Source: Euryarchaeota archaeon SM23-78 (GTDB taxonomy: Archaea > Nanobdellota > Nanobdellia > Woesearchaeales > SM23-78). Taken from it: a stretch of 64,000 nt of DNA. Position numbers and translations under genes: made by a program. The stretch covers positions 1 through 64,000 of the forward strand of contig LSSJ01000043.1 in the NCBI GenBank assembly GCA_001595785.1, given 5' to 3'. Of this stretch, positions 1 to 64,000 are shown in pieces (position 1 is the stretch's first letter; every line of letters starts with the position of its first letter). The notes under the pieces are model-generated. The model saw nothing but the letters and a program-made list of their open reading frames with translations, did not search any database and was not told the DNA's origin.

Positions 1-294
1 AGTTAAATATAATAATATAAATAAAATAAATACGGTGAATGAAAATGAATAAATAAATAAATTTTTCAATATCGAAATTATTTCATTAGGAACAAAACGA
101 GTTAAAACAACAAATGGAAAATAAAACCAAAATGACTCTAACAATTTTCTAGAAGAAACAAAGGGGTCAGACCCACAACCCACCTTTTCTTTTAACCACT
201 TCAGAATAGTATCAAAAACGAAAGATTTATAAATAATTCACCCTTCCTTTTCTTCACCAAGAAATAGTTATTCGTCAAAACAATTAAAGGGGAG

Positions 295-1086
295 ATGTTA
301 ATGATTGTACAAGACGCTTTTTTAAAAAAAATAAAGGATTTCGGTCTTAACAGCTACGAAGCAAAGATATGGACGGCTCTTTTGTCAAGAGGAGTTTCTA
401 CAGCAGGAGAACTAAGCGATATAGCAGGAGTGCCTAGGAGTAGAAGCTATGATGTTCTGGAAAGCCTGGAAAAAAAAGGCTTCATTATAATGAAACTTGG
501 GAAACCAATAAAATACATAGCAATCCCCCCGGAAGAAGTGATGGAGAGAGTTAAGAAAAGAATATCTATGGAAGCTCAAGAAAGATCAAAAATTCTAGAA
601 CAACTCCAGGGATCTGACATTCTTAAAGAACTAAACACTCTGCACACCCAAGGAATAGATATGATTAATCCATCTGACCTTACGGGGGTTATAAAAGGAA
701 GAACACAAATATATAATCATCTTAGTTCAATGATAAAAAACGCAAAAAAATCAGTTGTTCTGATGACTACAGAAGAGGGTTTAATAAGAAAACACAAACA
801 CCTGAGCAAAGTCTTTAAAAAAGCTAATGAAAAAGGAGTTAATGTAAAAATCCTATCTTCTCTAACAAACAAGTCAAAAGAAGTTGTAAAAGACCTGAAA
901 AAGTACTCGGACGTGCAAAATATAAAAGGATACAACGGCAGGTTCTGCATTGTGGATAACAAAGAAATTGCATTCATGATTTTGGATGATACAAAAGTTC
1001 ATCCTTCGTATGATGTGGCTATCTGGGTTAACACACCCTTATTTGCATCAACCTTAGGAAAAGTAATAAACCAATGCCCTTTGTAA
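295..1086 (+). CDS. TrmB-family transcriptional regulator
   Basis: N-terminal wHTH 'SYEAKIWTALLSRGVSTAGELSDIAGVPRSRSYDVLESLEKKGF' typical of TrmB; paralog at 35660-36472. Confidence 0.9.
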   Translation: MLMIVQDAFLKKIKDFGLNSYEAKIWTALLSRGVSTAGELSDIAGVPRSRSYDVLESLEKKGFIIMKLGKPIKYIAIPPEEVMERVKKRISMEAQERSKILEQLQGSDILKELNTLHTQGIDMINPSDLTGVIKGRTQIYNHLSSMIKNAKKSVVLMTTEEGLIRKHKHLSKVFKKANEKGVNVKILSSLTNKSKEVVKDLKKYSDVQNIKGYNGRFCIVDNKEIAFMILDDTKVHPSYDVAIWVNTPLFASTLGKVINQCPL

Positions 1087-1123
1087 ATACACATAATTGA
1101 TATTCACTCACCTCTTTTTCCCA

Positions 1124-1159
1124 GGAAGACCCCTTTTTCTCGGGTCTTCCGGGGTTTTT
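1124..1159 (+). terminator. Intrinsic terminator-like hairpin plus T-tract
   Basis: GGAAGACCC(1124-1132)/GGGTCTTCC(1142-1150), perfect 9-bp stem followed by GGGGTTTTT. Confidence 0.6.
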
Positions 1160-1214
1160 AATCGTTATTAAAAACAATACTTATTAAAACCAGCCTTGTT
1201 TTCTACATATAAAG

Positions 1215-1931
1215 GTGGTTTTGTTGCGAGGTGATTTTTTTAGTAAAATAAAGACTGGTTTTGGTGGTTTAAAAGGAGATACCGCCCTCTATTATCCTGG
1301 GTGTATGACTAGATATTCTCTTGTAGAGGTTTTAAATAACTACAAAGCAATCCTCTCAGATTTGGGTGTTGATTTTAGGACCATAAACGAGCTAAAATGT
1401 TGCGGTTCCCCTTTATTAAACGCAGGTTATAAAGAGGATTTTGAGAAAATAAAAGAAGAAAATCTTAAGATTTTACAAAGGAACGGCATTACAAAAATAA
1501 TAACTAACTGTCCTCATTGCTATAATATTTTTAAAAAAGAGTACGGTGTAGGGGTTGAGCACATAACCCAAATCTTGGCGGCAAACAAGCACAAACTTGT
1601 ATCTGGTGAAAGCGGAGAAGTAACCTATCATGACCCTTGTCTTCTAGCAAGAAAGAACAACATCATCAAAGAACCCAGAGAAGTTCTAAAACAGGCAGGC
1701 TTCAAGCTAATAGAGCCTTTTAGAACCAAAGAAAGAACCTTTTGTTGCGGTGCAGGAAGCGGGGTTAAGCAGAACAGTCCTAAAATAGCTAATAAAATAG
1801 CAACAAGAAGACTGAATCAATTAAAGTCAAAAAAAATAATAGTGTCTTGCCCTTATTGCTATGCTCATTTAAAAGAGAACGCCTCTAACAAGAAAATTAT
1901 TGAGCTAAGCGAGACTATTACAGAGGATTAA
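1215..1931 (+). CDS. CCG-domain (HdrB/LutA/GlpC-like) Fe-S oxidoreductase subunit
   Basis: Two cysteine-rich modules: YPGC...CCGSP and YHDPC...CCGAGSG...CPYC. Confidence 0.85.
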   Translation: MVLLRGDFFSKIKTGFGGLKGDTALYYPGCMTRYSLVEVLNNYKAILSDLGVDFRTINELKCCGSPLLNAGYKEDFEKIKEENLKILQRNGITKIITNCPHCYNIFKKEYGVGVEHITQILAANKHKLVSGESGEVTYHDPCLLARKNNIIKEPREVLKQAGFKLIEPFRTKERTFCCGAGSGVKQNSPKIANKIATRRLNQLKSKKIIVSCPYCYAHLKENASNKKIIELSETITED

Positions 1932-1934
1932 ACA

Positions 1935-3107
1935 ATGAAAAAAAAGATTTCAAATCTCGTAGGGTCGGGAAAGGCCTCTGACAACTCGGTTGACCTAGAG
2001 GCATATAGTTATTGTAGCTCTGAAACAGAGCTAAAACCAGGCCTGGTTGTTTGGCCCCAGAACATAGAGCAGATAAGACGAATAATGCTTTATGCAAACC
2101 AATCCCACGCACCAATCATAATCCGTGGTTCAGGAACCAGTTTAGTGGGTGGTTGTGTTGGGGGGAACAACACCGTCCTTTCTTCAGAACAAATGAATAA
2201 AATTACCAAGCTTGATTTAAAAAACAAAGTTATAGAAGTAGAAGCAGGGATAAGAATAAAAGACCTTAATAATGCACTCTCTGAGTTCAAACTCCTCTTT
2301 CCTCTTGTTCCTTTTAACCCTGTAAAAACAATAGGAGGGATGATAGCTTTGAATGCAGTTACCAAGGAAAGCCAGCAACTAGGAAGAATCAGTGAATGGG
2401 TTGAAGAGGCAGAATTTGTTGATGGCACAGGAAAATATTATACAACTAAAAAAAAGGATGTTGTTATTGGAAAGGAAGGCCTAACAGGATTCATAACCAG
2501 GGCAAGACTCCGACTTATAGAACCACCAGCACTTTCAATTGATATTTTCACTTTTAGTGAACTCTCACAATTACTAAAACAAGTAAGGCTCTTACAAAAA
2601 GACGTTGAGGTCTACTTCCTGGAGTTCTTTGACAAAAGCATAGCTAAAGAGATGGGTTTTGAACAAAGATACTTGTTAATAACTTCCTATACAAGTCTTA
2701 AAGGAAAAAACAAAACAGTTCTTGAAGTTAGAAAGATACTTGAAAAGCTTGACTCTGTTCACCCCTTACTTAGAAGCAAAGGGTATTATCATCTCCAAGA
2801 CCCTGCTGTTAGTATAGAAAAAACCTATGATTTGATTGATTGGTGTGAAAAGAAAAAGGTTGGGTTGCACGGCCACATAGGTCTTGGCTTGTTTTACGCT
2901 TACTTTTCAAGAGAAGACAAAGACCTTATCAAAACATTCAAGTCATTTATAAGAAGGATTAATGGGTCTTTTGGCGGGGTGTTCGGCATTGGCTCTGCAA
3001 ACAAGGATTTTGTGAATCCTGTTAAGAAAAAGGAGTTTATCAAACTAAAAGATGAGTATGATTATAATAACATCCTGAATCCTGGTAAGATTATTAATTA
3101 TAGATGA
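1935..3107 (+). CDS. FAD-linked oxidase (GlcD/D-lactate dehydrogenase-like)
   Basis: PCMH FAD-binding signature 'PIIIRGSGTSLVGGCVGG' and C-terminal 'GVFGIGSANKDF...NILNPGKI'. Confidence 0.88.
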   Translation: MKKKISNLVGSGKASDNSVDLEAYSYCSSETELKPGLVVWPQNIEQIRRIMLYANQSHAPIIIRGSGTSLVGGCVGGNNTVLSSEQMNKITKLDLKNKVIEVEAGIRIKDLNNALSEFKLLFPLVPFNPVKTIGGMIALNAVTKESQQLGRISEWVEEAEFVDGTGKYYTTKKKDVVIGKEGLTGFITRARLRLIEPPALSIDIFTFSELSQLLKQVRLLQKDVEVYFLEFFDKSIAKEMGFEQRYLLITSYTSLKGKNKTVLEVRKILEKLDSVHPLLRSKGYYHLQDPAVSIEKTYDLIDWCEKKKVGLHGHIGLGLFYAYFSREDKDLIKTFKSFIRRINGSFGGVFGIGSANKDFVNPVKKKEFIKLKDEYDYNNILNPGKIINYR

Positions 3108-3208
3108 GGTTCTCAAATAAAGGAAGGAGATAAGTAAGCCCGTCCGGCGATTGAGAACTCAAGACTTAAGTTAATTTAAATTTAATTTAAAATTTTAAAA
3201 TAATTCAT

Positions 3209-3232
3209 TGCTCGCTCACTATGTTCGCGAGG
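3209..3232 (+). repeat. Dispersed intergenic repeat, copy A
   Basis: TGCTCGCTCACTATGTTCGCGAGG after an A/T-only tract; matches 25691-25714. Confidence 0.7.
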
Positions 3233-3274
3233 GGGAAAAGCTCGAGAGGAGAAAAACCTAACGCAACAAGGAAA

Positions 3275-3628
3275 ATGAAATCCGACAAAAACAAAAAAGT
3301 TGAAAACTGTAATCTTTGTGGTTTTTGTAATCTTAGCTGCCCCACATATAAAGTATTGATGAAAGAGTCTGCTGGGCCTAGATTCAAGGCTTTTCTTGCA
3401 AGAAAAAAAGACTATAAAGAAGTGTTCTTCCTATGCACAGAGTGCGGTGCTTGTATACAAGAGTGTCCTGCAGATGTTGAGCTTGAATGCTTAAAAATAC
3501 GAGAGGAACTAGTGAAAAATGGATTTGAAACTCCGGCTAACAAAGTTATGCAGGAAAACATAAAGCTCTACGGCAATCCGTTTGGCGAGATCAAGAAAGG
3601 CAAGAAGATTAAGCAGTATTATACTTAA
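3275..3628 (+). CDS. Dicluster 4Fe-4S ferredoxin-like subunit (HdrC/GlpC-N like)
   Basis: CNLCGFCNLSCP and CTECGACIQECP motifs; start at ATG 3275 preferred over ORF-track start 3221, which lies in an intergenic repeat. Confidence 0.82.
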   Translation: MKSDKNKKVENCNLCGFCNLSCPTYKVLMKESAGPRFKAFLARKKDYKEVFFLCTECGACIQECPADVELECLKIREELVKNGFETPANKVMQENIKLYGNPFGEIKKGKKIKQYYT

Positions 3629-3655
3629 AATAAGCTTAATTTCTATAATGTTAAA

Positions 3656-4321
3656 ATGTTGAAATACAAAAATCTGGTGATAATAGGAACCTCGCACATA
3701 GCAGAGACTTCTCTGAAAGAAGTTGAAAGTGTTTTTAGGAAACAAAACCCAGATATTGTTGCTGTTGAACTAGACCACAACAGGTTGTACGCCTTGCTTC
3801 ACAATAAAAAACCCAATTATTCACCTGCACTAATACCTCAGCTAGGCTTAAAAGGCTACTTGTTTGCTCTTATAGGCAGCTTTTTACAGCAAAAACTAGG
3901 CAGTATTGTAGGTATAAAACCAGGTAGCGATATGCTCAGAGCTGTTGAGCTAGCCAGGGATAATAAGAAGAAAATAGCTCTTATTGACAGGGATGTGAGA
4001 GTAACTCTGACGAGGCTTTCAAAAGCAATCAGGTGGAGAGAAAAGCTTAACTTCTTTGTAGACTTGATAAGTGCGCCTTTCTCAAAAAAGATGACCATAA
4101 ACCTAAAAGAAGTTCCTGAGAAACAATTCATAAAAAAAGCATTAGGGTTGCTTAAAAAAAGATATCCGGGGCTTTACAAAGTGCTCGTAACTGAGAGGAA
4201 CAAGATAATGGCTTTGAAACTAAAAATCCTGATGAAAAACTATCCTGAGCAGAAAATACTGTGTGTGGTAGGAGCAGGGCACGAGGAGGATTTGCTGGGA
4301 TTGGCTAAAATAAAATCTTGA
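3656..4321 (+). CDS. TraB/PrgY-like domain protein
   Basis: 'VIIGTSHIAETSLKEVESVFRKQNPDIVAVELDHNRL' TraB signature. Confidence 0.8.
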   Translation: MLKYKNLVIIGTSHIAETSLKEVESVFRKQNPDIVAVELDHNRLYALLHNKKPNYSPALIPQLGLKGYLFALIGSFLQQKLGSIVGIKPGSDMLRAVELARDNKKKIALIDRDVRVTLTRLSKAIRWREKLNFFVDLISAPFSKKMTINLKEVPEKQFIKKALGLLKKRYPGLYKVLVTERNKIMALKLKILMKNYPEQKILCVVGAGHEEDLLGLAKIKS

Positions 4322-4561
4322 ATTCTTTTATAAGTACTATTAGATAAACTCTGTTAGAGGCAAGGAGCAGAGCGATTATGAAGTTGCGTAAGCTTTATAA
4401 ACTTCAGGGCGGTTACTTTTACAAAAATGTTGTGTTTTAATCTCCCACTTCCCAAAGGGTATTTTACTAATAAAGCCAAGATAAAAATGGTGCTTGAAGA
4501 TAGAATGGGGGCTGGCAATAGAGATGGTATTTATGATCCAAATAAAAAAGGGGGAGTTGTT

Positions 4562-4864
4562 ATGAAAATCGCAATTGTCGCCGATGATAATGATGGGCAA
4601 CGTTACGGCGCAATTATTAAAGCAAAAGGAAATTTGGATGGATTTGTAAATACCTCTCGTGTCCCTTCAATAGATGAGGTCTGTAATATACTACATAAAA
4701 AAGAGACATTCTATGATGAAGGGCGACCAACCGAGGCTTATGGCATATCAGCGATTTTCGACTTAGATGGAAATTTATTGTACCACAAGCAGACAGATTC
4801 TTTCATTCGTAAATTACAAGAAGCAACCCTAACAAGATTAAAATTAAATACTAATTCTAAGTAA
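4562..4864 (+). CDS. Hypothetical protein
   Basis: ORF with likely start MKIAIVADDNDG (internal ATG of ORF 4427-4864). Confidence 0.5.
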   Translation: MKIAIVADDNDGQRYGAIIKAKGNLDGFVNTSRVPSIDEVCNILHKKETFYDEGRPTEAYGISAIFDLDGNLLYHKQTDSFIRKLQEATLTRLKLNTNSK

Positions 4865-4965
4865 GAATGCTGTTTATTAAACAAATCTTATTTCTGCTTT
4901 TTTCTGTGTTATTCTTCATTATTCCTACGAAATCTATATAAAGAGCAAAGTCAAAAACTCTTTCT

Positions 4966-5724
4966 ATGAACGAACTACTCACCAGATGCGAGAAAAGGTT
5001 TCGCTTTTCAAAAAGAGAATTATTTCAACTTATAATAACTGTGCTTGTGGCTGCTTTTGTGCTTTCCTTTAGAAACTGGGGTGTTGGTGAAGAGTTTAGT
5101 TTTGATGAGGGCCTTACTAATCTTTTATTAACAGCAATAATTGTTTTCATATTCCTTATAATTCACTTCTCTGTGCAAAAGATTGTTGCTCTTAAAATGG
5201 GTTATAAATCAGAGTACAGGTATTGGATTAATGGCTTTCTAATAAGTCTGATAGTGGTGTTTCTTACAGAAGGGCATTTCCCTCTTTTCTTTACAGGCTC
5301 ACTCTGGCATGAAGTCATACCCAAGCTCAGAGTAGGTGTTTTTAGAGGAGGTGCCAAGCACAAAGACATAGGAATTATTGCTTTTTCAGGACCCTTAATT
5401 AACATCCTTTTGGTTGGATTATTAGCGCCCATCTATTTAGCAACAGAAAGCTCGTTTTTGCATAGCATCATATTTGTCAACCTATTAATTGCGATTTTCT
5501 CATTACTACCCCTACCTACTTTTGAGAAGCTGAGACAGTTTAAAGGAGGAACCACAGGGCTTTACTTGTTCATAGCTTCAAGATGGGTTTTTGTCCTGGT
5601 ATTTGTAACAACCCTGGCTTACACAGTATTAATCCTCTTAGCCAATGTTTTCTCCTATATAATAGCCTTAGCCATAGGCATAATAACTACTGTTGTGTAC
5701 TACTTTGTATATGAGTCAAAATAA
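4966..5724 (+). CDS. Site-2-protease (M50)-like membrane protein, active site apparently degenerate
   Basis: Multiple TM segments; 'IIHFSVQKIVALKMGY' where archaeal M50 has HExxH; 'LLPLPTFEKLRQF' where LxPxxxLDG expected. Confidence 0.65.
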   Translation: MNELLTRCEKRFRFSKRELFQLIITVLVAAFVLSFRNWGVGEEFSFDEGLTNLLLTAIIVFIFLIIHFSVQKIVALKMGYKSEYRYWINGFLISLIVVFLTEGHFPLFFTGSLWHEVIPKLRVGVFRGGAKHKDIGIIAFSGPLINILLVGLLAPIYLATESSFLHSIIFVNLLIAIFSLLPLPTFEKLRQFKGGTTGLYLFIASRWVFVLVFVTTLAYTVLILLANVFSYIIALAIGIITTVVYYFVYESK

Positions 5725-5858
5725 TGGCTTTTAGCACGTTTTTCTCTGGGTTTTTAAATGTTTCGTCGGAAAAACCAAAAGATTTAAGAATGATGAGTGT
5801 ATTCACCTCTATAAAAATTAGTAAATACCTTATGTAAAGAGTTAGGGGGTGAACTTCT

Positions 5859-6089
5859 ATGGCAAAACAATTGGTAGCCAAAGTCGGTGTAAAGAAAGAG
5901 AAAGGCTGGCTCTACTTTGTGGATAAAAAAGGAAACGTAGCAAGAGCCAAGATGGCAAGAGGAAGAAAAAAACCAAAAGGAGCGCCACAAGTAGTGGCCA
6001 AAGTCGGTGTTAAGAAGAAGAAAGGATACCTCTACTTTATCGACAAAAAAGGACACATTTCCTGCGCCAAGATGGCAAGAGGAAGGTGA
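5859..6089 (+). CDS. Small basic protein with two tandem ~40-aa repeats (uncharacterised family)
   Basis: VAKVGVKKEKGWLYFVDKKGNVARAKMARGR repeated as VAKVGVKKKKGYLYFIDKKGHISCAKMARGR. Confidence 0.75.
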   Translation: MAKQLVAKVGVKKEKGWLYFVDKKGNVARAKMARGRKKPKGAPQVVAKVGVKKKKGYLYFIDKKGHISCAKMARGR

Positions 6090-6193
6090 AGTTTTCTTCT
6101 AATTTTTATTTTTTTATTTTGTTTTTTTCTCATTTTAATTTTGTTCTGTTAATTTCATAAGCATTTATAAACCACCTTATATTTCTCTCTAGA

Positions 6194-8440
6194 ATGATCC
6201 GAGGCTTTGAACCAAGACTTTATCAGCAAACTATTCTTGACACTGCCGTTAAGAAAAACACACTAGTAGTTTTACCTACAGGTCTTGGTAAGACCAACAT
6301 TGCTGTTTTGCTGGCTGCTAATCGTCTGACTAATTATCCTAATAGTAAAATTCTTGTTCTTGCTCCAACCCGCCCGCTTTGTGACCAGCACGTTGATTCT
6401 ATGAGGAGTTATCTTGATGTTAGTGAGGAGGAAGTGCAATTATTTACTGGCATGATAAGACCTGTTAGAAGAGCAGAGCTATGGAAGACAAGCAAGATAA
6501 TTGTTAGCACCCCCCAGGGCCTTGAGAATGATATTATTAGTAACAAGATTTCTTTAAAAGATGTTAGTTTGCTTGTTGTTGACGAGGCTCATAGAAGCGT
6601 TGGTGATTATGCTTATGTATTCATAGCAAAGCAATATAACAAGAAGGCAGAGCATCCACGAATTCTAGGGTTAACTGCTTCTCCTGGCTCTGACCAGGAA
6701 AAGATAAAAGAGGTGTGTAAGAACCTTTTTGTGGAGGAAATCGAATTAAGGCACTATGATGACCCTGATGTCAAGCCTTATATTCAACAAATTGATGTTG
6801 AGAGAGTAAGAGTTGATTTACCAAAAGACTTTGAGCAGATAAGGAATTACCTTAGACAAGCATTTGATAATAAGCTTGAAACCATTAAGAAATTTGGTTT
6901 TCTCTACGGCAACATATCTAGTTATAGCAAGACCTCTCTTTTAGAACTGCAAAAAGCCATGTTTGCAAAGATGAGTTCTGGAGAAAAGGATTATACTTTA
7001 ATGAGAAGTGTTAGTCTGCTTGCAGAAGCCTTGAAATTACAGCACGCCCTTGAGTTAATCGAGACTCAGGGCTTAAAGCCTTTGATGGAGTACTTGTCCA
7101 AGCTTGAGGAAGAGGCTAGAAAAACCAAGGTTAAAGCAGTTCAGAACTTGGTGCGCGACCTGAATTTTCGTTCTGCCTTTGTAAAGACCAAGAATTTGCT
7201 GGCTGCCGGAAGAGAACACCCAAAGATTTTTGAGCTTAGAAGAATAATTACAGAAGAACTCGAAAAGAAAAAGGATGTTAAGATAATTATTTTTAATCAG
7301 TATAGAGACTCTACTAGCAAGATAAAAGAGGTGCTTGATGCTCTTAATATCAAGTCAAGGATTTTTGTTGGTCAGGCAAAAAAGAAAGACACTGGCATGA
7401 GTCAAAAAGAACAAAAAAAGATTATTGAGCAGTTCAGGAGCAAAGAGTTTAACTGCCTTATAGCCACCAGCGTTGCAGAGGAGGGTCTTGACATTCCTTC
7501 TGTTGACCTAGTGATTTTTTATGAACCAGTGCCCTCTGCTATTCGTACAGTGCAGAGAAGAGGGAGAACAGGAAGACAAGAAAGAGGAAGAGTAATTGTT
7601 CTAATAACAACAAAAACAAGGGACGAAGGCAACCTCTGGGCTTCTGTGCACAAAGAAAAAAGAATGTACAGGGTAATTCATGGCTTAAAACAAGGGTTCA
7701 AGTCAGAATTAGCAGAACCGTCTGAAGAAATCGAGATAATGGAAAAGGCTGAGAAGCAAACCCGCTTAGCAGGAAGAGAAGCAGAAACCTTTGCCTCTGA
7801 CCTAACCATTTTTGCTGATTACAGAGAAAAAGGGTCTGGAATAATAAAAACCTTGGCTGATCAAGGCGTGAAAGTAGAGTTAAGCAAATTAGATGTGGGT
7901 GACTACTTGCTAAGCGAAAGAGTGGTTGTTGAGCACAAAACAGCAAAAGACTTTGCAGACTCAATAATAGATGGAAGACTTCTTTCACAATTGGTTAATC
8001 TAAAAAAATATGAAAGACCAATAGTGGTGCTTGAAGGGGAAGAGGATGTCTATTCTCAAAGAAAGATTCATCCCAACGCCATAAGAGGAGTTTTATCTAC
8101 TGTCATTATTAGCTATGGCATACCTATACTTCAGACCAAGAATTCTAAAGAGAGCGCTGCCTTGTTCCTAATAATTGCAAAAAGAGAGGCAGACCCATCA
8201 AAAAAAGATTTTGCCCTTCACACAGCAAAGCCTTTGACAGATGCTGAACTACAAGAATACATTGTAGGTTCTTTTCCAGGCGTAGGCCCTGTGCTTGCAA
8301 AACCCCTTCTTAAAAAATTCAAGTCAATAAAAAAAATTGTTAATGCAAAAGAAGAGCAACTGAAAAAAGTTGAATTAATAGGAGATAAAAAAGCCAAGCG
8401 CATAAAAGAGATTGTTGAGAAGGAGTATGGTAAGGATTAA
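6194..8440 (+). CDS. hef: Hef: SF2 helicase-XPF/ERCC4 nuclease
   Basis: Walker A 'LPTGLGKTNIAV', DEAH, helicase C 'QRRGRTGR', ERCC4 'GDYLLSERVVVEHKTAKDFADSIIDGRL', C-terminal HhH 'FPGVGPVLAKPLLKKF'. Confidence 0.93.
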   Translation: MIRGFEPRLYQQTILDTAVKKNTLVVLPTGLGKTNIAVLLAANRLTNYPNSKILVLAPTRPLCDQHVDSMRSYLDVSEEEVQLFTGMIRPVRRAELWKTSKIIVSTPQGLENDIISNKISLKDVSLLVVDEAHRSVGDYAYVFIAKQYNKKAEHPRILGLTASPGSDQEKIKEVCKNLFVEEIELRHYDDPDVKPYIQQIDVERVRVDLPKDFEQIRNYLRQAFDNKLETIKKFGFLYGNISSYSKTSLLELQKAMFAKMSSGEKDYTLMRSVSLLAEALKLQHALELIETQGLKPLMEYLSKLEEEARKTKVKAVQNLVRDLNFRSAFVKTKNLLAAGREHPKIFELRRIITEELEKKKDVKIIIFNQYRDSTSKIKEVLDALNIKSRIFVGQAKKKDTGMSQKEQKKIIEQFRSKEFNCLIATSVAEEGLDIPSVDLVIFYEPVPSAIRTVQRRGRTGRQERGRVIVLITTKTRDEGNLWASVHKEKRMYRVIHGLKQGFKSELAEPSEEIEIMEKAEKQTRLAGREAETFASDLTIFADYREKGSGIIKTLADQGVKVELSKLDVGDYLLSERVVVEHKTAKDFADSIIDGRLLSQLVNLKKYERPIVVLEGEEDVYSQRKIHPNAIRGVLSTVIISYGIPILQTKNSKESAALFLIIAKREADPSKKDFALHTAKPLTDAELQEYIVGSFPGVGPVLAKPLLKKFKSIKKIVNAKEEQLKKVELIGDKKAKRIKEIVEKEYGKD

Positions 8441-8457
8441 AATTAATTAAAACCTTT

Positions 8458-8721
8458 TTATTTCTTTTCTTCCTCTTCAGATTCTTCTTCAATATCGCTA
8501 ACAAGCAGAACCTCTGTGTTTCTAATACCTTCAATAATCTGAACCTTGTTCTGGATAAAAGCCTTAAGTTCTGTGTTGTTCTTGGTCTCAACCTCTGCAA
8601 CAATATCAAACCTACCATAAACCTCATGAATTTCTATGACTTCCTTGAACTCTTTAAGCTTAGAACTAGCAATCCTCATCTTTCCCTGTCTTGTGTTAAT
8701 AAGCATATAGGCTTTTTCCAT
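8458..8721 (-). CDS. Lrp/AsnC ligand-binding (RAM) domain protein without HTH
   Basis: 'MEKAYMLINTRQGK...EVIEIHEVYGRFDIVAEVETKN', acidic C-terminus. Confidence 0.75.
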   Translation of the reverse strand: MEKAYMLINTRQGKMRIASSKLKEFKEVIEIHEVYGRFDIVAEVETKNNTELKAFIQNKVQIIEGIRNTEVLLVSDIEEESEEEEKK

Positions 8722-8762
8722 GCATAGAGGAGAAAGAGGCGGGTGTATAAAAAGATTTCGCA

Positions 8763-9122
8763 TTATTTTCCAGAAAATTTACTTAAATAAGTGATTAGCC
8801 CCTCTATCTGTCTTAGCTTTGTCTTGAACAACAAGTTCCTAACTTTATCATCAACAAAAACTCCTCTTTTGTTCAAATCCTTTTTTAGCTTACCATAGAT
8901 TTGTTTGCCTTTTTTATCTAAGTCTGTGAGAACCACAACTTTTTTATCAGTTATTTTCTCAACAACTGCAAAAAGAGGCTTGTCCAGAGTAACAACGTTC
9001 TTAAAACCTACCTCTTCTAAGGCTTTCTTATCTTTTTTTCCTTCTACAATTACACGGACGTTCTTTAATTTATCAATTTCTTCATACAACTGTTCTATAA
9101 TTCTTTTCTCTTCGTGATTCAT
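8763..9122 (-). CDS. Small Toprim-domain protein
   Basis: 'VRVIVEGKKDKKALEEVGF...VVVLTDLDKKGKQIYGKLKKDL' Toprim E and DxD motifs; start adjacent to tRNA-Leu. Confidence 0.82.
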   Translation of the reverse strand: MNHEEKRIIEQLYEEIDKLKNVRVIVEGKKDKKALEEVGFKNVVTLDKPLFAVVEKITDKKVVVLTDLDKKGKQIYGKLKKDLNKRGVFVDDKVRNLLFKTKLRQIEGLITYLSKFSGK

Positions 9123-9126
9123 GGAA

Positions 9127-9269
9127 TGCGGGGGACGTGATTCGAACACGCGTAAGCACTACTCCAAGGCTGGTACCTTGTCCTGCCAAGGCCCAGGCCT
9201 TGTCTAAGCTAACAGGCTCTGAACCTGTCCCGTTTGGCCCCTTGGGTTTGGCCGCTCCGGCACCCCCGC
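9127..9269 (-). tRNA. tRNA-Leu(CAG) with D-loop and variable-region insertions
   Basis: Minus strand: acceptor GCGGGGG/CCCCCGC + A; T-arm GCGTG TTCGAAT CACGT; anticodon arm ACAGG TTCAGAG CCTGT; 143 nt total, about 59 nt more than an expected mature tRNA-Leu. Confidence 0.82.
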
Positions 9270-9444
9270 GTCAGTCGGGCGGTGGCGGCCCAAAAATTTC
9301 GTTCCGTGGAATTTTTGATTGCCGGCACCCTCGCTTATAGATTAAAAGAAATAAACTTTGTTTATAAATGTTTTAGTTGGCTAGAAAACATCTTTTCTTA
9401 TTGACAACTTTTAAATATTAGTTAACCACCCCTAATCAAGCAAA

Positions 9445-9705
9445 ATGGGGGATGAAGTTAATTTAGATGTTGTGGCTGAGGAATTATTCCAATATGTTAA
9501 AGAACACAAAATTCTAAAAGAATCAGATATTTTTAAAATATATTGGGCAAAACATGATGATGGCCTTACTGGGCCACAATTAAGGGTGTTTTTGAATGAG
9601 TTAGTGATACAGGAAAAACTAATCGACCTTTATCCTAGGAATGAAAGCCCAGACAGTGCGCCAAGTGGAAGGCGATATTATATCATTGCTCCTCAAAAAG
9701 AATAA
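9445..9705 (+). CDS. Hypothetical protein, possibly winged-helix
   Basis: 86-aa ORF, no recognised motif. Confidence 0.5.
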   Translation: MGDEVNLDVVAEELFQYVKEHKILKESDIFKIYWAKHDDGLTGPQLRVFLNELVIQEKLIDLYPRNESPDSAPSGRRYYIIAPQKE

Positions 9706-9778
9706 TTCAAAATTTTATTTTGTGATATTCTGAAAAACAACATTCTTTAAATACACTTATAGATTACCAAGGGTTAAC

Positions 9779-11134
9779 ATGATGTTCCTTGCAAAAACCT
9801 TATCTTTCTATAAGAGAAAAGATATTCAGGAAGAGCTTGTAAAGCATGCCAAGGACAAAGAGGTGGCTTTCAGGTTTGACGAGAGGTTTGGCAAGCGCCC
9901 AGAAACCCTTTCTTATCCTAATGATGTGCTTGAACTAGCCAAGCAAAGAGTTACTAGCTTCCATTGCTCAGAAGAGCTATGGACTAATCCTTTACAGTTA
10001 AGGACTGATATGAGGAGAAAAGAGCAGGACGAGTTGAGAAAGGGCTGGGACTTGGTTTTTGATATTGATTGTCATTTCTTTGATTACAGCAAGATAGCTG
10101 CTTATTATGCTATTAGGGCTTTAAAACACAACGGCGTTAAATCAATAACAGCTAAGTTTTCAGGCAACAAAGGGTTTCATATAGCGGTTCCATTTGAAGC
10201 CTTTCCAGAATCAATCGATGGACAACCCTTAAAAGATTTGTTTCCTGAAGCGCCCAGAAGAATAGCAGAATACATTAAGTTCTTAATACAAGAACCTTTG
10301 AGTAAAGCCATTATGAAAGTTGAGAAAAAGGATTTTAATAAAATAATTAAAAAGACAGGGCTAAAATCAGAAAGAATAATTCGTTATGATAAGAACGAGT
10401 TTGGTGATGAAATACCCAAACTGAATGTGGAGAACTTCTTACAAATAGACACCTTGTTGCTTAGTTCAAGACACTTATATAGGATGCCTTATTCCTTTCA
10501 CGAGAAGTCTCAATTAATCTCTGTGCCTGTTGATATAAATAAGATTCTCAATTTCAAAAAAGAGTTTGCAGAACCAAACCAAGTCAAAGTTGAGCATCCC
10601 TTTCTTAATAGAGATGTTAATCTTTGCAATGCAGAAAAACTATTAAGGAATGCCTTTGACCATAAACCAGCAGGCAGGATTATTGAAGAAGAGGAGAAAA
10701 GAAAAAAGAAATTTGACGAAAAACAAAAAGCTTATTCATTACCAGAGAAAGCCATTGGTGAAGAAAACTTTCCTCCTTGCATTAAACTAATCCTTAGCGG
10801 TCTTGAAGATGGTCGTAAAAGAGCAGTTTTTATTCTTATAAACTTTCTTGCTAGTTGTGGCTGGGATTATGACATGATAGAGAAGAGATTAGTGGAGTGG
10901 AATGAAAAAAATCATGAACCTCTAAGACAGCAATATATATTAGGACAGTTAAGATATGCAAAACAAGGCAAAGAAATTAAGTCGCCGCCTAATTGCGACA
11001 ACCTGGGCTATTACAAAGGCTTTAATGTGTGCAGACCAGAAGAGCTGTGCGAGCAGATAAAGAATCCTTTGCAGTATGCTAAGAGAAAGGAGCGGAGCAC
11101 CATACACTTAAAGAAGAAAGTAAAGAAAAAATAG
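9779..11134 (+). CDS. Fused DNA primase PriS-PriL(CTD)
   Basis: PriS motifs 'DIDCHFFD', 'SGNKGFHIAVP', 'SSRHLYRMPYSFHEK'; C-terminal PriL-like domain with PPC...NC...VCRPEELC cysteines. Confidence 0.85.
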   Translation: MMFLAKTLSFYKRKDIQEELVKHAKDKEVAFRFDERFGKRPETLSYPNDVLELAKQRVTSFHCSEELWTNPLQLRTDMRRKEQDELRKGWDLVFDIDCHFFDYSKIAAYYAIRALKHNGVKSITAKFSGNKGFHIAVPFEAFPESIDGQPLKDLFPEAPRRIAEYIKFLIQEPLSKAIMKVEKKDFNKIIKKTGLKSERIIRYDKNEFGDEIPKLNVENFLQIDTLLLSSRHLYRMPYSFHEKSQLISVPVDINKILNFKKEFAEPNQVKVEHPFLNRDVNLCNAEKLLRNAFDHKPAGRIIEEEEKRKKKFDEKQKAYSLPEKAIGEENFPPCIKLILSGLEDGRKRAVFILINFLASCGWDYDMIEKRLVEWNEKNHEPLRQQYILGQLRYAKQGKEIKSPPNCDNLGYYKGFNVCRPEELCEQIKNPLQYAKRKERSTIHLKKKVKKK

Positions 11135-11385
11135 TCTTCTCCTTATTATCTAATCATAAGATTTATAAATACTCTGCTGTTTTTCTCCTCTTGTTTGGGT
11201 GGTAATGAACCTAAACCAGGAAAAAGCCTGAAAAGAAAGCCCTTTTCAGTACACAAAGAGCACTTTTTTGTTCTTAGTGTCTTCTATATGGGTTTTCCAA
11301 AAAAGGCTTTTAGTCATACACATAAATCATTACTCCTAGTTATCCAGGAGGGTATGAATCAATACATGTTATTAGAAGTGATACA

Positions 11386-12381
11386 ATGCCACGAACTATG
11401 AAACCAAGAAAGGGAAGCATGGCTTATTGGCCTAGAAAGAAGGCTAAAAAGATTTATCCTCGAATCAAGGGCTGGTCAAAACATGCTTTTGATACTTCTT
11501 CTCTTCTTGGCTTTGCTGGTTACAAGGCAGGGATGACACATATTCTGGGCGTGGATAATAAAAAGACCTCGCCAACCAAGGGCGAGGAGATACGCTTGCC
11601 TGTTACTGTGATTGAGTGCCCGCCGCTCAAAATTTTTTCTGCTCGCTTCTACAAAAAAAATGCTTATGGTTTGTTTGTTGCCAAGGATTTCTTGTTCAAA
11701 CCTTCCAAAGACCTTCAACGCAAACTTTCTCTTCCCAAAAAGCTTTCTGACATAAAAGAGTTTGACAAAATCAATCCTGACGATTATGCTGATATCACGA
11801 TTCTTGCTTGTACCCAACCAAGACTTGCTGGTATTCCAAAAAGGAAACCAGAAATCTTTGAGCTCAAGCTTAGTGGAACTAACAAGGATAAGCTTGAATT
11901 CATAAAAACGCACGCTGATAAGGATGTTTCTGTTGAAGAAGTATTTAAAGAAGCCCAGATGATTGATGCTCATGCTATTACTAAAGGAAAAGGAACCCAA
12001 GGTCCTGTTAAGAGGTTTGGTATTGGTTTGAGACACCACAAATCAGAGAAAGGAAGAAGAAACCCTGGTAGCAGAGGCCCTTGGAAGGCTCAGCAACACA
12101 TAATGTACAGAACCGCTTATGCTGGCCAGACAGGTTTTCAGCAACGCATTCAACTAGGCCTTCAAATAATCAAGATAGGAGCAAAGCCAGAGGAGATTAA
12201 CCCAAAGGACGGCTTTCCCCATTATGGCAAGGTAAGGACCACTTATCTGCTCTTAAAAGGCTCTGTTCCTGGGCCAAAAAAAAGGATGATACTCTTAACC
12301 CAACCCCTGAGGCTGCCTAAGAAAGAGGCGCCTCTCCCAACTATTGTTCAGATTAGTGTGCAATCAAAACAAGGAAGATAA
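11386..12381 (+). CDS. rpl3: Ribosomal protein uL3
   Basis: 'FAGYKAGMTH', 'TKGKGTQGPVKRFGIGLRHHKSEKGRRNPGSRGPW'. Confidence 0.95.
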   Translation: MPRTMKPRKGSMAYWPRKKAKKIYPRIKGWSKHAFDTSSLLGFAGYKAGMTHILGVDNKKTSPTKGEEIRLPVTVIECPPLKIFSARFYKKNAYGLFVAKDFLFKPSKDLQRKLSLPKKLSDIKEFDKINPDDYADITILACTQPRLAGIPKRKPEIFELKLSGTNKDKLEFIKTHADKDVSVEEVFKEAQMIDAHAITKGKGTQGPVKRFGIGLRHHKSEKGRRNPGSRGPWKAQQHIMYRTAYAGQTGFQQRIQLGLQIIKIGAKPEEINPKDGFPHYGKVRTTYLLLKGSVPGPKKRMILLTQPLRLPKKEAPLPTIVQISVQSKQGR

Positions 12382-12393
12382 GGTTATGCTAGA

Positions 12394-13413
12394 ATGAAAC
12401 TAAAAGTTTTAAGCAGGACAGGGAACGCGCTTGGTCAGGTAGATTTGCCTGCCCAGTTTTTAGAGCCAATAAGAGAGGACCTTATTAAAAAAGCAGTTTT
12501 GGCTATTCAGAACAATAAAAGACAAGCGTACGGTGCTTACGAAGAAGCAGGCAAGAGGCATTCTGTGCAACTCTCAAAAAGAAGAAGGGCTTTTCGAGGC
12601 TCTTATGGTCATGGTATTAGCAGGATTCCCAGAAAGATTCTTTCCAAAAGAGGAAGACAGTTTTACTGGGTAGGGGCTTTTGCACCAGGTACTGTTGGTG
12701 GTAGAAAAGCACACCCTCCTAAAGCTGTGAAAAAATGGGGGTGGAAGCTTAACACCAAGGAAAGAAGAAAAGCAATTCGCTCAGCCATGAGCGCTACCAT
12801 GGATAAAGAGCTTGTTATGAGGAGAGGACACAAAGTCCCTGATACTTATCCTTTCATCCTTGAAGAAGGCTTAGAAAAGACTATCAAAACCAAGGACTTA
12901 CTTGGGATTTTAACCAAGCTTGGTTTTAAAGAGGAGTTGATAAGAACAGACAGCACAAAGATGCGTGCTGGAAAAGGAAAACGCAGAAGCAGAAGAAAGG
13001 TTACTAAAAAAGGCGCGCTCCTCGTGGTGTCAGATGCAAAACAACTAAGACAAGCAGCCAAGAATATTCCTGGCATTGAAGTTACCAATGTTAATAGACT
13101 AAACACAGAAATGCTTGCTCCAGGAGGGCATCCTGGCAGAGCAACTATTTTCACAACCAAAGCAGTTGAAGTGTTAAAGACTGGCTTGTTCACGAAAGAT
13201 TACCAAGGAGAACCTCAGAAAAAAGAGAGGAAAAAAAAGAAAGAAAAGCCAAAGAAAGTTGAGAAGAAAAAGGAGAGGAAGGTTAGGAAAGAAAAAGCTG
13301 TTAAGAAATCACAGAGCTCAAAGAGCTCTGGGAAGTTAGAGGCTACGCCTCAAACTAAAGAAAAAAAGAAACCAGAAGCAAAGAAAAAAACAAAATCCGA
13401 GGCTAAGAAATGA
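12394..13413 (+). CDS. rpl4: Ribosomal protein uL4 with Lys-rich C-terminal extension
   Basis: uL4 signature 'GAFAPGTVGGRKAHPPKAVKKWGWKLN'. Confidence 0.94.
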   Translation: MKLKVLSRTGNALGQVDLPAQFLEPIREDLIKKAVLAIQNNKRQAYGAYEEAGKRHSVQLSKRRRAFRGSYGHGISRIPRKILSKRGRQFYWVGAFAPGTVGGRKAHPPKAVKKWGWKLNTKERRKAIRSAMSATMDKELVMRRGHKVPDTYPFILEEGLEKTIKTKDLLGILTKLGFKEELIRTDSTKMRAGKGKRRSRRKVTKKGALLVVSDAKQLRQAAKNIPGIEVTNVNRLNTEMLAPGGHPGRATIFTTKAVEVLKTGLFTKDYQGEPQKKERKKKKEKPKKVEKKKERKVRKEKAVKKSQSSKSSGKLEATPQTKEKKKPEAKKKTKSEAKK

Positions 13414-13658
13414 TAATCAAATACCCTTTATCAACAGAGAGAGCAATAAGACTTATGGAAGCTGAGAACAAGCTAGTGTTCATAGTGGATAATAAAGCCA
13501 ATAAGCAAGACGTGAAAAAAGCAATAGAGGAGAGGTTTAATGTAAAGGTTGTCCAGGTCAGAACCTTGAATGATTCCAAGGGAAGGAAAAAGGCTTATGT
13601 GAAGTTTTCACCAGAAACACCTGCTATTGACCTGGCCACAAAGCTTGGATTAATGTAA
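13410..13658 (+). CDS. rpl23: Ribosomal protein uL23
   Basis: 'IIKYPLSTERAIRLMEAENKLVFIVDNKANKQDVKKAIEERFNVKV'. Confidence 0.95.
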   Translation: MIIKYPLSTERAIRLMEAENKLVFIVDNKANKQDVKKAIEERFNVKVVQVRTLNDSKGRKKAYVKFSPETPAIDLATKLGLM

Positions 13659-13696
13659 GTTAAGGTAAGTATGTATATGTAAAGAGCGTGATAATC

Positions 13697-14407
13697 ATGG
13701 GAAAAAACTTGACTCAACAGAAGAGAGGAAAGGGAAGCCCTACTTATAAGAGGCCTAGTTTTAGTTTTAAAGGAGAGAACAAGATAGGCAGGGAGGGGTC
13801 GGTTGTGATTACAGAACTCTTGGGCTGCAGAGCACACACCGCTCCTCTTGCAAGAGTGAAATATGAGGATAATGTTACCTCCTTAATCATTGCTCCTGAA
13901 GGCGTAAGAACAGGGCAGGCCTTAACCATTGGTGGCAAAGAGATAAAGCTAGGCAATATTTTGGAGCTTAAGAACATTCCAGAGGGAACCTCTATATTTA
14001 ATATTGAGAATAAGCCAAGAGACGGCGGCAAGTTCGTAAGAGCCTCTGGTATGAGTGCAAGAGTGGTTGCTAGGACAAAGTTAAAGGTTACTGTTCAGTT
14101 ACCCTCAAAGAAGTACAAGCATTTTAATCCTAATTGCAGAGCGTGTATTGGTGTTGTGGCCGGAGGGGGCAGACCTGAGAAACCCCTTTACAAAGCAGGC
14201 AAAAAGTATCATAAGATGAGGGTAAAAAATAGATATTGGCCTATTGTTTCAGGCACCAGCATGAATGCTGTTGATCATCCCTTTGGAGGCACCAAAAGCA
14301 GTCACAAGGGAAGACCCACCATTGCTCCTAGAAATGCTCCTCCAGGAAGAAAGGTTGGTATGCTTCGCCCCAGGAATACAGGAAGAAAGAGGGGTAAGAA
14401 GAGATAA
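13697..14407 (+). CDS. rpl2: Ribosomal protein uL2
   Basis: 'GVVAGGGRPEKPLYKAG...VSGTSMNAVDHPFGG'. Confidence 0.96.
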   Translation: MGKNLTQQKRGKGSPTYKRPSFSFKGENKIGREGSVVITELLGCRAHTAPLARVKYEDNVTSLIIAPEGVRTGQALTIGGKEIKLGNILELKNIPEGTSIFNIENKPRDGGKFVRASGMSARVVARTKLKVTVQLPSKKYKHFNPNCRACIGVVAGGGRPEKPLYKAGKKYHKMRVKNRYWPIVSGTSMNAVDHPFGGTKSSHKGRPTIAPRNAPPGRKVGMLRPRNTGRKRGKKR

Positions 14408-14446
14408 ATGTTAAGAGATAGATGTGTGTAAGATGAGGATGATAAG

Positions 14447-14827
14447 ATGATGCGAAAAGGCTTTACTTATCGAGGGAAGTCTTTGGAAGAGCTCAGAAAG
14501 ATGAGCTTAACAGAACTAGCTGCGCTTATGCCTAGCAAGGAGCAGAGAAAGATAAAGAGGCTTACTGAGCAGGAGAAGAAGTTGATAAAGAAAATACAGA
14601 CTAGTAAGAAGCCTGTCAGAACCCACCTTAGGAGTATGATAGTGCTTCCTTTTATGGTGGGCAAGACCGTGCTTGTTCATGTTGGTAATGGCTTTCATCA
14701 AGTCAACATTATTGAGGAAATGATTGGGCATAGGCTTGGAGAGTTTGTGCTTACAAGGAAAAGGATTGCACATAGTGCTCCTGGAATAGGAGCCACCAGA
14801 TCTAGTGCAAGCTTGTCAGTTAAGTAA
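14447..14827 (+). CDS. rps19: Ribosomal protein uS19
   Basis: 'FTYRGKSLEELRKMSLTELAALMPSKEQRKIKR...GHRLGEFVLTRKRIAHSAPGIGATRSS'. Confidence 0.95.
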   Translation: MMRKGFTYRGKSLEELRKMSLTELAALMPSKEQRKIKRLTEQEKKLIKKIQTSKKPVRTHLRSMIVLPFMVGKTVLVHVGNGFHQVNIIEEMIGHRLGEFVLTRKRIAHSAPGIGATRSSASLSVK

Positions 14828-14829
14828 AA

Positions 14830-15549
14830 ATGAAGTACAGATACGCATTCAAGTCGGATAAAGAGAACATTGTTAAGGCAGTTGGTAGAGACATAGGCAT
14901 CTCTACCAAGCAGGCAGTAGAGCTTTGCTCTTTTATCAAGAACAAGCGTCTTGCAAATGCCCGCGCTCTGCTGGAAAAAATAAGAAATAAACAAATAGCT
15001 GTGCCTTTTAAGAGATTCACAGAAGGCGCCGGTCATAAAAAAGGCATGAGTGCTGGTAAATACCCTCTTAATGCTTCAAAGCAGTTCCTTAAGTTGTTAA
15101 AAACCCTTGAGGCTAATGCTCAGAACAAAGGGCTGAGCTCTGAACTTAAGCTTATTCATGCTTGTGCTCAAAAAGCATCAACTCCTCTTCGTTATGGGCG
15201 AAAGAGAAGAATAGAGATGAAAAGAACCCACATTGAGTTGGTGGCAGAGGAGGTTGAGCCTGTTAAGAGGGAGGCTAAGAAAAAACCAGAAAGAAAAGAA
15301 GAAAAGGTTGAAGAAAAAAAAGAGGAAAAGAAGCCAGAACCGGCGGCAGAACCAAAAAAGGAAGTTAAGAAGGAAGAGGTAAAGAAGAAGGAGACGGAAG
15401 AAGTTAAAGAAGAAAGGAAAGAACCCGCAAAGAAAGAAGAGAAGCAAACAAAAGCAAAACCTGGAACTAAAAAGGAAGAAGAGAAAAAAGAAATAAAGAA
15501 AACAACCACGGTCGCTGACGCGACAAAGAAACCCAAGGAGAAAAAATGA
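14830..15549 (+). CDS. rpl22: Ribosomal protein uL22 with long K/E-rich tail
   Basis: uL22 core then (KE)-rich low-complexity C-terminus. Confidence 0.93.
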   Translation: MKYRYAFKSDKENIVKAVGRDIGISTKQAVELCSFIKNKRLANARALLEKIRNKQIAVPFKRFTEGAGHKKGMSAGKYPLNASKQFLKLLKTLEANAQNKGLSSELKLIHACAQKASTPLRYGRKRRIEMKRTHIELVAEEVEPVKREAKKKPERKEEKVEEKKEEKKPEPAAEPKKEVKKEEVKKKETEEVKEERKEPAKKEEKQTKAKPGTKKEEEKKEIKKTTTVADATKKPKEKK

Positions 15550-16433
15550 TCGAGAAGAAGTTCGTTAATCAAAACATAAAGGAATTCCAGATTAAGGAGT
15601 ATATTAGAAATAATCTTAGTAGGGTTGGACTTAGTGATGTTAAGCTTCAAAGAACGCCGTTAGGCGAGAAAATAATCATAAGCACAAGCAGACCAGGTCT
15701 GGTTGTTGGAAGGTCAGGAACCAACATCACAAAGCTAACCAAGGATTTGAAACAGGTGTTTAAACTAGATAACCCGCAGATAGAAATCGAGGAGGTTACC
15801 AGCATCGGGTTTGATGCTAACATAATTGCTGAGATGATTGCTAATTCACTTGAGAAGTTTGGCACAACCAGGTTCAAAGGCATTGGTCATAAAGCAATAT
15901 CTGATGTGATGAGTGCAGGCGCCCTTGGTGTTGAAATCTTGATATCTGGCAAGGTTCCAAGTGCAAGGGCAAAGACATGGAGGTTTTACCAAGGCTACTT
16001 GAAAAAGTGCGGAGACATAGCAATTTCACAGGTAAGGGTTGCTTACACCATTGCTAAGCTTAAGAGTGGGGTGATTGGAATAAAAGTTAGTATAATGACA
16101 CCTGATACTGTGCTGCCAGACAAGATTAAGATTTTAAAAGAGCAAGACAAGCTTGTTGAAAAGGTAGAGGAGGTCAAGGATAAAGCACTAGAAAAAGAGA
16201 TGCAGGACAAGATTAAGGAGTTAGAGGCTTCACAAGCAGAGAAAACAGTTGAGAAGAAAAAAGAGGAAACCAAAGAAGAGAAAAGGGAAAAGAAGGAGAA
16301 GAAAGACGACAAAAAAGAGGTCAAGGATAAGAGGAAAGTTAGTAAAAAGACAGGTTCAGAAGTAGCAGATAAAAAAGAGGGAAAAGAGAAACAGGAAAAA
16401 AAGAAGGAAGCTAAGAAGAAGAAAGAGGCATGA
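15546..16433 (+). CDS. rps3: Ribosomal protein uS3 with K/E-rich tail
   Basis: KH domain 'IIISTSRPGLVVGRSGTNITKLTKDLK'. Confidence 0.94.
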   Translation: MIEKKFVNQNIKEFQIKEYIRNNLSRVGLSDVKLQRTPLGEKIIISTSRPGLVVGRSGTNITKLTKDLKQVFKLDNPQIEIEEVTSIGFDANIIAEMIANSLEKFGTTRFKGIGHKAISDVMSAGALGVEILISGKVPSARAKTWRFYQGYLKKCGDIAISQVRVAYTIAKLKSGVIGIKVSIMTPDTVLPDKIKILKEQDKLVEKVEEVKDKALEKEMQDKIKELEASQAEKTVEKKKEETKEEKREKKEKKDDKKEVKDKRKVSKKTGSEVADKKEGKEKQEKKKEAKKKKEA

Positions 16434-16452
16434 TAAAGCAAACCAGCACAAA

Positions 16453-16761
16453 ATGAAATTCAAGGACTTATCGCGGATGGCTGCAGAAGAACGTGAGAAA
16501 AAACTGAAAGAACTACAGTTAGAATTAATTAAATTAAATGCGCAAGTTGCTACAGGCACGCCGCCTAGGAACGCAGGGCAGTTAAAGAGATTAAAAAAAG
16601 ACCTTGCCAAACTCATGCTCCTAAAAGGCCTTGATGAGAAAAAGGCTTTGCATCAAAAGACACAACAAGTTAAAACCCAACTTAAACCACAACCTAAGCC
16701 AACATCAGCTCCGAAGAAAGATAAAAAACCAAGTGAAAAAACAACCAAAAAAACAAAATGA
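16453..16761 (+). CDS. rpl29: Ribosomal protein uL29
   Basis: 'MKFKDLSRMAAEEREKKLKELQLELIKLNAQ', operon position. Confidence 0.9.
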   Translation: MKFKDLSRMAAEEREKKLKELQLELIKLNAQVATGTPPRNAGQLKRLKKDLAKLMLLKGLDEKKALHQKTQQVKTQLKPQPKPTSAPKKDKKPSEKTTKKTK

Positions 16762-17066
16762 GCGAGACATGCAGTACTTGTGGGCTGCCAAAAGAGCTTT
16801 GCGTTTGTGAAACAATCGCAAAGGAAAACCAGATGATAGAGGTTGAGCTGGTTAAGAAAAAATTCGGAAAGATAAACACGGTAATCAAAGGGATTAATCA
16901 GCACGAAATTAACCTCAAAGAGCTGGCCAAGAAGCTTAAGACCAGGTTTGCTTGTGGAGGCACAGCAAAGGAAGGGATTGTTGAGCTTCAAGGCGATCAT
17001 TTGAAGGATATTAAGGCAGAGCTCGTAAAACTTGGCTTTAGCCCAGACACAATAGAGTTAAAATAA
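16758..17066 (+). CDS. Translation initiation factor SUI1/eIF1-like
   Basis: 'CSTCGLPKELCVCE...LKTRFACGGTAKEGIVELQGDH'. Confidence 0.93.
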   Translation: MSETCSTCGLPKELCVCETIAKENQMIEVELVKKKFGKINTVIKGINQHEINLKELAKKLKTRFACGGTAKEGIVELQGDHLKDIKAELVKLGFSPDTIELK

Positions 17067-17094
17067 TAATAAGGAAAGGATAGAGGAAGATGGA

Positions 17095-17367
17095 ATGAGT
17101 AATCCAGAGGAATTTATAGGGCAGAGAATAAAGGTTGTTCAGGCGAGAAATACGAGTATTGAAGGGACAGAAGGCACGATAAAAGAAGATACCAAAAACA
17201 CTTTTCGAATATTAACTGATGATAACAAAGCAAAAATCTTGCTTAAGCAGGGCGCAGTGTTCATGATAAATAAGCAAAAAATTAGGGGAGAAGACCTCCT
17301 CTTCAGACCAGAAGAAAGGATTAAGCTCAAAAATGAGTTAAAAAAGATAAAAAGACGCGGGGATTAA
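17095..17367 (+). CDS. rnp1: RNase P protein component 1 (Rpp29/Rnp1)
   Basis: '[35 protein letters not shown]'. Confidence 0.88.
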
Positions 17368-17371
17368 AAAA

Positions 17372-17842
17372 ATGAAAAAGAAAGGAGTCGGACTGAGCAT
17401 AACTCCTCCTAAAAAGGAGTGCTCTGATGATAAATGTCCTTTTCATGGAAGGCTTGGTGTAAGAGGCAGAATATTCACTGGGTTTGTTACTAGTGATAAG
17501 ATGGCAAGAACAGTAACCGTGGTTTGGCCTAGAAGATTGTATGTTTCTAAGTATGAAAGGTATGAGAAGAAGAAAAGCAAGATAAAAGCACACAATCCTG
17601 AATGTATTAATGCTAAAAAAGGAGATGTTGTAAGAATCGCTGAGACGCGTCCTTTATCCAAGACCAAACACTTTGTTGTGATAGAAGTTGTGGGCAAGGA
17701 GTCGAGAAAAGAGCTTTTGAAAGAAGAAGCCTTACAAGAAGCAGAGGTAGTTGAAAAGAAAAAAGGAATAGCCTCTGAAGAAGCTGAGGAAGCCAAAGAA
17801 GCAAGAGGAGATAAGAAAAAATCTAAGAGCGAGAGAAAATGA
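17372..17842 (+). CDS. rps17: Ribosomal protein uS17
   Basis: '[33 protein letters not shown]...[18 protein letters not shown]'. Confidence 0.94.
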
Positions 17843-18240
17843 AAGCAACAAAGGCACGCATAACTAAAGGACTTCAGAAAGGCTCGTATGTTGAAGCCTG
17901 TGATAATTCAGGCGCCAAGGTGTTAAAGATAGTCTCAGTTAAAAGAGCAAAAACAGTCAAGGGAAGAGTGGCTGGAGCCGGCATAGGAGATATGTTCCTA
18001 GCCTCTGTTGTTAAAGGAAGACCAGATATGAGAAAACAAGTGGTTTTTGCAGTGCTTGTACGCCAAAAAAAGGAGTATAGAAGAGCAAACGGTGTGCGGA
18101 TACAGTTTGAAGATAATGCTGCTGTTGTACTAAAGGATGATAAGGGCAATCCCAAAGGCACTATTTTCAAAGGGCCTATTGCAAAAGAGGTAAATGAAAA
18201 GTGGCCTGGAATAGCGAAAATAGCTAGTCTGGTTGTATAG
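17839..18240 (+). CDS. rpl14: Ribosomal protein uL14
   Basis: '[16 protein letters not shown]...[28 protein letters not shown]'. Confidence 0.95.
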
Positions 18241-18706
18241 GAAGGATGTTTTGATGAAAAAGAAGTTTTCAACCAAATGGAAGAGGAGCAGGCAACCAAG
18301 GAAGCAGAGAAAGTATAGACATAATGCTCCTGTACATATAAGAGGAAAATTCCTTAATGCTAAGCTAAGTAAAGAGCTGGCTAAGAAGCACGAGATAAAG
18401 AAACTTAGAGTAAGAGTTGGAGACAAGGTAAAGGTTATGAGGGGCAAGTTCAGAGGAAAAGAAGGCAAGGCAGAATCTGTTGATTTGGGTAAGAGCAGAA
18501 TAGTAATAACAGGAATTGAGGTTTCAAAAAGGGATGGTTCAAAGAGCAAACCACCCATTCAAGCGTCTAATCTTATAATAACAGGACTTAACTTAGATGA
18601 TAAGAGGCGGTTTAAGAAAAAAGCGGCTCCTAAGCATCAACTTAATCAAACCAAAAAAGAAGAAGGCATGTCAAAGGAGGAGAAACTCCGAATTCAAGAG
18701 AAATAA
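18233..18706 (+). CDS. rpl24: Ribosomal protein uL24
   Basis: KOW 'VRVGDKVKVMRGKFRGKEGKAESVD'. Confidence 0.93.
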   Translation: MYRKDVLMKKKFSTKWKRSRQPRKQRKYRHNAPVHIRGKFLNAKLSKELAKKHEIKKLRVRVGDKVKVMRGKFRGKEGKAESVDLGKSRIVITGIEVSKRDGSKSKPPIQASNLIITGLNLDDKRRFKKKAAPKHQLNQTKKEEGMSKEEKLRIQEK

Positions 18707-18783
18707 AGAGGAGTAAACAGAAGTAAAGAGAAGTAAAGGCAAATAAGAGGAGAATAAGTAAAGCAAGACAAAAAGCACAGGTT

Positions 18784-19524
18784 TTGAAAATGGTTAAAAA
18801 TCATATGAAGAGGATAAATGCACCCAAGAGCTGGGAGGTGCTTAGAAAGAACTATAAATTTATAACTCGACCCAATCCCGGGAGAGACTTGTCTTTAAGC
18901 ATTTCTCTGAACACAGTTCTGAAAGAACTGCTTTCCAAGACCAGAAGTACAAAAGAATCAAAATATCTGATAAAGCATCAAGGCGTGCTTGTTAATTGGA
19001 AAAGATGTTATGATGAGAAGTTTCCTGTTGGCTTCCTTGATGTGGTGAGTTTTCCTTCTCTTAAAGAGCACTACAGACTCTTGATTGATGAGAAGAACAA
19101 CCTCTTTATGCTGAAGATAAGCGAGGAGGAAGCCAAGCTAAAACTTTCAAAAATAATGGATAAGAAGCAATTATCCAAAGACCACGTACAGCTCAACTGT
19201 ACAGATGGACGTAATTTCAAATTAAAAAGCAATGACCCGCTTCTTGGACAAGCCAGCACCAACGACTCTTTACTCTACTCTCTACCTGACCAGAAAGTAA
19301 AGCAGGTGCTTAAGTTAGAGAAGGGGAGCCTGGTCTATCTCTACAAAGGCAAACACACAGGCATCTTGGTTTTTGCAGAGGATTTCAAACAAAATAATGT
19401 TGTTTTTAAGATAGACCAAGAGGTTTTTGAGACAAAAAAAGCATATGCCTTTGCACTAGGCAAAGAAAAGCCTGTAATTACTATTACCAATACGACCGGA
19501 AAGAAAGCTAAGCATAGCACTTAA
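18784..19524 (+). CDS. rps4e: Ribosomal protein eS4
   Basis: 'HMKRINAPKSWEVLRKNYKFITRPNPG'. Confidence 0.93.
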   Translation: MKMVKNHMKRINAPKSWEVLRKNYKFITRPNPGRDLSLSISLNTVLKELLSKTRSTKESKYLIKHQGVLVNWKRCYDEKFPVGFLDVVSFPSLKEHYRLLIDEKNNLFMLKISEEEAKLKLSKIMDKKQLSKDHVQLNCTDGRNFKLKSNDPLLGQASTNDSLLYSLPDQKVKQVLKLEKGSLVYLYKGKHTGILVFAEDFKQNNVVFKIDQEVFETKKAYAFALGKEKPVITITNTTGKKAKHST

Positions 19525-19528
19525 GAAA

Positions 19529-20065
19529 ATGAGTTTAAAGATGAGGAACATCAGGATTGAGAAAGTAACCCTGAACATAGGGGCTGGTAGGGAACAGGCA
19601 GTCCTAGACAAGGGAGTGATATTATTGAAAAACATCACGGGCATAGCGCCTGTTAAGACCAAGACTCAAAAGAGGATTGCTGGTTGGGGTTTAAGACCTG
19701 GCCTGCCTATAGGATGCAAGATAACTCTTAGAAAAGCACAAGCCGAGGAATTGGCTAAAAGACTGCTTGCTGCACGTAATAATATATTATCTGAGAACAA
19801 TTTTGATGATGAAGGCAACATTTCTTTTGGAATACATGAATACATTGATATCCCTGGGGTCAAGTATGATCACAAGATTGGAATCTTGGGTTTACAAGCA
19901 TCTCTCACACTTCAAAGACCTGGTTTTAGGATTAAGAAGAGAAAGATTATGAAGAAACGCGTTCCAAGGAAACACAGGATTAACAGAGGAGAGGCTATTG
20001 AGTATATGAAAAATAAGTTTTCAGTAAAAATAGAGGGGGGAGAAGGAGCGGAGGGATTAAAATAA
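19529..20065 (+). CDS. rpl5: Ribosomal protein uL5
   Basis: 'IEKVTLNIGAG...FGIHEYIDIPGVKYDHKIGILGLQASLTLQRPGFR'. Confidence 0.94.
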   Translation: MSLKMRNIRIEKVTLNIGAGREQAVLDKGVILLKNITGIAPVKTKTQKRIAGWGLRPGLPIGCKITLRKAQAEELAKRLLAARNNILSENNFDDEGNISFGIHEYIDIPGVKYDHKIGILGLQASLTLQRPGFRIKKRKIMKKRVPRKHRINRGEAIEYMKNKFSVKIEGGEGAEGLK

Positions 20066-20092
20066 CAAGAACAAAAAAGTTTTTGAATTTTG

Positions 20093-20151
20093 CAGAAGCG
20101 AAGCTTCTGAAAAGCGGAATCAAAGAGTTCCTTTTTTCACGAGGTGAAAAA
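20093..20151 (+). promoter_or_regulatory. Two hairpins in the uL5-uS14 spacer; the second overlaps the SD and start of uS14
   Basis: CAGAAGC-GAA-GCTTCTG (20093-20109); TTTTTCAC-GAG-GTGAAAAA (20133-20151) ending in ATG. Confidence 0.5.
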
Positions 20152-20381
20152 TGACCACAAGCCACCATACCAAGGTGTTGAAACAGATAAGGAATAAGCC
20201 TGCGAAATATGAGAAGTTCCTTAAGCATAATATTCCAAGGGAAAGGAAGTTTGGAAGAACCACTAAGAAATGTAGGCGGTGTGGAAGAACCGCTGCGCAC
20301 ATAAAAAAGTATGGCTTGAATTTTTGCAGGCAGTGCTTCAGAGAAGTCGCGCACAAAATTGGTTTTAAGAAATATGGTTGA
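20151..20381 (+). CDS. rps14: Ribosomal protein uS14 (zinc-binding)
   Basis: '[36 protein letters not shown]'. Confidence 0.92.
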
Positions 20382-20390
20382 GGTAGAAAA

Positions 20391-20783
20391 ATGAGTCTTA
20401 ATGACCCTTTATCAAACGTACTATCACAGATTAACACTTATGAAAAAACAGGCAAGAAAGAACTCGTCACTAAGAATAATTCAAAGATCATAAGGAAAGT
20501 GCTTAGCATAATGCAGGACCATAAATATATTGGCGGGTTTGAACAGATTAAGGATTCTAAAGGAAGCATGTTGAGAATTCACCTGCTAGGCTCTATTAAT
20601 AAGAGCGGGGCTGTTAAGCCACACTTCAGTGTAAAAAAAGACTCTTTTGAAAAATTTGAGAAGAGATTCCTGCCTGCAAAAGATTTTGGAATATTGATAA
20701 TAAGTACATCCCAAGGAATGATGACTCATGTGGAAGCAAAGAAAAAAGAACTCGGAGGTCGGTTGATAAGTTATTGTTACTAA
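20391..20783 (+). CDS. rps8: Ribosomal protein uS8
   Basis: 'DPLSNVLSQINTYEKTGKKEL...ILIISTSQGMMTHVEAKKKELGG'. Confidence 0.92.
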   Translation: MSLNDPLSNVLSQINTYEKTGKKELVTKNNSKIIRKVLSIMQDHKYIGGFEQIKDSKGSMLRIHLLGSINKSGAVKPHFSVKKDSFEKFEKRFLPAKDFGILIISTSQGMMTHVEAKKKELGGRLISYCY

Positions 20784-20810
20784 AACCAATATAACTAAAA
20801 CTAAGGTAAA

Positions 20811-21356
20811 ATGAAGCAGGAACTTAAAGAGGAATTTGAAATCCCTGAAGGCATAACCATTCAGTTAGACAAAGGCTTCTTCGTGGTTAAAGGCTCGAAG
20901 GGAGAATTACAAAAAAAGCTTCATAATCCAAGAATAATTTCAAGAGTTATGGGTAAAAAGATTGTTTTTGAAGCAAAAAAAGCAACTCAGAGAGAGAAAA
21001 AACTTATCAAGGCCTACCTTGCCCATCTAAAAAACCTTGTTAAAGGAGTTAGTGAGGGGCATTCTTATAAATTAAAGATTTGCTCAGGTCACTTTCCTGT
21101 GAGTGCAAATGTAAAAGGTAACCTGTTTGAGATAAAGAACTTTATTGGAGAGACCGTCCCAAGAACCCTTGAAATACCGCAAGGAGTAAATGTAAAGGTG
21201 GAAGGCCCGTTTGTTATTGTTGAAGGCATTGACAAAGAATTGAGCAGCCGAACAGCTGCGCTCATAGAAAAACTAACAAGAAGGCCTGGTTTTGACAAAA
21301 GAATCTTTCAGGACGGAATCTTCCTCATTGAAAAGGATGGTAAACCTATAAAATAA
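20811..21356 (+). CDS. rpl6: Ribosomal protein uL6
   Basis: 'FVVKGSKGELQKKLHNPRI...HFPVSANVKGNLFEIKNFIGETVPRTLEIP'. Confidence 0.93.
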   Translation: MKQELKEEFEIPEGITIQLDKGFFVVKGSKGELQKKLHNPRIISRVMGKKIVFEAKKATQREKKLIKAYLAHLKNLVKGVSEGHSYKLKICSGHFPVSANVKGNLFEIKNFIGETVPRTLEIPQGVNVKVEGPFVIVEGIDKELSSRTAALIEKLTRRPGFDKRIFQDGIFLIEKDGKPIK

Positions 21357-21414
21357 ACAAAAAATAAATGACAAATAAACAAAAAATAAGCAACAAGACA
21401 AACAACAAAACAAA

Positions 21415-22008
21415 ATGAGTGAACTAAAAGAATTATTGGAAAAAAGAATCCAGGTAAAAAAGAAGAGACCTGCTTTTACTAGGAAGGACGCTCATAAAAA
21501 AAAGAAACTAAGAGGTCCTTGGAGGCGCCCCAGGGGTTTGCATAACAAGAAGAGACTCAAAGGCAGGAGTCATGGTTCAAGACCAAGCACAGGGTACAGG
21601 GCGCCTAGTTCAGTCAGAGGTATTCATAGGTCAGGTCTTACCCCGGTACTTGTATCAAGTATCAGACAGCTGGCTTCACTTACTAAAGAGCATGGCATAA
21701 TCCTGTCTTCAAGATTAGGCAACAAGAAAAAACAAACCCTTATAGCAGAGATAATGAAGAAGCATTTGGTTTTACTTAACCTTGAGCCAGACAAGACTCT
21801 TGAACAAATTGAAGCCAAACTAAAAGAAAGGCAGAAGATACGAAAAGAGAAGTTTGAGATGAGAAAAGAAAAGAAGAAAGGCATAGAGGAAAAGGTAAAG
21901 AGGGAAGAGGCAAAGAAGGCAGAGAAAAAAGAGGAGGAGTTAACAGACGAGGAGAAGAAAAAGCTTGAGAAGGAGGAAAAGGATAAACTCCTTACCAAAA
22001 GAACGTGA
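21415..22008 (+). CDS. rpl32e: Ribosomal protein eL32 with charged tail
   Basis: 'WRRPRGLHNKKRLKGRSHGSRPSTGYRAPSSVRGIHRSGL'. Confidence 0.9.
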   Translation: MSELKELLEKRIQVKKKRPAFTRKDAHKKKKLRGPWRRPRGLHNKKRLKGRSHGSRPSTGYRAPSSVRGIHRSGLTPVLVSSIRQLASLTKEHGIILSSRLGNKKKQTLIAEIMKKHLVLLNLEPDKTLEQIEAKLKERQKIRKEKFEMRKEKKKGIEEKVKREEAKKAEKKEEELTDEEKKKLEKEEKDKLLTKRT

Positions 22009-22083
22009 ATGTAGGTATATGTAATGTAAATATGCGATTTATGATTAATAATGGATAATCATGGATAAGAGGATAAGTAAAAA

Positions 22084-22758
22084 ATGAGATTAAACCTTCA
22101 GAAAAGGCTTGCAGCAAACATCCTTGGTTGCTCTAAAAAAAGAGTGCTTTTTGACCCCACAAGACTAGAAGACATTAAAGAAGCCATAACCAAGACAGAT
22201 ATAAGACTACTTATAGGTGAGCGTGCTATAAAAGAAGCACCTAAAAAAGGCGTGTCGCGTGCGAGAGCCAATAAAAGGAAAGTTCAGAAGAGCAAGGGTT
22301 TAAGAAAAGGAGAAGGAAGCAGAAAGGGCAAGAGCACTGCTCGTGAATCCAAGAAACAAGCATGGATTAAGAGGATAAGGGCTCAGAGAAAGTTTATAAA
22401 AAACCTTAAAAAGAAAGCCTTGATTAAACCAGAGGTTTATAAAGAACTCTATACCAAATCAAAAGGTGGCTTCTTTAGAAGTGTAAATCACATAAAGCTT
22501 TACCTTTCTGAGCACAAGCTCTTTTTAAGACCAGCGCCTAGCTCAAAAGAAGTTGAAGTAAAACAAAAAATAAAGCCTAAAGCACAACCCAAACCCAAAC
22601 CCAAACCCGAACCAGAACCAGAACCAAAACCCAGACCTAAAGCTGTACAACAACCTGAATCCAAACTCAAATCAAAACCCAAACCTAAACCTAAACTAAA
22701 ACTAAAAGAAATTTTTAAGCAAAGGAAACAAGCAACCAAGTCTAAGAAGAAGGTGTAA
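22084..22758 (+). CDS. rpl19e: Ribosomal protein eL19 with PK/PE-repeat tail
   Basis: 'LQKRLAANILGCSKKRVLFDP...LIKPEVYKELYTKSKGGFFRSVNHIKLYL'. Confidence 0.93.
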   Translation: MRLNLQKRLAANILGCSKKRVLFDPTRLEDIKEAITKTDIRLLIGERAIKEAPKKGVSRARANKRKVQKSKGLRKGEGSRKGKSTARESKKQAWIKRIRAQRKFIKNLKKKALIKPEVYKELYTKSKGGFFRSVNHIKLYLSEHKLFLRPAPSSKEVEVKQKIKPKAQPKPKPKPEPEPEPKPRPKAVQQPESKLKSKPKPKPKLKLKEIFKQRKQATKSKKKV

Positions 22759-22763
22759 ATTGG

Positions 22764-23324
22764 ATGAGAAGAAAGAAAATAGTTTTGTATCGAAGGAAAA
22801 GAGAAGGAAAAACCAATTACAAAAAAAGGCTTGAGCTCCTTAAGAACGCCAAGCCCAGGCTTGTTATTAGAAAGACAAATAAACAAATAATTCTGCAGAT
22901 AGCAGAATATGCTCCTAGCGGCGACAAGATTGTGTGCGGGGTGGATTCAAACATTTTGAAAAGAACAGGGTGGAAGTACTCATGTAACAATCTGCCAGCT
23001 TGCTATTTAGCCGGCTTATTCCTAGGTAAGAAAGCCTTGGCCAAGAAGGTTAATGAGGCAATTCTTGATGTAGGCTTACAAACCCCTGTCAAAGGCTCAA
23101 AAATATATGCTGCGCTTAAAGGGGTGATTGATGCGGGCATGAAAATTCCAGTCTCAGAAGATATTTTTCCTTCTCAGGAAAGACTAGAAGGAGCGCACAT
23201 ATCTGCTTTTTTTACAGGTAACAAGAACCCAACACAATTTTCATCATATAAAAAAAATAAAGCAGAGGTCTCAAAGCTAAAACAAGAGTTTGATGCTTTT
23301 AAAAAGAAGATAATTGGTGGTTGA
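22764..23324 (+). CDS. rpl18: Ribosomal protein uL18
   Basis: 'REGKTNYKKRLELLKNAKPRLVIRKTNKQIILQIAEYAPSGDK'. Confidence 0.92.
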   Translation: MRRKKIVLYRRKREGKTNYKKRLELLKNAKPRLVIRKTNKQIILQIAEYAPSGDKIVCGVDSNILKRTGWKYSCNNLPACYLAGLFLGKKALAKKVNEAILDVGLQTPVKGSKIYAALKGVIDAGMKIPVSEDIFPSQERLEGAHISAFFTGNKNPTQFSSYKKNKAEVSKLKQEFDAFKKKIIGG

Positions 23325-24163
23325 TGCTTATGGCAAGAAGAAAGAAACAAGAGGGTAAAGAAAAGAAGAAAGGGGCGGCGCCTGATGCAAAAGAAAGAGC
23401 AGTGGTTAGGCAAGAAAAAAAGGCTTTCCAAGCACCAGACCTCTCTAATTGGAAGCCAAAAACAGAGCTAGGTAGAAAAGTAAAAGAAAGAGAAATAGTT
23501 GATATTGATGATATCTTGAACAACTCATTAAGAATACTTGAGCCAGAAATAGTTGATTCTCTCCTAGAACTAAAACAGGACTTGTTGCTTATAGGACAGT
23601 CAAAAGGCAAATTTGGTGGAGGTTCAAGAAGGGTTTTTAGGCAAACCCAGAAGAAGACAAGAGAAGGAAATAAACCCAAATTCTCAACCTTGGCAGCAGT
23701 AGGTGATAAGAACGGGCACATAGGTCTTGGCTTTGGCAAAGCAAAAGAGACTGTGCCTGCAAGGGAAAAAGCCATTAGAAGAGCCAAAGTTAGCATATTT
23801 AAAATTCGTAGAGGTTGTGGTTCTTGGCAGTGTGGTTGCAGAACGCCTCACTCAATACCCTTCGCAGTCACAGGTAAGTGCGGCTCTGTAGAAATAAAAC
23901 TTATGCCTGCTCCTAAAGGTAAAGGTCTTTGCTCTGATAAAGAGATTGCAAAAATCTTAGAGCTAGCGGGAATAAAGGATATCTGGACTAAGACCAGAGG
24001 TCAGACTAAGAATAAGATTAATTTTATTTATGCATGTGAAGATGCTCTTAGAAAGCTGGTAAAGACCAAGGTGCATCCTGAGCACTTTAAAACCCTTGCA
24101 ATTGTGGAGAACAGCATTCCTCTGGAACAAGAACAGGATAGAACAGATGAAGGAAAAGCATGA
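23321..24163 (+). CDS. rps5: Ribosomal protein uS5
   Basis: 'FSTLAAVGDKNGHIGLGFGKAKETVPAREKAIRRAKVSIFKI'. Confidence 0.94.
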   Translation: MMLMARRKKQEGKEKKKGAAPDAKERAVVRQEKKAFQAPDLSNWKPKTELGRKVKEREIVDIDDILNNSLRILEPEIVDSLLELKQDLLLIGQSKGKFGGGSRRVFRQTQKKTREGNKPKFSTLAAVGDKNGHIGLGFGKAKETVPAREKAIRRAKVSIFKIRRGCGSWQCGCRTPHSIPFAVTGKCGSVEIKLMPAPKGKGLCSDKEIAKILELAGIKDIWTKTRGQTKNKINFIYACEDALRKLVKTKVHPEHFKTLAIVENSIPLEQEQDRTDEGKA

Positions 24164-24660
24164 AAATGAGTGCGCAGCAGAAAAGAAGCCGCAAGGCAAA
24201 AACAAGGCACACAAGCCAGGAGAAAAACATTGTGAAGAAGCCTGGCCAAGCCATTAAGCCAGATCATGAACCTAAAGAAGCTAAGGGAAAGCTGGCTTTA
24301 ATACTTGTGCGTGGCTTGGTTGGTATAAGAGCAGATATCAAAGTAACTCTTTTCTCTCTGAGGCTTAGGAAAAAACATGCTTGCGTTGTTATTGAAGACA
24401 CGCTTAATAATAGGAGCGCTGCTTTGAAATGCAAAGATTATATTACTTATGGTGAGATGAATGATGAGACTCTCAAGCAACTCCTGGAGAAGAGAGGAAA
24501 AAAAGACTCTAAGAAAAAAGGTCATCTAAAAAAATTCTTTTTACTCCACCCGCCAAGAGGGGGTTTTGAGAGAAAGGGAATAAAATCATCTTATACTCGT
24601 GGAGGAGCTCTTGGTTATAGAGGAACAAGGATTAATGATTTGATTAAGAGGATGCTTTAA
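24160..24660 (+). CDS. rpl30: Ribosomal protein uL30
   Basis: 'LALILVRGLVGIRADIKVTLFSLRLRKKHACVVIED'; position. Confidence 0.9.
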   Translation: MKMSAQQKRSRKAKTRHTSQEKNIVKKPGQAIKPDHEPKEAKGKLALILVRGLVGIRADIKVTLFSLRLRKKHACVVIEDTLNNRSAALKCKDYITYGEMNDETLKQLLEKRGKKDSKKKGHLKKFFLLHPPRGGFERKGIKSSYTRGGALGYRGTRINDLIKRML

Positions 24661-24661
24661 A

Positions 24662-25084
24662 ATGGAACTAGCCAAGTTTGACAAAGGAGTTTTCCTAGTA
24701 AATTTGTTGGCAATAATCTATGATAAAAATACAAAGAAGATACTTATTGGAAAAAGGGAAAAGGACCCGCATATTAAAAAACTAACTTGGTGTTTTCCAG
24801 GCGGAAGACCTAATTATGAAGAGGACTTAGAAGTTAACCTTAAATATATAATAAGAACGAAAACAGGATTAGAAGCAGATGTAAAAGAAATAGTTTTTGC
24901 AAAAACATATCCAGAAAAAAAAGAGTTTTTGTCAATTTATTATTTAGTAGAACCATCCAGAGGAGAAGAAAAACCAGGTGAAAATATAAATGAATTGAAA
25001 TGGGTAAAACCAACAGAAGTTAAAAGGTATTTTACTACTTCATTACATCCAAAGGTTTTAGAATTCCTAAAAAGTCTGAGTTAA
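24662..25084 (+). CDS. Nudix-fold protein with degenerate Nudix box, inserted between uL30 and uL15
   Basis: 'CFPGGRPNYEEDLEVNLKYIIRTKTGLEADV' aligns to Gx5Ex7REUxEExGU but lacks RE and EE. Confidence 0.78.
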   Translation: MELAKFDKGVFLVNLLAIIYDKNTKKILIGKREKDPHIKKLTWCFPGGRPNYEEDLEVNLKYIIRTKTGLEADVKEIVFAKTYPEKKEFLSIYYLVEPSRGEEKPGENINELKWVKPTEVKRYFTTSLHPKVLEFLKSLS

Positions 25085-25611
25085 TGATTAAAATGAAGTT
25101 TAAAAAGAAAAAAGTCGTCAGGTACAGGGGAAGCAAGACTCATGGAGGCGGCGCTATGAAGAAGAGGCGAGGCGCAGGTCACCGAGGAGGTAGAGGTAGA
25201 GCAGGCAGTGGTAAAAGAGGAGATGCAAAAAAGCCTAGTTTCTGGAAGGAAAGGGCGGGGAGAACAGGATTTACTTCTAAGAGTAGAAAGAAAATAAAGG
25301 CTCTTAATCTTGAGGTTATTCATGCCAAGCTTGACTCCTGGCTTAAAAAAGGTTTTGTGATTAAAAAACCAGCGGGCTATGAGCTTGAATTAAAAAAACT
25401 GGGTTATAACAAGTTGCTGGGCAAGGGAAGTGTTAAAGAAAAGTTTATCATAATCGCTGATTTTGCATCCAAAAAAGCTGTTGATAAGGTTAAGAAGGTC
25501 GGAGGGGATGTAAAGGTTTTGCAAGAGAAGAAAGTAAAGACAAAAGTAAAAAAGGAAAAGAAGAAAGAAGAAGAGGATGAGCAAAGCCCGTCCCAAATTG
25601 AAGACCAATGA
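25084..25611 (+). CDS. rpl15: Ribosomal protein uL15
   Basis: 'YRGSKTHGGGAMKKRRGAGHRGGRGRAGSGKRG'. Confidence 0.93.
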   Translation: MIKMKFKKKKVVRYRGSKTHGGGAMKKRRGAGHRGGRGRAGSGKRGDAKKPSFWKERAGRTGFTSKSRKKIKALNLEVIHAKLDSWLKKGFVIKKPAGYELELKKLGYNKLLGKGSVKEKFIIIADFASKKAVDKVKKVGGDVKVLQEKKVKTKVKKEKKKEEEDEQSPSQIEDQ

Positions 25612-25690
25612 AAATTTTAAAAATTTAAGTTAAAATAAAATTAAAGAAATTAAAAATAAATTAAGAAAAGAATAAAAGAAAATGATTATT

Positions 25691-25714
25691 TGCTCACTCA
25701 CTGCGTTCGCGAGG
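25691..25714 (+). repeat. Dispersed intergenic repeat, copy B (secY leader)
   Basis: TGCTCACTCACTGCGTTCGCGAGG after a purine/AT-rich tract. Confidence 0.7.
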
Positions 25715-25720
25715 TAAAAA

Positions 25721-27094
25721 ATGGGAGCTTTTGAGAACATACTTTTTAATCTTCCTGAAGTACAAGCACCAACTCAGAAGAGACTCTCCTTTAAGGTAAA
25801 ACTTAAGTGGACCCTTATCATTCTTGTACTTTTCTTTATCCTTGGATTAATCCCTTTGTATGGTTTAGGAGGGAATGCTCTTCAGCAGTTCGAGTTTTTA
25901 TCAGTAATCCTTGGAGCCAGTTTTGGAAGCATTATCAGCCTGGGTATTGGTCCTATAGTCACAGCATCCATCGTGTTGCAGCTGCTTAATGGCTCAGGCC
26001 TGGTTAAGTTTGACTTAACAACGCATGATGGAAAAAGAAGGTTTCAAGGAATCCAGAAGCTGTTATCTGTATTTTTCATAATCCTAGAAGCAGTAATCTA
26101 TATCCAGATGGGTGGTTTAACTCCTGCTGCAGGGATTTCTCCACTAATACTTATCTTTCAATTATTCCTAGGAGGATTACTAATACTCTACATGGATGAG
26201 GTTGTTAGTAAGTGGGGCTTTGGCTCAGGTATAAGCCTGTTCATAGCTGCAGGTGTTTCTCAGACCATATTCATAAGAGCCTTTAATCCTTTACCAAGCC
26301 CTAATGATCCTTCAGGCATGTCTTCAGGAGCAATCCCTTCCCTGATACAAGCTTTGGGTCAGGGAAATGCAACGCACGCAACCCTAATGATTGCAACAAT
26401 AGCTGCAACTATTATTGTTTTCCTGCTTGTGGTTTATGCTCAGGCTATGAGAGTAGAAGTTCCTTTAAGCTTTGGCAGAGTACGTGGCTATGGAGTTAGG
26501 TGGCCTTTGCACTTCTTTTATACCAGCAACATACCTGTAATTCTAGCGGCTGCTCTTATTGCTAATGTCCAGTTATTTGCGCGTCTATTATCGAATGCTG
26601 GCATCAATATATTAGGCACGTTCTCTGGGAATACGCCTGTCTCTGGCTTAGCAGCCTGGCTTTTTGGACCCAGAATTGTGGAACTAGCCATTAAACACTC
26701 ACTTACCTTTTCACACATTCTTCAAGCCTTGGTGTATGTACTTTTCATGATGCTTGGAGCCATGGTTTTCAGTATTTTCTGGGTGCAGACCTCTGGTCTT
26801 GATGCTAGGAGCCAAGCCAATCAGATGATAAGCTCAGGCCTCCAGATACCAGGCTTTAGAAAAGATATTCGTGTGTTAGAGAGAATGCTTAACAGATATA
26901 TCTGGCCTCTCACAGTTGTAGGTGGCTTAGCTGTTGGCTTACTAGCAGCTCTTGCAGACATAGCAGGAGCTCTAGCCAGTGGAACAGGAATATTACTGAC
27001 AGTAATGATAGTTTATCGTCTATACGAGGAGATTGCTCAGCAGCACATGATGGATATGAATCCCATGATGAGAAAGTTTATAGCTGGGGGATGA
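25721..27094 (+). CDS. secY: Preprotein translocase SecY
   Basis: SecY topology and signatures; follows uL15. Confidence 0.96.
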   Translation: MGAFENILFNLPEVQAPTQKRLSFKVKLKWTLIILVLFFILGLIPLYGLGGNALQQFEFLSVILGASFGSIISLGIGPIVTASIVLQLLNGSGLVKFDLTTHDGKRRFQGIQKLLSVFFIILEAVIYIQMGGLTPAAGISPLILIFQLFLGGLLILYMDEVVSKWGFGSGISLFIAAGVSQTIFIRAFNPLPSPNDPSGMSSGAIPSLIQALGQGNATHATLMIATIAATIIVFLLVVYAQAMRVEVPLSFGRVRGYGVRWPLHFFYTSNIPVILAAALIANVQLFARLLSNAGINILGTFSGNTPVSGLAAWLFGPRIVELAIKHSLTFSHILQALVYVLFMMLGAMVFSIFWVQTSGLDARSQANQMISSGLQIPGFRKDIRVLERMLNRYIWPLTVVGGLAVGLLAALADIAGALASGTGILLTVMIVYRLYEEIAQQHMMDMNPMMRKFIAGG

Positions 27095-27159
27095 TTACTT
27101 GGGCGGTATATAGTTAAAAAATACGGGCGGCGTATAGTAAAAAACATGGGTGAGTATGT

Positions 27160-27969
27160 TTGGTTTTTGAATCACTTTTTGAATCCATAGGCAATTTGTT
27201 TGAAAATTTACTAGACCCTATTTTTAATCCTCTTCTAAAGCTGCCTCCTGTGCTGGCAATTCTTATCCTTGCTTTTGTTCTTACCTTGATTGTGACCTTA
27301 GTCTATAAATTTACAACAGACCAGGAGAAATTAAAGAAGCTAAGGGGTGAGATGAAAGAGAAACAGAAGAAGCTAAGAGAGGTTATGCAGAAAGACCCTC
27401 AGAAAGCATCTAAGCTTCAGCAGGAGATGTGGGCTTCTCAAGGACCTCTTTTTAAGGAGAGCATGAGACCTGTGCTCTACACTTTTATTCCTTTCATAAT
27501 CATATTTGCCTGGCTTAATGCTCATATGGCTTATTATCAGATAATGCCTGGCCAGGAATTCACCATAAGTGCAGAGTTTGCAGAGGGTCATGCGCCCACA
27601 GTAATGCTTTCTACAATTCCTGACTTAGAATTCCTGAGCAACCAAACCCAGGAAATAGCTGATGAAAAAGCAGTGTGGAAGCTAAAAGGAGATGCAGGCG
27701 AATACAGGCTAATATTAGATTATAATTCTGAAAAGTATGAAGAGGATTCCAGAGGCAAACCCTTAAACTTTATCATCAATGAGGAAAGAGATTATGAAGA
27801 GCCTAACAAGATAATAAAGGATTCAAAACTAAAAAAAATAGTTGTTGGTAATGAGAAGATATATCCCTTAAAAGATTTGCTTGGATGGAAGCTGAGCTGG
27901 ATATGGGTTTATATTATTTTCAGCATGATTATAAGCATAGGGCTTAGAAAGGTTTTGAAGGTTTATTAA
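27160..27969 (+). CDS. EMC3/DUF106 (Oxa1-superfamily) membrane protein
   Basis: N-terminal TM, coiled coil 'EKLKKLRGEMKEKQKKLREVMQKDPQKASKLQQEM', downstream of secY. Confidence 0.85.
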   Translation: MVFESLFESIGNLFENLLDPIFNPLLKLPPVLAILILAFVLTLIVTLVYKFTTDQEKLKKLRGEMKEKQKKLREVMQKDPQKASKLQQEMWASQGPLFKESMRPVLYTFIPFIIIFAWLNAHMAYYQIMPGQEFTISAEFAEGHAPTVMLSTIPDLEFLSNQTQEIADEKAVWKLKGDAGEYRLILDYNSEKYEEDSRGKPLNFIINEERDYEEPNKIIKDSKLKKIVVGNEKIYPLKDLLGWKLSWIWVYIIFSMIISIGLRKVLKVY

Positions 27970-27992
27970 AACAAAAAGGCAACAAGGAAAGA

Positions 27993-28577
27993 ATGTTTTA
28001 TGATTTACTAGCAATACTGATTTGTATTATAATCCTAATTATTTACTTGAATACTAAAAAATACTACTCAGTGCAAGGACTTTTAATAGCCATTCTCTGC
28101 GTTTTATTAATAGTCTTTAAAAGTAAGGAGATATTGATAAACCTAAATTTTAACAAAATCCTTTTACCAGTCATTATCTTTACAATCATATCAATTCTAT
28201 TACTTATCTACCTAGGTTATAAAAGTAACTCATTAAGAATTCCAAAATGGTTTTTTCCACTCCTCTTGATATATCTATTTTTTGGCATTGGCCAACAAAT
28301 CTTGTATCAGTCAATCTTCCATAATTCCATTAATAACTTGTTAAATAACCAAATTTTATCTGTGTTCTTAACTTCTTTATTTATCCTTGCTTTCCACATA
28401 GATAAAAAACATTATTTTAGTAAACAGTTCAAATTAATGATATTTCCTGCAATCTTCTGGTCCATCATGTTTGCAATCCAGCCAAACGTTATTCTTCTAG
28501 GAACCTCTCACGGAATTTTAGCTAGTGTATACTACATCTTTATTCATGGAAAAAACATAATTAAGGAAAAGTTCTAG
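27993..28577 (+). CDS. Multi-pass membrane protein, CPBP/Abi-like (QQ variant)
   Basis: 'GIGQQILYQSIF', 'LTSLFILAFH', 'GTSHGILASVYY' resemble CPBP motifs with EE replaced by QQ. Confidence 0.5.
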   Translation: MFYDLLAILICIIILIIYLNTKKYYSVQGLLIAILCVLLIVFKSKEILINLNFNKILLPVIIFTIISILLLIYLGYKSNSLRIPKWFFPLLLIYLFFGIGQQILYQSIFHNSINNLLNNQILSVFLTSLFILAFHIDKKHYFSKQFKLMIFPAIFWSIMFAIQPNVILLGTSHGILASVYYIFIHGKNIIKEKF

Positions 28578-28649
28578 AATCAAGCTATTGAACTTTTTTT
28601 CTTTTCTTTCTTGTTTTTTCATCGCAACCTTCAACAAAAATTAAAACAA

Positions 28650-28743
28650 GCAAATTTTTAATTTGCGGTTCCAGAAAAACTTTGTTTTTCTGAAAACAAT
28701 TTTTGAGAATGTTTGTGTTTGCAAACACAAACATTTATAAATA
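28650..28743 (+). promoter_or_regulatory. Three consecutive hairpins/palindromes and TATA box upstream of eL34
   Basis: GCAAATT TTT AATTTGC (28650-28666); CAGAAAAAC TTT GTTTTTCTG (28672-28692); perfect 28-bp palindrome AATGTTTGTGTTTGCAAACACAAACATT (28708-28735) abutting TTTATAAATA. Confidence 0.7.
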
Positions 28744-28765
28744 CTCATCTATTCTCGTGGAGAAA

Positions 28766-29035
28766 ATGCCCAGACCCAAGCACAGATCAAGGAGTTTGAG
28801 AAGAGTGCAGAAGAAGATGCCTGGAGGCAAGACCAGACAGGTCTATGCAATGAGAAAGCCTAAAGTACACAAGTGTGCTAAGTGTGGTGTTGAGCTCAAA
28901 GGCATCCCTAGGTTTATGCCTAATAAGGCAAAAAATGCGCCTAGAACTAAAAAAAGGGTTGAGAGGGCTTATGGTGGATTTATCTGTGCTAGTTGTGCTA
29001 GGGAAAAGTTTAAGCAAGAAGCAAGATTAGGATAA
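28766..29035 (+). CDS. rpl34e: Ribosomal protein eL34
   Basis: 'MPRPKHRSRSLRRVQKKMPGGKT...KCAKCGVELKGIPRF'. Confidence 0.93.
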   Translation: MPRPKHRSRSLRRVQKKMPGGKTRQVYAMRKPKVHKCAKCGVELKGIPRFMPNKAKNAPRTKKRVERAYGGFICASCAREKFKQEARLG

Positions 29036-29101
29036 GCAAGGCATCCATTAGGTTTTTGGTGACAAAGACCAGCAAAATCTGAGGATGCAGATATTCATGA
29101 T

Positions 29102-29227
29102 GTTGAAAAGTTATCCTACTCCGCTTTGCTCGCAAAAGTTCGCAAAGCTCCGCCTGGCCATGCCATTATTGCCTCATTGCATTCGGCAATAAATGCCAAT
29201 AATGGCACAGACGGCTATCTTTTCAAC
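29102..29227 (+). ncRNA. Candidate structured element, copy 1
   Basis: Outer arms GTTGAAAAGTTATCC/GGCTATCTTTTCAAC; core TACTCCGCTTTGCTCGCAAAAGTTCGCAAAGCTCCGCC shared with 32022-32135; inner stem TGCCATTATTG/CAATAATGGCA. Confidence 0.6.
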
Positions 29228-29263
29228 CAGAAATAATGTAACAAAGCAGAGGAGATTGTTAAA

Positions 29264-29671
29264 ATGTATGAAATCGGCAGAGTGTGTGTTAAAATTGCTG
29301 GTAGAGATGCTGGTAAGAAATGCTTAATCATTGACACTATTAATAAGAGCCATGTATTAATTGATGGTCAGACCAGACGAAGAAAGTGTAATGTTAAGCA
29401 CCTTGAGCCTTTGGGTCAGGTTTTAAAAGTAACCAAGAATGCTCCTAGACCAGAGGTTATTAGGCTTTTTAAGGGCTTGAAAATTGAGATTAAGGAAACG
29501 AAACCTAAGAAAAAGACAGAGAAGCCAAAGAGGCTTAGGAAGAAAAAAGAAAAGCCTGTGAAAAAGGCGCCTGTGAAGAAAGCACCTGAGAAAAAGGTTA
29601 AGGAAGTGAAAGCAGTAAAACCAGAGACAAAACCAGCTCCACCAAAGCCTAAAGCAGAGGAGAAGAAATAA
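29264..29671 (+). CDS. rpl14e: Ribosomal protein eL14
   Basis: 'EIGRVCVKIAGRDAGKKCLIIDTINKSHVLIDGQTRRRKCNVKHLEPL'. Confidence 0.93.
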   Translation: MYEIGRVCVKIAGRDAGKKCLIIDTINKSHVLIDGQTRRRKCNVKHLEPLGQVLKVTKNAPRPEVIRLFKGLKIEIKETKPKKKTEKPKRLRKKKEKPVKKAPVKKAPEKKVKEVKAVKPETKPAPPKPKAEEKK

Positions 29672-29689
29672 TTTTTAAAAATAATTTTT

Positions 29690-30250
29690 TTAATAATCTA
29701 TTTTTTTTTCTCTTATACTCTGTCTTTTACTTCTTTTTTTTCTTTTCTTAATTTCCTTAAGAAGGTTCTCAACTGCCTCTTTAGGAGTGCTAGCTCCCAT
29801 TACTATCTCTGTTTTTCTTTCATCAAAATAAGTGTCTGTAAGGGTCTTGGCCATGCCTCCACTAGGGGTGAGAGCAACAATAGGTATGTCTTCTATATAT
29901 GCATAGGTTGCTTCATTAAGCGTGCCTGCTCCTCCTCCTACAATGATTGCTCCATCACAGCTGTTAAGATTAATAGCATCTCTTGACCAGCCAATGCCAG
30001 TAGCAACAACAATGTCACAGTATTTGTTAACACGCTCCATCTTCCCCCAAGGAATAATTCCTAGGGTTAGCCCGCCTTGTTTTTTTGCTCCTTTCATACC
30101 TGCTTCCATTACTCCGTGACCACCGCCTGTAAGAGTAACTGCTCCTATCTTTGCGATTTCTTCACCAACCTGTTCTGCGAGTTGATAAGCCTTTTTGGTA
30201 CAGATTGATTTGCTACTGCCAATAACCGCTATTTGTACTTTTCTTGCCAT
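29690..30250 (-). CDS. LOG/TIGR00725-like Rossmann-fold protein
   Basis: 'IAVIGSSKSICTKKAYQLAEQVGEEIAKIGAVTLTGGGHGVMEAGMKGA...GGGAGTLNEATYAY'. Confidence 0.82.
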   Translation of the reverse strand: MARKVQIAVIGSSKSICTKKAYQLAEQVGEEIAKIGAVTLTGGGHGVMEAGMKGAKKQGGLTLGIIPWGKMERVNKYCDIVVATGIGWSRDAINLNSCDGAIIVGGGAGTLNEATYAYIEDIPIVALTPSGGMAKTLTDTYFDERKTEIVMGASTPKEAVENLLKEIKKRKKRSKRQSIREKKIDY

Positions 30251-30285
30251 GTTCACTTCACCTTTGTTTTCTCTATTTTAATATT

Positions 30286-31956
30286 TTATTTTTTTATTGC
30301 CTCATACAGGTCTGTTAGGTTTAGTTCAAAACTAGAGACAGGCATTTCTATCCCAAAGTTTTCAAGCACTTTTGGATGTATTTCTCCTATGTATGCTACT
30401 CCTTTGCTTTTACCTTTATCATTCACACTAATCCTGGCAACTCGCCCAGGAATAAAGGAGGAGTGCTCTGTTTCTTTTGATTCATACTTAAGGTCAAGAG
30501 CATTTATTAAGGCATCAAAGACTTGTTTTATCCTGGTGAAATCAATGTTCTGGCCACACAAGGCAACTCCCAGCCTATCATTCTCAGCAATCCCTGTTTC
30601 TGCATTCTTATCTTTCTTAAAGATGATTCCATTTTCAAAAATGTTTTGAGGGTATTCTCTGTTGGTGTTTTCTGATAATACTTTCATAAGGCTTGGTATA
30701 ATCCAGGTTCTTAGAACAGAGTATTCCTTTGTTAAAGCATTCTCTAGTTCAACAACATCTGCTTCAAAGAGCATCTTCTTATTATGATCTTCTTTGTTGG
30801 TAAGATTGTAAGTGTTGGTTTCAAGCAAGCCCAACCCAATTAACACATTTGCAATCCTTGATTTGAATTCCTCAAACCTATCTTCTTCTCCTATTGTTGA
30901 AACATTAGGTATCTCTGGTTCAAAGTTTTCATATCCATAAGCTATTGCTATGTCCTCTGCAAAATCTATCTGGTGTAGGATGTCTGTTCTGTAAGCAGGC
31001 ACCAATACTTTTTTGTTTTTATAATCATAACCCATTCTTTCCAGTAGTTCTTTAATTTTACCTTCTGAAAGTTCAAGACCAAGCATTTTATTAATATACT
31101 TTATGTCTAAGTTCCACTCAACAGGCTTTAGGTCAGGACTCACAACTTTCTTTTTTCCATACACTAATTCCATTTCATATATCTCTCCTCCCATATCTGC
31201 AAGCGCAGTTACTAATATATTAAGACCCTTTGATAGGATATCATAGTCAAATCCACTGAACTCAATGAACACCTCCTTTGTCTTCTCTGATATTTTTCCT
31301 GTTTTGTGAGAATTAATTATTGGTGGCATTGAAAGAATCTCGTTCTTTGTATCCATAAAGATAGGGAAAACTTCTTTTCCTTCGAGCAGATGCGCATAAT
31401 CCTTTCCTGTCGGATGCTTTTGCAAGATTTCTAAACCGTTCATCTCTTTATCTGATTCTAAAGGAACAAACCTAATCTCTTTTGGCTTCTTTGCAGTATA
31501 TGTGATTGGAAGAGTGATTTCCTCAAGGGGATAGATACCGATAGCAAGCTTCTTACGATCCCTTCCCATGCCTATGTGCAGCTTTTCCTGTATTTGTATG
31601 ATTTCTCGTATTTTTTCATCATCAAATTTTAGGTTCGTTACAATTGCACAAGCAGTGAAAGGCCTTACTTTTTTTACGCTCTCATTAATAATAACTTTAT
31701 AATTCTTTTCTCTTTTCCTAACATTATACTTTCTCAAACCTGTTTTTACACCGATAAAAGAAGACAAGGCCCGTGCAAACCCTTGCTCAGAGAGCATGTC
31801 AGGCCTGTTAGGAAACACCTCAACAACAATTTCATTACCCTCAATCTTTTCAAGGTCAGTGCCAAGCATACTTATACGGTCTTTTAACTGCTCTAATGCA
31901 AGCTTTTTTCCAACCAGCTTCTCCAGCACATCCTTGTTAAGGGTTATTGTTGGCAT
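30286..31956 (-). CDS. pheT: Phenylalanyl-tRNA synthetase beta subunit
   Basis: B3/B4 and B5 domains; 'EVFPNRPDMLSEQGFARALSSF'. Confidence 0.93.
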   Translation of the reverse strand: MPTITLNKDVLEKLVGKKLALEQLKDRISMLGTDLEKIEGNEIVVEVFPNRPDMLSEQGFARALSSFIGVKTGLRKYNVRKREKNYKVIINESVKKVRPFTACAIVTNLKFDDEKIREIIQIQEKLHIGMGRDRKKLAIGIYPLEEITLPITYTAKKPKEIRFVPLESDKEMNGLEILQKHPTGKDYAHLLEGKEVFPIFMDTKNEILSMPPIINSHKTGKISEKTKEVFIEFSGFDYDILSKGLNILVTALADMGGEIYEMELVYGKKKVVSPDLKPVEWNLDIKYINKMLGLELSEGKIKELLERMGYDYKNKKVLVPAYRTDILHQIDFAEDIAIAYGYENFEPEIPNVSTIGEEDRFEEFKSRIANVLIGLGLLETNTYNLTNKEDHNKKMLFEADVVELENALTKEYSVLRTWIIPSLMKVLSENTNREYPQNIFENGIIFKKDKNAETGIAENDRLGVALCGQNIDFTRIKQVFDALINALDLKYESKETEHSSFIPGRVARISVNDKGKSKGVAYIGEIHPKVLENFGIEMPVSSFELNLTDLYEAIKK

Positions 31957-32021
31957 AAAATTACCTCAATTTTATGCCTCAAAAACATTTTTGTTTTTGT
32001 TGGCATTTTTTTCTTTTTTTA

Positions 32022-32135
32022 GTTTGCGCGACCGTCGTTGCCTGCAGATGCAACAACACCTTTTTTGGTGTTTTGCATGGCACGGCGGAGCTTTTGCGAA
32101 CTTTTGCGAGCAAAAGCGGAGTAGGGCGCGCAAAC
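32022..32135 (-). ncRNA. Candidate structured element, copy 2 (in pheS-pheT spacer)
   Basis: Minus strand arms GTTTGCGCGCC/GGTCGCGCAAAC; core TACTCCGCTTTTGCTCGCAAAAGTTCGCAAAAGCTCCGCC; inner hairpin ATGCAAAACACC-AAAAAA-GGTGTTGTTGCAT. Confidence 0.6.
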
Positions 32136-32140
32136 TGTTA

Positions 32141-33679
32141 TTATCTCATCCACTCCTTTATCTTTCTTACCTGTTTAAGATCATTCTTATACAACTCTCT
32201 AATATCATTAATATTGAAAAACTCCATTATGATTCTGTCAAAGCCAGGACCCCATGCAAGCACAGGCACATCTATGCCTAGTAAGGGCTTTACAACTTCT
32301 GGTCTGAATATGCCTGCCCCTCCAAGCTCTATCCACTCCTTTTTTACAGGATGAAAAATATCTATTTCTATACTGAATTCTGTGTAAGGAAAATAACCAG
32401 GCCTGAACCTGGCTTTTTCATAACCCATTTTTTTAAAGAATTGTTTTAAGTATCCTAAGAGGTGTCTGAAATTTGCATTCTTGTCAACAACTATGCCCTC
32501 TGTTTGGTTAAATTCAGCAAGATGAGACCAGTCAATGGTTTCATTCCTAAAACACCTGCCTAGTGCAAAGAATTTGGCTGGCAGCTCCTCTTTTTTTAAC
32601 TTTGTAAGGGTTTGAGCTGACAAGCACGTTGTGTGTGTTCTTAACACATTCTTTTTTGCTTCTTCTTCATCCCATTTGTATTTCCAGCCTGTGCTTCCTG
32701 TTGTCCAACCAGTCTCATGGGTTTGCTTTACTGTTTCAACCAGTTTTTTATCAGGCAGTCTTCCTCTTGCAGGGTTCTTTATGAAAAAAGTGTCTTGCAA
32801 ATCCCTCACAGGATGGTCTTGTGCTGTGAACAAAGCATCAAAATTCCAAAAAGAGGTCTGTACCAAGGTTCCTGTCATCTCTTTGAAACCCATGTCAAGC
32901 CAGATTCTCTTTGCATATTCTATTGCTTGGTTAACAAAGTGCTTTTTGCCTCTGATTATTCTTGGAACGTTTATCTTAACATCATAAGCCCTGAACTCCT
33001 TGTTCTTCCAAGAACCTGTTTTGAGCATTGCAGGTGTTAGTTGTTCAATGGTCTTCTCTGGTCCAAGATTACTGGTGACTAATTTTTTTCCAGTATTTGT
33101 GAGTATAACAAACCATTCTTTTTTTATAACAGGTTTAATCATGTCTTTTCGTTTTTTTAGGTTTTCAAATGCAAATTTTTCTTCATCCTTTAACTTGCTA
33201 ACATCAACTTCTTTTCCAGAGATTTTTTTCAAAAGCTTTTCTTCAAAGCTTCCTCTTTGCAAGAGTTTTCTGCCATTATCATTAATACTAACAACCAGGC
33301 CCTTTCCTATATGGATGGATGCTTTGCCTTTTAAAAGACCAATACAGGCATTAATCTCTTCTTTTGAGAGTTTGGTTTCTTCTCTTATCTTATCCAGTAG
33401 CTTTGCCTTGTGCTTAATAGAGTTAAGAAAAACCAGTTCTGGCAAGCCTGTTTTCAAGGCCTTTTTACCATTCTCTCCTAGCACAAGCACTTCCTTAACA
33501 TCCTCTTTTATTTTCAGGACTTGCTTGTTCTGCATCCATTGCAGAGCTCTCATAACCTCAACATCCTTAAGTCTGCTTTTCTTTACAAGCTCAGAAAAGA
33601 TAGCGGTCTGCCTAAGCAAGGGAGCCACTCTTCTCTCAAGAGGATGCAAGGTCTTGATTAAGTCCTTGATGTCGTTCAT
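32141..33679 (-). CDS. pheS: Phenylalanyl-tRNA synthetase alpha subunit
   Basis: 'HPVRDLQDTFF', 'RCFRNETIDWSHLAEFNQTEGIVVD', 'LGGAGIFRPEV'. Confidence 0.95.
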   Translation of the reverse strand: MNDIKDLIKTLHPLERRVAPLLRQTAIFSELVKKSRLKDVEVMRALQWMQNKQVLKIKEDVKEVLVLGENGKKALKTGLPELVFLNSIKHKAKLLDKIREETKLSKEEINACIGLLKGKASIHIGKGLVVSINDNGRKLLQRGSFEEKLLKKISGKEVDVSKLKDEEKFAFENLKKRKDMIKPVIKKEWFVILTNTGKKLVTSNLGPEKTIEQLTPAMLKTGSWKNKEFRAYDVKINVPRIIRGKKHFVNQAIEYAKRIWLDMGFKEMTGTLVQTSFWNFDALFTAQDHPVRDLQDTFFIKNPARGRLPDKKLVETVKQTHETGWTTGSTGWKYKWDEEEAKKNVLRTHTTCLSAQTLTKLKKEELPAKFFALGRCFRNETIDWSHLAEFNQTEGIVVDKNANFRHLLGYLKQFFKKMGYEKARFRPGYFPYTEFSIEIDIFHPVKKEWIELGGAGIFRPEVVKPLLGIDVPVLAWGPGFDRIIMEFFNINDIRELYKNDLKQVRKIKEWMR

Positions 33680-33741
33680 AATAACGAGTTGTTATTCGAG
33701 AAAGTATTTAAAAGTATTGGTTAAATTTGATTAGCTTTTAT

Positions 33742-35544
33742 CTATACATCAAGACGCACTTCATAGAGCTCAAGTAGGTGAGGAATCAAGCATTTGCTCC
33801 AGGTTTCATATTTCTCAAAGGCTTCTTTGTCTTTTATCAATTTATCAATTGGCATCATGCCTCCTGAGATAAAAGAGTCTTCTTTTGGCACCACTTCTCC
33901 TTTAACATTTATAATAAAGATCAATCCAAAATGTACTCTATCAACAGGTTTGTCATATGCCATTAGGGTTCCTGCTAGTTTTGGCTCAGAAAAAGTGCCT
34001 TTTATATCTACTTCTTCTCTTATTACTTCTCGTTCAATACAGTTTTTTATGTATTCAGGACCATCTGTTTTGTTTATATGCCCTCCAACACCAACAGAGT
34101 ACTTACCAAAGAGCCTTTTATCACCATATTTTTTTATATCCTTGGCTCTTACATATGAAAACACGCGATTATTATTATCAAATAACGCCACATAAGGCAC
34201 GGGTTGCAGGATTAGTTCATCAAATTCACAGTCATATCTTGACTGAAAGAACCCGTTTTCAATGACTTTGTAAAGAGCAGGTACTTTACTTGATTCTAAG
34301 AATTCAAAACCAGATTTGCTGGTTCTAAAGCGATTTAGTATACTTGCGTTTTGGACCAGAACCAGTCTGTCTAGTTTCCTGTAGTTTCTGGCTGCAAAGT
34401 TGAAATCAAAGGGTTTAAAGAATTTTGGTGGGCGAGGACCGATTTGGTCATAATAATTAGAGCCTATTGAAGAGCCATATACTTTGTCAGGCATAGCAGT
34501 TCTATAAAAATCTAATTTGCTTATGGGCATCTCATCAACTAGCTCCATGCTGGATAGCTCGTCAGATCTTACCTCAAACACAAGGTCGCCTTCAAAACCA
34601 TTATCTATAAAGCCTGCGAAATGGAGAGGACCTGTTAAGCCTATGTGAGAATGACTTTTTAGTTCAACATTTAGGTGGCTTGGTATTTTTAGAAGTTCTT
34701 TTGAGCAAAATAAATAGTATTCTCCTCTTTTAATAGTAATTTTCTTATCGCTTTTTAGGGGTTCAAAAAACTCTTCTGCTTCATATTCATGTTTTTTTGC
34801 TAGATTAATTGGTTCTGGATTGTGCCTTGCCCTGAGCCCTATGATTCCTCCTGTGTATTCACCTCTAAAATCAAGATGTATTTGAAGAGTATCAGTTATC
34901 ATGGGTGTTGTTGGAACCCTGGCTTTTTCTTTTTTTAAGTAGAGTAAGGGTGTTTTCTTAAATTCTTTTATAAGAGTTGAAGGACTCAAGGGAAAGGCGT
35001 GTCCTCTGAAAAGACGTATTTGGTTTAAGGAGAGCCCAGGATGGATGATTGCATTGAAGGCAAGGGGTTGTACCAGTAGCCACATGCTTAGCTCAGCATC
35101 TGTTTTGTACTGGGAGTTTATCTCATCAAAACAAGGATTATAATCTGCTAGCATGCGCGTGTTTAGAAATAATCTTCCAAAACTGCTTTTGGGTGAGGAT
35201 TTCACGTGTTCTCCTTTTTTTAGAATTATTTTTTCTTCTAATGGGATTAGATAGGTAAAACCTTTTTTTATTTCAAAACCAGCACTAATGTTTTTTTTGC
35301 GTCTCTGTCTACCTGGTAAGTTCAAAAGGGTTTCATATATGCTCTGGTTCAATTGAGGTCTAAAAACTCCTTCAACCTCTGTGTCAAGGACAAATAATTC
35401 CTCTCCAATAACTGGTTCAAAAGAGGAAGGCTGTATTCTATCCTCACTAAATGAAGGCACCAGAAGGGCGGGTTTCTCTGATAGAATCTTCTTTCTAATC
35501 TCCTGTGAAGTCAAGCAGGAGCCAAGCTTTTGTTCTAGACTCAT
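33742..35544 (-). CDS. Fusion of two-domain dCTP deaminase-like protein and C-terminal Nudix hydrolase
   Basis: 'AGFIDNGFEGDLVFEV' (Dcd motif), N-terminal DCD-like half 'IHPGLSLNQIRLFRG', Nudix box 'GGHINKTDGPEYIKNCIEREVIREEVDI'. Confidence 0.83.
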   Translation of the reverse strand: MSLEQKLGSCLTSQEIRKKILSEKPALLVPSFSEDRIQPSSFEPVIGEELFVLDTEVEGVFRPQLNQSIYETLLNLPGRQRRKKNISAGFEIKKGFTYLIPLEEKIILKKGEHVKSSPKSSFGRLFLNTRMLADYNPCFDEINSQYKTDAELSMWLLVQPLAFNAIIHPGLSLNQIRLFRGHAFPLSPSTLIKEFKKTPLLYLKKEKARVPTTPMITDTLQIHLDFRGEYTGGIIGLRARHNPEPINLAKKHEYEAEEFFEPLKSDKKITIKRGEYYLFCSKELLKIPSHLNVELKSHSHIGLTGPLHFAGFIDNGFEGDLVFEVRSDELSSMELVDEMPISKLDFYRTAMPDKVYGSSIGSNYYDQIGPRPPKFFKPFDFNFAARNYRKLDRLVLVQNASILNRFRTSKSGFEFLESSKVPALYKVIENGFFQSRYDCEFDELILQPVPYVALFDNNNRVFSYVRAKDIKKYGDKRLFGKYSVGVGGHINKTDGPEYIKNCIEREVIREEVDIKGTFSEPKLAGTLMAYDKPVDRVHFGLIFIINVKGEVVPKEDSFISGGMMPIDKLIKDKEAFEKYETWSKCLIPHLLELYEVRLDV

Positions 35545-35659
35545 TAAGAAGGAGTATTTTAGATTATATTAAATATGTTTCTATTACAGGGTAGTCCTGA
35601 ATCTTGTTAAGAATAAAAAAAGAATAAGAAAAAGTTTAAAAAAATAAAAAATTATTTAC

Positions 35660-36472
35660 TTAAGCCTTAGCCTTCTTCTTCATAGCCTTCCATGCCAGTT
35701 CAAACATTTCTTCAAGTGCTTTTGCAAAGAAGGGCGTATTTATCCAAATACCTATGTCATAGGTTGGGTGTACGTCTGAGTCATCCATTATCATGAAAAT
35801 CAGTTCTTTGCCGTCTACTATCACAAACCTAGCTTTTGAGTTGGTGTGTCTTACATCTGCCACGCCTGATAAGTCTTTTGCTGCTTTTTCTGCTTCCTTG
35901 GTTGTGATAGGCGCAGCAACCCTTATCTTTACCCCTCTTTTTTTTATTTGTTCAAACACAGGCTTTAGTCCTTCAACCTTTCTTACCAAGCCCTGGGCTG
36001 TGGTCATAATGGTTACTGTATCTTCAGCATTTCTTATGGTTAGTTCCAGGTGGTTGTATAGGTTATGCCTGCCTTTTAATGAACCTGATAGGTCAGCAGG
36101 TTCTATTAACTCAACCCCTTGGGTGTGCAGAGAATTAAGCTCTTGGATAACATCAGTCTTTTTCAGCTCTTCTAGTCTATTCACTCTTTCCTCTGCTTCT
36201 ACCTTCATGTTCTTTTTTACTCGCTCTACCACTTCTTTAGGTGACACAGCGATATATTTTATTGGTTTGCCAAGCTTCATCACTACAAATCCTTTTTTCT
36301 CTAGGCTTTCTAATATATCGTAGCTCCTGCTTCTTGGCACATTGGCTATGTCGCTTAGCTCGCCTGCAGTACTCACCCCTCTTGAGAGAAGAGCAGTCCA
36401 TATCTTAACCTCATAGAGGTTTAGCCCAAAGTATCTTCTTAACTTTGTCAGAAACTCCTCTTTTACTATCAT
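35660..36472 (-). CDS. TrmB-family transcriptional regulator (paralog of 295-1086)
   Basis: Extended near-identical wHTH with the first TrmB protein. Confidence 0.9.
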   Translation of the reverse strand: MIVKEEFLTKLRRYFGLNLYEVKIWTALLSRGVSTAGELSDIANVPRSRSYDILESLEKKGFVVMKLGKPIKYIAVSPKEVVERVKKNMKVEAEERVNRLEELKKTDVIQELNSLHTQGVELIEPADLSGSLKGRHNLYNHLELTIRNAEDTVTIMTTAQGLVRKVEGLKPVFEQIKKRGVKIRVAAPITTKEAEKAAKDLSGVADVRHTNSKARFVIVDGKELIFMIMDDSDVHPTYDIGIWINTPFFAKALEEMFELAWKAMKKKAKA

Positions 36473-36622
36473 TTCACTACCTCCCCAAAGTAGGTTCGAT
36501 CACCCCTTTTTGATACAGAAAACCCATAACTACTATTTATATGTTACTATTTTTTACACTCATTCGATAGTTGCAAATTCAGGGTTTTAAATCATAGTAG
36601 AAGAGTATACCAAAATGTATGT

Positions 36623-37471
36623 TTATTTGGTTAGAACATAAAAGCTTTCGCCTGGTATCTCAAAAACCTTTATCTTAAAACCTATTTTTTTTACTAGTTT
36701 TTCAAACCAAGCCCTTCTATCCTTATGTATAGCCTTCTTACCTCCTATGCTCTTGGTTGAGAATGAGACAACTATATCTTTTGCTTTAATATTCTTCAAA
36801 ATTCGCTCACTGACATTTCTCTTAACAGTTTCCAAGGAGTCAAGGGTTTTTAATAATAATACCAAATCATCTTTTTTTATAACCCCCTCAATCTCAAAGA
36901 GATTGCTCTTAATTAAATCTATTTTTTTTATTTGTCCTTTTATTCCTATTATTTCAAAATACTCTTTTATAAACTCCAAATCTTTTTCAGCCAAGTCACA
37001 AGCAATATATTCTGGTTTGCATCCAAGATAAGGATAGCTAAAAGGGTTTAAGCCGCAAGCCAAGTCAATAATTCTTTTTGGTGTTCCTATTATTTCAAAG
37101 ATTTTTTTATAAACAACAAGATAATATGGAAGCCTCTCCTTGGTTGATTTGTGCAGCGCTAATATTTTATTATGATTCTCTAGAGAAGGATTTTTTTTAA
37201 GCTCATCTAATAGCTTAGGCAACTTGTCATAACCCTTAAGAATAAAAACCCCGTATATCTCTCTGAGCTCTGCTCTTATATTCTTGATTAATGCCTTATA
37301 CTCCTTGGAACGCCGAAGGCGCACATAAGCTTCTTTTTTTATTTTTTCCCTAATTTCCTTATGCGTACCAACATACTTCCTTACTTTCTCCTTTACAAAC
37401 TCTTGATTCAAATTTCTTAGCTCTTTTTTTGCAAGAACATCCTTAACTATCACGCCTGTTACGTCTTCCAT
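36623..37471 (-). CDS. FmrO/ArmA/RmtB-family 16S rRNA methyltransferase homolog
   Basis: 'LHKSTKERLPYY', 'RIIDLACGLNPFSYP', 'LVLLLKTLDSLE', 'VSFSTKSIGGKK...RRAWFE'. Confidence 0.85.
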   Translation of the reverse strand: MEDVTGVIVKDVLAKKELRNLNQEFVKEKVRKYVGTHKEIREKIKKEAYVRLRRSKEYKALIKNIRAELREIYGVFILKGYDKLPKLLDELKKNPSLENHNKILALHKSTKERLPYYLVVYKKIFEIIGTPKRIIDLACGLNPFSYPYLGCKPEYIACDLAEKDLEFIKEYFEIIGIKGQIKKIDLIKSNLFEIEGVIKKDDLVLLLKTLDSLETVKRNVSERILKNIKAKDIVVSFSTKSIGGKKAIHKDRRAWFEKLVKKIGFKIKVFEIPGESFYVLTK

Positions 37472-38508
37472 CTTAGAATACCAGCAATCCCACCTAAACC
37501 AATAAGTTTTTTCTCAGCTTCTTCTGTGCTAAGAATATGCACTTTGGCCTTCATCTTCTCAGCAAGCTTCATCAATCCTTCTACTTCTTTATGCTTATTT
37601 TTTTCCCTGCATTCATGCAGGAATTCATAGCTCACCAGCAGCTCTTTTACTGCTCCTACCTCTATCTTTTCCTTGCAATCAGCTAAACCATAGCAGGCTT
37701 CATCCTTTGAAATGGATTTTAGTAATGTCTCAATTATTCCTAACTCTTTGGTTGCTCTATCACTCTCAAGCACCTTGAAGAGCTCAGGTCTTTGCAGTAC
37801 TTCCTGAATAGCAGTCTCCTTAATATCTGAGCATGTTGAAAGAGTAATTTTTTCTTTTAAATCCTCAGACATCTCCTTCATTAAGTACTCCTTCCAAAAG
37901 CTAGGGCTAGCTACAATTATGTTCTGAGGCTCAAACCTCTTATTATATTCTTTTAATTTCTCAATTATTTCTATATAAAAATTTTTTTTACCACCACTCT
38001 CAACACTTTTCTTAGCAACCTCTCCTTTTAGAGTTGCCAACACCTCATGGCCTTGGTGTTTTAGCATGGCAAAGAGGGCTTCTTCCCTGTCCATCAACAC
38101 CATCAAGATTTTTGTTTTTAACTTTTGGGTTGCTTCTTTTAACTTTTCAAGCTGATATCCCAACCACTCCTCTTTTTTAATGGTTATAATACTGCCTGGC
38201 TCAACATTAAAGGTGTGATGAGAGCCTCTTGGCACATCATCAGGGCCCTGCAGAATAATTCCGCCAATTCTTAGGTTGTCTGAGTATTTATGAAACTCAA
38301 CCTTTTCAACCTTAACCTCTAAAAAAACACTTTTTCTAGTAACTGCTTGTTTTCTCTCACCCTCCTTACCAATCTTAATTTTTCTCTCAGTCTTGCCCTT
38401 TACACTATCATCTACATTGATGACCTGGCTTAAAAACCAGAGGTCTTCTGGATTATTAATTTTAACTGTTACTTCTCCCTGACGCAGATTTTTCTTTATT
38501 ATTTGCAT
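37459..38508 (-). CDS. pelA: mRNA surveillance protein Pelota (Dom34)
   Basis: 'MQIIKKNLRQGEVTVKINNPEDLWFLSQVI...GPDDVPRGSHHTFNVEPGSIITIKK'; overlaps methyltransferase start by 13 nt. Confidence 0.92.
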   Translation of the reverse strand: MQIIKKNLRQGEVTVKINNPEDLWFLSQVINVDDSVKGKTERKIKIGKEGERKQAVTRKSVFLEVKVEKVEFHKYSDNLRIGGIILQGPDDVPRGSHHTFNVEPGSIITIKKEEWLGYQLEKLKEATQKLKTKILMVLMDREEALFAMLKHQGHEVLATLKGEVAKKSVESGGKKNFYIEIIEKLKEYNKRFEPQNIIVASPSFWKEYLMKEMSEDLKEKITLSTCSDIKETAIQEVLQRPELFKVLESDRATKELGIIETLLKSISKDEACYGLADCKEKIEVGAVKELLVSYEFLHECREKNKHKEVEGLMKLAEKMKAKVHILSTEEAEKKLIGLGGIAGILRWKT

Positions 38509-38603
38509 GTTCTTATTTAGGTGCTTTTTTAGTATATATAATGTTTTTTGTTTTCTAGAATTAGGTTTCATAACAGTTATAGATACAAAGACCCTTCTTC
38601 TTT

Positions 38604-39056
38604 TTGATTAGAATGGGTGAAAAAGATTTAAGATTCTTTATTGTGGCTGATAAATATGATATTTGTTTAACATTGATAAGACCTATAAGAAGAAAGGATG
38701 AACTCTTAACAGGTTCTTTAGACCAGGTTTTAAAATTTGTTAGTAATAAGGAAGTAGAGACCTACTCTACAGGATTCTTTTTTTATCACTGGCTTGAGCT
38801 CTTAAGCAGGGATGTTTTTAATACTGATCATGAGTATGGATTTGCAACAGAAGAATTAGCAAAGCACAGGCAAAACCTTTCTCAACCCTGGTTTATGGTT
38901 TTTAGCGATGGTTCTAAGTCTAAGGATCCTCCTCCTCCTTTTCAAATACGACCATACTTTTTCGCAGATGAACTGCAAAGTTATTATGCCAAAATCAAGG
39001 ATGGAAGGATTTCTAATCTTGTAGAGTTTTACAGGAAAATAGGATATGTACCTTAA
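38604..39056 (+). CDS. Hypothetical protein
   Basis: 150-aa ORF; no recognised domain. Confidence 0.55.
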   Translation: MIRMGEKDLRFFIVADKYDICLTLIRPIRRKDELLTGSLDQVLKFVSNKEVETYSTGFFFYHWLELLSRDVFNTDHEYGFATEELAKHRQNLSQPWFMVFSDGSKSKDPPPPFQIRPYFFADELQSYYAKIKDGRISNLVEFYRKIGYVP

Positions 39057-39173
39057 AATTGAATAATGCCTTTTCATCTTCTTAAATGTGGAAATTGTTG
39101 AAATTGTTACTAATTATAAGTTCAAATCTATTAGGAATAACCAATAAATTTATATATCTCAATTATTAAGAAG

Positions 39174-40367
39174 GTGATTATGAGTAGATGGAAATCTAGG
39201 CGAGGGCAATCAGCTACTAATGCAGGCGTTACAATTATTTTAATAGCTGTTGTTATTGTAATGTATATTCTGTTTATCTCTCCTGAGGACAGGGCAAAGT
39301 TGTTGGGTGAGGAACCTCCAGGCCCAGGACCAGGCCCTACTCCAGGGGTTAAGCAGGTGCTTTTGTCTAGCACTCCAGGCAGGCTTTATGCTCCCGGGAT
39401 TAATATGTTTGAGCACACCATGCCTTCTTTTATGGTGTTCACAGTTACTAATGCTGATGAGCTTAAGAGAGCAGAATCCTTATATATCAAGAACTCTGCT
39501 TTTAGTGACAAGTCTGAGGAATTAATCTTTTTTTATGACCCTATTACCACAGCTGATGTAAAGCTTTCTTTTAATGTTAAGAAGTTCTCTGGCAGATTAA
39601 TTATTTGGCTTAATGAATATAAATTATTTGAAAGCGAGGTAACAGATGCAAGTCCGCTTCCGATTAGTCTGCCAAGAGACTATCTAAAAACCAAGAACAG
39701 CTTGGTGTTCTCTGTTTCAAGTCCAGGCGCAGCTTTTTGGCGTGTTAATGAGTATGAGTTGAATAATATATTAATATCAGGCAAGATTACTGATTACTCT
39801 GGTGCCATGGCAGAGCAGCACTTCTCTATTGGTGAGTCCGAGTTTGAGAATCTTGAAAGAGCTGTTTTTGAATTTATTCCTGACTGTGCTCCTAGAGAAC
39901 AAGGAATTCTGTATTTACACATTAATAATAGGTTAATATTTACCAGCCCTCCTGATTGCGGTGTTAAGAGCAGCATTGAGATTAGTAAGGAGTTTCTTAA
40001 GCCAGGAGATAATGTGCTTGTAGCCTCAACCAATACAGGCGCTTTTCTTATAGATATGCCTAAGGTTACTACTTTCCTTAAAGAGATTGACCAGCCTCCT
40101 TTTTATTTTAATGTTAATCCTGCTTTATATGACGCCATGTACTTTGGTGAGAGAGGCATTGTCCTTACGCTTAGATTCACTGATACTACAAGTGTTAAGC
40201 GCGCCACAATCGAGATTAATGGTTACAAAACCTTTTTTGAAACCCAAGACATGATTTATCAGACTTTTATAGACCCAGAGTTCCTAATGATAGGCCCGAA
40301 CTCAGTTAAGATAGTCCCTCAAGCAGATCCTATTGATGTTGTTGAGCTGAGAATAGATGTTGTTTGA
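39174..40367 (+). CDS. Membrane-anchored extracytoplasmic protein
   Basis: N-terminal 'RRGQSATNAGVTIILIAVVIVMYILFI' hydrophobic segment, PGPGPGP linker, beta-rich ectodomain. Confidence 0.7.
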   Translation: MIMSRWKSRRGQSATNAGVTIILIAVVIVMYILFISPEDRAKLLGEEPPGPGPGPTPGVKQVLLSSTPGRLYAPGINMFEHTMPSFMVFTVTNADELKRAESLYIKNSAFSDKSEELIFFYDPITTADVKLSFNVKKFSGRLIIWLNEYKLFESEVTDASPLPISLPRDYLKTKNSLVFSVSSPGAAFWRVNEYELNNILISGKITDYSGAMAEQHFSIGESEFENLERAVFEFIPDCAPREQGILYLHINNRLIFTSPPDCGVKSSIEISKEFLKPGDNVLVASTNTGAFLIDMPKVTTFLKEIDQPPFYFNVNPALYDAMYFGERGIVLTLRFTDTTSVKRATIEINGYKTFFETQDMIYQTFIDPEFLMIGPNSVKIVPQADPIDVVELRIDVV

Positions 40368-40429
40368 TTATTCTTTATCATTGAAAAAAGAGGATTTTAA
40401 TTGTTTGAACATAATAGTGAAGCTAGAAA

Positions 40430-41980
40430 ATGACTCCTCCTAGGCATGATGACGGTTTAATGACAGGGCTTGCAGGCAGGGATTTAGATGATGATACAGA
40501 CACAGGAAGAACCTCTGACAAAAATTATCGTAACCTAAGACTCTTGTTCTTTATTTCCATTCTTGTGCAAGTGGTGGATGTTTTTTTGTTCCAGTTTGAT
40601 AGAACTATTTTTCTTCAAATATCCATTGCTATGTATCTATTCCTCACTATATTGGCTCTAATATTTTTTCATAAAAAAGGCGAGTTTATTAATTTCAAAA
40701 ACATTATTGTTTTTACCTTAATCTCTGCCTTTTATATCATTATTCCTTTTTTATTATGGGCTGTGCCAGATATAAATGTAGTTGCAAGCACTACCTTGGC
40801 TGACTGGGTTCATTTCCTTATTGCCATCCTACCAATCTGGCCTATATATATTGGCTTAAAAGCACGCATTCCCTTTGTTCATAAATATGTTAATTTCTGG
40901 ATATTATTCTTATTCATTCTTTTTATTTTTGGTGTTGGTTTTAATCTTAGTATTGGTTCTCTGCCTTTTACTAATCCAACCTTTCTTCAAGCTGGTGTTG
41001 TTGTTGATTATCTTGTGCAAGAAACACGCGAGGTTGGTGTGAATGTTTGGAATGCTGTGACAGGGGGTTGGACAGTATTTGTGAATCAGAGCGGTATGGG
41101 TTGGTACACTAGCCAGATTGAGGGCAATGAGAAGGCACATATAGGGCTTTATCTTGATAATGTGCGTCTTATGAGCAGATATAATTATGTTGGTGCGCCT
41201 GTTGTTATCTGGGCAGATATTAGTGGTCAAAGCTTTGTGGATGATATTGTTGTTACTCCTAGTTGTTTTATTGACAAAGTTGGTCCTGGAGAGCGAGACC
41301 GTAATGTCCTATACATTAGGGGTTTGCAATATGATTCTTTTTCCTGTACTTTTTATGATTTACCAAAAGGCTCTTATTATGCAAGGGTAGGTGCTAATTT
41401 TAATTTTGAGACCTGGGCTTATGTTACTTATACTTTTGTTGATAATGAGTTTATGAGTGCTCTTGCAAGGCAGGGAAAAAACATTAACTATGAACTAGAT
41501 ATTGACCCTTATTTAAAAGCAGTTTGTACTAATGGTCCTGTTGTGCTTGGAATGGCCTCACCTAATCTTCAAATGCCTATAGGTATTGATACTAGGTATA
41601 ATCTTTTTGAGCCCATTATTGGGTTTTCGCTTACTGATAGACCGGCTGGTAGTTGGAGTGAGGGTAAGATTGCCGATGTAGAGGAAATTATATTAATGGT
41701 GCCTAATGTTTTTAAGCTGGTGGACTGTGATGTTTGGCGTCCTGATAAAGAGAGGCCTCCTTTTAAGACAGAGGATGATATTGATTACTACAGGTTTGCT
41801 AAGGAAGACCTTATGGATCCTAGGCTTGAGTTTAATTCAGTTACCTGCAGATTGCATATAAAGGATGATAAAATCGATACCTTTCTTGCAGGAGCTGAAA
41901 AAGTGCAAAAGACCTTTGTTGCTCAAGCGAAGTATACCTATAATCTAGAGAAAGGGGTGAGGTTCACTGTTAGGGAATAA
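40430..41980 (+). CDS. Polytopic membrane protein with large C-terminal ectodomain
   Basis: About six N-terminal TM segments then ~300 aa soluble region ending 'AKYTYNLEKGVRFTVRE'. Confidence 0.7.
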   Translation: MTPPRHDDGLMTGLAGRDLDDDTDTGRTSDKNYRNLRLLFFISILVQVVDVFLFQFDRTIFLQISIAMYLFLTILALIFFHKKGEFINFKNIIVFTLISAFYIIIPFLLWAVPDINVVASTTLADWVHFLIAILPIWPIYIGLKARIPFVHKYVNFWILFLFILFIFGVGFNLSIGSLPFTNPTFLQAGVVVDYLVQETREVGVNVWNAVTGGWTVFVNQSGMGWYTSQIEGNEKAHIGLYLDNVRLMSRYNYVGAPVVIWADISGQSFVDDIVVTPSCFIDKVGPGERDRNVLYIRGLQYDSFSCTFYDLPKGSYYARVGANFNFETWAYVTYTFVDNEFMSALARQGKNINYELDIDPYLKAVCTNGPVVLGMASPNLQMPIGIDTRYNLFEPIIGFSLTDRPAGSWSEGKIADVEEIILMVPNVFKLVDCDVWRPDKERPPFKTEDDIDYYRFAKEDLMDPRLEFNSVTCRLHIKDDKIDTFLAGAEKVQKTFVAQAKYTYNLEKGVRFTVRE

Positions 41981-42014
41981 GGTTTTTAAAAAAAGAAGTT
42001 TTTGTACAGGTCTT

Positions 42015-43451
42015 TTGGTTATTCTAATCATTAGCATGGCTTTTTTCTTAACTGGTTGTCCTCCAAGGAATGGGAGGGATGACCTTGATTTTTTTAAAGG
42101 AAGAGAGGGTTTTGAGCTTGAATTCTTAGAGCAGGCTCCTCCTGATGAAATATTTGAGGAATCAACCTTTGGAATTAACCTTTTTGTTGAGAACAGCGGA
42201 GCCTTTGATGTTATTGACTATAACTATGCCATCCTGTCCATTGGCTTTGACCCTTTTTATATTGATGCCTCTGAGTTTCAGAGCACCACGGCTCTTGATG
42301 TACGTGATAGTAGTCTTGTGCTTAAAGGCATCCAGTTGCCTGGCAAATCAATATACTATCCTAGAGGTCTTGATGCTATCTTGAGTTTTCCTGGTTTTAA
42401 GACCAAGAAGATAATGGGTCAGAGAGAGCAACCAGACACTCAAATATATTGTTCTTTGTGTTATCCTTACAAAACCCAGTTTTCTCAGCTTGTGTGCGTG
42501 GACTTTAATGTTTTTGGTCAGAACCTTAGAGACCAGGTTTGTTACCAAGAAGACCTTGCCCTGTCTGACCAAGGAGCGCCTGTTGCTATTACTCATATAG
42601 AGGTTGAGAATCAGCCAATTAGTGGTGGTAATGCTGTAAGACCAGTGTTTACTATTCAGGTTAGGAATGTGGGCTCTGGTAATGTGCTTAGTCCAATATA
42701 TAATGCTGCTGAGCTTGAAAGAGTGTGTTCTTTCCAGAATTTGAACAGAGAAGATTTTAACACAGTTAGTGTGCGAGCTGTTTTATCAGCTACCAAGGAG
42801 CTTGAGTGCAATCCTAATCCTATCCAGCTTTTTCGTGAAGAAGGCTTGACGCGTTGTCAGGTGCGTGACCAAGACCTTGCGCTTGGCTATCAGAACTATC
42901 AGACTCCTCTGAGTATTAATCTATCCTATACCTATCGCACATCTGTATCAAAGGATGTTTCTATTAAGCGCTTGGATGTTTATGGTGGGCCACCAGGACC
43001 TGCTCCTGAGTGCCTGCCTTCAGAGGTGATGGTGGGTGGCAGGTGTATTAGTAGGTGTTATGCTTGTGGTGAGAACCCTACCAGTGATTGCCAGCCTTCT
43101 AATTCCAAGTATCATATTAATTTCCAGTCAGGCTTTGCTTGTCAATGCACCTTTAGTACTTGTGATAAGCTTTATCCAAAGGGTTTGTGCGTGCCTTTTT
43201 CTGGTTATTGCCCAGGAACCAGTTATTGTTGTATACCTGAGTGCAGGTCTTCAGAGGTAAGAGACCCTACTACTGGTAGGTGTTATTCCAAGTGTTCAAA
43301 ATGCTCTGCTGCTAGTCGTGATTGCGCTTGTGGCACAGATAGCATTGGTTATAATATCATTAGCGCAGGTAAGTATTGTTGTACTGAAAACAAATCACCT
43401 TATAATGATAAGGCTAGTTGTGAGGATGCTTGTGCATCAAGTTCAGGTTAA
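42015..43451 (+). CDS. Lipoprotein, family member 1, Cys-rich C-terminus
   Basis: Lipobox-like 'MAFFLTGC'; 'LEQAPPDEIFEESTFGINLFVENSG'; TTG start, true start may lie upstream at a non-ATG codon. Confidence 0.72.
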   Translation: MVILIISMAFFLTGCPPRNGRDDLDFFKGREGFELEFLEQAPPDEIFEESTFGINLFVENSGAFDVIDYNYAILSIGFDPFYIDASEFQSTTALDVRDSSLVLKGIQLPGKSIYYPRGLDAILSFPGFKTKKIMGQREQPDTQIYCSLCYPYKTQFSQLVCVDFNVFGQNLRDQVCYQEDLALSDQGAPVAITHIEVENQPISGGNAVRPVFTIQVRNVGSGNVLSPIYNAAELERVCSFQNLNREDFNTVSVRAVLSATKELECNPNPIQLFREEGLTRCQVRDQDLALGYQNYQTPLSINLSYTYRTSVSKDVSIKRLDVYGGPPGPAPECLPSEVMVGGRCISRCYACGENPTSDCQPSNSKYHINFQSGFACQCTFSTCDKLYPKGLCVPFSGYCPGTSYCCIPECRSSEVRDPTTGRCYSKCSKCSAASRDCACGTDSIGYNIISAGKYCCTENKSPYNDKASCEDACASSSG

Positions 43452-43527
43452 TAGATGTTGGATTTAATTTTCTTCGCGCACTTAATACAAAAAAGAACTA
43501 AGTTTTATTCAGTAAAAAAATCAAGGG

Positions 43528-43932
43528 CTAACTCTTAAAACTTTCCTCCCAAGGATGTGGAAGCAAATCTTTAAGTTTAACTACTTTGTTTTTCCCAATA
43601 ATGATTTCAGTATTCTGATAATTTTTTTCATCAATTTGATGTATAAACTCCCTGCATTTTCCACAGGGAACCAGAATTGTTCCATCTTTCCAAACAGCCA
43701 CGAGTTTTTTGATTCTGTATTCGCCGTGTGTGACCATACTTGCAATAGCGCTTTGCTCAGCGCCAAATCCACCAGCGGCAGCAACATCTATGCACACACC
43801 AACATAAATATTGCCTTTTTCTGTGACTAATGCACAGCCGACATCACCTACAATACATCCATGCTTAATCTTTTTTGGTTTTATTACAGATTTTGCTTTT
43901 TCAATTAATTCTTCATTAGTTATTTGTACCAT
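43528..43932 (-). CDS. Cytidine deaminase-like protein
   Basis: 'GGFGAEQSAIASMVTHGE...DGTILVPCGKCREFIHQID'; start MVQITNEEL. Confidence 0.82.
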   Translation of the reverse strand: MVQITNEELIEKAKSVIKPKKIKHGCIVGDVGCALVTEKGNIYVGVCIDVAAAGGFGAEQSAIASMVTHGEYRIKKLVAVWKDGTILVPCGKCREFIHQIDEKNYQNTEIIIGKNKVVKLKDLLPHPWEESFKS

Positions 43933-44165
43933 AATGACGAATAAAGCATGCCTCTTTATTAATTTTATGGCGTGCTCAGAAAACTTTCTCGCTCCGCAAG
44001 GTTGGTGCCAGGCTTGCATGGACGATTGTTTAGTCGAGTAGCGACATCCCCGTAAGTGCTCAAAAGTTCCTTTTCTTACCCCCCAACATTACAACTTACT
44101 TTTTTTAACGCAACTATCTATTAGGAAAAACTTTATATACTCTTAACAACAAGAGTGATTTAAGA

Positions 44166-45482
44166 ATGGATATGAACAAGAAAAAAAGAGGTCTTCTTAT
44201 AATCATTGCCTTGTTATTAATCTCTTTGATTGTGTTAAATGCATGTGATGGGGTTAATAGGAGAAGGCAGTCTCCTTTTGTGCCTTTTGAAGAGAACCAG
44301 TATTATCAGGGTTTTAGAGGAGTGGAGATGGCCTTTATTCCTGGTATGCCTCCGAACAGGATGTATTATTACAGGGATACTTATGACAATCAGTTTCATG
44401 TTAATGTTGAGGTTGCAAATATTGGCTCTTCCTTTGCTCGAGGCGCTATTTTTTTAGCTGGTTTTAATCCTGATATGTTTGAGTTTATTGGGATTAATCC
44501 TGGAAGGACTAGTGGGAAGGCTTGTATTATTGATATTGGTAATATTGGTTTTGGTGAGTTTGGTGGCACCCTTAGGTGTGAGGAGTTTTTCCTTGGTATT
44601 GGCAAGGGAGGATACTTTGAGATTGGTATATTAGATTTGTTTGGTTCTGGTGGTCCTTATGCTGGCAGATTTGATCTAGATAGATTGTTTGGTGGAGTTG
44701 ATGTATATTATAAGAAGACAGCAGGAGATCAGCAGAGATTTAGTATTAATTTTAATAATCCTAGCATTGATATTGATTATGCTAATCATGGCAGATTGTT
44801 GATTGCCTTGTTCCAGGGCATTGATTTTACTCGAGGCTTTGGCCAGGAGTACTTGCTTGCAGGAGATACTTATGAGTTTCCCGGTGGTGAGCTTGCCTTT
44901 ATTGATTTTGAGGGTAATATTGTGAACTGGCCTGCTGGCTTAGACCAGACTCCTGTCACTTTCCAGATTGTTAATTGCTTTTTGTATGCTACATATGCTG
45001 CTCCTACTGTGTGTATTGACCCTGCTCCTTACTCAGAGGATAAAAAGGTGTGTTATCCCAAGCCTTACACAGGCACCAATGGTCAGGGTGCGCCTGTTGC
45101 TGTTACTTATATTGAACAGGAGAACACTCCTAGGCAGGTGATGTTTTACATCCATATTAAGAATGTGGGCGGTGGCAAGGTGTATGACCCTGGTAAGCTT
45201 GAGATGTGCAGCCCTTACTTTCCTGGCAGGGTTTCTAACCAGGACTTAGATGTTGTTTATATTGGTGATATACGTGTATCTGGGGATTTGCAGAGACTTG
45301 ACTGCACGCCTAATGATTTTGTAAGGCTTGACCCAAAAACAGGAGAGGGCATTGTTACTTGCGTTTATAATATTCCTTATGCGGGTGTAAGATCTGCTTA
45401 TCTTGCTCCTCTTGTTGTGGAGTTATGGTATGGTTATTCCAGGGTGGCTGAGAAGACTGTTATTGTGAAGAGGGCTATATAA
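44166..45482 (+). CDS. Lipoprotein, family member 2
   Basis: 'LLISLIVLNAC' lipobox; 'IPGMPPNRMYYYRDTYDNQFHVNVEVANIG'; 'GAPVAVTYIEQEN...IHIKNVGGGKVY'. Confidence 0.75.
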   Translation: MDMNKKKRGLLIIIALLLISLIVLNACDGVNRRRQSPFVPFEENQYYQGFRGVEMAFIPGMPPNRMYYYRDTYDNQFHVNVEVANIGSSFARGAIFLAGFNPDMFEFIGINPGRTSGKACIIDIGNIGFGEFGGTLRCEEFFLGIGKGGYFEIGILDLFGSGGPYAGRFDLDRLFGGVDVYYKKTAGDQQRFSINFNNPSIDIDYANHGRLLIALFQGIDFTRGFGQEYLLAGDTYEFPGGELAFIDFEGNIVNWPAGLDQTPVTFQIVNCFLYATYAAPTVCIDPAPYSEDKKVCYPKPYTGTNGQGAPVAVTYIEQENTPRQVMFYIHIKNVGGGKVYDPGKLEMCSPYFPGRVSNQDLDVVYIGDIRVSGDLQRLDCTPNDFVRLDPKTGEGIVTCVYNIPYAGVRSAYLAPLVVELWYGYSRVAEKTVIVKRAI

Positions 45483-45566
45483 AACAAAAATATAAAAAAG
45501 GTAAAGGTTATAATTACTAAAATCAGAAATATTAAATATAATTAATACAAAATAAGAGTTTGGAGG

Positions 45567-46574
45567 TTGATTAGAATGAATTGGATTAACAAAGCAATGG
45601 TTTTTATAGTTGTAATAGCAGCTGCTTTTTTTCTTACAGGCTGTCCTCCTGAGGATGGGGGCCCTGGACTTGGAGATCCCTATATAGGTGGAGCTGTTGG
45701 TCTTAACACCTATCTGATCGAGGGTATGCCTCCACCTATGATTCATGATTCTGGGAATTTCCCTTTTGGCATAGGCATTGCTCTTGAGAACCTAGGTGAA
45801 ACAGATGTTGGTCCTAGCACAGAATGCCCTTATGTGCTTGTAAGGCTTGAAGGCATTAATCCTGAGCAGTTTGGAGTAACTGACCAGGACATAGAGGCTA
45901 TGCTTGATGTCCCTCTCAGAGGAGCTAAACGTAACTTTGATGGTTCAATATTTCCAGGAGAGATAACAGTAGTTGCTTTTGATGGCTTGAATTATCTGCC
46001 AGATATTCATGGTAACACTCAGTTCACTATTAGAGCGGTTGTTTGCTATGATTATGAGACTTTGTCTACCACTACCATTTGTATTAAGGATGATGTGTTA
46101 GAGAACATCCAGGATACTAGCATCTGTACTCTGTCTGGTGAGAAGTTGCCTCAGAACAGCGGAGGTCCTCTGCAAGTAACCAGTGTGGTTCAGAACGGTA
46201 TGGCTAAGAACAAGATTCAGGTGAACTTTGTTATTGAGCATGTTGGTATTGGCGAGTTCTTTGGAATACCTCAGAGCGGTGATCCTGAAGAGCGCTGTAG
46301 TTTTAGTATTAGGAACTTTAACAAATACTATGTTGATGTAGAGGTTGAACCTTTGGTAGATTCTGGTATGCATATTGAGTGCTCAAGGTTTAGTGGCAGT
46401 AATAAGGGTAGAATCAGGCTTTATCAAGGAGCGCCTACTACTGTGACCTGTACTATTATTCGTGATAGGGGCAGTCAGCACAGAATCTACCAGGACCTGC
46501 TTAATATTAAGCTTAGGTATAGGTATGGCCAGTTTATTGAGACTGGAATTATTGTTCAGGATGTGACTAATTAA
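45567..46574 (+). CDS. Lipoprotein, family member 3
   Basis: 'FFLTGCPPEDGG'; 'LIEGMPPPMIHDSGNFPFGIGIALENLGETDVG'. Confidence 0.75.
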   Translation: MIRMNWINKAMVFIVVIAAAFFLTGCPPEDGGPGLGDPYIGGAVGLNTYLIEGMPPPMIHDSGNFPFGIGIALENLGETDVGPSTECPYVLVRLEGINPEQFGVTDQDIEAMLDVPLRGAKRNFDGSIFPGEITVVAFDGLNYLPDIHGNTQFTIRAVVCYDYETLSTTTICIKDDVLENIQDTSICTLSGEKLPQNSGGPLQVTSVVQNGMAKNKIQVNFVIEHVGIGEFFGIPQSGDPEERCSFSIRNFNKYYVDVEVEPLVDSGMHIECSRFSGSNKGRIRLYQGAPTTVTCTIIRDRGSQHRIYQDLLNIKLRYRYGQFIETGIIVQDVTN

Positions 46575-46624
46575 AATTTTTTTATCTTTTTTTATACATT
46601 TATCTTTAATCAGGAGGTTTTTTT

Positions 46625-47650
46625 ATGTTTAAGCAATCCTTTTTTTTAGTTTTGTTAATCATTAGTTTATTTTCTGGTGTGCTTTTCTTGTCCAGTTGTT
46701 ATCCTTCTTCTCCTTATGCTCCTGGCTATAATGAATTGCCTGGTTTTGTTGGGGGCACTATAGGCTTGGCTGTGAATGTTTTAGATGGTGCTCCTCCTAG
46801 TGTTATTCAGGATTATGGTTTGACTCCTTTTTCTTTTGTTATTTCTTTGGAGAATGCTGGTGAAGCCTTGGTTGGGCCTGGCACTGATAATCCTCTTATC
46901 TTGGCTCGTTTAGCTGGGATTCCTCATAAGAATTTTGGTTTAACCCAGGAGTCTGCTGCTCAGGTTCTTGACCATGTGCTTGAGCCTGCTAAGAGGAATT
47001 TTGATGATTCTATTACTCCTGGGGAAATTAGTTATATTAGTTTTGATAATCTTGTTTATAAGCCTGATGTTTTTGAGTCTCTGGCCCTTACTATAAGGGC
47101 AGAGGTGTGTTATGATTATGAGACTTATGCTACTGCTCAGTTCTGTATGAAAAAGGATGTTTTTGATAGTTTTCAGGATGCTAGTATCTGTACTTTAAAA
47201 GGGTATAAGCCGGTTGGTAATAGTGGTGCTCCTCTGCATATTACTGCTGTGTGGGAGGCTCCTATTAATGAGAAGACTGTTCAGCTTAACTTTGTTATTG
47301 AGCACCTGGCTAATGGGGTTTTCTTTTACAGGAGCGCTTATACTGATTTATGGGATGCTTGTGTTATTGATGATATGAATCCTGATATATACAAAATCGA
47401 GGTGTTTGTTGAGCCTGTTCAGGATAATGCTTATTCTCTTGATTGCTTTAGGCTTGATAATCCTTTGCCTGGGGGTGGTGTGTCTGGTAGTGTTAGAATG
47501 TATCGAGGCGCTCCTATCACTATTAACTGCTTTTTAACAAGGCAGACCTCTACTAATGTAAGGATTTATCAGGATTTGATTAATATTAAGCTTAGATACA
47601 GGTATGCTGAGTTCTTGGATGTGCCTATTCTTGTGCAAGGGCATCCTTGA
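46625..47650 (+). CDS. Lipoprotein, family member 4 (closest paralog of member 3)
   Basis: 'LFLSSCYPS'; 'VLDGAPPSVIQDYGLTPFSFVISLENAGEALVG'; same C-terminal domain. Confidence 0.75.
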   Translation: MFKQSFFLVLLIISLFSGVLFLSSCYPSSPYAPGYNELPGFVGGTIGLAVNVLDGAPPSVIQDYGLTPFSFVISLENAGEALVGPGTDNPLILARLAGIPHKNFGLTQESAAQVLDHVLEPAKRNFDDSITPGEISYISFDNLVYKPDVFESLALTIRAEVCYDYETYATAQFCMKKDVFDSFQDASICTLKGYKPVGNSGAPLHITAVWEAPINEKTVQLNFVIEHLANGVFFYRSAYTDLWDACVIDDMNPDIYKIEVFVEPVQDNAYSLDCFRLDNPLPGGGVSGSVRMYRGAPITINCFLTRQTSTNVRIYQDLINIKLRYRYAEFLDVPILVQGHP

Positions 47651-47667
47651 AGAGTTCTTATTTAATG

Positions 47668-48303
47668 TTAAACATACTGTGCCATTAAAGCAGAAGTTGA
47701 TGGCCAGCTAGCATTTCTAGCATCTGTTTTTACTTCTTTCTCTGCATTAAGTATCTTTGAATAAGGACTATGAAATTGTAATGCCTCTTTGATTTTCTGA
47801 ATATTTCTGCTTTGTTCCAAATTATAGTTCTCTTCTTGCCATGCTTTTATAACATCGTAAAGGATGTGCTTTTCCCCAATATTTCTCCTTGTTATATATC
47901 TGCCATAAATATATTGGTGTCCTATACTAACTGGTTTTCCATTATACCAAAAAATAAAGTCATGATTAAAATAAGGCACTTTTCCTTTTTCTAACTCTCC
48001 TGTTGGTTTTGCTCTTATTGCTGTTTTTTCAAAGGCGGGACTTTTAGAGAAACATTGAATTACCCAGTAATAACAGGCTCTTTCTGAATATGGTTCTTGC
48101 GGGTCTTCATCACAACCTTCCAACCAGAACAGCCCCATATTTGATAATTCTTTAGGTTTTGGAACCGCATAGTTCATTTTAAGTTCTTTAGGACCCAAAC
48201 CTAGTTCTCTAACAGTAATTCCAAGAATTTCACCAATACCTCTTCCACTTATGGAAGTGAAGTACAGTGGTAAAATAATTCCATCAAAGGTTTTTTCTTC
48301 CAT
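47668..48303 (-). CDS. Hypothetical protein
   Basis: 211-aa ORF; no recognised domain. Confidence 0.55.
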   Translation of the reverse strand: MEEKTFDGIILPLYFTSISGRGIGEILGITVRELGLGPKELKMNYAVPKPKELSNMGLFWLEGCDEDPQEPYSERACYYWVIQCFSKSPAFEKTAIRAKPTGELEKGKVPYFNHDFIFWYNGKPVSIGHQYIYGRYITRRNIGEKHILYDVIKAWQEENYNLEQSRNIQKIKEALQFHSPYSKILNAEKEVKTDARNASWPSTSALMAQYV

Positions 48304-48468
48304 TGTGCCTTTAAGGAAAGAGTTTGTTTTATTTAAAGATTATTATCAAATCAGCATTTCTAGTTTATTTTTATCACTTCTCTGTGATTAAAAACCAAAA
48401 ACTTTATAAATAAACTGTCTTTACTTTAAGGTAGCAATTATCTTAATTTATAGGAGGAGAAGAGCAAA

Positions 48469-48906
48469 ATGAAAAAGAAAATACTGTTGCTCGGCTTAGT
48501 GGTTCTAGGCATGTTGCTAAGCATGAGTTTAGTGTCAGCCTACACATACAGCCCGTACTACTACACACCGCGAACATACGAGAGACTCGGCTGTACTAAC
48601 TGCGGAACAATGCCTAGGCCAGTGATAGGAACCTCTCCTGACCCTTATGTAAGGATAGGGGGTGCCTTTGGAGCAAGCAGCAACTACATCATAGGCTTAA
48701 GGCCAGGAACCTACTACCAGACACCTTGCGTGCAAAGACCATCCTTCTACTACCAGCCCTGTAACACTAGGACCAACTGGTTAGGTGGATACGGAACATA
48801 TGGTGGTTACTACGGCTCATGGGGAGGCTATGGTGGAGGCTACACCTACCCATACTATGGTACGCAGTACTCAAACATTAACTACATTTACAGCGGAATC
48901 TTATAA
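48469..48906 (+). CDS. Secreted Tyr/Gly-rich protein
   Basis: Signal peptide 'MKKKILLLGLVVLGMLLSMSLVSA' then YSPYYYTP...GGYGTYGGYYGSWGGYGGGYTYPYYG. Confidence 0.75.
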   Translation: MKKKILLLGLVVLGMLLSMSLVSAYTYSPYYYTPRTYERLGCTNCGTMPRPVIGTSPDPYVRIGGAFGASSNYIIGLRPGTYYQTPCVQRPSFYYQPCNTRTNWLGGYGTYGGYYGSWGGYGGGYTYPYYGTQYSNINYIYSGIL

Positions 48907-48950
48907 AAACTATTTTTTATTTTACTACCACAAAAATTTATTAAACTAAA

Positions 48951-49310
48951 ATGAAAAATAGCCATATAACCCAAGGACTAATTCTGAGCTTAATGATTTT
49001 TCTCTTAGGATTTGGCACCTTACTATACAGCTACAGCAGACCATCCTATTATGGACAGTATAATTATAGATACAATTATGCATACAATCCTTATGTACCT
49101 TATTATGCTTATAGAGGAGCAGGACCTTATCCAATGCCAAGCACATGCAGCACATGGAATGGCTGCGGAAACACCTACAACAGTTATATATATGTGCATA
49201 ATAAATTGGATTATACTTATTACACCAATCCCTGGCTATTAGAGCCAAGAAGAATGAGCAATCATCAATGGATGATACCAGGATTATGGCCAGAGAGGGC
49301 GTGGTATTGA
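48951..49310 (+). CDS. Membrane-anchored/secreted Tyr-rich protein
   Basis: N-terminal hydrophobic segment, then 'YSYSRPSYYGQYNYRYNYAYNPYVPYYAYRG'. Confidence 0.68.
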   Translation: MKNSHITQGLILSLMIFLLGFGTLLYSYSRPSYYGQYNYRYNYAYNPYVPYYAYRGAGPYPMPSTCSTWNGCGNTYNSYIYVHNKLDYTYYTNPWLLEPRRMSNHQWMIPGLWPERAWY

Positions 49311-49312
49311 GG

Positions 49313-49834
49313 ATGATCATTAGACCTTATTCTGAAGATGATTTTAGAGGAATAGTAGCTTTAGTTCATAGCATTCAGGACACAGAGAGCTGGCCTATTG
49401 TTTATCCAGGCGGATGGGATAAAGAAAGAATAAAACAAGAATTTGACCCAATGAAAGAGTATAAAGATTCCTTATTCCTTGTTTCTGAATCCCAAGGCAT
49501 AATAACAGGATTAATTGCAGGTCATGACTTAGAACCATTTATTAGTAATGAGATGCTTCATCTAACTAACAAGTTTAAAGAGCTAGGCTTAACTAATTCA
49601 AAATTTTTTTATCAAAGAGACATAATGATACATAAAGATTTTCAAAGAGGTTTTCTAGGATTCAGGCTTTTTAATGAGTTAAAAAAACATGCTATAGAAA
49701 AGGGTTATAATAAACTAGTCACAAGAGCACCTCCTTTAAATAAGAGAGGAATTGATTTTTTTGTGAGAGTAGGATATACAGAAATATTTAAAGATGATAA
49801 TCCTAAAAGAGTTTATTTTAATATGAATTTATGA
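49313..49834 (+). CDS. GNAT-family N-acetyltransferase
   Basis: 'MIIRPYSEDDFRGIVALVHSI...IMIHKDFQRGFLGFRLFNELKKHAIEKGYNKL'. Confidence 0.75.
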   Translation: MIIRPYSEDDFRGIVALVHSIQDTESWPIVYPGGWDKERIKQEFDPMKEYKDSLFLVSESQGIITGLIAGHDLEPFISNEMLHLTNKFKELGLTNSKFFYQRDIMIHKDFQRGFLGFRLFNELKKHAIEKGYNKLVTRAPPLNKRGIDFFVRVGYTEIFKDDNPKRVYFNMNL

Positions 49835-50794
49835 ATTAATAAGAACAAACTTACTCAGCAATGCTTCTAACTGTATAAACTCATCACTGCCTTCTACCAT
49901 TCTGAACTCTGCTTCTCCGCACTCTTTTACCATCTCTAGTTTTTTCTTGTTATCAACCTTTTCTAAATGCCAGATTTCCTGCTGAATCTGTTTTATAACA
50001 TCAAGACCTGCTAAGCCATGGTTAAGCATGGTGTCAAGCAGTTTATTCTTTGCACCTGAGAAATCTCCTTTAACACATTTTTGCAGTACTTCACCTATCT
50101 CTTTGGGATGAGCAGCACTTGCAATGCTATAGATTAAGTCCTCTGATATCTTGTTCTTAATAGCAGCACTGCTCTGCATAATGTTCTCTAATCTTCTGCA
50201 GTCTCCTTGGCTTATCTCGTATAATGCTTCCTTGGCTTTTGTATCTGTTGTTAGTTTTTCTGCTTTTGCTATGTGGTCAATAATCTTATTGATATCCTCT
50301 TTTGGCAAAGGCTTGAAACGAAAAACACTGCACCTTGATTGTATAGGGTCAATAATCTTGCTTGAATAATTGCATGAAAGAATAAACCTGCATGTTTGAG
50401 TATAGTTTTCCATGGTTCTCCTTAGGGCTTGCTGAGCATCCTTGGTAAGAGCATCGCACTCATCAAGATAGATAATTTTAAAAGGAACATCGCCAATAGC
50501 CCTGGTACGCGCAAAGTCCTTGACCTTAACCCTTATTACATCAATGCCGCGCTCATCACTGGCATTTAACTCTAAAAAATTATTATGCCACCCTTCACCA
50601 AACAATTTTTTAGCAATAACCAAAGCCAGGGTTGTTTTACCAACACCAGCAGGCCCAGCAAATAATAAATGAGGCATGTTCTTCTTCTTAACAAAAGCCT
50701 CTACTCGCTTGACAATTTCATCCTGCCCCTTAACCTCATCAAAGTCCTTAGGCCTGTACTTCTCAGTCCAGATGGCAATGTCTTCTGGCTTCAT
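49829..50794 (-). CDS. rfcS: Replication factor C small subunit
   Basis: 'WTEKYRPKDFDEVKGQDEIV', 'AGPAGVGKTTLA', 'LNASDERGIDVIR', 'LDECDALTKDAQQALRRTME'. Confidence 0.95.
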   Translation of the reverse strand: MKPEDIAIWTEKYRPKDFDEVKGQDEIVKRVEAFVKKKNMPHLLFAGPAGVGKTTLALVIAKKLFGEGWHNNFLELNASDERGIDVIRVKVKDFARTRAIGDVPFKIIYLDECDALTKDAQQALRRTMENYTQTCRFILSCNYSSKIIDPIQSRCSVFRFKPLPKEDINKIIDHIAKAEKLTTDTKAKEALYEISQGDCRRLENIMQSSAAIKNKISEDLIYSIASAAHPKEIGEVLQKCVKGDFSGAKNKLLDTMLNHGLAGLDVIKQIQQEIWHLEKVDNKKKLEMVKECGEAEFRMVEGSDEFIQLEALLSKFVLINS

Positions 50795-50869
50795 ATTAGA
50801 AAAATAAGAATTGTGTTTGGTTTAAAAAACTTATGTTAAGATAAGTAAGAGAGCAAGAAACAAATATTT

Positions 50870-51139
50870 TTATACAATATCCTCCTCTGCTACCACCATG
50901 AAGTCTCCTATTGCTATTACTGCGCTAAAAGGTATGAGTAATTCTCCTTCCTTGGTTTTTTCAAGCTCTAAGCGCTCTGTATAACTAGTAGGGTTCTTAA
51001 GCACCATATGGATTAACTCTCCAGAGCCTGTCTCAAAGACAATATCTCCTACCTCTCCAAACCTTTTCCCTGTCTTAGAAACAACAGTCTTGCCAATTAA
51101 TTGTTTTGAAAACTTTTTATCCTCCTCAGCCATAATCAT
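50870..51139 (-). CDS. PRC-barrel domain protein
   Basis: 'KQLIGKTVVSKTGKRFGEVGDIVFETGSGELIHMVL'. Confidence 0.82.
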   Translation of the reverse strand: MIMAEEDKKFSKQLIGKTVVSKTGKRFGEVGDIVFETGSGELIHMVLKNPTSYTERLELEKTKEGELLIPFSAVIAIGDFMVVAEEDIV

Positions 51140-51338
51140 CCCTCCAAATAGGTTATCGTGAAAAAGTTATAATTTAATGAGTTGGTTGTAGTATATAAAG
51201 TTTTTGCTCTGGCTAGCTTTGTTGGGTTGAAAATGATGGTTATTACCCTTATTTTTAGAGGAGACTTATGAGCAAAAACCCTTTTTAGCACCACTCTGAA
51301 GGTAAAATTTATATAACACCACTATCATAAGTACTAAT

Positions 51339-52394
51339 ATGAGCACCTGGTACGAGCAGCTAGGCTTTAAAGACAACCCTTTGGATGTGAGGCCCAATCC
51401 CTTACTTGTCGGATTGGAACGCCAGGAAGAAATACTGGTTAATCACGTCCTTAAAGGAGAGATATGTTTTCTTAATGGCTTAACAGGCAGCGGCAAGTCT
51501 TCTTTGTTGGTGAGGGTTCAGAGGAATCTTAAGAATCATAAATTTGTTTATCTTGATGCACAGGAATTGCCTAAAGACTTTAACCTAGAGGAAGAATTGA
51601 AAAAGAAGAGGAGCTTTTTTGATAGAATAAGATTGAAAAGTCATCCTACAAAAACACCTGTGCTAATCATTGATGAGTTCCAAGCAACAGACCCTGACCT
51701 TATACTAGAGGCAAGGGCTAAATGGGAGAATCCTGAGGAAAAAAAGATTAAGAGTATTATAATAGCTCAGATAAGCAAGTATCTTAAAAATGTGACTCCT
51801 GCTTTCAAAGAACGCCTGGGTAGCAGAACAATTCTCTTGCCCACGCTTGATGATGAGGAGCTTAAAGAGGTATTAAAGCTAAGATTACAGGTAAAGAGAA
51901 ACATCAATTATTATAACAAACTACACAACGAAGCAATCAACCTGCTGGTTGCTTGTGCTGACGGTAATCCTCGTAAATTATTAGAATACACTGATATGAT
52001 TTTTGATTTTCATTACAGGAAGTTCAGGTATAACAATCCAATGCTTGTTAACAAGACGTACATGGTCACTTATTGGGGTGCAAAAGAGATTCTTGAGTTA
52101 AAGGATGTTAATGTTAATGCTTATGTTTATCTTGAGAAAGAGGATAAGAAGAGAAAGCTGCAAGCCTTTGAGAAGAGATTTACCAAGCAGCAACAAGACT
52201 GGTTAGTATTCTTAATGACAGGTTCAAAGTCTTTACAACACATGGCCAGGCATTTCAAGATTTCTGAATCAACAGCTGCTAAAAAGCTCAAGGAGCTGAA
52301 AGACAAAGGAGCAGTTGTAAAATCAGGTAAAAGAGGAAGAAAACAGTTATGGCAGGCTAGTCCTCATGTTAAGAGGTTAAGGGTTAAGGTCTGA
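51339..52394 (+). CDS. AAA/STAND-like ATPase with C-terminal wHTH
   Basis: ExeA-like N-terminus 'YEQLGFKDNPLDVRPNPLLVG', Walker A 'LTGSGKSSL', Walker B 'VLIIDEFQ', C-terminal 'FKISESTAAKKLKELKDKGAVV'. Confidence 0.72.
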   Translation: MSTWYEQLGFKDNPLDVRPNPLLVGLERQEEILVNHVLKGEICFLNGLTGSGKSSLLVRVQRNLKNHKFVYLDAQELPKDFNLEEELKKKRSFFDRIRLKSHPTKTPVLIIDEFQATDPDLILEARAKWENPEEKKIKSIIIAQISKYLKNVTPAFKERLGSRTILLPTLDDEELKEVLKLRLQVKRNINYYNKLHNEAINLLVACADGNPRKLLEYTDMIFDFHYRKFRYNNPMLVNKTYMVTYWGAKEILELKDVNVNAYVYLEKEDKKRKLQAFEKRFTKQQQDWLVFLMTGSKSLQHMARHFKISESTAAKKLKELKDKGAVVKSGKRGRKQLWQASPHVKRLRVKV

Positions 52395-52406
52395 GTTAAG
52401 GTAAAA

Positions 52407-54185
52407 ATGAAGTTTCATTTAATATCTGTTTTAATAGTATTAATCTTACTTGCCAGTTGTTCGGATAATATCTCTCGAGAAGATCAAGCTGTAAGTAAAA
52501 AACAAATATATTTTGATAGGGATTGTGATAATAAAAATATCTCTTTTGTAACAGATTATAATATAAAAATTAAGTCTCCGAGTACAGGCACTACAGGAAC
52601 GTCTACTAGTTATAAAGATATTTACGCATATTTTACTTTTAATGACACAGTATATGTCCTTTATATTGGTACGATTGGTTCTGCTGCTAGCAGATATTAT
52701 CCTATAGGAAAAGAATATTACGCGTATTATGACGGTTCTTCTGTTTATGTAAATGCAACCACAAGAACTCCTGTCGAATTTTTTAGACAACGCTATGGAA
52801 GGGAACTGAATGTTTCCGGAACTTTCCATTGTAAATGGAATTTAGGGAAGTTTAGTACAAATGGACTTAACTTTTCATTAGGGGACTTTAATAGAAGTAT
52901 TGAGGATAAGAAATTTGCATTTGAGTACTGCTCTCTTTTCGTACAAAACTTTAGGAGTGGTTCTTTAAAAGATAAATGTTTATTATATTATTATAACAAA
53001 ACCTTTAATAGAAGTATTGAGGATAAGAAATTTGCATTTGAGTACTGCTCTCTTTTCGTACAAAACCTTGGGAGTGGTTCTTTAAAAGATAAATGTTTAT
53101 TATATTATTATAACAAAACAAAGGACATCATTTTTTGCCGAAATATGGAGCAGCTAAATTATGCTTGCATATTAAAATTAGTTATATTGGATAAAGATTT
53201 GAATTATTGCTATAAAGTTAAGCATAAAGGCGAGTGTTTCTTTATATTTGCTAATATATCTAAAGACATTCAAGTTTGTGATAAATGTGACGACGATCTC
53301 TGCAGAGAATCATGTAAATTTTTATATATACTTGAAAATCTAAACTATGAAGATTGTGAGCTTTTGAATAATGAAATTGGAAAAAAATATGATTATCTAT
53401 ACAAATGTTATATAAATTTTACATTAATAAATCAGGATGAAAAATTATGTACAAGAATAGAAGATGACTTAAATAAGTGGCGCTGCTTTGAGAAATTAGC
53501 TTTGAAGACACATGATGAAACTCTTTGTGATAAAAGTAAAGATATTTTTCCTACAAATGTTGCTTTGAGAAATTTAGGAAGGAGGTGTGTCAATAATGTG
53601 GCTGTTGCGAAAAGAGATATTTCTTTATGTTTTACTGAAGAAAACACACTTGGTGATTCTGAGTGTATTGATAATATTGCTGTTGATAGTAAGGATTCTG
53701 AATTTTGTGATTATATAAACTATGAAAAAGGTCGTTTCTTGTGCTTATGGCATGTTGCAAAAGAAGTTGGAGATATCTCTATCTGTAATGAAATAAAGAA
53801 TATAGAACTTTATGACTTCTGCATTAAAGATGTAGTGACTGAATTTAAATTAAACAGGTCTGAAGCATGTGATCAGATACAAGATGAATATTTGAATTAT
53901 CTGTGTCTTTCTGACGTGGCTTTCAACTCAAATAATTATGATTTTTGTTTTAAGATAGAAGATGAAAGTAAACGTGAAGTTTGTTTGTCAAAGATGGCAA
54001 TAAAACTAAATAATGTAGATCTGTGTATTATGATTTCTGATTCTGATTTACATTGTTATTGTATTTTACAGTTGGCAGATAAAAATAGTAATGTTTCGAT
54101 ATGCGATTTTATGATTAAAGAAAGCAATACTTGTTCAAAAAAGAGTTGTATTGATCTATACCCTTTTATTAGGTTTGATTCATAA
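52407..54185 (+). CDS. Lipoprotein with tandem two-Cys helical repeats
   Basis: Lipobox 'ILLASC'; many 'D..LC..I.D......C....A....D' repeats; internal 117-bp tandem duplication. Confidence 0.75.
   Translation: MKFHLISVLIVLILLASCSDNISREDQAVSKKQIYFDRDCDNKNISFVTDYNIKIKSPSTGTTGTSTSYKDIYAYFTFNDTVYVLYIGTIGSAASRYYPIGKEYYAYYDGSSVYVNATTRTPVEFFRQRYGRELNVSGTFHCKWNLGKFSTNGLNFSLGDFNRSIEDKKFAFEYCSLFVQNFRSGSLKDKCLLYYYNKTFNRSIEDKKFAFEYCSLFVQNLGSGSLKDKCLLYYYNKTKDIIFCRNMEQLNYACILKLVILDKDLNYCYKVKHKGECFFIFANISKDIQVCDKCDDDLCRESCKFLYILENLNYEDCELLNNEIGKKYDYLYKCYINFTLINQDEKLCTRIEDDLNKWRCFEKLALKTHDETLCDKSKDIFPTNVALRNLGRRCVNNVAVAKRDISLCFTEENTLGDSECIDNIAVDSKDSEFCDYINYEKGRFLCLWHVAKEVGDISICNEIKNIELYDFCIKDVVTEFKLNRSEACDQIQDEYLNYLCLSDVAFNSNNYDFCFKIEDESKREVCLSKMAIKLNNVDLCIMISDSDLHCYCILQLADKNSNVSICDFMIKESNTCSKKSCIDLYPFIRFDS
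52886..53119 (+). repeat. 117-bp tandem duplication (x2) within CDS
   Basis: CTTTAATAGAAGTATTGAGGATAAG... repeats with 117-nt offset and about 2 visible differences. Confidence 0.9.
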
Positions 54186-54295
54186 AGAAAAAGAATCTAT
54201 AATTATAATAATTAGAGATATCTCAAAGCTAAGTTATAAAACTCAACCTATCTTTTCTGCAAATATTTATAAATTTTGTTCTAGTTCTCATCTCT

Positions 54296-54994
54296 ATGTA
54301 CAACCCTATTCAGTTATCAGGAGCTATTGAAAAAATTGTTTCAAAAGAGGATAAGAGAAAATATTATCGTTTCAGACCAGCCAGGTATTATGGCGGCATC
54401 TCAACTGCTGATTGTGTTGGGTGTAATCTTAGGTGTCGCTATTGCTGGTCATGGAATGTTGTTAATAATCCTGGTAAAACAGGAAAATTTTATTCTCCAC
54501 AAGAGGTTGCTAATAAATTAATAAGTATTGCAAAGAAGTTTGGTTATAAACAGCTCAGGGTTAGTGGTAATGAGCCTACACTTGCAAAGCATCATTTGCT
54601 TAAGTTAATTAGTTTGATACCTAATGATTATTTATTCATTCTTGAAACCAATGGTATTTTAATTGGTCATGATAATGAATATGCAAAAGAGCTAAGCAAA
54701 TATAAGAATCTGCACGTAAGGGTTAGTCTTAAAGCTAGCAATAAAGAAGAATTCTTAAAACTAACAGGCGCAGAGCCAGAGTTCTTTGATTACCAGTTAA
54801 AAGCCTTAGAAAATCTTGAAAAAAATAAGGTAAGTTATCATCCTGCTGTTATAGAATTAGCAAAAGATATTAATGGATTAAGAAAAAGATTAGAAAAAAT
54901 AAATAATAATTTACCAGCAGAACTAGAGATAGAGCCATTAATAGAGTATCCTGCTGTTATGAGTAGGTTGAGGAAGTTAGGTAATAAAATTTAA
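54296..54994 (+). CDS. Radical SAM protein
   Basis: CNLRCRYCW motif. Confidence 0.85.
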   Translation: MYNPIQLSGAIEKIVSKEDKRKYYRFRPARYYGGISTADCVGCNLRCRYCWSWNVVNNPGKTGKFYSPQEVANKLISIAKKFGYKQLRVSGNEPTLAKHHLLKLISLIPNDYLFILETNGILIGHDNEYAKELSKYKNLHVRVSLKASNKEEFLKLTGAEPEFFDYQLKALENLEKNKVSYHPAVIELAKDINGLRKRLEKINNNLPAELEIEPLIEYPAVMSRLRKLGNKI

Positions 54995-55049
54995 GCTTGA
55001 ATTTTTTGTTATAAAGAAATATGTTTGGTTCAAGCAGGCGAGAAATTTT

Positions 55050-55310
55050 TTATTTTTCTTTAATATCCCAGTATTTACTTAGGTAATCACAAATGTTTTT
55101 ATCTAATTCTGTTTTTAATCTAAATTCTATTGTTTGCTCTGCTACTCGGATTATATATTCTTCTATACTTCCTTTTGTTTTTGGAAATCTATCTGTATCA
55201 GTCAATATTCCTAATATGGTATTTCCTTCAACAATCATATCAAGATTTAATCTATATTTCTTTACTTTTTCCAGAGTGTCTTCTTTTGGTTTTAATATAT
55301 AATGTGGCAT
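55050..55310 (-). CDS. Hypothetical small protein
   Basis: ORF 'MPHYILKPKEDTLEKVKKYRLNL'. Confidence 0.5.
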   Translation of the reverse strand: MPHYILKPKEDTLEKVKKYRLNLDMIVEGNTILGILTDTDRFPKTKGSIEEYIIRVAEQTIEFRLKTELDKNICDYLSKYWDIKEK

Positions 55311-55374
55311 GCAACAAAGTATTAATCTAATATTTATAAACATTTCTTTTATAATTATTTGAAAATAGTATCTA

Positions 55375-56277
55375 TTAAGTTATAAAATTCAACCCCAGCT
55401 TCTCAGCATACCCCTCTGCTTCTTCAAACTCTTCTCTTTTTAATCCTCTGTTAATCTCAGGGTAGTATTTTGCTTTAAATTCTGGTCTGTACTGGTCCAT
55501 TAGATTCAGTACTGCCTTATCCTTAAAGTTTTCTGCTATAAACTCAAGGATTGGCTTTGTACAGCACTCAACATGGTTAGGTAGAACAAGATGCCTTATA
55601 ACAAGCTCTGCGTCCTTGAATGCTAGCAAGTGGTTTCTCATAATAACATCCATGTAATTATCAATCTTACTCAGTCTTTTTGCACACTCATCATTGCCAT
55701 ACTTAAAATCACTTAGATAAACATCAACAACATCTTTGAGCAAGTCCATGCTTTTCTCTGACATGTAAAAGTTTGAGTTCCACACAACTGGTATATTGCT
55801 CTTGACAAAGGTTAAGGTCTTTAAAATAAAAGGCAGATACGGAGTTGGTTCTCCTCCTACAAAATTAACATTTCTGCAATGCTTATACCTATCAATTATC
55901 TCTGCTAATTCTTCTTCTGTAAATGTATGCCCTATTTCAAAGCCTTGGCTAATGGTCCAGTTCTGGCAGAACTGACACTTAAAAGTACAGTTCATAAAAA
56001 ATATGGTAAAACTAGGCACCAGAAAAGGCTCTTCTCCCATGTGCACAAAATAGCTTGATACATCAATCTTATTACCAACACCACAAACACCGAGTTTTCC
56101 TTTTAACCTGTTAACCTTGCATTTATGTTCGCATAACTCACACTTTGCAAGCAGCTTATAAGCCTTTTTTATTTTTTCATCTAATAATTTCTTATTAAGC
56201 TTAAACCTAGGCTTTTTTTCTTGGTCAAGAATCTTATCATAAACAGGTAATGCTTTTCTTATCTGAGGGTTTAACAT
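55375..56277 (-). CDS. Radical SAM protein, pyruvate-formate-lyase-activase-like
   Basis: 'CELCEHKCKVNRLKGKLGVCG' and 'CTFKCQFCQNW'. Confidence 0.87.
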   Translation of the reverse strand: MLNPQIRKALPVYDKILDQEKKPRFKLNKKLLDEKIKKAYKLLAKCELCEHKCKVNRLKGKLGVCGVGNKIDVSSYFVHMGEEPFLVPSFTIFFMNCTFKCQFCQNWTISQGFEIGHTFTEEELAEIIDRYKHCRNVNFVGGEPTPYLPFILKTLTFVKSNIPVVWNSNFYMSEKSMDLLKDVVDVYLSDFKYGNDECAKRLSKIDNYMDVIMRNHLLAFKDAELVIRHLVLPNHVECCTKPILEFIAENFKDKAVLNLMDQYRPEFKAKYYPEINRGLKREEFEEAEGYAEKLGLNFIT

Positions 56278-56280
56278 TTT

Positions 56281-56898
56281 TTAAACATATTTCATGTTTT
56301 TCTTAACAATTCTATGCGCTATGTGCAAGGGTTCTGGCATTTTATGAGGAGGTTTAATACATTTCTTTACTATTTCTACACTCTTATCAAGAGAAAGCTT
56401 ATGACCAATAGATACAAAAAGAGGCTTTGCTTTTTCCTTGGTAAACACTTGCTTTCCAACAACCTCATCATCCAGAATAATAACTTCTCCTTGTACCTTT
56501 CCACACAAAGGCTTCTTTGTAATCCCAATAGTTGCTATGTCAAGCACAACTCCGAGATGAGAAGCCAAGCCTAGGCTTCTTGGATGCATTATTCCACTAG
56601 CATTTACTAAGAGTATGTCAGGCTTTTGCTTTAATTTATTATAAGTCTTTACCATGATATCCAGCTCTCTCTGAGCCCTAAAATTAGGAATATAAGCAAG
56701 CTCACACTCTTCTATCATGCTATGAGTCTCTAACACTTGCATATCATTATAAGCACACACAACAACACAGCAAAAGCTTTTATTAAACTTAAAGCCAGTC
56801 TCTATGCCGCTAACTAACTCTAGTTTTTGAATAACATCTTTTTTCACCACTTTTTTAGCAAGCCCTAGTTGTACTTGCTCAAGCTCTTTTAGATTCAT
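56281..56898 (-). CDS. Endonuclease V-like protein (catalytic Asp positions altered)
   Basis: 'AYIPNFRAQRE', 'DILLVNASGIMHPRSLGLASHLGV'; start MNLKELEQ just downstream of tRNA-Val. Confidence 0.82.
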   Translation of the reverse strand: MNLKELEQVQLGLAKKVVKKDVIQKLELVSGIETGFKFNKSFCCVVVCAYNDMQVLETHSMIEECELAYIPNFRAQRELDIMVKTYNKLKQKPDILLVNASGIMHPRSLGLASHLGVVLDIATIGITKKPLCGKVQGEVIILDDEVVGKQVFTKEKAKPLFVSIGHKLSLDKSVEIVKKCIKPPHKMPEPLHIAHRIVKKNMKYV

Positions 56899-56909
56899 TT
56901 TTAGAGAGA

Positions 56910-57041
56910 TGGGCCTGGCCGGAGTCGAACCGGCGACCTCCACCGTTCTCAAAAAGCCCTGCTTTTTGGACGCCCAGCAGAGCTGTGCATGTGAGGGTGA
57001 CGTCATTAGTGGAATCACTTTAACCACTAGACCACAGGCCC
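56910..57041 (-). tRNA. tRNA-Val(CAC) with D-loop insertion and anticodon-loop intron
   Basis: Minus strand: GGGCCTG...CAGGCCC+A; T-arm GCCGG TTCGACT CCGGC; anticodon arm TCACC CTCACA[44-nt intron]C GGTGG; 132 nt. Confidence 0.85.
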
Positions 57042-57048
57042 AAACAAT

Positions 57049-57387
57049 TCATATCTCTTCAAAGTCAATTCTTGATAATATGTTCTTTATTTCATCAATT
57101 GTTTTTTGTTGATTGTTTTTCTTTGACATTGCTATGAACTTTATAAGCATTTCTTTTATTTTTTCTTGGTTGAACAAATTTAATCTGTTTCCATCAAGAA
57201 CAAAGTAGAATCGAAAGCTTTTATATTTTAATTCCCGTATGCTTATGTGTCCTACATGACCAAGCACTTTTCCTTTGTTAAGGTTGGTTTTCAGCTCCTC
57301 AATCAACGAGTAGACTTTCAAGGAATCTTTTTTGAATTTCTTAAAAATTTCGTTTCTTAGACTATTCAGTATGATAATCTTAATCAT
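57049..57387 (-). CDS. RelE/ParE-like toxin
   Basis: 'KVYSLIEELKTNLNKGKVLGHVGHISIRELKYKSFRFYFVLDGNRLNLF'; start overlaps antitoxin stop (ATGA). Confidence 0.72.
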   Translation of the reverse strand: MIKIIILNSLRNEIFKKFKKDSLKVYSLIEELKTNLNKGKVLGHVGHISIRELKYKSFRFYFVLDGNRLNLFNQEKIKEMLIKFIAMSKKNNQQKTIDEIKNILSRIDFEEI

Positions 57388-57596
57388 TTTTTCAGTGCTT
57401 TTATTTTGAGCTTGGTCCATTCTTTTGCTTCTTCCAGTGTTGAGTATCTTGATTCATCCACAAATTCCCTTATTTTTTCCTGTAGTTTTATTTGGTTGTA
57501 CATTCTTCTTATAACTTCATCATAGCTCTCAGATTTTTTACCAAACTCTTGTAGCAAGCTTCGTGTATCTTTTGAGATTGCAATTGTTGTATCCAT
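57384..57596 (-). CDS. Antitoxin (VapB/RHH-like)
   Basis: 'MDTTIAISKDTRSLLQEFGKKSESYDEVIRRMYNQIK'. Confidence 0.72.
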   Translation of the reverse strand: MDTTIAISKDTRSLLQEFGKKSESYDEVIRRMYNQIKLQEKIREFVDESRYSTLEEAKEWTKLKIKALKK

Positions 57597-57660
57597 TTTT
57601 ATCACCTATAATAGTTATATAAAATTATAATTATATATAATATTTAAATCTTTCTATATT

Positions 57661-58512
57661 TCAAGAAAGTAGAGACATTCTATGATTTATAAATTTTTCA
57701 TCAAAACACTTTTTCTTTAGAGGGCAGGAGTTACATTTGTTCTTATTATCACAGAAAACAGGGATTTCTTTATTTTTAAACAAATTCAGGACAGCATCTC
57801 TTGTGTCAAGCACTTTTTTCTCTAAAAAAGGATTCATAACTACTACTCGCGCTTCATTAATATCAAGGTACTTGACAAAGGCTTCTCTGACAAACATCTT
57901 GTTCTTCTCTAAGAGCATCACATAAGCGCCTGTTTGTAATTTATGCCCAGGCCAGACCCCTTCTTTAGGAGCAGAACCTGTTTTTAACTCATAAGGAACC
58001 ACTTCCCTGACTAGCTTATTCTCATATATCTCTAATTTGTCAATCATTCCTTTGAGTTGCAAATCCTCTGATTGCACATAGTACTCTGTTTCTATTTTTG
58101 GGCTGAGCTCTTTCCATAATTCATCTCCATAAATCTTGTACTTTTTTATGAATGTATGAACATTAAAAGCTCTATCCTTACTTTCCTCTAATACAAGAGG
58201 CCAAGTGTTTTTAAAGAACTCTAATAAAGAAATCTTAAGCTCTGCAAGTTTGTTCTTGTTCTTGATAATGCTCTGCTTAAGAATATCTGAATGAGATTTT
58301 TTATAACCATCAAGAAGCTCTTTATGACTAACCTCTTTTTTAATGCTCTTAACAAAGCTTTCCTCTGCCTTGCTAATCTTGTCGTGCACTTCGTGTCTAA
58401 TGCTGCCCTTAACAACAACGTCTCGCGGAACAACAACTAATTTTAAGACTTGCTCTAAGAAGAGCTTTCTGGCGCAGTAATCATAAGCAGAGAGCAAACT
58501 AACACTAATCAT
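57661..58512 (-). CDS. Cas4/RecB-like PD-(D/E)XK exonuclease with Fe-S cysteines
   Basis: 'SAYDYCARKLFLE', 'GMIDKLEI', 'YELKTGS', 'LQTGAYVMLLE', 'CNSCPLKKKC'. Confidence 0.82.
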   Translation of the reverse strand: MISVSLLSAYDYCARKLFLEQVLKLVVVPRDVVVKGSIRHEVHDKISKAEESFVKSIKKEVSHKELLDGYKKSHSDILKQSIIKNKNKLAELKISLLEFFKNTWPLVLEESKDRAFNVHTFIKKYKIYGDELWKELSPKIETEYYVQSEDLQLKGMIDKLEIYENKLVREVVPYELKTGSAPKEGVWPGHKLQTGAYVMLLEKNKMFVREAFVKYLDINEARVVVMNPFLEKKVLDTRDAVLNLFKNKEIPVFCDNKNKCNSCPLKKKCFDEKFINHRMSLLS

Positions 58513-58571
58513 AATAATAAGAAAACTAAACAAGAGTTTATAAGGGTTACGGTGAGGTGTCCAGTGCTTTA

Positions 58572-58973
58572 CTAAAGGCGTATTTCATTGAATTCATTTG
58601 GCTTAATTATTTTAATTCCCCTGATCTTTTTTAGTTTTAGCAAGTGTTTATCCTGCGAGACTATATAGTCTGCTTTTCCGGCAATCGCAGCTTCCAAGAA
58701 CATGTTATCCTTTGGGTCGTCTTTTACCAAGCAAACCTTTTCAGCAGGTTCAACCATTAAAGAATTTCTTATAATCAAACTTGTCCATTCATTAATAAGT
58801 TTTTCAGGGAGTTTTATTTTAAAATCTCTAAGGACTCTGGCAATCTCAGAGATCATGCTGAGAGAACTGATTAACACAAACTCTCCTTTTTTCCATGAAA
58901 CCAGCACTCTGTTCGATTCTCCCTTCCAAAAAATTCCTGAGATAAAGACATTTGTGTCAATCACAACCTTCAT
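58572..58973 (-). CDS. PIN-domain toxin (VapC-like)
   Basis: 'VVIDTNVFISGIFW...DDPKDNMFLEAAIAGKADYIVSQDKHLL'. Confidence 0.87.
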   Translation of the reverse strand: MKVVIDTNVFISGIFWKGESNRVLVSWKKGEFVLISSLSMISEIARVLRDFKIKLPEKLINEWTSLIIRNSLMVEPAEKVCLVKDDPKDNMFLEAAIAGKADYIVSQDKHLLKLKKIRGIKIIKPNEFNEIRL

Positions 58974-59227
58974 CTTCTTGCTTTTTTCATAGCGGCCTCA
59001 ACATCTGTTTTGGTTATTCCCTTGTTTTTTGCAAACTTCTGTGTTTTTTGAAGCAATTTGTCGAAATCTTTGAAGGAAGGCATGCTTATCCTCTTTAACA
59101 CGACAGTGTCATCTGCTCCTATCACAACGAACTTTTCCCCTTCCTTAAAACCAAGTTGCTCCCGGATATCCTGCGGAATAACCACTTGGCCGCGCGAGCT
59201 CATGCTCGTAACCTCGATTTTGTCCAT
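58970..59227 (-). CDS. AbrB-family antitoxin
   Basis: 'VTSMSSRGQVVIPQDIREQLGFKEGEKFVVIG'; 4-nt overlap with toxin. Confidence 0.88.
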   Translation of the reverse strand: MDKIEVTSMSSRGQVVIPQDIREQLGFKEGEKFVVIGADDTVVLKRISMPSFKDFDKLLQKTQKFAKNKGITKTDVEAAMKKARR

Positions 59228-59240
59228 TCCAACAACCTCT

Positions 59241-59259
59241 TAATAAGTAATTCTTATTA
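59241..59259. promoter_or_regulatory. Palindromic candidate operator upstream of AbrB antitoxin
   Basis: TAATAAG-TAATT-CTTATTA. Confidence 0.5.
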
Positions 59260-59384
59260 GTAAGATTAACTTATTTATAAAGGTTACGGAATTTGAAGAT
59301 AAACAAAGCACAGCAATATAAATCTTACGCAGGGATGTCCAGTGCTAGATAAAATATATAAATGTATCCTCTTTTGCAAATTTT

Positions 59385-60125
59385 ATGAGCAAAGAACAGT
59401 ATGATAAAATAGCTGATGAATACTCTGAGATGCTGAACCTGACTAAAAGATATGTTCTTACTACGACCTTTAAAAAGATTATCGGTGATGTAGAGAATAA
59501 ATCAGTTCTAGACCTTGGATGCGGAGCTGGTTATTTTACAAGAATTCTTGCCACCCATAAAGCCAAAGAAGTAGCAGGAGTTGATATATCCCCAAAATTA
59601 ATTCAAAAAGCAGTTGATCATGAAAATCAGGATCCTCTAGGAATAAAATATATTATTGGAAATGTGTTTGAAGTAAAAATAGAAAAGAAGTTTGACTTGG
59701 TTACGGCTGCTTACTTGCTTAATTATTCTAAAACAAAACAAGAATTATTTGAGATGTGTTCTAGGATTATTGGTTTTCTGGATAGTAAGGGTAAGTTTTG
59801 CGCTTTAACCACAAATCCTACGCTTAAACCTATGAAGGAATTTGAATATGAGAGAAGATTTGTTAGTGTTGATAAAAAAAGTTTTTTTGAAGACGGAGAC
59901 AGGATAAGATGTGATGTAAGAGAAAAAGGCAAAAAACCTTTTGAATTCATAAGCTATTATTGGTCTAAGGAAACCTATGAAAAATGCTTAAAAAAAGCAG
60001 GTTTCAAAATGATAAACTGGGTTGAGCCAATAATCTCTAAGGAAGGGATTGATAAGTATGGAAAAGAATACTGGGAGAAATATCAGAGAAATTCTTCTTC
60101 TATTGGCTTAATTTGCATGAAGTAA
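59385..60125 (+). CDS. SAM-dependent methyltransferase
   Basis: 'KSVLDLGCGAGYFTRILATHKAKEVAGVDISPKLI'. Confidence 0.85.
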   Translation: MSKEQYDKIADEYSEMLNLTKRYVLTTTFKKIIGDVENKSVLDLGCGAGYFTRILATHKAKEVAGVDISPKLIQKAVDHENQDPLGIKYIIGNVFEVKIEKKFDLVTAAYLLNYSKTKQELFEMCSRIIGFLDSKGKFCALTTNPTLKPMKEFEYERRFVSVDKKSFFEDGDRIRCDVREKGKKPFEFISYYWSKETYEKCLKKAGFKMINWVEPIISKEGIDKYGKEYWEKYQRNSSSIGLICMK

Positions 60126-60167
60126 ATTTAAATTAACTTTAAATACTACTAAAAATTCCTTTTCTCT

Positions 60168-60452
60168 ATGACATCAGAAAATCTAGTTCAAAAAGTAAAG
60201 AAGGTTCAAAAAGAAGAAGCTCGTTTGTGCGGTAACTATGAATATAATCAGGATCTTTTTAAAGCAATAGATGTCTTAAGAGAAGCAGGGTTCAGGGTTT
60301 CTGCAGCACCTGTTTTGGGCATGATTGAACCAGAACTTAACTATGGCTCTTTTACCTATTACGGGTTAGAAGAAATCAGGGAATTTGTAGAGCACTATAA
60401 AGAAACAGGAAAGATATTGCGCCCCAAACCAAGGTATGAGTGGTGTGATTAA
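60168..60452 (+). CDS. Hypothetical protein
   Basis: 94-aa ORF. Confidence 0.5.
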   Translation: MTSENLVQKVKKVQKEEARLCGNYEYNQDLFKAIDVLREAGFRVSAAPVLGMIEPELNYGSFTYYGLEEIREFVEHYKETGKILRPKPRYEWCD

Positions 60453-60488
60453 ATTAACTTTAAATACTACTAGAAAATCCTTGTTCTC

Positions 60489-61520
60489 ATGAAACTCCCG
60501 CAAGTAAAAAAATATTTACTGGCAAATAAACTAGATGCAATCATTCTTTTCAACAAAGACCCTAATTTCAGGTATTTTGTTAAAGGTGATTTTGAGCATG
60601 GAATCATGTTTTTGACTAAGAAAAATAATTATTTGTTTCTTTCTCAGCTTTATGCTCCTAAGTTCGAGGGTTTTAGAGTGGTTCAGTGGAAGGATTTTAA
60701 AAAGGATTTCAAGGCTTTTGTTAGGAAAAACAGGATAAGGAAGATAGGTATTGATAATCAGGAATTGCTTGTCAGGCAAAAGAGTTTTCTTAGAAAGCAT
60801 TTCAAAACAAAGGATGTTAGCAAATTCTTGCAGAATTTGAGGGAGAGTAAGACTAAAGAAGAGGTTGCTAGGTTTAGAAAGGCTTGCAGAATAAGTGATG
60901 ATATTTTTAAGAATATTATAAACAATTTTAAGTTTAAGACAGAAGCTGACATTGTAAAGTTTATTAAGGTTAAGGCTTTAGAATCTGGTACAGAGATTGC
61001 CTTTGAACCCATTGTTGCTAATGCAAAGAATGCTGTGGTTGCTCACCATGACTCTGGTTCAAGCTTAAAAAAAGGTTTTCTTATCTTGGACTTTGGGATT
61101 AAGTATAAAGGTTATTTATCAGATATGACCAGGACAATTTATCTGGGTAAGCCAAACAAACAAGAGAGGGGAATGTATGAAAAGGTTTTGAGCATTCAAA
61201 AGAAATGCATTGAGAAAGCAAGGATTGGTATGAAAGCAGAGACTTTGTACAATTATGCTCTTAAGCTTATGGGTAAAGATGCAAAATATTTTGTTCATGG
61301 CTTAGGCCATGGCCTTGGTGTTGAGATTCATGAAAATCCAAGTATCTTGAGAAAATCAAGGGATAAGTTAATCAAAGGAAGTGTTTTTACAATTGAGCCA
61401 GGTTATTACAATCCAAGAACAGGTATTGGTATAAGGATTGAGGATGATGTTTATCTTAGAGCTAAAAAAGAGGTGCTGACTAAGAGTACAAAAAAACTGA
61501 TTTGTCTAAGATTAAAATGA
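60489..61520 (+). CDS. M24 metallopeptidase (Xaa-Pro aminopeptidase-like)
   Basis: 'LILDFGIKYKGYLSDMTRTIYLG', 'VHGLGHGLGVEIHENP', 'FTIEPGYY'. Confidence 0.9.
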   Translation: MKLPQVKKYLLANKLDAIILFNKDPNFRYFVKGDFEHGIMFLTKKNNYLFLSQLYAPKFEGFRVVQWKDFKKDFKAFVRKNRIRKIGIDNQELLVRQKSFLRKHFKTKDVSKFLQNLRESKTKEEVARFRKACRISDDIFKNIINNFKFKTEADIVKFIKVKALESGTEIAFEPIVANAKNAVVAHHDSGSSLKKGFLILDFGIKYKGYLSDMTRTIYLGKPNKQERGMYEKVLSIQKKCIEKARIGMKAETLYNYALKLMGKDAKYFVHGLGHGLGVEIHENPSILRKSRDKLIKGSVFTIEPGYYNPRTGIGIRIEDDVYLRAKKEVLTKSTKKLICLRLK

Positions 61521-62416
61521 AGAAGCTTGAAGTAGCAGTGCTTGGCCCTCTTTGCAAGGATAAGGTAATACTTAAAGGAAAAAAGCATTATCAGCTTGGT
61601 AGTGCTGTTTATTATATTGGCCATGCTCTTTCTTGTTTAGGAGCAGATGTCACTGTTTTTGCTAGTTATGGGAATGAAGGGGATAAATGGCTAGAGGATT
61701 TTAAATACCAAGAATTAGTTCATATACCTGCTCAAGGCACAATAAGGTTTACCAATGAGTATCTAAACAAAGATGATCTTGAAACCCGTATACAAAGAGC
61801 AGAGATGTATAAGAATGAAATAAGACAAGAACACCTCATGGCTTATGATTTTAATCAGTTTGAATACATAATTTTTGCTCCTTTGTTTCACGACAACTTT
61901 TCATTACAAACTATTATGTATATAGCTGAAAACTCAAGGAGCAGTGCAAATATCTTTTTGGCTGGTCAAGGCATGATAAGATACCTTGAAAATGATAAAA
62001 TCGTATTTAGAAAACCTGAAAACATAATCAACACTTTTCCTTTTATTGATTATTTGTTTTTAGATGAAAACGAATTAAGGTTTGTTAGTCAGGAAGAGGA
62101 TTTATCAAAAGGAGCACGTCATTTGCAGGAAAAAGGAATTAATAATGTCATTGTTACAAAAGCTAACAGGGGTTCTGTGCTTTTTCTAGGAGACCAGTTT
62201 TACAAGATAAAGGCTTTCCCACCCCAGGTTCATGAAAAAAGAATTGACCTCACAGGAGCAGGAGATTCTTACCTGGCTGGTTTTATTAAGGCAAAGGAAT
62301 TCTTTAATCATCCTCAGGCATGGGGGGAAACAGCAGCAAAGGTAGCAACCATGGCTATAGAGAAGAGAGGGGCTTTTAATAAATCTTGGAATGATGTTTT
62401 AGCAAGAACATTCTGA
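61502..62416 (+). CDS. PfkB-family carbohydrate/nucleoside kinase
   Basis: 'QLGSAVYYIGHALSCLGADVTVFASYG', 'DLTGAGDSYLAGFI'. Confidence 0.85.
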   Translation: MSKIKMKKLEVAVLGPLCKDKVILKGKKHYQLGSAVYYIGHALSCLGADVTVFASYGNEGDKWLEDFKYQELVHIPAQGTIRFTNEYLNKDDLETRIQRAEMYKNEIRQEHLMAYDFNQFEYIIFAPLFHDNFSLQTIMYIAENSRSSANIFLAGQGMIRYLENDKIVFRKPENIINTFPFIDYLFLDENELRFVSQEEDLSKGARHLQEKGINNVIVTKANRGSVLFLGDQFYKIKAFPPQVHEKRIDLTGAGDSYLAGFIKAKEFFNHPQAWGETAAKVATMAIEKRGAFNKSWNDVLARTF

Positions 62417-62464
62417 TTATAAAACCACAACCTTTATTAATTCTTCTCTAATATTTTCTTTTTT

Positions 62465-64000
62465 ATGAAGTACAATCTCAAGGCTTTTAACAACGCAGTA
62501 AAGTATTATGAAAAATACTTGAGGAATTTCAAAGGCAAAAATATATTTATAGTTCTAGATACAACCAATGAAAAGGCTTTTTTTTCTATTCCTCCTCTTA
62601 GCAGGGCTGCTAGTAATCTTGATATAGACATGGCTGTTAGGGTTATTCAGAAGACCTCAAAGGCTCTTGATGCATTAATAGATGTTTGGAATACTTTTGA
62701 TGAGCTTAAGAAAGGGCTTAAGAACAAGAAGACAAAGGCGCTTGATGATTATATAAAACTTGTTGAAAAGAAGACTAAAGGTGAATTTAGAAAAATCTTT
62801 GAAAGACCAGAGGTCTATATAAGAGCTAGTAATAAGGAATTCATATCTAACCAGGGCTTTAGAATGAATTTTAAGCCTGAATGGTTCAAGAGATACAGGT
62901 GGGAGGACTTATTAGCTACGGCAAGGATTATCTGGAAGCAGCTTTATAACCTTAAGAAGAATGAGAAGGTTGGTTTTGGCTTTGAGTTGATTAGAAAAGC
63001 CAAGGATATGTGGTATCCTCTAGAGGACTACCTTGACTCTTTTGCTGTTGTTAGGACTATGTTTCTTGCCTGCCCTGCTATCAAAAAGACTCTTAGTGCT
63101 TCTCCTTCTAGAAAGACTGTGCTTGAAAACAGTGAAAGAACCAGTGAACTAGCAGCTACCTTGTTTGGGTGTGAGCTTGAAAAAAATATTGATGAACCTG
63201 TTTTTAAGGAATTTAAGGTATTGTCAAAGCTTTTGCATCTTAACAGGCTTGAGACTAATGATGCTACTTTTTTTATCAAAGGAGAAGGTTTTCCTGGCAA
63301 ACACTTATTTGGTGAAACCATTGGCTATCCTACCCCTAATAAAAAGTCAAGGTGGGGTTCTCCTGGAGGAATAATCTATCAATTACCTTGGGATCCCCAG
63401 ACAATAGTTGATAGCAGGGCTCCTCTTTGCAGGATTGGTTTCACTGACACTTTGCCTATTGTCGTCTTTATTGAAACTAATCATATTGACTGGCTGGCTA
63501 TGAAGAAAACAGATGATGCTCTTATAAGACAGGTTAATAAATCAGATAAAATAATTGTTGATTCTGATAAGACTAAGCTTGAGGTTTTCTTAAAGGATAA
63601 GAAGGGGTGTAGAAGAGAGCCTCTTGGTTCTGATGTTGATGTTAGGCACAAGCTTGATCCTAAGTACTTAAAAAAGGGTATTAAAGCAGGTACTTATGCT
63701 AATATTCCTGGCGGAGAAATGTTTGTAACACCAGAGTACATGAAAGGAATATTCTTTGGCGATGTGGTTATTAGTGTTGATAAGAGCTATGTGCTTAATT
63801 CCAGAAACCCCTTGATTGTTAAGTGTGATGAAAAAGGCTACAGGATTATGGGTGGTCCTAAGAAGATTATTAACAAGATTAATGAGAAAAAGAAGGAAGC
63901 AATGAAGGTTTTGTTAAATCAGGAAAAACATAAGGCTCTGCCTGCTAAGATTATTAAAATGAAAAAAGATAATTTCAACAAAATCGGAGAATTTGCAATT
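62465..64000 (+). CDS. M29-like aminopeptidase, runs off window end (not in ORF track)
   Basis: Open frame of 512 codons from ATG 62465; 'TYANIPGGEMFVTPEYMKG...KIGEFAI' resembles M29 aminopeptidase C-terminal motifs. Confidence 0.7.
   Translation, partial: MKYNLKAFNNAVKYYEKYLRNFKGKNIFIVLDTTNEKAFFSIPPLSRAASNLDIDMAVRVIQKTSKALDALIDVWNTFDELKKGLKNKKTKALDDYIKLVEKKTKGEFRKIFERPEVYIRASNKEFISNQGFRMNFKPEWFKRYRWEDLLATARIIWKQLYNLKKNEKVGFGFELIRKAKDMWYPLEDYLDSFAVVRTMFLACPAIKKTLSASPSRKTVLENSERTSELAATLFGCELEKNIDEPVFKEFKVLSKLLHLNRLETNDATFFIKGEGFPGKHLFGETIGYPTPNKKSRWGSPGGIIYQLPWDPQTIVDSRAPLCRIGFTDTLPIVVFIETNHIDWLAMKKTDDALIRQVNKSDKIIVDSDKTKLEVFLKDKKGCRREPLGSDVDVRHKLDPKYLKKGIKAGTYANIPGGEMFVTPEYMKGIFFGDVVISVDKSYVLNSRNPLIVKCDEKGYRIMGGPKKIINKINEKKKEAMKVLLNQEKHKALPAKIIKMKKDNFNKIGEFAI

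Follow-up and report, generated by a model that had tools for sequence, protein, structure and literature searches.

The question raised by this locus is what kind of element occupies the spacer between eL34 and eL14 in the archaeon SM23-78 (Woesearchaeales), within a window (the whole stretch of DNA that was analysed) of 64,000 nucleotides. An earlier note, made from the sequence alone, described a 126-nt structured element here with a second copy between pheS and pheT, and listed a riboswitch-like leader, an ncRNA and a structured mobile repeat among the options. We consider the most probable answer, with a probability of roughly 0.8, to be that this copy is old and no longer mobile, and that it belongs to a family of MITE-like non-autonomous transposons found in Woesearchaeota. 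Copy 1 was found exactly where the note had placed it. Copy 2 is also present, but its ends lie at 32021-32136 on the minus strand and not at 32022-32135. The features of the two copies are as follows.

29102..29227, plus strand: copy 1, whole element, in the eL34-eL14 spacer, written in the orientation with TACTC 5'; the minus-strand fold is the more stable
29102..29116, plus strand: P1 5' arm of copy 1, GTTGAAAAGTTATCC; 13 of 15 positions pair with the 3' arm
29117..29122, plus strand: conserved junction TACTCC (complement GGAGTA); column frequencies T100 A93 C83 T98 C72 C70
29123..29148, plus strand: P2 hairpin GCTTTGC-N12-GCAAAGC; 94% of cells paired across 10 copies, 88% across 61 copies
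29149..29151, plus strand: P2-P3 junction TCC, from alignment columns
29152..29212, plus strand: P3 hairpin GCCTGGCC...GGCACAGAC; the GCC/GGC pairs hardly vary, the apical part does
29213..29227, plus strand: P1 3' arm of copy 1, GGCTATCTTTTCAAC, pairing with GTTGAAAAGTTATCC
32021..32136, minus strand: the whole of copy 2, between pheS and pheT, with AGTTTGCGCGCCC / GGTCGCGCAAACT as its P1 arms

In the orientation that has TACTC 5', the element consists of a P1 arm, CC, TACTCC, the P2 hairpin, TCC, the P3 hairpin, GG, and the second P1 arm. The two window copies share a near-identical core (92% identity over ~50 nt) in which both sides of the core stem change together, and their outer arms are completely different between copies and paired within each, all as the earlier note had described. 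In a 61-copy alignment (A4), P2 and P3 retain conserved bases with variable tips, and the letters T10, C177, G286, G305, C307, and G308 are invariant or nearly so. The sequence of P1 varies among copies of the window's genome, and the arms pair internally in nearly every copy. The precise limits of the junction are uncertain, since pairing is comparatively inconsistent at the two innermost pairs of P1, above all in a second alignment (A5; 50 copies, drawn mostly from other genomes), and since on the folded strand the CC has the GG of P3 as an alternative partner.

Both window copies, on both strands, folded better than all 200 dinucleotide shuffles (z -3.7 to -6.0). Strong covariation was found in all three stems. 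In A4, 87.9% of cells were paired, with 318 double-sided pair changes against 100 ± 7 in shuffles and a covariation score of 0.47 against 0.03–0.10 in slid controls; in A5 the corresponding values were 87.5%, 262 against 79, and 0.52 against at most 0.14, although A4 and A5 had each been fitted to a model carrying the same structure, so that the counts lean towards it, and copies within one genome are related, so that the changes are not independent events. The pairing of the arms was also read straight from the sequence, independently of the model-fitted alignments. Compensated arms are seen at orthologous sites too, most clearly at L051/L092, where the 3' arm changes to match (GGCTCTTTC / GGCTTTTTC).

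To determine the extent of the family, a covariance model built from 10 copies (R1) and a second built from 61 (R2) were used. The genome-wide search with R1, of the kind that the earlier note had called for, returned 23 places in the element's own genome (best E 1e-28), and further copies also turn up with copy 1 as the query. Among relatives, R1 found the family in 10 of 58 genomes, own genome not counted, and across the order R2 found it in 32 of 353. No Rfam covariance model matches the element at the gathering score. Searched against named genomes, the pattern of one subfamily matched only Woesearchaeota records and one Nanoarchaeota record, while its core pattern had no match among viral contigs, which says little about the remaining family. 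The claim of a multi-copy, covarying structured family of no recognised class is thus borne out, and the element is short, multi-copy, and intergenic, as MITEs are.

Evidence for mobility comes from other genomes. Terminal inverted repeats are common to the copies in G045, G041, G219, G332, and G349; in G045 both ends of six copies carry GACATTGTTTACTTATCG, little altered, and the copies of G041 have GGCGTTATTGAAAAGTTA in common. Other ends are equally lineage-specific: GGGCTGCGTTGAAAAAG in G332, GGCTCTGATGAAATCCTG in G144, GGCTAATATGAAACCCTA in G219, GGTGCTGTCAACTTAAG in G173, and GGCACTGTCAACTTTGTTGTGCAAG in G349. With a search range matched to the arm ends, and outside the genus of the window, 21 of 69 copies had exact 8-bp direct repeats there, where 0.73 were expected (nominal p 6e-25). 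A first set of 71 copies had shown direct repeats of score at least 8 in 4 of 9 G045 and 3 of 8 G041 copies, where chance would give 1.7%. The earlier note had set a MITE with identical terminal inverted repeats against a structured RNA family; terminal repeats shared between copies, together with target-site duplications, are what the relatives display, and they support its option of a structured mobile repeat. Inspection of the printed arms by eye places the outer repeat apart from P1 in G045 L119, G055, G232, G254, G271, and G349, and we therefore treat P1 and the terminal repeat as separable layers. The core is constant throughout while the ends differ by lineage, which underlies our view that ends have been exchanged. 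Such a constant three-way-junction core, held across lineages with differing terminal repeats, is unusual for a miniature transposon.

The position of insertion is also non-uniform. Outside the genus, the distance from element edge to start codon peaks at 40–49 bp (24 of 86, from several genomes), and in the 27 cases that were aligned the TATA-like motif TTTWTA occupies positions -30 to -23 relative to the ATG. This clustering, 40–50 bp upstream of start codons and just outside the TATA box, occurs on either side of the element (G041, G332, G219, G045). It fits insertion immediately outside leaderless promoters, and purifying selection against insertions nearer to genes could contribute. Copies are oriented at random with respect to the adjacent genes (21 ++, 25 --, 15 divergent, 7 convergent). 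We therefore do not regard it as a gene leader, and the suggestion of a riboswitch-like leader or operon-linked ncRNA finds no support. A transcription terminator was also considered; the convergent-gene sites are rarer than the divergent ones, which argues against it.

Within the window's genus, an exact 8-bp repeat remains in 2 of 48 copies against 0.5 expected, so the case for mobility of the two copies in the window is made through their relatives. Most G000 copies lack common terminal repeats, and their arms differ. Two bridge copies connect the genus with the mobile form through their tips and repeats: G001 L110, with tips GGCACTGTTCA / GGGGCTGCGTTCAA and an 8/8 direct repeat, and G000 L018, with the same GGGGCTGCGTTCAA tip and a direct repeat of 7/8. 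The inner half of the G144 end matches G000 arms, for example AGAAATCCTG. Empty orthologous sites were found at the eL34-eL14 spacer in G001-G005 and at an EndoIV-like site in G001 and G003; they hold neither element nor palindrome, which rules out insertion into a pre-existing palindrome. Given the tips and duplications mostly lost in the genus, the bridge copies, and the empty eL34-eL14 spacers, copies 1 and 2 are taken as old insertions; they look like old relics with decayed outer ends that presumably arrived by transposition. That the decayed copies retain their pairing is contrary to the prediction for a dead MITE. P3 is identical at two G006 sites (L104 2460-2566 and L105 2454-2561), and the orthologous G004 sites (L091, L088) carry other forms, a hint of core exchange within a genome. 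Concerted evolution of cores within genomes, which this would suggest, is not claimed, as overall identity does not tell pairs from one genome apart from pairs at one site.

We propose that in a mobile copy, terminal inverted repeats (~15–25 bp, with tips like GG(C/G)NCTGT) would flank a conserved core of ~80–100 nt, which is predicted to fold, best on one strand, as a three-way junction of P1, P2, and P3. An IS6-like transposase acting in trans, suggested by the 8-bp duplication and the tips, would move the element into AT-rich DNA immediately beyond the promoter TATA box, ~40–50 bp upstream of start codons. The terminal repeat doubles as P1 in some lineages and lies outside a separate P1 in others, and the same core carries lineage-dependent terminal repeats. 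In a probable later stage, seen in the window's genus, outer tips and target duplications have mostly decayed with P1, P2, and P3 staying paired, and a single-stranded form of the core may be what matters. Directly observed in this scheme are the copies, their structure and covariation, the target duplications, the site of insertion, and the differing ends on one core; the transposase family, the sequence of events, and a role for single-stranded core are inferred.

The arm tips are GGCNCTGT-like and resemble GG(C/G)NCTGT. GG tips with CTGT occur in G349, G173, and G001, with a near form in G254 and incomplete forms in G219 (GGCTAATATG) and G045 (GACATTGTT). IS6 elements have 8-bp direct repeats, GG tips, and cTGTt/caaa motifs (PMC7986276), and it is from duplication length and tip resemblance that we make the putative IS6-like assignment. 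The search for a partner by family covered one transposase family, PF13610, in draft assemblies: it was not found in those of G000, G004, G006, G045, G332, and G219, and its matches in G041 and G144 lack ends matching the element, so that among the genomes searched for PF13610 no same-genome IS6 transposase qualified as the partner. Scans of G045 and G332 with terminal-repeat patterns returned solely element copies, halves, and unrelated sites, with no autonomous element, and we accordingly infer the mobilising enzyme. A related IS6-like transposase gene is present in two genera (L155 1387-2283 in G041 and L220 1045-1989 in G144); no terminal repeats were recognised around either gene, and they are perhaps domesticated.

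Comparison with known systems places the family closest to several at once. Like prokaryotic MITEs (Sulfolobus SM1-SM4, ERIC, MITEAba12; PMC10969869), it is short, multi-copy, and intergenic, with terminal inverted repeats, direct repeats, and a stable secondary structure, and it has no coding content as judged by ORF calling around the copies. Unlike them, it has a junction-forming core that is conserved among elements whose terminal repeats differ, and one strand folds better. It shares with IS6/IS26 (PMC7986276, PMC6807381) the 8-bp target duplication and, in several genomes, GG(C/G)NCTGT-like tips; however, the two IS6 MITEs listed there measure 227 and 336 bp against ~100 bases here, and no transposase-bearing element with matching ends was found. 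The literature on Woesearchaeota MITEs and structured mobile repeats, as far as it was covered, contains no description of this element family, and mobile elements of this host group are little described in what we found. MITEs are regarded as mainly IS-derived (PMC10969869). If the MITE-like reading is true, a core shared by elements with different ends means that they need not be mere shrunken IS ends and that it can be the inner part that endures. The family's insertions also fall within a narrow range of distances upstream of archaeal promoters, so that one could test directly whether the archaeal transcription machinery guides the targeting of transposons.

What keeps the arms paired is a further question. 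One unlikely but live alternative is that the covariation is mutational: polymerase template switching between the inverted-repeat arms would homogenise them, letting their sequence drift while they remain complementary, with no selection on a single-stranded form. The outer five P1 pairs of A4 comprise 299 Watson-Crick pairs and no G.T, and because the arms in the window's genus covary in this Watson-Crick-only manner, homogenisation at the DNA level competes with RNA selection. It would account for the compensated arm difference at the occupied orthologous site L051/L092, and template switching is on record as a process that homogenises short inverted repeats (PMC8604942). Yet P1 pair 3 is non-standard in 45 of the 61 A4 copies, chiefly C.T, and such a pyrimidine-pyrimidine mismatch should have been corrected; the near-invariant junction letters and the strand bias of wobbles and fold energy are likewise unexpected, and spacers of 80–100 nt are long for such a process.

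That strand bias bears on a second alternative, which we judge rather improbable, in which the core on the strand complementary to the written one is a functional RNA of benefit to element or host, RNA-level selection keeps the junction, and transposition only spread it. In 115 of 121 copies the more stable fold is that of the complementary strand, which at copy 1 is the minus strand (mean -53.1 against -44.6 kcal/mol for the written strand), so the earlier note had written the poorer folder. A.C mismatches are more frequent than G.T mismatches, with 62 against 11 in A4 and 77 against 19 in A5 (139 against 30 summed, uncorrected for shared ancestry), an excess that fits folding of the complementary strand, where A.C reads as G.U wobble. 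The retained pairing of old copies and the non-standard P1 pair 3 also favour this alternative. Against it, neighbouring promoters would transcribe either strand given the random orientation, and the outer five P1 pairs of A4 hold no G.T where a small control of just 8 tRNAs had 12 G.U in 166 pairs. Both RNA-level and DNA-level readings of the folded form are compatible with the strand data. It is more doubtful again, though conceivable, that the selfish unit proper is the core itself, a folded RNA or ssDNA domain specific to one strand that persists while it swaps terminal repeats according to the available transposase and aids its own mobilisation or promoter-proximal targeting, much as SINEs keep the head and change tails.

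A REP/REPIN-like single-stranded DNA element (PMC3733652, PMC3116915) moved by a tyrosine (HUH) transposase is very improbable: such elements are also dispersed palindromic intergenic DNA with imperfect hairpins structured on one strand, and GTAG and CGTC strings like the tags that mark bacterial REPs (PMC3733652) adjoin the junction on the folded strand, but the CGTC string is itself paired or adjoins pairs and forms no unpaired tag, the family differs in target duplication, terminal repeats, and size, and its 8-bp duplications and GG-tipped repeats point to a DDE transposase.

Finally, a second candidate structured RNA was observed in the same eL34-eL14 spacer at ~29038-29098, a hairpin GGCATCC...GGTTTTTGGTGACAAAGACC...CTGAGGATGC with a conserved GGYGAC loop. 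A similar sequence is present in this spacer in G001, G002, G004, and G005, and its stem letters vary by species (for example GCATCC/GGATGC versus GCATCTG/CAGATGC).
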